From a virus, in the IMG/VR virus record IMGVR_UViG_3300043431_000731, positions 1-23,152 of that record: 23,152 bases of DNA. One strand, 5' to 3'. Numbering within the stretch: the stretch's first letter is position 1; the number at the start of each line of letters is the position of its first letter. The notes beneath the pieces were generated by a model, which did not search any database, was not told the DNA's origin, and worked only from the letters and a program-made list of their open reading frames with translations. The position numbers and the translations under genes are program-made. Of the stretch, positions 1 through 23,152 are shown piece by piece.

Positions 1-2004
1 CTACCAAGGTTCAGGAATGTAATTTGAATACAGAAGAAATAAACCAGATTTACCTACAGAGGTTTCAGGCTCTAGGTAAGTACCCTGAGCAGTCGGTAGA
101 GTAGACAGAACTTTACCAACTTTCCAAGATACTCCGTTTCTGTCGAAGATATTAAAGTTCCCAGTGGCTCTGATTACCAGATAAATCCCCTCAGAAGGTT
201 GAGCAATCACATAATGACCATCTACAGGGTAATTTGTTCCCTCAGTGACAGGGCTGTTGCACTCAGGGTAATACGTTCCCAGAAGCTGAGTATCCCAGTC
301 ATACATTGTTAGATACCTAAATCCATTAGGGAAAGGGACATAATCAGGTTCTCCAGTAATTCTTTCCTCAAACCCAACTGTGACAGAGCAGTGATATTTT
401 GGAGAGTGTATGAAACTTAAAGAGTCTTCAGAAAGACAGACAGAAATCGGCGTCACCCCAGGGGTTAGGTATTTAAAAGGAAACCTCAGACCCCTTGCCT
501 TGCCTCGAAAGTAAGCAAGCTTGCGTTTTAGGTTTACTATGTCTACAAACTCTACAGCTTTCAGGGCTGTTGTCCATTTTCTGCGAGTGACTCCTTCTAG
601 AGGAATCTTACTACGAAGACCGAGAGGAGAGGAGATAACCTCTGAATCTTGTGTAGAAATCACAGTAAATTCTGAAGAAATCAGAGGTTTGAGGTCAAAA
701 ATATCAGAAGACCCTGAGAAAGGGTACTCCTCGATATAGACAGAGGGGCAGGTGAAAGTAAAGCTCCAAGTTTTTCGACTTCCTGCGGATTTTGAAAACG
801 CGGAGGCAGAGATAAACCCAGTGAGATTCACAAGGAAGTAACAATGGGTGTAAGCTCTGGCGAGACCAGTATCCAGTGTTGCCCCTGCCGCATTGATAGC
901 CGTGACCGTGTGGGTTTCCCAGACAGTAGGAGACAGCCAGACAATGACATCCATACCGACTTCTAGGAAGTACCTGATGGGGTGTACTGGGTTCAGGTTG
1001 GAAAGGGGAATCAGAGTGGCTCCTAGGGCTACGTTCTCAATATACGCAGGGCTAGACCACATAGGGACTTTGACAGGGAGATTCTGGTTCACACGGTAGA
1101 AGTCTTCCAGAGTTGCAAGGTCTGCATCCCTACGGATGTTGATTTTGTACTCTACAGAATACCCTGGGCGGTCACGGAGTTGAGTCCTCTCCTCGGCAGT
1201 CCAGGTCTGGATGTGAGAGGTTGCCCAGATGAATTTCTCTGAGATATTAATAGAGGGATTGAAAGGGAGAACCTCTGCGAAGACCTCATCAGGAGGAGGA
1301 GGAGGAGGAGGAGGAGGAACAACCTCGCCAGAGAGGTTCTCTGGGGGAGTAAACGTACCAACATATCTCCCTATTCCTTTTGTAGCCCTGACATCGTCGA
1401 TGTAGCCATCAAAACGAGTGTGAGGTGAACCCCAGAGGTCAGAAACAACCCCAATATGCAGAAAAGAACCCGTCAGGTTATTAACGACACTGGAGGAGCT
1501 TCCGAATTGGACACCGTCTTTGAAACATCGGGTTACACCAGAATTTCTGGAAACGGCAACATGTATCCAGACCCCTGTTTGGATAAACCCAGAACCAGAT
1601 GTTACAATGGAAGAACCTGCTTGAAACAAGTATATCGTACCATTAGGGATTACGAGAAAAACAGAGTCATTCGAGCGGCTTCCAGAACCACCGAGAAAGA
1701 GAGAATCGAAAATCCCAGAGTAACTGGCAAGTGAATTAAAGTAAACCCAAGCCTCTAGGGTATAGTCTCCTGTCCCGAACCGAAAGTCTGCGGAAGATTC
1801 ACTCTGAATGAAAGACCCAGCTACCCCAAGATAAGCTGATAGAGAACCTGTCTTTTGAGGGGAAGGTTCTAGACTAGTTGCTCCAGCGGCTGTGAAAATA
1901 TGACCTTTGTCGTCTGGGAAGGTCATAGATGGGGGAGTCCCTGATGTAGAATCAAATTTAAGATTTACAAGCGTTGCTGCCCAGAGTTCTGCTTCTGTAC
2001 TCAT
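1..2004 (-). CDS. Distal tail protein with N-terminal LamG domain
   Basis: This 667-residue protein follows the tape measure with a 4-base overlap and a good AGGAG ribosome binding site. Residues about 12-222 look like a LamG/concanavalin-like jelly roll: FGTGDYTLEAWVYF, W-IHVAVSR, DGV, then GYIDDVRATKGIGRY near 200-214, a signature often seen in LamG domains on phage tails. Nine consecutive prolines (230-238) form a stiff linker. The remaining ~430 residues resemble the DUF2460/distal-tail kind of protein that usually comes after a tape measure; two stretches (about 250-330 and 440-540) look like related halves. By position it should sit at the tail tip, where the LamG domain could bind surface sugars. 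The LamG call is fairly firm; the C-terminal family is an inference from position and weak resemblance. The stop codon is the first base triplet of the window. Confidence 0.7.
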   Translation of the reverse strand: MSTEAELWAATLVNLKFDSTSGTPPSMTFPDDKGHIFTAAGATSLEPSPQKTGSLSAYLGVAGSFIQSESSADFRFGTGDYTLEAWVYFNSLASYSGIFDSLFLGGSGSRSNDSVFLVIPNGTIYLFQAGSSIVTSGSGFIQTGVWIHVAVSRNSGVTRCFKDGVQFGSSSSVVNNLTGSFLHIGVVSDLWGSPHTRFDGYIDDVRATKGIGRYVGTFTPPENLSGEVVPPPPPPPPPDEVFAEVLPFNPSINISEKFIWATSHIQTWTAEERTQLRDRPGYSVEYKINIRRDADLATLEDFYRVNQNLPVKVPMWSSPAYIENVALGATLIPLSNLNPVHPIRYFLEVGMDVIVWLSPTVWETHTVTAINAAGATLDTGLARAYTHCYFLVNLTGFISASAFSKSAGSRKTWSFTFTCPSVYIEEYPFSGSSDIFDLKPLISSEFTVISTQDSEVISSPLGLRSKIPLEGVTRRKWTTALKAVEFVDIVNLKRKLAYFRGKARGLRFPFKYLTPGVTPISVCLSEDSLSFIHSPKYHCSVTVGFEERITGEPDYVPFPNGFRYLTMYDWDTQLLGTYYPECNSPVTEGTNYPVDGHYVIAQPSEGIYLVIRATGNFNIFDRNGVSWKVGKVLSTLPTAQGTYLEPETSVGKSGLFLLYSNYIPEPW
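1291..1318 (-). repeat. (CCT)9 trinucleotide repeat coding the polyproline linker
   Basis: The plus strand reads nine AGG units in a row here, so the minus-strand gene has nine CCT proline codons. It lies exactly between the LamG domain and the tail domain. A perfect trinucleotide run can gain or lose units by slippage without breaking the frame, changing only linker length. Confidence 0.9.
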
Positions 2005-5000
2005 GCTAAAGTCTCCTGATTACGTCTCATATGGTTAATAACAATTTCCTCACCTGCGGAGGATTTAAGGTGGTTTTCGATTTCCTGACTAGAATAGTCA
2101 ATGTTCACAACCTTTATCTGCGGCTTGACAACCGTAGGTGCAGCAGCAGCCTTGGGTTTCCCAGTCTTCGCGCTATCGCGTTGCATTTGTGCAGAAAGGT
2201 CATTGTTCAGCCTCATAAACGCTTCGTTCTGCTTAGGAGCTAGAACACGCTCTCCCTTTGAGAGTTTATATGTTGCATCTTCTGGAACATACTCAAGACC
2301 ACCATGAGCCTGAGGCATAGGTTCAGCAATGATTTTCGCTACCTGAATCGCTCCAGTCGCCGCAGCCATAGCAGCGAGAGCCACACCAACGTAGGGAGTC
2401 GGGTTGGTCAACTGTGCCACTACGGCAGACGCAGTGTTCATAATCGTCTGGGCAACCATGAAGGCTTTATAGGCAACGAAGGCAATTTTCGCCTGTTTAC
2501 TCTGCGCACCGTACATGGTTATCATATGCCCTGTGATGCCTTGGAAGGTATTCGCTCCTACAGATGCAAGTCCAGAATAATAATTACTCTGATTGATAAA
2601 GTTCGCATCAGCATATTTCTGGTCTAGGGCATTCTTTTGTTGCAAGAACGTCTCCTGAGACTGGAGCTGACCTTCTTTGTCATCCATACCGACTGGGGTG
2701 ATTGCAGAGAGTTCCTCAGATTTTCCCACAAGAAGCCCTGTTTTTCTCTCACGATAACCCCTTGAGTCTGTAGAATCAGCAGAACTGCCTGCATTTTCAA
2801 GGAACTCCTTGCCTACGGATTTCATATCCAAAGACTGGGCAGAGTCTCTGCGGAGTTCAGCAATCTGAGATTGAATCTTAGCCACTGCCAGACGACGGTC
2901 TTCTTCTTTGACGATACTCTCTGTGAGTCTGAGTTCCTCTTCGAGATTCGGTATCTGAGCTTCCTTGATTTTCGCAAGCTCCTCTTGGTAACGCTTCTCT
3001 GTGATGATTCCAGTTGTCTTTTTGACATTCAAATCCGCCTCTGCCATTGCAGCAAACTCAGTGTCCTTGGAGACCTTGCGTTCCGCCTCTGCAAGTGTAG
3101 CCTGAACTCTGGCTTGGGCAGTTTTGATTTTCAGAACCTCAATCCCTGCAAAGTTCCCCTCCTTCTTAAGTTCTGCCTCCTTCTTGTTATGTTCGTAGGT
3201 GATTTTTGCCAAATCCGCCGCCAGTTGATTCTGGGTGTAGGAATCGGTTTCAATCTGGAGTTCCTCAGTCGCAAGGTTGTTCTTGATAAGTTGTTCTGCT
3301 GCCTTTTCACGTTCGAGACGCAGTGCTTTTTCTCTCTGAGCTGCAATCTGCTCTGCATCCAGAGCCTCCTTACGGGCAGTAATTGCTTGCTCCTGAGCCT
3401 GAGCTGCAATCGAAGACCGTTGTCCTTCGTATTTGTCCAGTTCACCAGCAGCCTTCGGTGCGCCTAGACGGATACCCTCACGGACATAGTTACGGGTTTC
3501 GGCAGGAAGTCCAGAAATCCAACTCTCACCACGACTTCTGGAGAGTTTCTCAATCGTTCCTCTCCCTGCGTTATAAGCAGCCAGAGCCTTACTTGCATCG
3601 TGACCGAAATGTTCAAAGTTCTTCCTGAGTTCATTCACACCGAAGTCTGCGATTTTATCAGAGTACTTGGTTGCAAAGTTTCGGAGATAGCTGTACATCT
3701 GAGGAGACATCTTGCGAGTTCTTCTCCCGACCTGTTCATAGGCAATCGCTTGCTGGAGTTCTGCCTCAGGGATTCCCTGCACTCGGTCTCCATAATTCCC
3801 ATGAGCTAGAGTACTTGGCATGACCTGATGTTTACCTACTGCACCTACAGGACTCACGGCATCTATTCTGCCACGGCTTTCCATCGTCCTCATAATCTGG
3901 ACAAGTTTGTCAAAGGCAGTGATAGACTTTCCAGCCCCCTCAAGGGTTTTTCTCTCTCCAGACTCGATGAGGTTTGATTTCTCTCCAATCAGGGCTTTAA
4001 TCTGAGCATCATACTTTTTAGAGATTGCTCTGGCTTTGTTGTTCTCTTCTACAGGGTCACCCGTTTTACCAGAGCGGAGTTTCTGAATATCCATCCTGAT
4101 TTTCAGTTCATCTAAGGCAGCTCGTTTTTCTTTCTCCAGAACTCCGATTCTATCTTCTATCTCCTTGGTAAGTTTCGCGTTTCTTCTGGAGCTGATGTCA
4201 TAGGCAGTCTCCTCTAGGACAGACGCCTCATTGATTCCAGTCCCTGCAAGAGTTTCCTGAGCTTTGATAGCTTCATACTCAGTTTTGAATTTTTCATTTA
4301 CCTTTCTGGCAGAGTTAAACGCATTCACTCTTGCAACTTCGAGTCTAGGCTTAAGGTCATCTAGGGCAGCCTGAAGCATGGCATCACTTTTTCCAGAGGG
4401 TTTCGCAGTTCCCAGAGGAGTAGCTTTATTACTCGCCATGTCTGCCTTGAGTTTGTTATACTCTTCTCTCAGGCGGTAGAACTCCTTGGCATCTGTATCG
4501 TATCTGTCTTTAAACGGTTTCAGACTGTCACTGTCTTTAACTCGCTTAAGTCTGTCTTCTTCCTCCTTGACCTCGGGGGCTTTGATGACACGTTCTTCCG
4601 CCAGTTGACGAGTGAGTTCAAGACGCTCTTTCTCTGCCTCCCCTGCTCGTCTCGAGGCTTCTCCGTACTGGGTCATAGCTGTTGTCAGTGCAAGGAGAGC
4701 CGATGCAGCCAAGATATACGGGTTTGCTTTTATCAGGGTGGTGAGGACAAGGGTGACTTCCCCTGCCTGAACGACCTTTGCAATGTAAAGCACCAGAGCA
4801 GTCGCAGCAAGTCCTCCCATAGCCTTGGTGAACATAGAAACCGTAAGACCAATCTGGGTAAATGTTTGGTTAAGTTCAAAGGTATTAGAGGTTGCGTCTC
4901 TCGCCATCTCGACCCAGCTTCTGCCCATCCCAACTAGGTTTCCTATACTCCGTCCACTGCCTTTGTAGATGTTCTCTGTAAGTTCTGTCCAAGATGTAGA

Positions 5001-6809
5001 GAGTTTACCAAGTTCTGCATTCAAACCTGTACTGGCGTGTTTGAAGGCTTCTCCACCGAACTCTGAGCCTAGGACTTCTGCAAACTTTGCAATGTTCTCA
5101 TGGGCAGCCACAGACCCAGACTTCATATCCTTAAGGAGTCTCTGTGTCGATGCTTGAATACTCTCCCCTGCCTTTCCATAGGCTTTTGCCATCATGGTTA
5201 CAGACCCAGGGATTCTCTGTGCAAGCTGTTTCACGAGTTCCTCTGCCTGCAATTTCCCTTTGTTGAAAATCTGAGAGAAAGCCAAGAAGACCCCATTGAT
5301 GTCATCTTCACTCATGTGCAGAGTAGTCGCCATCGTGTTGACATTTTTGAAGATGTTCTCTACAGTTTGGATAGACTCACCAGATGTAATTGCAGATGCG
5401 GCAAAAAGCCTGAACGACCCACGGAGTCCATCTAGGGATAAACCTGTTCTGTGAGCCTCTTGTCTCAGGAAGGTCATCTCATTAGAAACACCTGCGGTAG
5501 ATTTTGTAATTGCAAGCAGACTAGCTCGTGTACCCTCAAGGTGAATCCCTGTAGTCGGTACACTCATTAATGCCTGATAAGCTCTATGGATAGAGGTTGA
5601 CCAGATGTTATAGATGGTAGATACCGCAGCAACCCTGAGCCAGAGAGAATGATGAGCAGCCTCTGTATGCCTGAGAGCATTCTCATGTGTAGCAAGCTGG
5701 GCATCAACCTGTTTCAACACCTGGAGATAATGTTGCATTGCGGCTGTTGCCTGAGTCTGACCAGTGGACGAACTCGTGCCTCCCCTGACAGAGGACTCGA
5801 TGATTGCAATACGGTTTCTGTACGCTTGTTCTGCCGCAATACGTTTTCTCTGTGCGTCTGCACGGAAAGCCTCAATAGAGTTTATCCCAGAGATTTCAAC
5901 CTGACGTTGGTGGTTGATATCTGCTCTCAGTAGAGCTTCCCGTTCACGGAGAAAAGTAGAGAATTGAGATAACCTCTGGGTCTCCTGTTCTCTTGCCCTC
6001 GCAGTGGCTTCTCTTGCCAAGGTATCGAACCGAGAGTTCATAGCATGAGCGTCTGCAAGCATCTGAGCATTAGCAGCTTTCTGTGCAGCAACCTGACGCT
6101 TAGTGTTCTCAGTTAAGGCTCTTGTGTGTTCCCTGTCGAGAAGCTCGCGGTATTTATAATCTCTCGCGATTTCTGCACCCAGTGCCTGTTGCGCTCTCAG
6201 GGTGTCATTTGCGATTGCATCAAGTCGTTTCTGATTTTCTCTGATTGCCTGAGCATGGGCTTTTGCCATTGCAGAGTTGTAATCAATGTCCTTTGCCTGA
6301 GACCTCCCAAGGACTTCCTGCTCCTTGCGAAGCTGACGTTCTGCTGCCAGTTGTCTCGCAAGGGCTTCCTTGAGTGCCTTAGCATGAGCAGCAGCGAGAG
6401 CTTCTCTATGTTTATAGTCTCTCGCGATGTCCTCTCCCAGAGCTTTCTGGTCACGGATTTCCTGCTCCATCGCCAGCTTGCGGAGTTTATTATAATCTGC
6501 CCAGAATTTCTCATAGGCTTTCTGTTCTTGTTTCAACTTCCCTGTGATGTTATCTCCAATTGTGAGCTTGCTCAGTCCAGAGAGAGTTGTGGACAAGTGA
6601 CTAAAGCCCAGAGTTGCTGCCTGAGCTTCTGTCACTGCCTGCGTTAGCACAGAAATAGAAGCCTTACCGAACTTGTCTATAGACTTGGTAATCTTATCTA
6701 TCGGAACACCTGTGTCGTTCAGGGTTTTAATCAACTGAGAGACCTCTGCGACCCCCTTCGCAGTGTCCACATTGAGTTCAATCTTATACGTTTTTAGAGA
6801 GTCTGCCAT
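2001..6809 (-). CDS. Tape measure protein with internal SLT transglycosylase domain
   Basis: At 1602 residues this is the largest gene. It sits right after the tail assembly chaperones, as tape measures do, with a GGGGAGG ribosome binding site. The order is: N-terminal segment; helical, charged region with three 43-residue repeats (121-249); tape-measure domain around 420-620 (QLAQRIPGSV motif); hydrophobic helices around 650-720; long coiled coil; then a lytic transglycosylase (SLT) domain at about 965-1110 with MES (catalytic Glu977), SPVGAVGKHQVMPST, AAYNAG near 1079 and PAETRNYV. The C-terminus has another hydrophobic stretch and the GGLEYVPEDATYKLSKGERVL motif common at tape-measure ends. 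The protein sets tail length and is thought to enter the host envelope during DNA delivery, where the SLT domain would cut peptidoglycan. Confidence 0.95.
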   Translation of the reverse strand: MADSLKTYKIELNVDTAKGVAEVSQLIKTLNDTGVPIDKITKSIDKFGKASISVLTQAVTEAQAATLGFSHLSTTLSGLSKLTIGDNITGKLKQEQKAYEKFWADYNKLRKLAMEQEIRDQKALGEDIARDYKHREALAAAHAKALKEALARQLAAERQLRKEQEVLGRSQAKDIDYNSAMAKAHAQAIRENQKRLDAIANDTLRAQQALGAEIARDYKYRELLDREHTRALTENTKRQVAAQKAANAQMLADAHAMNSRFDTLAREATARAREQETQRLSQFSTFLREREALLRADINHQRQVEISGINSIEAFRADAQRKRIAAEQAYRNRIAIIESSVRGGTSSSTGQTQATAAMQHYLQVLKQVDAQLATHENALRHTEAAHHSLWLRVAAVSTIYNIWSTSIHRAYQALMSVPTTGIHLEGTRASLLAITKSTAGVSNEMTFLRQEAHRTGLSLDGLRGSFRLFAASAITSGESIQTVENIFKNVNTMATTLHMSEDDINGVFLAFSQIFNKGKLQAEELVKQLAQRIPGSVTMMAKAYGKAGESIQASTQRLLKDMKSGSVAAHENIAKFAEVLGSEFGGEAFKHASTGLNAELGKLSTSWTELTENIYKGSGRSIGNLVGMGRSWVEMARDATSNTFELNQTFTQIGLTVSMFTKAMGGLAATALVLYIAKVVQAGEVTLVLTTLIKANPYILAASALLALTTAMTQYGEASRRAGEAEKERLELTRQLAEERVIKAPEVKEEEDRLKRVKDSDSLKPFKDRYDTDAKEFYRLREEYNKLKADMASNKATPLGTAKPSGKSDAMLQAALDDLKPRLEVARVNAFNSARKVNEKFKTEYEAIKAQETLAGTGINEASVLEETAYDISSRRNAKLTKEIEDRIGVLEKEKRAALDELKIRMDIQKLRSGKTGDPVEENNKARAISKKYDAQIKALIGEKSNLIESGERKTLEGAGKSITAFDKLVQIMRTMESRGRIDAVSPVGAVGKHQVMPSTLAHGNYGDRVQGIPEAELQQAIAYEQVGRRTRKMSPQMYSYLRNFATKYSDKIADFGVNELRKNFEHFGHDASKALAAYNAGRGTIEKLSRSRGESWISGLPAETRNYVREGIRLGAPKAAGELDKYEGQRSSIAAQAQEQAITARKEALDAEQIAAQREKALRLEREKAAEQLIKNNLATEELQIETDSYTQNQLAADLAKITYEHNKKEAELKKEGNFAGIEVLKIKTAQARVQATLAEAERKVSKDTEFAAMAEADLNVKKTTGIITEKRYQEELAKIKEAQIPNLEEELRLTESIVKEEDRRLAVAKIQSQIAELRRDSAQSLDMKSVGKEFLENAGSSADSTDSRGYRERKTGLLVGKSEELSAITPVGMDDKEGQLQSQETFLQQKNALDQKYADANFINQSNYYSGLASVGANTFQGITGHMITMYGAQSKQAKIAFVAYKAFMVAQTIMNTASAVVAQLTNPTPYVGVALAAMAAATGAIQVAKIIAEPMPQAHGGLEYVPEDATYKLSKGERVLAPKQNEAFMRLNNDLSAQMQRDSAKTGKPKAAAAPTVVKPQIKVVNIDYSSQEIENHLKSSAGEEIVINHMRRNQETLA
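6063..6449 (-). repeat. Three tandem 43-residue repeats in the tape measure
   Basis: Residues 121-163, 164-206 and 207-249 align without gaps. Each begins Q-x-x-LG and shares patterns such as ARDYK-x-RE and AHA-x-A / EHTRAL. Copies 1 and 3 are closest; copy 2 has diverged. Each unit is 129 bases. This is a helical length-setting region, so repeat number should affect tail length. Confidence 0.8.
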
Positions 6810-6812
6810 TTG

Positions 6813-7226
6813 TTAATCCTCCCCTATCTGGGATTCATTGAGTTTACGGGTTCTTTCATTCTCCTTCCAGACACCGTAATGTATCAATGCTAGGTCTGTC
6901 AAGACCTCCTCGATAGAAAGTTTTTCTCTCCGCTTGCGTCCTTTGTTTCTTGCCTTGCAGAGCATCTGTATCAGGGTTGGGTCTAGGTTATCAGCAGCAG
7001 TCTGGTAGAGACGGGCGAGTTTATAGATTTCAAAAATCTCTGCCTTGTCCGAATCGAGATAAAAAAACTCGACATCAGAGTTTCCAATGTCGAGTTCAGG
7101 TTCTTCTTCAGGTTCTCCGCCGATACTTAGCAGGAACTCCTCCTCGGTTTTCTTAGCAGATTCAACCTCTAGACGAAGCCTATCTTCTTTAGATTTCCGA
7201 GAAAGGAACTCCCCAACCCCTATGAG
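6813..7226 (-). CDS. Tail assembly chaperone, -1 frameshift extension (gpT part of GT)
   Basis: This segment has no convincing start of its own. It continues the upstream chaperone after a -1 slip at the AAAAAAC heptamer. The shifted frame reads LIGVGEFLSRKSKED and runs for 137 residues to a stop 3 bases before the tape measure start. The fusion would be about 347 residues. The segment is charged and acidic in the middle (EPEEEPELD), ending in a basic helix-rich region. As in lambda gpGT, the short and long forms are expected to bind the tape measure and recruit tube protein during tail assembly, and are absent from the virion. The longer open frame upstream (from 7346) overlaps gpG in another frame and is not needed to explain the protein. 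Confidence 0.85.
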   Translation of the reverse strand, partial: LIGVGEFLSRKSKEDRLRLEVESAKKTEEEFLLSIGGEPEEEPELDIGNSDVEFFYLDSDKAEIFEIYKLARLYQTAADNLDPTLIQMLCKARNKGRKRREKLSIEEVLTDLALIHYGVWKENERTRKLNESQIGED

Positions 7227-7855
7227 TTTTTTGCTGTAGCATCCGAGAGAATCTGGAGATTGTAAAGTACATTCTGCTGCGCACGGGCAAGGGAGGAACT
7301 CCAAGGATTGCTTAAGAGCAAAACGTCTAGGAGGGCATTTAGGCAATTAGCACCGTCTCCCCAGAGTTCCAAATTGTCCACGGCTATTCTTGTGTCTGGC
7401 ACTGTAAGCTTGGAGGTTGTCACCTTGCCAGATTCATCTGTTTCTTGAATCTCCAAGGGGACGTTCTTCAGGGCAATAATCTGACCACGAAGGATATTCA
7501 AGAGACTCTCCTCTTGTTTCTTGCGACTAATGCGCAGAGTCTCTGGAGAGTCCACAAAGGTCTTACCTGTCAGGAATCGTTCTCTACCTTCCACAACCTG
7601 AATATCAAGTTCATCTCTTGTCAGGTAACTGAAATACTCTTTAAGTCGAGAAACCTCAGTAGCCAACTCGACTGCATCAGTGAAACTCTGGCGTTGAATC
7701 TCTGCCATTTGATTCCGGATTCTCTCCGCCTCTGCCGTGTTATGGCGAGCGAACACAGCAATCATTGTCTCTGTCTTGCCTGCGCAATCAGGTTCAGACT
7801 TGATTTTCATTTCTACAGAAGGGGTCTGTAGAGCCACATATAATACTTTAGCCAT
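7220..7855 (-). CDS. Tail assembly chaperone (gpG-like, unshifted form)
   Basis: This 211-residue protein lies between the tail tube gene and the tape measure, where lambda gpG sits. Its start has an AGGAG site 8 bases upstream. I recognise no sequence motif; the assignment rests on position and on the programmed frameshift site at its 3' end, a hallmark of this gene pair in tailed phages. Its last codons (GCA AAA AAC TCA TAG) hold the slippery heptamer in the right phase just before the stop. The 5' leader shares 14 bases with the leader of the upstream Acb2-like gene. Confidence 0.85.
   Translation of the reverse strand: MAKVLYVALQTPSVEMKIKSEPDCAGKTETMIAVFARHNTAEAERIRNQMAEIQRQSFTDAVELATEVSRLKEYFSYLTRDELDIQVVEGRERFLTGKTFVDSPETLRISRKKQEESLLNILRGQIIALKNVPLEIQETDESGKVTTSKLTVPDTRIAVDNLELWGDGANCLNALLDVLLLSNPWSSSLARAQQNVLYNLQILSDATAKNS
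7226..7232 (-). other. -1 ribosomal frameshift heptamer A AAA AAC
   Basis: In the gpG frame the codons are gcA AAA AAC followed by TCA TAG. This fits the X XXY YYZ rule with X=A, Y=A, Z=C. Slipping back one base places both tRNAs on AAA and continues into the 137-codon frame that ends before the tape measure. The stop codon two codons downstream would otherwise end translation. Confidence 0.85.
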
Positions 7856-7864
7856 GATGTTATC

Positions 7865-7878
7865 TCCTAGATAAATTT
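7865..7878 (-). repeat. 14-base direct repeat, copy at the chaperone leader
   Basis: Plus-strand sequence TCCTAGATAAATTT, identical to bases 8131-8144 and in the same orientation. On the coding strand it ends in AGGA and supplies the ribosome binding site of the tail assembly chaperone gene. The two copies bracket the Acb2-like gene. Confidence 0.85.
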
Positions 7879-7880
7879 AA

Positions 7881-8123
7881 TTAAAACGAGTTTGGTTGAG
7901 CGATTGAGCGAACCAGAGACATAAAGCCTTTCTGAAGGTCATCTGCACCTAGGGAAACCCATCTACGGTCAATCAGACGATTATCAGGGCTTTCGGGTAG
8001 ATTATTAAGTTTATCAACGAGGACTCCTACCGAATTAGCAAGGTGCTTCACCTCATTCATTAGGTTTATCTCCTCTTGAGAAAGTACCCGATAACCTGTA
8101 ACCTTTGCAGTTTTGTCTTCCAT
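7881..8123 (-). CDS. acb2: Acb2-like anti-CBASS cyclic nucleotide sponge
   Basis: An 80-residue protein that I recognise as the Acb2 (anti-CBASS 2, T4 Vs.4-like) family. Acb2 proteins form small helical hexamers that bind cyclic di- and trinucleotides, keeping CBASS alarm signals from reaching their effectors. Visible family features: GY(10-11)R followed by L-S-x-E-E-I; a first long helix with NE-V-K(26); a loop rich in P, D and N; then DRRW(52-55)VSLGADDLQKGFMSLVR (second helix) and the ending AQPNSF. From memory, Tyr11 and Lys26 are the ligand-contacting residues of the studied Pseudomonas phage protein, and both fall at the same positions here. It is a non-structural gene inside a structural operon, so it would be made late, together with tail proteins. 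Short AGGA ribosome binding site. No database search was possible. Confidence 0.82.
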   Translation of the reverse strand: MEDKTAKVTGYRVLSQEEINLMNEVKHLANSVGVLVDKLNNLPESPDNRLIDRRWVSLGADDLQKGFMSLVRSIAQPNSF

Positions 8124-8130
8124 TTTAAAT

Positions 8131-8144
8131 TCCTAGATAAATTT
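8131..8144 (-). repeat. 14-base direct repeat, copy at the Acb2-like leader
   Basis: Identical to bases 7865-7878. On the coding strand it places AGGA about 7 bases before the Acb2-like start codon. The distance between copies is 266 bases, so recombination between them would remove the Acb2-like gene exactly and leave the chaperone gene with an intact leader. Confidence 0.85.
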
Positions 8145-8183
8145 GGGAAACGGACAAAGAGGATTCCCTGCCCGTCTCGGGGT

Positions 8184-9578
8184 TTACACTGCTGAGTTCC
8201 ACATAAGGGTACTGAAACTGCAATTTTTAAACGTAAGTTCCTTTGCGGCTCTAGAGCCTACCTCAGTGTTTTTCACATTCACACACTGGAGTTTATCAAA
8301 GGTAACGTGAGCTTTTTTACCAGCTACTGTGCCAAAGGTCAAGGCAAATGCGAAGTAACCTTCTAGCATACCGCCCTCTGTCACGTTTGTATCAGGTTGC
8401 AGAACAGCCTGAATGTCATCTTCCAAGATGGTAATCATAACATCAGGAGTCATGGCAAGTTTCTCAAACCCAGTCTGACAGGAGTTATGCACACGTTCCC
8501 AAGAAAACCCGAAGAAGGCATTAGCAGTAATCTTGCTAAAACAAAAGTTCTTGACCTTGTTATCAACGTAGAAAGGAGTAGGCAAATCTGCATTACCTGA
8601 AGTGCTCAAGGCAACGCCTAGGTATTTCTTACTTCCATAGACTTCAAGCTGCGCCTGAGTGACATTCCGTAGACTCAGAGTTGGCATGACCTCGGTTTTC
8701 TGAACCCCGTAATCTGGTTCGATTTTCACAATTTCATCAGGGAATACCTCTGGACTTGCTGCCCAGTCCGCAGGAATAGATTTCATGTTCCACTTGAGCT
8801 TGACTCGTTTGTCAATCTCTAGCTCCAAATCCATAACCGCATTGCCGTCGAAACCCTTGTAGATTTTCTCAACAGTGTTGTCATCAGAAGAAACCGCAGT
8901 GACAAGAACCGTTGCCTTGGTTGTAGACGTCGTCTCGTTAGACACCTTGACCAGAGAAGACCCGTCTGAACCTGAGAATGTTACCGCTGCACCAGTGGAG
9001 CTAAACAAGACTGCCTGTGGGAAGTCCTCAATGTCAGCTGTACCGTTTGGAATACCAAGTGAAGGCAACAGTGTAGAACATCCTACGTTCATCACACGGT
9101 CAGTGAAATCCGTACGAGTGTCTCGAGAAAATTCACTACCTGCGTACTCCAGAGTATCACTTGAGATTTCTGTATCATACGTTGGCTCAAAGCAGGCTAG
9201 ACCATTAGTAGCGGCGATACCAGACAAGGTTAATACAGTAACCGTTGCACCTGATAGAATCACCCCAGAGCCAGAAGTCCCCCCTGTAATCGCAACAACA
9301 GACATTAGAGGGTTGACATCAATTGTTCCTATGGCATTAACTGCACCTGTGAAAATCCCAGAGACAGTTCCTGTGAAGGTTGTCGTAGACGCAGTACCTG
9401 TCAGAATCCCTGTACCAACTACACCACCTGACAGAGTAACACGAGTGGTAAATGTACCCTCGACAGCCGCAGACAACGTACCTGTCACACTCGCTGTACC
9501 TAATTTAGCAGGGATACCTTCCACTGCCTGAGCGGCAATCATAATGCCTCTCGCTTTTTTACTATAAGACTTAGCCAT
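8184..9578 (-). CDS. Major tail tube protein with Gly/Thr/Val-rich insertion
   Basis: A 464-residue protein located, as lambda gpV is, between the neck genes and the tail chaperones. The N-terminus (KKARGIMIAAQ-VEGIPA) and the later EPTYDTEISSDTLEYAG-SREDTRTDF-like stretch match the usual opening of long-tailed phage tube proteins. Between them, residues about 26-126 are low-complexity and rich in Gly, Thr, Ser and Val, with recurring TGT/SG-V patterns that suggest a beta-rich insert. Rings of this protein would stack to form the tail tube, and the insert could project from it. The start overlaps the preceding small gene by 8 bases and has a TTGGAGA site. A short GC-rich 4-base-pair hairpin follows the stop but lacks a T-run, so I do not call a terminator. 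Confidence 0.8.
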   Translation of the reverse strand: MAKSYSKKARGIMIAAQAVEGIPAKLGTASVTGTLSAAVEGTFTTRVTLSGGVVGTGILTGTASTTTFTGTVSGIFTGAVNAIGTIDVNPLMSVVAITGGTSGSGVILSGATVTVLTLSGIAATNGLACFEPTYDTEISSDTLEYAGSEFSRDTRTDFTDRVMNVGCSTLLPSLGIPNGTADIEDFPQAVLFSSTGAAVTFSGSDGSSLVKVSNETTSTTKATVLVTAVSSDDNTVEKIYKGFDGNAVMDLELEIDKRVKLKWNMKSIPADWAASPEVFPDEIVKIEPDYGVQKTEVMPTLSLRNVTQAQLEVYGSKKYLGVALSTSGNADLPTPFYVDNKVKNFCFSKITANAFFGFSWERVHNSCQTGFEKLAMTPDVMITILEDDIQAVLQPDTNVTEGGMLEGYFAFALTFGTVAGKKAHVTFDKLQCVNVKNTEVGSRAAKELTFKNCSFSTLMWNSAV

Positions 9579-9762
9579 TGGTTTTCTCCAAAGAAGGTTG
9601 TTTCATAGGTTGTTGTTTCGCAGGTGCAGAAACTGTCTCAGCCATTGGAACACCGCAGGGAGAACTTACCACAGGCACACCTGCGGCTCTCTCCCTCTCC
9701 CGTTGTTTCGCTGCGTTCTCAGTCTGAACCTGCATGAAGGTTTTTGTATCAAGGCTTGTCAT
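9571..9762 (-). CDS. Small hypothetical protein upstream of the tail tube gene
   Basis: A 63-residue protein, MTSLDTKTF at its start, with a helical, Arg/Glu-rich middle (KQRERERAAG) and a Pro/Gln/Lys-rich end. I chose the start at 9762 because GGAG lies 6 bases upstream; the ATG at 9774, four codons earlier, has no clear site. It overlaps the tube gene by 8 bases, so the two are probably translated together. It directly follows the hairpin at 9793-9821. I do not recognise it. Its coupling to the tube gene hints at a role in tail assembly, but that is only an inference. Confidence 0.6.
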   Translation of the reverse strand: MTSLDTKTFMQVQTENAAKQRERERAAGVPVVSSPCGVPMAETVSAPAKQQPMKQPSLEKTNG

Positions 9763-9792
9763 AGATGTCTCCATGATTGTTGTTAAAGAAAG

Positions 9793-9821
9793 TTTGCATA
9801 GCTTAGAGTCAGCTATGCAAA
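9793..9821 (-). terminator. Perfect 11-bp hairpin between neck genes and tail tube genes
   Basis: TTTGCATAGCT and AGCTATGCAAA form a perfect 11-base-pair stem around a 7-base loop, inside the 64-base gap between two genes. On the minus strand it is followed by ACTTTCTTTAAC, a broken T-run. The stem has moderate GC content. It could be a leaky terminator, an RNase processing site or a 3' protecting stem that lets tube-protein mRNA differ in amount from neck mRNA. A protein-binding operator is also possible because the inverted repeat is perfect. Confidence 0.6.
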
Positions 9822-9826
9822 GAATA

Positions 9827-10255
9827 TCACACTTGTGAACTTTGAACCCTTGGGGAGTCTATTTGCCAATAGTCCACCCACCAGATTCTTCCATTTGCAA
9901 TGCCCTTCTTGCCTCCCTTGTCCATGAAAGTGGCTGTGTAATCTGCATCAGGAATGACAGATACAGGAATCCAATTGTTCACAATGTTGTACAGAGAAGA
10001 CCAGAAGGCTGGGAAGTCCTCAAGGCTGCAAGTGTATTGGAGGTAGAAGATAAACGCAAGGTCTTGGGAGAGCTTGATGCAAGAGTCTGAAGACGAACCA
10101 TCTGACAGGTCGCCTTGAGATTCTACGGAATGATAACCAACCTGCACTCTCCCTTCCTCGTCCTTATTCGCAATCGAGGGTTCTTTTCCAGAGTCCATAG
10201 CTGCACGGATTCCCTCAGCAACCAGAGTGTCTACAAGGTCTGTCAGGTCAAACAT
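9827..10255 (-). CDS. Putative tail terminator protein
   Basis: A 142-residue protein placed where lambda gpU lies, just before the tail tube gene. It opens with a helix (DLTDLVDTLVAEGIRAAMD), then alternating strands, and ends with a WWVDYWQIDSP motif similar to the strand that closes many tail terminator proteins. Such proteins cap the finished tail tube and provide the face that docks to the head. The start overlaps the previous gene by 8 bases and has only a weak AGG site, so coupling to the upstream gene is likely. Family assignment rests mainly on position and size. Confidence 0.55.
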   Translation of the reverse strand: MFDLTDLVDTLVAEGIRAAMDSGKEPSIANKDEEGRVQVGYHSVESQGDLSDGSSSDSCIKLSQDLAFIFYLQYTCSLEDFPAFWSSLYNIVNNWIPVSVIPDADYTATFMDKGGKKGIANGRIWWVDYWQIDSPRVQSSQV

Positions 10256-10616
10256 ACGCTTTACCTATATAGTTAGCTCTCAGGATACTCCAGCCAGTCA
10301 TGTCTGGTTTAGGGCTATCTGAGATAATGAAGGAATAAGTGTAACTCTTGTCTTTGCAGGAACACAGGTCGCCTTCTGCAATGTGCCAGAAAACCTCGTC
10401 CACAGATTTGACCATGAAATCAAAATACGCTTCCTCTGTGATTGTTCCTGCATTATGTGCTTCTACATGGAACATATCGAAGTTTGGTACAGAAGGGATG
10501 GAGAAGGCAGGGAATGGCAGACCGAGAGGGTCAGGGTTGATACGTTCAGGGAAGTCCAGGTATGTTCCTGCAATCTGCAAGGCAAAGTCCTTGGGTTCAA
10601 AGTCTAGGTTCAGCAT
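10248..10616 (-). CDS. Putative head-tail joining protein (FII-like candidate)
   Basis: A 122-residue protein with an AAGGAA site. Its C-terminal half (AEGDLCSCKDKSYTYSFI, then DMTGWSILRANYIG) has the beta-barrel-like layout of lambda gpFII, in which a GD-turn is followed by a strand and a late hydrophobic strand. Lambda gpFII joins the connector to the tail. The order here (after the gpZ-like gene rather than before it) differs from lambda, so the identity is uncertain. It could equally be an unrelated neck protein. Confidence 0.45.
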   Translation of the reverse strand: MLNLDFEPKDFALQIAGTYLDFPERINPDPLGLPFPAFSIPSVPNFDMFHVEAHNAGTITEEAYFDFMVKSVDEVFWHIAEGDLCSCKDKSYTYSFIISDSPKPDMTGWSILRANYIGKAYV

Positions 10617-10618
10617 GG

Positions 10619-11290
10619 TTATTTCCTTACCCGAAGGGACAGAGATTTGTAAAAGTCTTTCTCGAACTTCTCGAAAACCCGAGACTCCTTGAGGACATCT
10701 TGGAGTTCATGGCTGTGCAGAAGCCGCACGAGTGATGCTCCATAGAGTTTATGTATCGGTTGACGGACACCGCCTGACCAGGTTGCTTTCTGGCTACGCT
10801 CAAAGACTGCGGAGGAGAATCTCCCTTTCTGTCCTGTATGCAGGAAGCCTTTGTGCTTATAACCTGTTCTGCCTTGCACTGTTCTCCAGCCATCAGACTT
10901 GCGGAGTTTAAACTGTGTCACAGTCTGGGTGATGGGGGTAGGGCGTGAGATAAATCCCTTGCCTCCGCCTTGTCCACCACCGCGTGTGACCTTGAGCCGA
11001 GAGTTCCCGACTGTCAGTCGTATTTGTTTCATAGGGTACTTAGAGAGAGAAACTGCCTCAAAACGATACGTCAGGCTGGCACTGGAAAACTTTGCCCCTT
11101 TGGTCTGGAACTTCCTAGTAGCTAGTTTACTAGGGTCTCCAGGATACCAGAAGTTCTTTCTGACGGTTTCTGCAATTTCTCTATCTAAATCTCCGATTGC
11201 TTTCTTTAGCGAGTTAGAGAGAGCGACAGACATGAAATCATTGAAGGAAGCTCCGAAGGCTTCAAAATCTCTATCTGTCGCTCTGCTCAT
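10619..11290 (-). CDS. Putative tail completion protein (gpZ / HK97 gp10-like)
   Basis: A 223-residue basic protein that starts 3 bases after the capsid gene stop. It has an N-terminal helix (FMSVALSNSLKKAIGDLDREIAETVRK), then a Gly-rich loop (GGGQGGGKGF), then GFLHTG-KGRFSSAVFER and RQPIHKLYGASLV. This GR-x-x-x-x-F-R ... R-x-PI-x-x-LYG-x-S pattern is typical of minor tail protein Z and related neck proteins. These act where the finished tail joins the head and help DNA pass into the tail. I see no strong ribosome binding site, so translation may be coupled to the capsid gene. Confidence 0.65.
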   Translation of the reverse strand: MSRATDRDFEAFGASFNDFMSVALSNSLKKAIGDLDREIAETVRKNFWYPGDPSKLATRKFQTKGAKFSSASLTYRFEAVSLSKYPMKQIRLTVGNSRLKVTRGGGQGGGKGFISRPTPITQTVTQFKLRKSDGWRTVQGRTGYKHKGFLHTGQKGRFSSAVFERSQKATWSGGVRQPIHKLYGASLVRLLHSHELQDVLKESRVFEKFEKDFYKSLSLRVRK

Positions 11291-11293
11291 GGT

Positions 11294-12352
11294 TTACACC
11301 GCCCCAGTGCGGACGCCGAAGGTGGAGTCAATCTTGGTGTGTGCCATTAAAGGTGCAGACTGCAACATGATTTGTGGATTCGCAGGGTCTTCACTCATCC
11401 AGTTACGCATGAAGTACTCCATGCCCATGTAGTTCGCATTAGCGTCTTCGATAGAGGCAAAGCACTGAAAACCGTAACTTGCATCTGGGATACCGATTAC
11501 CGCGTCAGTTGGTACATACAACGTCTCTACACCGTCTAAACCAATATAGGTGTCAGTGTAGGTATAGATTGGAATACCAGTTCCCAAGAAAGTACCACGG
11601 AAAGTCACCCCGCCCATACCTTTAGGAGTCGCAACCTGAAAGTACGGGCTGTTTTCCATAGTTGGTAGATGCAGAGAAGGCAGATTCACCATGTTGGTAT
11701 ACTTGGTGTCTTTTTTCAGATATCTCCAAGCTGCGTTACCCATCACGATTTTTTTAATCGGTGCAGATTTTGGCAAGTTAATCCAGTCTTCTAGGTCATC
11801 CCAAGGACTGACAGATGTATTTCCAGCAAGCCACCGTGCAGTGGTTAAAAGGGTCTTGGTGTTATTAGCATCTCGACCAAAGGAAATCGTTGCATCCGCT
11901 GGAAGAATACCTGCACCTGCCATAGAGTAGCTGTCAGCAAGCAACAACCCAGTTGCCATGATTTCCAGACTTCTACGAAACCGAGTGATTAATAAAGCCG
12001 CCTTGTCTACCATAGTGGCTGCGTAGTTTTCCGCAGGGTTCAGGGGTTTGCTCATAGGCTGTCCAGCTCTACGAGTACGGACATGATTCGGTAGAATCAA
12101 CTCCTTGTCTTTGATATACCCAGGTTTGAAACTCTCTGTTTGATAACCCTTGGAGGTTCTTGCAACTCCTGGAAGCCGCGCAGATTGGAACACAGAGATA
12201 CGTTTATCTGCTTCGATTTTATCAAAGTAGATTCTGTCTTCATCCGTGATATGTTGCGCAGAGAAGTTCAAGGACATGAAAGGCTGAAAATCTAGGTTTC
12301 CTTCCTGTAATATTCCAGTAATCTCTGCATGAGTGTAAAAGTTTAGGGACAT
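11294..12352 (-). CDS. Major capsid protein, gpE family
   Basis: A 352-residue protein close in length to lambda gpE (341). I set the start at 12352 (MSLNFYTHAEITGIL), which has AAGGAG 8 bases upstream; the longer frame from 12394 overlaps the decoration gene and has no site. Family-like features include the N-terminal FQPF, an IYFDKIEADKR stretch with the invariant-looking FD, and FKPGYIKDKELI. The C-terminal part has YGFQCFASIEDANANYMGMEYFMRNW and DPANPQIMLQSAPL, typical of the end of this family. It forms the icosahedral shell. The preceding genes supply decoration protein, scaffold and protease. Confidence 0.9.
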   Translation of the reverse strand: MSLNFYTHAEITGILQEGNLDFQPFMSLNFSAQHITDEDRIYFDKIEADKRISVFQSARLPGVARTSKGYQTESFKPGYIKDKELILPNHVRTRRAGQPMSKPLNPAENYAATMVDKAALLITRFRRSLEIMATGLLLADSYSMAGAGILPADATISFGRDANNTKTLLTTARWLAGNTSVSPWDDLEDWINLPKSAPIKKIVMGNAAWRYLKKDTKYTNMVNLPSLHLPTMENSPYFQVATPKGMGGVTFRGTFLGTGIPIYTYTDTYIGLDGVETLYVPTDAVIGIPDASYGFQCFASIEDANANYMGMEYFMRNWMSEDPANPQIMLQSAPLMAHTKIDSTFGVRTGAV

Positions 12353-12362
12353 GGGTTTCTCC

Positions 12363-12764
12363 TTAGAAGCCAGCAGTGTTGAAGATAACATCAATCTCTG
12401 TCATGTCGAAACAAGCTTGTTTCTTCGCGTCTGAGTCGATGGTTGTAGGGTTGGCAGCCTGAATGATTGCCCAGTTGATTGCACCGTTGTAGACTTTCGC
12501 CTCGGTGTAAACCGCAATCAAGGTATCAGTGGCTTTAATAGGCAAGCCTAGTTGTTCGATAAAACCTGAACCGTGCATAGGTACAGTCAGACCGATAATC
12601 ACATCCGCACCTGATGTTGCAGGGATGATTTTTTTATCTGCATTCCGTTTCATAGGCGTAAACGCAGGGATGACCGCGACATTGGCTAGAGCCAACATGG
12701 TTTTGGTTTCTACGTCTACACTAGCAAGACTAGTTTCTGGTAGAAAGGTGGCTTCTAAAAACAT
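12363..12764 (-). CDS. Head decoration protein, gpD family
   Basis: A 133-residue protein immediately before the capsid gene, with a strong GGAGG site. Typical gpD-like features are the VIPAFTPMKRN start of the domain, IIGLTVPMHG, a central TDTLIAVYTEAKVYNGAINW strand pair and the C-terminal QACFDMTEIDVIF. Such proteins form trimers that clamp the expanded capsid and stabilise it against the pressure of packaged DNA. Confidence 0.85.
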   Translation of the reverse strand: MFLEATFLPETSLASVDVETKTMLALANVAVIPAFTPMKRNADKKIIPATSGADVIIGLTVPMHGSGFIEQLGLPIKATDTLIAVYTEAKVYNGAINWAIIQAANPTTIDSDAKKQACFDMTEIDVIFNTAGF

Positions 12765-12766
12765 AA

Positions 12767-13168
12767 TTATTTACCTCCAGTGGCTTTGTTGTAAGCAGCA
12801 AGTACGTCTGCAACGCGGTTTGCCGATTCTTGTTCCTCTGCGGATAACACAGTGGGTTGTAACCCTGAGTTTGCAGAGATACCTGCACCAGCGAACTTCG
12901 CAACGTGCTTCATTGTAGTCAAGGCAGATGCAATGGTTGGGCTATCTGCAAGAATGCCTGCAACAGTGGCTGCATCCATACGCAAGGTAGGTGCAGTAGA
13001 TAGCAGGGCTGTGAACTCAGTTTTCTGTGCAGCAAGTGCAGAGGCAACAGCAGTTTCAGCGGTACTACCAGATGCTACAGTTGCCTGCAAATCTGCAATG
13101 GTAGCTTCCAGTGTTATTTTCTCTACCTCTAGAGATGCAATCAAGGCTAAGGCTTCATCAAGGGACAT
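12767..13168 (-). CDS. Nested scaffold protein (Nu3-like), internal start
   Basis: An in-frame ATG at codon 289 of the protease gene is preceded by AAAGGAGG, the strongest ribosome binding site of the operon, 5 bases away. It would give a 133-residue protein (MSLDEALALIASLEVEKITLE...) consisting of a coiled coil and a short tail, close to the size of lambda Nu3. Such a product would assemble with the capsid protein and be removed by the protease. The independent start is an inference from the binding site and the family precedent. Confidence 0.8.
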   Translation of the reverse strand: MSLDEALALIASLEVEKITLEATIADLQATVASGSTAETAVASALAAQKTEFTALLSTAPTLRMDAATVAGILADSPTIASALTTMKHVAKFAGAGISANSGLQPTVLSAEEQESANRVADVLAAYNKATGGK

Positions 13169-14032
13169 AAGTCCTCCTTTCTGGGTTGGTTTAGGATTTA
13201 GGGATAACTTCAGGGCTTCATCGAAGCCAGATACGATATTGTCTACAAGACCAAGTTCCTGACCAGTTACTGCCATGAACTCAGAACCCTTCATAGATTT
13301 AATCTGGTCTACAGACAGTCCTCTGCTCATCGAGACGTCATTATTGAACGCAGTATCCATCGTGTCAAGGAGACCTTGAATTTTATTTGTCACTTGCTCT
13401 GTCAAGGGCGAGTGAGAATCTCCAAGTGCCTTTTCAGACTTGCTACGGAAAATCGTATAAGTTTTTCCCTCTGCGGCATCTTTTGCAGATGTATCAACGT
13501 GTACCATCAGAACCCCGATTGAACCAATGATAGAGGTCTCCGTGGCGAAGGTCTCACTGCAAGCTGCAAAGATTCCATAGGCAGCAGAGCAAGCCATGCC
13601 GTCGACGTAGGCAGAGGTTTTGATGCCAGAATCCGCAAGTTTACGGATTTTATCTGTGAGGGAGAAGAGACCTGCTGCTTCACCTCCTGGAGAGTCAATG
13701 TTGAATACAATCTGAGAGAAGCCCTGAGCCACGGCAGAATCAATCTGAGCCGCAATGCTTTGATAGGAGGTCATGCCACTGGCAGCAGCGGCAGACTTTG
13801 AAACAAGGGAATCAAAGACCTCGATGACACCGATTTTCGGAGAGGTCTGGATTCCAGCGGACATAGAATCCCCTCTGTATGCCACAAGACTTCCTGCGGG
13901 GAGATGGTCTACGTCCTCTGGTTGCCCCAGAAACAATGGCAAGGTCACCTTCTCAGTAATGAGTCGAAGCTTATCTTCTGCCATAAGCAGACAAGCTCCT
14001 TCTAGGCGTGTTAAGAGTCTTAAATATTTCAT
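12767..14032 (-). CDS. Head maturation protease (S49 family) fused to scaffold
   Basis: A 421-residue protein whose start overlaps the portal stop as ATGA. Residues about 60-260 are a signal-peptide-peptidase A-like serine protease: NIDSPGGEAAG (111-121) forms the oxyanion region, Ser149 in GMACSAAYG is the likely nucleophile and Lys201 in SEKALGDSHSP the likely general base. GSIGVLMVHVD (170-180) is also characteristic. From about residue 289 the protein is an alanine-rich coiled coil, the scaffold. This matches lambda gpC, where the protease and the nested scaffold Nu3 share a 3' end. It trims portal, scaffold and itself during procapsid maturation. Confidence 0.9.
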   Translation of the reverse strand: MKYLRLLTRLEGACLLMAEDKLRLITEKVTLPLFLGQPEDVDHLPAGSLVAYRGDSMSAGIQTSPKIGVIEVFDSLVSKSAAAASGMTSYQSIAAQIDSAVAQGFSQIVFNIDSPGGEAAGLFSLTDKIRKLADSGIKTSAYVDGMACSAAYGIFAACSETFATETSIIGSIGVLMVHVDTSAKDAAEGKTYTIFRSKSEKALGDSHSPLTEQVTNKIQGLLDTMDTAFNNDVSMSRGLSVDQIKSMKGSEFMAVTGQELGLVDNIVSGFDEALKLSLNPKPTQKGGLMSLDEALALIASLEVEKITLEATIADLQATVASGSTAETAVASALAAQKTEFTALLSTAPTLRMDAATVAGILADSPTIASALTTMKHVAKFAGAGISANSGLQPTVLSAEEQESANRVADVLAAYNKATGGK

Positions 14033-15489
14033 GCTGGTTTCTCCGCTGGTTTAGGGGGTTTGGGTTTTGTAGAGGGTTTGGGTTTTGCCCCAGCAGGAGA
14101 TGTTCCATCTGGTGCTGCGCCTTGAGTGTCCTCGGTTGTTTTCATTTTCTCAGGGTTAGTCGTGAGAGTCAGGTCAAGTTTCTGGAACGCTTTTAGCAAC
14201 TCAATGTGTGCATCTACATCTTCAACTCCCCGTTCTGCAAGCTTGTCTTCAAAGGTTGCCAGACCTGCACGGATTTCTTCAACATCAGCCTGAACGTCTT
14301 TCAGAGGGTCTACCCATTCATTCTTAGGCAAGACGAAGCTATGCTTTGCAACGGGGAAGTTACGATTGACGTAGATGCCTCCTAGTTCCTTGAACCGCTG
14401 AACCAGAGGTTCGAGAGCAAGGTTTATGAATATCTGCTGCTGAACAATAGCAACCGCCTTCCGCATCTCGATAAGCCCTGCACGGATAGAGGAGAAGTTT
14501 ACAGAGCTGAGGTCACCAGTGAGCTGCTCATAGGTCAGCCCCAGTGCAGAAGCTATCAGTCTTATCTGTGCCTCCAAGAAAGACACAAAGTTATTCCCAA
14601 TATCTTCTGTGGTTGCGAACTTGAGCTTCTCTCCGTTACGGAAATAATGGATTCCACCTGGGAGAATCGTCTGAACCTGGGAACTCCGACCCTCCCTCTG
14701 AGGTTCTTCTGGGTCGCTCTCTGCATCCGTTGTTCCCAGAACAGGTGGCATTTCACCCTCGGTCTCCACAACCCAAGCGACAATCTGAGCCAGTTTCTGT
14801 CTCACCAGAGTAGCGTCCATGAGTTCATCTACTTCATAGAGAGGCAGAAGGACACCTGCAAGTTTTGGGATTCCTCGCCATTGCCCTGGTCTGTCACGTT
14901 GGAAGATATGCAGAACATCTGCCGCTGGAACTTCGACACGCTCTGAGTTCTGAAAATGCAGTGTGTTCCCTGGGTACTCTTTCCAGAAATGATAAGCTAG
15001 GGGTTTCCCTTCTAGGTTAAACTTAATACTCGTTCTGGTGTCTGTACTGACAGTATAGTGCAAATCCAGTTGTTCTGCCTCTAGGGTCTGCAACATCAGA
15101 GGGACTTTACACCCTGGGTTATCCCGAATAATCATTCTGGTGAAGACTTCTCCGTTTTCAAAGTAAGCACTTGCCCAGAGGCTCTGGAGGTTATACAGGT
15201 TTCCCCATCCGTCTACAGAAGGTGATTTGATAAACTCATCCCACTCTTTCTGCACGGTTTTATTGTTGAACCTAACCTTGATTCCTGCACCTATCCAGTG
15301 AGTAATGAGCTTAGTCCTTGCAGTAATCGCCAGTGCATTGTTTCTGCACAGATGATGACTCCGTCTGCGCAGGAACTCAACTTCTCTGACTGCCAGTGCA
15401 TCGGCTGTGCCATCTAGGAGACCTTTCTGCTCCATCCGAAAACCAGTCGTTGCCCCTTCAAAGGCATTCTGTTGTCTTCTAAGTGCCAT
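14029..15489 (-). CDS. Portal protein, lambda gpB family
   Basis: A 486-residue protein following a gpW-like gene, with start and stop overlapping as TAATG. Recognisable parts are the HHLCRNNALAITARTKLITHWIGAGI region near residue 40, ASAYFENGEVFTRMI, and a long hydrophobic helix region around 320-370 (FVSFLEAQIRLIASALGLTYEQLTGDLS), all typical of the portal-2 family. The C-terminus is a Lys/Pro-rich tail (PKPSTKPKPPKP) that looks disordered. Twelve copies would form the channel at one capsid vertex for packaging DNA and docking the tail. The protease gene follows with a 4-base overlap. Confidence 0.92.
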   Translation of the reverse strand: MALRRQQNAFEGATTGFRMEQKGLLDGTADALAVREVEFLRRRSHHLCRNNALAITARTKLITHWIGAGIKVRFNNKTVQKEWDEFIKSPSVDGWGNLYNLQSLWASAYFENGEVFTRMIIRDNPGCKVPLMLQTLEAEQLDLHYTVSTDTRTSIKFNLEGKPLAYHFWKEYPGNTLHFQNSERVEVPAADVLHIFQRDRPGQWRGIPKLAGVLLPLYEVDELMDATLVRQKLAQIVAWVVETEGEMPPVLGTTDAESDPEEPQREGRSSQVQTILPGGIHYFRNGEKLKFATTEDIGNNFVSFLEAQIRLIASALGLTYEQLTGDLSSVNFSSIRAGLIEMRKAVAIVQQQIFINLALEPLVQRFKELGGIYVNRNFPVAKHSFVLPKNEWVDPLKDVQADVEEIRAGLATFEDKLAERGVEDVDAHIELLKAFQKLDLTLTTNPEKMKTTEDTQGAAPDGTSPAGAKPKPSTKPKPPKPAEKPA

Positions 15490-15746
15490 TATAATTTCCT
15501 ATGTCTGGTATGACAGACAGATGAGTTTCGATAAACTACAGGAGTATCTGAAAGAGTCGCAATCTCATTTTGCAGACGTTTCCGCTCCGCCAGCAACAAA
15601 GTCTGGTTGATTTCTTGCATTGTATAATCACGTCTGGTACTCCCTGTACCTAGTGATAATCTGGAAACACGTTCGTTTCTCAGAAGAGCAGACCAAGCGG
15701 TTTCCACAGCTACTAGGTCTGCCTGTAGTTGTTCTAGGGTTGCCAT
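15489..15746 (-). CDS. Head-tail joining protein, gpW-like
   Basis: An 85-residue protein between the large terminase and portal, exactly where lambda gpW lies. Two helices (LEQLQADLVAVETAWSALLRN and QEINQTLLLAERKRLQNEIATL) flank a Ser/Thr/Gly-rich turn with TRRDYTMQE, a layout typical of gpW. The N-terminal half, in particular RNERVSRLSLGTGSTRRDYT, fits the loop of the family. It is about 15 residues longer than gpW. It would sit below the portal and help join the tail. Confidence 0.8.
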   Translation of the reverse strand: MATLEQLQADLVAVETAWSALLRNERVSRLSLGTGSTRRDYTMQEINQTLLLAERKRLQNEIATLSDTPVVYRNSSVCHTRHRKL

Positions 15747-15747
15747 A

Positions 15748-17733
15748 TTAGATTCCTAGTCCAGAGGTTACGGATTTGGTCGCTATTGCAGAGGTTCTGA
15801 TTTTCAAAATACTGTCCTCTACCTGCTTCCAGTGTTTTTCTTGGTAAGTGTGAAGTTTTAACCCGTAAGAAGCGTGTAGGTCAAGGACTTCGCAATCGAA
15901 AGCTTCATTCCTACGTCCTGCAATCAAGGTGAAACGGCTAGGGTTTCCTTTCTCTCTCTCGGAAAGAAGTTGCTCCTCGAAGTCCTCTCTGACGTCTCTG
16001 TAATGATACGCTCGGTCTTTGATTCCAGACAGCGGCTGTTTCAGGCTCTTGTCTCGGAAATCCTTAACTGTCAGGGCGAACTTGCGGAGAACCTCTCGCT
16101 TGGCTTTTTGAACCCCGATGACGTACAGATTCACCTTCATGGTCTCGTAGAGTTTCTTACGTTCACCTCGTCCAGTATCTGCCTCTGGGTCTGCTGGCAT
16201 GGTGAAAATCTCTCTGGCAGTGACACCAGCAGAACTATCTCCCTTGGTGGCAAAGGTATAGGGTTTCAGTTTGCTGATTTTCTTAACCCAACCGTAGACA
16301 ACGGATGTCCAGTTCCCTGTATCAATCGACATTGCAGAAATCTGCATGAGAATCGGCTTTTCCTCAGTGTGAAACGCATGAGGTATCTTGGACAGATAGA
16401 GTTCCTCGAGTTGTGTCCAGACATCATCCGCAGGGTCAGGGGGATTACCGAATATCTCTCCCCACCAGACTTTCCAGACAAGTCCATTTCTGCCCCTTGC
16501 ATTGATAACCACGGCTAGGCGGTTGAGTTGCACGTCTACGCCCATTGTCAGGACAAGTCCACCTGCTGGTACAGTCATCTCAGGGTAATTCAACCTGCAC
16601 AGAATAAGCGTCTTAACATCCATGTTTGAATCCTTCGGTGCATAACTAAGACCTACAGAGTTATTCGTAAATGTCTTCAGTTTCGCATCTTTACCTTTAG
16701 CTTGCTCAACCTCGGCTTCGAGTTTTTTGGACATCAGGGAGACCATAGAAGCCCCAGCCCCGAAGGTACTCATTAAGCTGTTAAACGCAAACCCTACGAA
16801 GTGAGATTGTGCGGTCTCCAGCCAACCCTCATCGTGGTACTTTGTAGACTCCAGCAAGTTGCTGTTTTTCTGTTCCTCTGTCCACCTGCTCCCACAGTGA
16901 GGACACTCATAGTATGCTGTTTCTGGGTCATAGATTCCAAACGTTTTACTGACGCGTTTGTCTAGATAAACATCTGCTTTCAGGTTGTCGAACCCAAAGA
17001 CATGGAACTCCTTGCAGTCATGGCATCTGCACATGAAAACAAATTTGTTCGAGAGTTCATAGGCATCGTCAACATTCGAGAAACCCTCCTCTACAGGTGT
17101 GCCTCCGTAGATTAGCAACGAGTTAGTGAAGGTCTTGCAGCGTTCGAGAAAGATGTCCAGACTTCCCCCCTGCCCCTTCAAGTCCCTGGAGAACCTATCT
17201 GGCTCTTCTGCAATCAGGAATGCCGCAGAGGAACTCGTGAGACCGTTTACACTTCCTGCGGAGCTAAACTTAAGCCACCCACCTGGGTATTTGAAAAAAT
17301 CAAACCTAGACTTACTCGGGTCTCCAATCAACGCCGTCAGAGTTGGAGAGTTCTTAACCGCAGGTCGCCACTTTTCTTCAGAATAGCTCTTTGCTAGGCT
17401 CTCACAGGGAAACGCAATGATGATATTCTGCGGGTCGTTGACGATTTTGTTTTCTATAAAGAAATTCACTATCTGTGTCCAGCCGATTTGTGCAGACTTC
17501 TTGGCGATAATAACCCTTGTCCCTGGGTCGTCAGCATATTTAAGAAAACCCTTGAAACAGGGAGTTCTGTCACAAGAGACCTTGCCTGGATTTGCCGTAA
17601 CCTCAGATGATAGCACGATGTTCTTCTCTGCGTACTCACGGGTTGAGAGACGTTCTGTGGCAAACAGCAAGCTAAACAATCTGCCTAGAAACGCTCGCTC
17701 TGTCACAAACTTAAGTCCTGTATCTTCACTCAT
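15748..17733 (-). CDS. terL: Terminase large subunit, GpA family
   Basis: A 661-residue packaging motor and nuclease, overlapping terS by 8 bases. Walker A-like KSAQIGWT is at 79-86, the Walker B-like strand FLIAEEPDRF at about 172-181, and coupling motif IYGGTP at 208-213. A zinc-binding-type cluster has C235, C237, C240 and C277, C280. The nuclease has the expected acidic residues D400 (MGVDVQ), D471 (SIDTGNW) and D613 (RRNEAFD). It is the length expected of the family. The Walker B has Glu where the usual Asp sits (E-E instead of D-E). It pulls DNA into the procapsid and cuts concatemers at the ends of packaging. Confidence 0.95.
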   Translation of the reverse strand: MSEDTGLKFVTERAFLGRLFSLLFATERLSTREYAEKNIVLSSEVTANPGKVSCDRTPCFKGFLKYADDPGTRVIIAKKSAQIGWTQIVNFFIENKIVNDPQNIIIAFPCESLAKSYSEEKWRPAVKNSPTLTALIGDPSKSRFDFFKYPGGWLKFSSAGSVNGLTSSSAAFLIAEEPDRFSRDLKGQGGSLDIFLERCKTFTNSLLIYGGTPVEEGFSNVDDAYELSNKFVFMCRCHDCKEFHVFGFDNLKADVYLDKRVSKTFGIYDPETAYYECPHCGSRWTEEQKNSNLLESTKYHDEGWLETAQSHFVGFAFNSLMSTFGAGASMVSLMSKKLEAEVEQAKGKDAKLKTFTNNSVGLSYAPKDSNMDVKTLILCRLNYPEMTVPAGGLVLTMGVDVQLNRLAVVINARGRNGLVWKVWWGEIFGNPPDPADDVWTQLEELYLSKIPHAFHTEEKPILMQISAMSIDTGNWTSVVYGWVKKISKLKPYTFATKGDSSAGVTAREIFTMPADPEADTGRGERKKLYETMKVNLYVIGVQKAKREVLRKFALTVKDFRDKSLKQPLSGIKDRAYHYRDVREDFEEQLLSEREKGNPSRFTLIAGRRNEAFDCEVLDLHASYGLKLHTYQEKHWKQVEDSILKIRTSAIATKSVTSGLGI

Positions 17734-18286
17734 CAGATTCTCCTAGGTCGATTTCCTTGTTCATCTCGTTCTCTACGAAGTTCTCCAGTTCCTGTGTACT
17801 CTTGGCAATCATGGTTCTACCAAGTTCACTCCAGTGAGTCAGAAGCCCGTCAATGTCAGGGACTGTTTCTGGGAACTTCCGTGCAATCATATTGAGTTGC
17901 CCTCGCATCAAGGTAAAGTAACTCTCGAACTCAATGGCTAGGTCAGAACTGTCTACGAGTTCACCGCGCTTGACCCGTAGATTCAACCACTCAGATTCTG
18001 TCTTGGCTCTATCGAGTTGAATCTTTTGCAACAGACTGGCTTCTGCAACGTTACTTGCTTTCTTACTGGCTCTATTCTGCAAAAACTCAGTGTAATGCTT
18101 TATACTTGCCCTGTAGGTAGCGTCGCTATTCGGTGGCAGCTTCCCATCCTGCCTCATTTGATAAATCAAGGAAACGTTCTTGGCAAACAACCCAGACAAT
18201 ACTGCGGGGGATGCTGGTTCATCTAGGTTAATCATCTGCCCACGTCCCGCAGTGTGTACAGACCCTAGGCTCTCGTCATTAGTCAT
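17726..18286 (-). CDS. terS: Terminase small subunit (Nu1/DUF1441-like)
   Basis: A 186-residue protein, first gene of the leftward operon. The chosen start at 18286 (MTNDESLGSV) has AAGAGG upstream; the longer frame to 18361 would run through the divergent intergenic region. Residues about 27-55 (AVLSGLFAKNVSLIYQMRQDGKLP) read like a winged-helix DNA-binding head. A long helix (79-105, LLQKIQLDRAKTESEWLNLRVKRGEL) and a C-terminal acidic tail follow, typical of small terminases of this type. It recognises the packaging site and activates TerL. Confidence 0.85.
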   Translation of the reverse strand: MTNDESLGSVHTAGRGQMINLDEPASPAVLSGLFAKNVSLIYQMRQDGKLPPNSDATYRASIKHYTEFLQNRASKKASNVAEASLLQKIQLDRAKTESEWLNLRVKRGELVDSSDLAIEFESYFTLMRGQLNMIARKFPETVPDIDGLLTHWSELGRTMIAKSTQELENFVENEMNKEIDLGESDE

Positions 18287-18362
18287 AATAACCTCTTGTG
18301 TTTTAGGGATTCCTTTTTTACTATATAACCTCAACTCAACTCCTACACAAGAGGTCATCATG
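18284..18362. promoter_or_regulatory. Divergent start region with symmetric inverted repeat
   Basis: Only 73 bases separate the start codons of terS (minus) and the tail-tip operon (plus). The bases around each start match: ACACAAGAGGT-Y-AT-Y-ATG occurs on plus (18345-18362) and minus (18301-18284), an 18-base inverted repeat with two mismatches. At its centre, ACTATATAAC (18320-18329) can be read as TATAAC on plus and TATAGT on minus, overlapping -10-like boxes of a bidirectional promoter giving leaders of about 25 bases. I find no good -35 box, so an activator or phage-modified polymerase may be needed. The repeats hold the ribosome binding sites, so matched translation rates are likely. 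Confidence 0.5.
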
Positions 18363-19091
18363 GCGGAGCTTTATAAATTTACAGACGGAGTGCAGAGTGT
18401 GGGTTTCTCCCCTCAGCTTCTGACAGAAAACTGGGCAGGTCTAGTCTACACTGCTACTACCGTTTCACGAAGTTCACTCAGTCTCTCAGGGAATTTGGTG
18501 AAAAGTCAGGTTACGTTCACCTTCCCCTCCAGTACAGACTTTGCGAAACGAAGGGTCTTTGACCTGCCGAGTGTTCACTGGTTTGTGCAGATATATCAAG
18601 ACAAAGTCTTGCTCTGGACTGGACGGGTTATCAATGCGACATTGTCTGGGTCGAAAATCACGATTCTCACAGACAGCACAGAGAAAACCGATTCCCGAAA
18701 CCCTACAGGCGCACGGTTTACCTACCACTGCTGGAAAAACCTATACTCCCTAACCTGTGGGGCAGACAAAGCAGCAGTAAAGACAACCATGACACTAGCG
18801 GTTGCACCCTCTGGAACAACGGTTACACTCCCAACCTCTTATCCCCTGAATCACTTCTCAGGTGGAATCATCGAAAAAGCAGGAGAGAGCAGGCGGATTA
18901 TCCGAAGTGCAGGGACTACTCTGGAGATTTCCTCCCCCTTCATTAGCCAGACTGTCGGCAGTGTAGACCTTTACCCTGGGTGTAACCTTACAAGTGCAGA
19001 CTGCCAAGGAAAGTTCGGGAACATTCTGAACTTTGGAGGCTTTGAACACATCCCCTTAACTAACCCCATTGAAAGGACAGGTTTACTATGA
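18360..19091 (+). CDS. Tail tip protein, BR0599/DUF2163-like (gpL analogue)
   Basis: A 243-residue protein starting at 18360, with an AAGAGG site; the longer frame upstream overlaps terS and is rejected. The C-terminus (CQGKFGNILNFGGFEHIPLTNP, 215-236) is the hallmark of the BR0599-type tail protein. Four cysteines, C124, C133, C208 and C215, are spaced C-x8-C and C-x6-C. From memory, this is the spacing of the Fe-S-binding cysteines of lambda gpL, so a metal site is likely. It would sit in the tail tip between the distal-tail ring and the hub. It is the first gene of the rightward operon, and overlaps the next as ATGA. Confidence 0.82.
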   Translation: MAELYKFTDGVQSVGFSPQLLTENWAGLVYTATTVSRSSLSLSGNLVKSQVTFTFPSSTDFAKRRVFDLPSVHWFVQIYQDKVLLWTGRVINATLSGSKITILTDSTEKTDSRNPTGARFTYHCWKNLYSLTCGADKAAVKTTMTLAVAPSGTTVTLPTSYPLNHFSGGIIEKAGESRRIIRSAGTTLEISSPFISQTVGSVDLYPGCNLTSADCQGKFGNILNFGGFEHIPLTNPIERTGLL

Positions 19092-19339
19092 GCTTTCAAA
19101 AACTAACGAAAGGCTGGCAGGGTATTGCGAGCGGACTCTGGATATTTCGGATATTCAACCAGAAGCAAAAGGAAGACATCTCTGAGCCAGAGCCTATGAA
19201 AGCACCCTCTGTCGAGGAAGGTGTAAACATCCCTGTCCTCTTCGGGTCTAGGATGATAAAGAATCCCATGATTGCCTGGTGGGGAGACGTAAATATAATC
19301 AAGGTAGATGCCCCTAGTGGCGGAGGTAAGAAAGGATGA
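19088..19339 (+). CDS. Small tail-tip protein, N-terminal hub-like fragment
   Basis: An 83-residue protein with an ATGA overlap to each neighbour. After a hydrophobic, basic N-terminus (GLWIFRIFN) it carries VEEGVNIPVLFGSRMIKNPMIAWWGDV and ends GGGKKG. The pattern E-G-x-x-IPV-x-FG-x-x-x-x-x-P-x-x-x-W-x-GDV is what normally forms the N-terminus of a single larger tail-hub protein; here that part is a separate small gene and the rest appears two genes later. It probably belongs with the hub in the tip. The split is seen; the origin is inferred. Confidence 0.65.
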   Translation: MSFQKLTKGWQGIASGLWIFRIFNQKQKEDISEPEPMKAPSVEEGVNIPVLFGSRMIKNPMIAWWGDVNIIKVDAPSGGGKKG

Positions 19340-19581
19340 ATGTAACAGCAGAAGACCTAGCAGTAGCTGTTCAGGCAGATGACAGACTCATCTCCGTTGC
19401 AGACGCTAGAGAGTATTTCGGTGGTTGTATCCCTGGGTGGGAAGCTTTTTCTGAAACCCACGGATTCGACTGGAAGATAACAATGAGACATGGGATTCGA
19501 GCCAGTGAGCTTCTGGCTACAGAGGACGGCATGGCACTGAGCCTCATTACCTATGTCTACCTTAGGGAGGATTTATTATGA
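19336..19581 (+). CDS. Small conserved-type protein between hub pieces
   Basis: An 81-residue protein in the middle of a string of ATGA overlaps (both ends), so translation is coupled. It reads as helical: EDLAVAVQADDRLISVADAREYFGGCIPGWEAFSETHGFDWKITMRHGIRASELLATEDGMALSLITYVY. I recall similar small proteins with the G-I-x-A-x-x-L-x-A-T-x-D-x-x-A pattern beside tail hub genes in other phages. Its role is unknown; a tip assembly factor is possible. Confidence 0.65.
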   Translation: MNVTAEDLAVAVQADDRLISVADAREYFGGCIPGWEAFSETHGFDWKITMRHGIRASELLATEDGMALSLITYVYLREDLL

Positions 19582-22082
19582 CAACAGGTGTAGGAGGGGC
19601 TTCAAGCTCAGGGTCTGGGAAAATCCCCACATATTACGCAGGGATGCACATGGTACTCTGCCAAGCTCCTATAGATTTTATCGCCTTTGTTCAGGTCAAG
19701 GAGAAGGATATAAATTTTGAACCCATTCTGGGAACTTCGCAGAAATACGTTGACCTACCAGAACTATTCGGTGGACTCAAGAGAGAAGGCGGAATCAAAG
19801 GCTGGATAAGTTATCTTTTTGGCGGGCATCTGGGAAACGAGGAGTCCTCTCAGGCAGCTCATCCGTATCTATCAAACATCCTAGGGGCTAATTATACATC
19901 TGCTCATCGAGACGTTATCTCTGTGATTCTGAATCGTATCTGTATCGGAACGTCTTACTACATGCACCCTTGGAGGTTCTTTGCCACGAGAGTGACTGTA
20001 AGAAGAAAAGGGATTCCTCAGTGGCAGCCTCTGTATGCCTGTCCTAGACTTCCTCTGAATTTCACCTACAGTTATACCTATGTAGGTGCATCAGAAACCC
20101 CTGAACTTTTCGGACTTGTAACTACCACTGGCGCACCCACAGAGGTTCACACAGGTTACTATGTCATCAAAGGCACAAAGGTCTGGCTCGTAGTCGATGA
20201 TACAAGACTCACTGAAACAGGGGGTTTCGCTCTGGTTGCCGAGGGGAACATCTACGCCTCCGGTGGTCTCATAAACGCAGTTCACGTTATCAGAGAATGT
20301 CTCACAGACATAGACTGGGGTATGGGAGAGGCAGAAGCAGATATTGATGAACTCAGTTTCACATCTGCGGCGATAACCTGTTACACAGAGGGTCTGGGGT
20401 TTTCTTGGCTCTGGGACAAATCTAAACCCATTGGAGATTTCATTGCAGAGGTTGCAGGACACATAAATGCAGTTGTCTACCGTGACCGTAAAACAAATCT
20501 CTGGAAAATCACGCTGATTAGGAAAATCTCTAACATAGCATCGCTACCTGTAATCACGACTGACCATGTGACGAAAATCGGAAAACTCTCCAGAAAGCAG
20601 TTCCATGAACTCACCAGTCAGTTTCTGCTAAAATACGAATCAAATCTGACTTACAAGGAAGCCTCTATTCGCGTCTCTGACCCTTCTCTGGCAAGTCGAC
20701 AAGGGAAAGAGGTACTGAGTTCCGCAACGTTCTCTGGGGTCGCCACTCCAGAGGTCGGTCAGGTAATTGCAGAACGTGAACTCAAGGCACTCTCCACACC
20801 TGTATTCACTGGGAGTATCACTGGAGACCGAACCCTTGCAGAGTTAAACCCTGGAGATGCGTTTATTCTGAAAGCCTTTGGTGGTATGGAGACAGACCTT
20901 GTGCTTCGTGTTGTCTCTCTCGACCTAGGCACTATTCTTAAAGAACCCGTCACGATTGATTTCACTGAGGATGCGTTTGAAGCCACGAAGGGAATCACAA
21001 GTTTCACAGAAGGTACGAAGTGGACAGCTCCGAGTTCGGCGGCAAGCCCTGTGCTTTACAGGAAAATCTTTGAGAGTCTGTACTTTGTTCAGGCTCTTGA
21101 GAAAGGTGACACTGCGGCTCAGGCAATCTCAACCTCGACTACATTTCTCCGTGCAACCGCAGTGAGTCCGACAGGTTTGTCTACTCATGCTGAACTCTGG
21201 GACACGGCAGCCGCTGTCTACAGTTACAAAGGTCTGATTGACTTCCAGTTCTCTGCTCTTCTGAACGGCGCAATAGACAAGACCACAACTGAGATTCCCA
21301 TTGACAACTACACAGACGAGGAACTCCTTTCTGCTAATACATTCCTGTATCTCGAGGAGGAACTCATCTATGTCTCAAGTTTCACCAGAGTTTCTCCTGA
21401 CCCGCATACGACAACGATAACCCTGACAGTTCTCCGTGGTGTTCTGGACACCGTTCCAGAAGCTCATGCAGATAACACCCGACTTATCGCCCTTGGCTCT
21501 ACGAACTCATCAGATTCTACAGAGTACTCGATAACCGAGACTGTCACTGCAAAGCTCCTAACCGTTACGTCAGAGAAAACCCTGGCTATCGCCGATGCAC
21601 CTGTAGACACTCTGGATTTCGTTGGCAGGATGCACCTTCCTTATCCTCCAGGGAATCTGAAAATCAACGGCACGAACTGGAACACAGCCGTAGGGAACTC
21701 TGGGAATCTTGTTTTCACCTGGACATCCAGAAACCGTTTTCAACAAACCACCGCAGTGATTACTGACTATTACGCCGCCAGTGTCACAAGTGAACCCTCT
21801 GTAACATATAACCTCCGTCTACTCCTTGACAGTGATGACACGTCTTTATATTCTTACTCAGGGGCAGTGTTGACAAAAACAGTAGATTACACAGACCTCC
21901 CTCCGTCCTTGACCTACCCTGCAATGGTCAGAGTAGAACTCGAATCTGAGAATGCAAATGGAACATCCTTTCAGGTGGTCAAGCATATCTTTGAACTTCC
22001 TGCAACAGATTCGGCTTTCTACGCAGAAGACGGTGTTACTCAATTCACAGACGCAGACGGCGTTACAATTTTCGAGGCTTAA
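19578..22082 (+). CDS. Tail hub / tip attachment protein
   Basis: An 834-residue protein starting ATGA-overlapped with a GGGAGG site. Its beginning, YYAGMHMVLCQAPIDFI, then ELFGGLKREGGIKGWI, is the standard opening of large phage tail hub proteins. Near residue 270-300, LGFSWLWDKSKPIGDFIAEVAGHINAVVYRD and the repeated SLASRQGKEV-like stretch fit a phage tail hub-type domain. The C-terminal third is beta-rich with fibronectin-like strands. It holds the tip together and forms the base for the fibre. It lacks a visible peptidase domain, in line with the absence of a lambda gpK-type hydrolase in this operon. Confidence 0.8.
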   Translation: MTTGVGGASSSGSGKIPTYYAGMHMVLCQAPIDFIAFVQVKEKDINFEPILGTSQKYVDLPELFGGLKREGGIKGWISYLFGGHLGNEESSQAAHPYLSNILGANYTSAHRDVISVILNRICIGTSYYMHPWRFFATRVTVRRKGIPQWQPLYACPRLPLNFTYSYTYVGASETPELFGLVTTTGAPTEVHTGYYVIKGTKVWLVVDDTRLTETGGFALVAEGNIYASGGLINAVHVIRECLTDIDWGMGEAEADIDELSFTSAAITCYTEGLGFSWLWDKSKPIGDFIAEVAGHINAVVYRDRKTNLWKITLIRKISNIASLPVITTDHVTKIGKLSRKQFHELTSQFLLKYESNLTYKEASIRVSDPSLASRQGKEVLSSATFSGVATPEVGQVIAERELKALSTPVFTGSITGDRTLAELNPGDAFILKAFGGMETDLVLRVVSLDLGTILKEPVTIDFTEDAFEATKGITSFTEGTKWTAPSSAASPVLYRKIFESLYFVQALEKGDTAAQAISTSTTFLRATAVSPTGLSTHAELWDTAAAVYSYKGLIDFQFSALLNGAIDKTTTEIPIDNYTDEELLSANTFLYLEEELIYVSSFTRVSPDPHTTTITLTVLRGVLDTVPEAHADNTRLIALGSTNSSDSTEYSITETVTAKLLTVTSEKTLAIADAPVDTLDFVGRMHLPYPPGNLKINGTNWNTAVGNSGNLVFTWTSRNRFQQTTAVITDYYAASVTSEPSVTYNLRLLLDSDDTSLYSYSGAVLTKTVDYTDLPPSLTYPAMVRVELESENANGTSFQVVKHIFELPATDSAFYAEDGVTQFTDADGVTIFEA

Positions 22083-22084
22083 TC

Positions 22085-23152
22085 ATGGCAGTTACTAAAC
22101 TTTTCTTCATCGGCAGTGAACTTGCTTCTGCCCCTCCGTCAACCAAACGGTTCTACACAGATGTCTCTGGTAAACGGTGTTATGTCTCTCTTGGTACTGC
22201 TGCTGCAAGCGACTGGGAGGAAATCCAGATGGTCAAGAAATCCGCAGTGTCACACACGACTTCCCAGACCCTAACCGCTGAGGATAACTCTCGGATTCTC
22301 GTATTCTCTGGGGATAGTATCGGTGTCATCCTCCCAGATGCGGCAACGCTTCCTATCGGGTGGAGAGTCACTGTGGTAAACGAGAACACCTTAATCTCTC
22401 AGGCAGACAGTGCGACTGCTCACGCTGCCTCCCTTACGAACCTCCCTATAGGTAAACGGAACATCTTAGTAAGTCGTTCAGGTACAGATACCCTCAACGG
22501 GGTTGATGTACAGCTTCATGGTTATGCCCTTATTATCTCACCGAGAGAATGTGTGGATATCTGGATGACAAGCTCTGGAAAGTTTGCAACATCCGCCAGT
22601 GCATCCGTAGGTTGGAGGTCTTTAAGCCTATTCCCTTCAGAATCAACCGCGACATACAAAGCCGTAGAAACCCAAATTGGTACTAGCCCCTTTCGAGCCT
22701 TGAGATTCACAAAACAAATAGCTGGGGTAGAACGTGAGGCTTACTTCTCCCTGTTGATTCCTTTTGATTATCTCTCTGGTTCTAAGGTTTATCCGTTTAT
22801 TCACTGGACACCTGGAGATACAACACAAACCCTGAAGGTAGCTTGGGCTTGGCTATACTCTGCAACAAAAAGCGGAAACCAGATGGCTCTCCCTACCACT
22901 CCAGCCACTGCCACCAGTTTTACTACAATGGGTTCAACCCCGTATCAAGTTTATACAGATGAACCATCTGATGCAGAGGCTATCCCTCCAACAAACCTAG
23001 AACCAAATACTGTCCTGACCTTCAAACTAATCAGAGACAGTGGAAGCACAAATGACTCCTTCTCTGGTAGCGGTTATCTTCTCTCCGCAGGAGTGCATTA
23101 TCTTTCTACAGACGGAGGCGCACCTCGCAAGGTCTCCCCTTATTACCTATAA
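22085..23152 (+). CDS. Putative tail fibre / receptor-binding protein
   Basis: A 355-residue protein two bases after the hub stop, with GAGG upstream, ending on the last base of the window. It is Ser/Thr-rich and appears all-beta. The N-terminal ~50 residues (KLFFIGSELASAPPSTKRFYTDVSGKR) may attach to the hub; residues about 55-120 (TLTAEDNSRILVFSGDSIGVILPDA) read like a short beta-module common in phage fibres; the rest is a globular-looking beta-rich end with no motif I know. By position it is the best candidate for the host-recognition protein. The specific family is not recognised. Confidence 0.55.
   Translation: MAVTKLFFIGSELASAPPSTKRFYTDVSGKRCYVSLGTAAASDWEEIQMVKKSAVSHTTSQTLTAEDNSRILVFSGDSIGVILPDAATLPIGWRVTVVNENTLISQADSATAHAASLTNLPIGKRNILVSRSGTDTLNGVDVQLHGYALIISPRECVDIWMTSSGKFATSASASVGWRSLSLFPSESTATYKAVETQIGTSPFRALRFTKQIAGVEREAYFSLLIPFDYLSGSKVYPFIHWTPGDTTQTLKVAWAWLYSATKSGNQMALPTTPATATSFTTMGSTPYQVYTDEPSDAEAIPPTNLEPNTVLTFKLIRDSGSTNDSFSGSGYLLSAGVHYLSTDGGAPRKVSPYYL

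Follow-up and report, generated by a model that had tools for sequence, protein, structure and literature searches.

A candidate bidirectional promoter at the head-to-head junction of two structural operons in a phage fragment

How do the start regions of two divergent genes come to form a single inverted repeat, and what does the gap between them do? The question is raised by the 23,152-base IMG/VR record IMGVR_UViG_3300043431_000731, apparently a fragment of an uncultivated tailed phage, whose whole length we refer to as the window. A leftward and a rightward block of genes lie head to head here at 18287-18359. The leftward block includes terS, a GpA-type TerL, a lambda-family portal, an S49 protease, an E-type capsid protein and the tape measure; to the right come genes for a PHROG 778 tail assembly protein, for a member of PHROG 1180 and for a large tail protein. 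The leftward head/tail operon begins with terS, the terminase small subunit gene (17726-18286, minus strand; PHROG 57, E 1.3e-4), and the rightward tail-tip operon with the tail assembly protein gene (18360-19091, plus strand; PHROG 778, Pfam BR0599). A search of the 23,152-base window found no Rfam family and no tRNA, a nearest-DNA search with the window gave no match among named phages, and a TerL profile search of prokaryote genomes confirmed no relative.

Elsewhere on the minus strand, we observed two overlapping ORFs upstream of the tape measure gene (7220-7855 and 6813-7346). The former ends right past an in-frame A AAA AAC heptamer (AAAAAAC, 7232-7226) and the latter lies in the -1 frame relative to it; by comparison with known phage pairs, this is the arrangement to be expected of a frameshifted tail assembly chaperone pair. 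A 15-pair stem-loop leading into a T-rich tail within ORF 6813-7346 (7065-7097, minus strand) is terminator-like or may be an RNA element, and, between ORFs 9827-10255 and 9571-9774, a hairpin of 11 pairs with a T-rich tail (9793-9821, minus strand) is possibly a partial terminator.

Two start regions arranged as an inverted repeat

The original prediction described 18-base arms that repeat the ribosome-binding and start context on both strands, with overlapping -10-like boxes at the centre of symmetry. Indeed, 18284-18301 and 18345-18362 are complementary at 16 of 18 positions with 43 nt between the arms, and the repeat centre (18323) falls within ACTATATAAC at 18320-18329. Read 5' to 3', the left arm is ACACAAGAGGTTATTATG on the minus strand, towards terS, and the right arm is ACACAAGAGGTCATCATG on the plus strand, towards the tail gene; each reads into its own gene as ACACAAGAGGTnATnATG. 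Both genes have the Shine-Dalgarno (SD) sequence AAGAGG 5 nt upstream of ATG, read from the sequence at 18292-18297 (minus strand) for terS and at 18349-18354 (plus strand) for the tail gene. The left arm thus spans the start codon, spacer and SD of terS on the minus strand, and the right arm the SD, spacer and start codon of the tail gene on the plus strand. In addition, and absent from the original description, each arm carries a -35-like box of the predicted promoter that points away from it across the gap: that of the tail gene in the left arm (plus strand) and that of terS in the right arm (minus strand).

This is the sole inverted repeat in the window with at least 16/18 matches and a loop of 3-100 nt, compared with a mean of 0.2 such repeats in 20 dinucleotide shuffles, of which two had any. 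The arm pattern matches the whole 23,152-base record at the two arms only, and the arms are the most similar (16/18; runner-up 14/18) of the 231 pairs that the window's 22 gene-start contexts make. Part of this likeness is owed to a shared signal, namely ATG, SD and the word CAAG; with 10 of the 18 positions fixed by the signal, the binomial chance of at least six matches in the remaining eight is about 0.004-0.025.

Conservation of the gap and its promoter-like boxes

Scanning viral contigs by protein and by profile yielded relatives with a complete junction in L004, L006 and L008, whose TerS and tail proteins are 67-81% and 63-68% identical to those of the window. A further contig, L005, stops short of the tail gene and matches L008 at 64/68 positions, so that the panel consists of four distinct related junctions, which are not independent samples, and one near-copy. 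In the order window, L004, L006 and L008, kept below, the junctions measure 79, 81, 80 and 80 bp including both start codons, and their arms match as an exact repeat at 16, 13, 8 and 6 of 18 positions. The symmetric pair is therefore not conserved letter for letter; what the relatives retain is a CAAG/CTTG core and the geometry of the predicted promoters.

CAAG occurs within 20 nt upstream of all nine junction starts and of none of 38 starts elsewhere (Fisher p 7e-10), in a post hoc test for a word picked after being noticed, with homologous genes and a few uncertain starts among the 38. At least one of the 38, that of ORF 6813-7346, probably belongs to a frameshift extension and is no true start, and the TTG-start ORF 11294-12394 may start elsewhere. 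Within the window alone the counts are 2/2 and 0/20 (p 0.0043), and the background frequency of CAAG is about 10% of 20-mers. At the other 20 window starts the prevailing words are TAGGA, GGAGG and the like, and CAAG is absent from the 20 nt ahead of every one of them; given its distribution across the panel, the junction SDs lie outside the phage's usual set. In each junction gene CAAG adjoins or overlaps the SD, and its complement provides the -35-like TTG for the opposite gene. The tail gene of L008 has CAAG without a good SD, and the complement of one of this gene's CAAGs is the predicted terS -35; this is expected if the word was retained for a promoter. We infer that CAAG is held by two demands at once, translation of one gene and, as predicted from the sequence, transcription of the opposite one.

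In the window, the predicted tail promoter combines the -35 box TTGTGT (18296-18301, plus strand), a spacer of 17 and the -10 box TACTAT (18319-18324, plus strand). The predicted terS promoter combines TTGTGT (18345-18350, minus strand), a spacer of 19 and TATAGT (18320-18325, minus strand). Each -35 box overlaps the SD of the opposite gene by 2 bp (18296-18297 for terS, 18349-18350 for the tail gene). Placed 7 nt past the -10 boxes, transcription would start at 18331 (plus strand, leader 29 nt) for the tail mRNA and at 18313 (minus strand, leader 27 nt) for the terS mRNA, 18 bp apart. An alternative terS -10 register, TATATA at 18322-18327 (minus strand), has a fitting spacer of 17 but lacks the final T, and the start separation becomes 16 bp. 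Measured against the sigma70 yardstick (-35 near TTGACA, spacer 16-18, -10 near TATAAT), the -35 boxes are weak past TTG, TTGTGT matching 3/6 positions of a consensus that may not be the host's. A standard consensus scan of the window (at least 9/12) listed neither junction promoter.

The overlapping -10-like boxes foreseen at the centre recur with the same place and register in all three relatives. The central words are TATAGTA, TATAATA, CATATTA and TATAATA; each yields a -10 box on both strands, in which -11A of one pairs with -7T of the other, and this reciprocal overlap, with starts 18 bp apart, is present in 4/4 complete junctions. Mean pairwise identity of the four junctions is 81% in the -10 dyad, compared with 48% and 57% in the flanking spacers. 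The tail-direction -35 reads TTGTGT, TTGTAT, TTGTTA and TTGCCT, with a spacer of 17 in all, and the terS-direction -35 reads TTGTGT, TTGCAA, TTGAAG and TTGCAG with spacers of 19, 19, 19 and 18, the 19 of three junctions being long for sigma70.

We scored promoters with ad hoc weights, set after the sigma70 consensus. When the register was allowed to vary, the top joint pair of promoters in the window, L004 and L008 had starts 18 bp apart and occupied the same place; in L006 the 18-bp pair came third (14.2 vs 14.5 and 14.3). TTGNNN-17-TANNAT was the top single site on the tail strand of all four junctions, and a TTGNNN-18/19-TATAAT-like site on the terS strand of three of the four. Across the loci, the junction was the highest-scoring bidirectional site of L004 (10,152 positions) and L008 (5,232 positions), ranked second of 9,824 positions in L006, and among 23,103 positions of the window came 6th by total and 2nd by its weaker side. 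Junction shuffles reached the observed total 31, 1, 52 and 0 times per 1000, the window's own result being modest and the L006 total being that of an edge site in the whole locus (14.3) and of the core site within the junction alone (14.2). Crude scores for the terS/tail directions were close (7.0/7.1, 8.1/7.7, 6.6/7.6 and 8.2/8.2).

Viral contigs scanned for a DNA pattern of the tail-side architecture followed by an MAE start gave 30 stretches, three of them the known junctions of L004, L006 and L008. The remaining 27 stand at the starts of different proteins and resemble unrelated families or coincidental matches; the tail-side pattern alone is thus not specific. In Marinobacter phage PS3 (TerL 33% identical), no divergent junction lies beside the TerL-proximal genes. 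In a separate group, L026-L029, the gene for a TerS 50% identical (e.g. L029:2902-3555) likewise comes first on its side of a divergent pair and faces a different leftward gene across about 90 bp, so that terS stands at a divergent junction with another partner in a second lineage; in L029, the one member scored, the best sites of the two strands have no shared core.

Taken together, the shared -10 register, the placement of TTG and the confinement of CAAG to junction starts are best read as marks of a promoter. We consider it probable that the gap is one compact bidirectional sigma70-type promoter that would start both structural operons, with -35 and SD signals superimposed at both ends. The idea of a shared divergent start region accordingly stands in outline, with the promoter architecture rather than the repeat of ribosome-binding sites as the element that was kept.

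Other readings of the symmetry

The arms might simply be two ordinary strong ribosome-binding sites, alike by chance and served by one or more promoters nearby, their symmetry having no function. The fading of the exact repeat in the relatives (13, 8 and 6 of 18) would fit, as would the general resemblance among ribosome-binding sites of one phage, whose next-best pairs reach 14/18. However, such sites would not account for CAAG at 9/9 junction starts and 0/38 internal ones, nor for the preserved distance to the -10 boxes, and we regard this explanation as unlikely. The repeat is most likely an overlay of signals rather than an operator. A dimeric phage or host regulator of both operons could in principle bind 18-bp arms symmetric about a promoter, but the arms differ between relatives outside the CAAG core, both cover start codons, and no further copy occurs elsewhere in the 23-kb record; we find this the least credible of the alternatives.

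An RNA switch would operate if a transcript reading through the gap folded its arms and hid the SD, so that only transcripts begun inside the gap were translated. The 79-nt RNA of the window does fold well (z -3.7 for the plus and -6.3 for the minus strand), and that of L006 folds too (z -3.2 and -2.2), but L008 shows no such folding (z -0.1 and -0.6) and in L004 one strand scores 0.2 and the other -1.7. Pairing that would hide the SD is accordingly present in the window and L006, weak or absent in L004 and absent in L008. The switch would also require antisense transcripts arising inside terS or the tail gene, the leaders that the predicted starts would give show no special structure (z -0.40 and -0.35), and the core pairing already follows from the -35/SD overlay. 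We hold such a switch to be very improbable, and all three readings rank below the bidirectional promoter.

A shared promoter and its known counterparts

On the bidirectional promoter reading, a host sigma70-like RNA polymerase would bind either way over one common -10 region. Because -11A pairs with the opposite -7T, starts would lie 18 bp apart and one orientation would be occupied at a time. Each direction would use its own -35-like TTG, on the complement of CAAG at the SD of the opposite gene, and CAAG/CTTG at each end would act in translation on one strand and in transcription on its complement. Such double use would explain why the region looks like two identical ribosome-binding sites set in an inverted repeat. 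The resulting mRNAs would have leaders of 29 and 27 nt and similar ribosome-binding sites, and head and tip genes would be co-expressed. More tentatively, and with some doubt on our part, the SD region may be kept as CAAG for the sake of the opposite -35, and exclusive polymerase binding may hold the supply of head and tail-tip proteins in proportion; one operon's transcription and the opposite operon's translation could then not drift apart, since they would share nucleotides.

Bidirectional promoters as such are already known. In bacteria they are defined by pairs of divergent RNAs whose mapped 5' ends lie 7-25 bp from each other, and PMC10268837 and PMC12825309 place starts most often 18 bp apart owing to -7/-11 pairing. 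Their description in bacteria is recent, and according to the latter source they have hardly been studied; it reports basal transcription in E. coli as too low for competition at the five promoters tested, and adds that one direction, when strongly activated, can repress the other and that interference can lower noise. A limited literature search on bidirectional phage promoters and SD/-35 overlay turned up no account of the double -35/SD overlay, and we regard the junction as a well-marked candidate bidirectional promoter in which the overlay at both ends appears unusual. If this is true, it would be a naturally occurring example in which both sides yield functional mRNAs, with an architecture common to diverged relatives and a double use of -35 and SD at both ends; it would allow a clear-cut test of whether polymerase binding at a shared site is used to set the ratio of two operons (capsid and tail-tip), and could serve as a compact two-way expression part.

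In phage rV5, a gap between divergent gene blocks is likewise predicted to start both (PMC3606486), although the rV5 passage, unlike the junction described here, mentions no shared -10, no symmetry of ribosome-binding sites and no fixed register. With the bacterial bidirectional promoters described in PMC10268837 and PMC12825309 (both citing Warman et al. 2021), our junction has in common overlapping opposite-strand -10 boxes with -7/-11 pairing, predicted starts 18 bp apart and the steric exclusion that we propose. It differs from them in having TTGNNN on both sides, on the complement of the opposing SD region, and in that both predicted phage RNAs would begin major structural operons.
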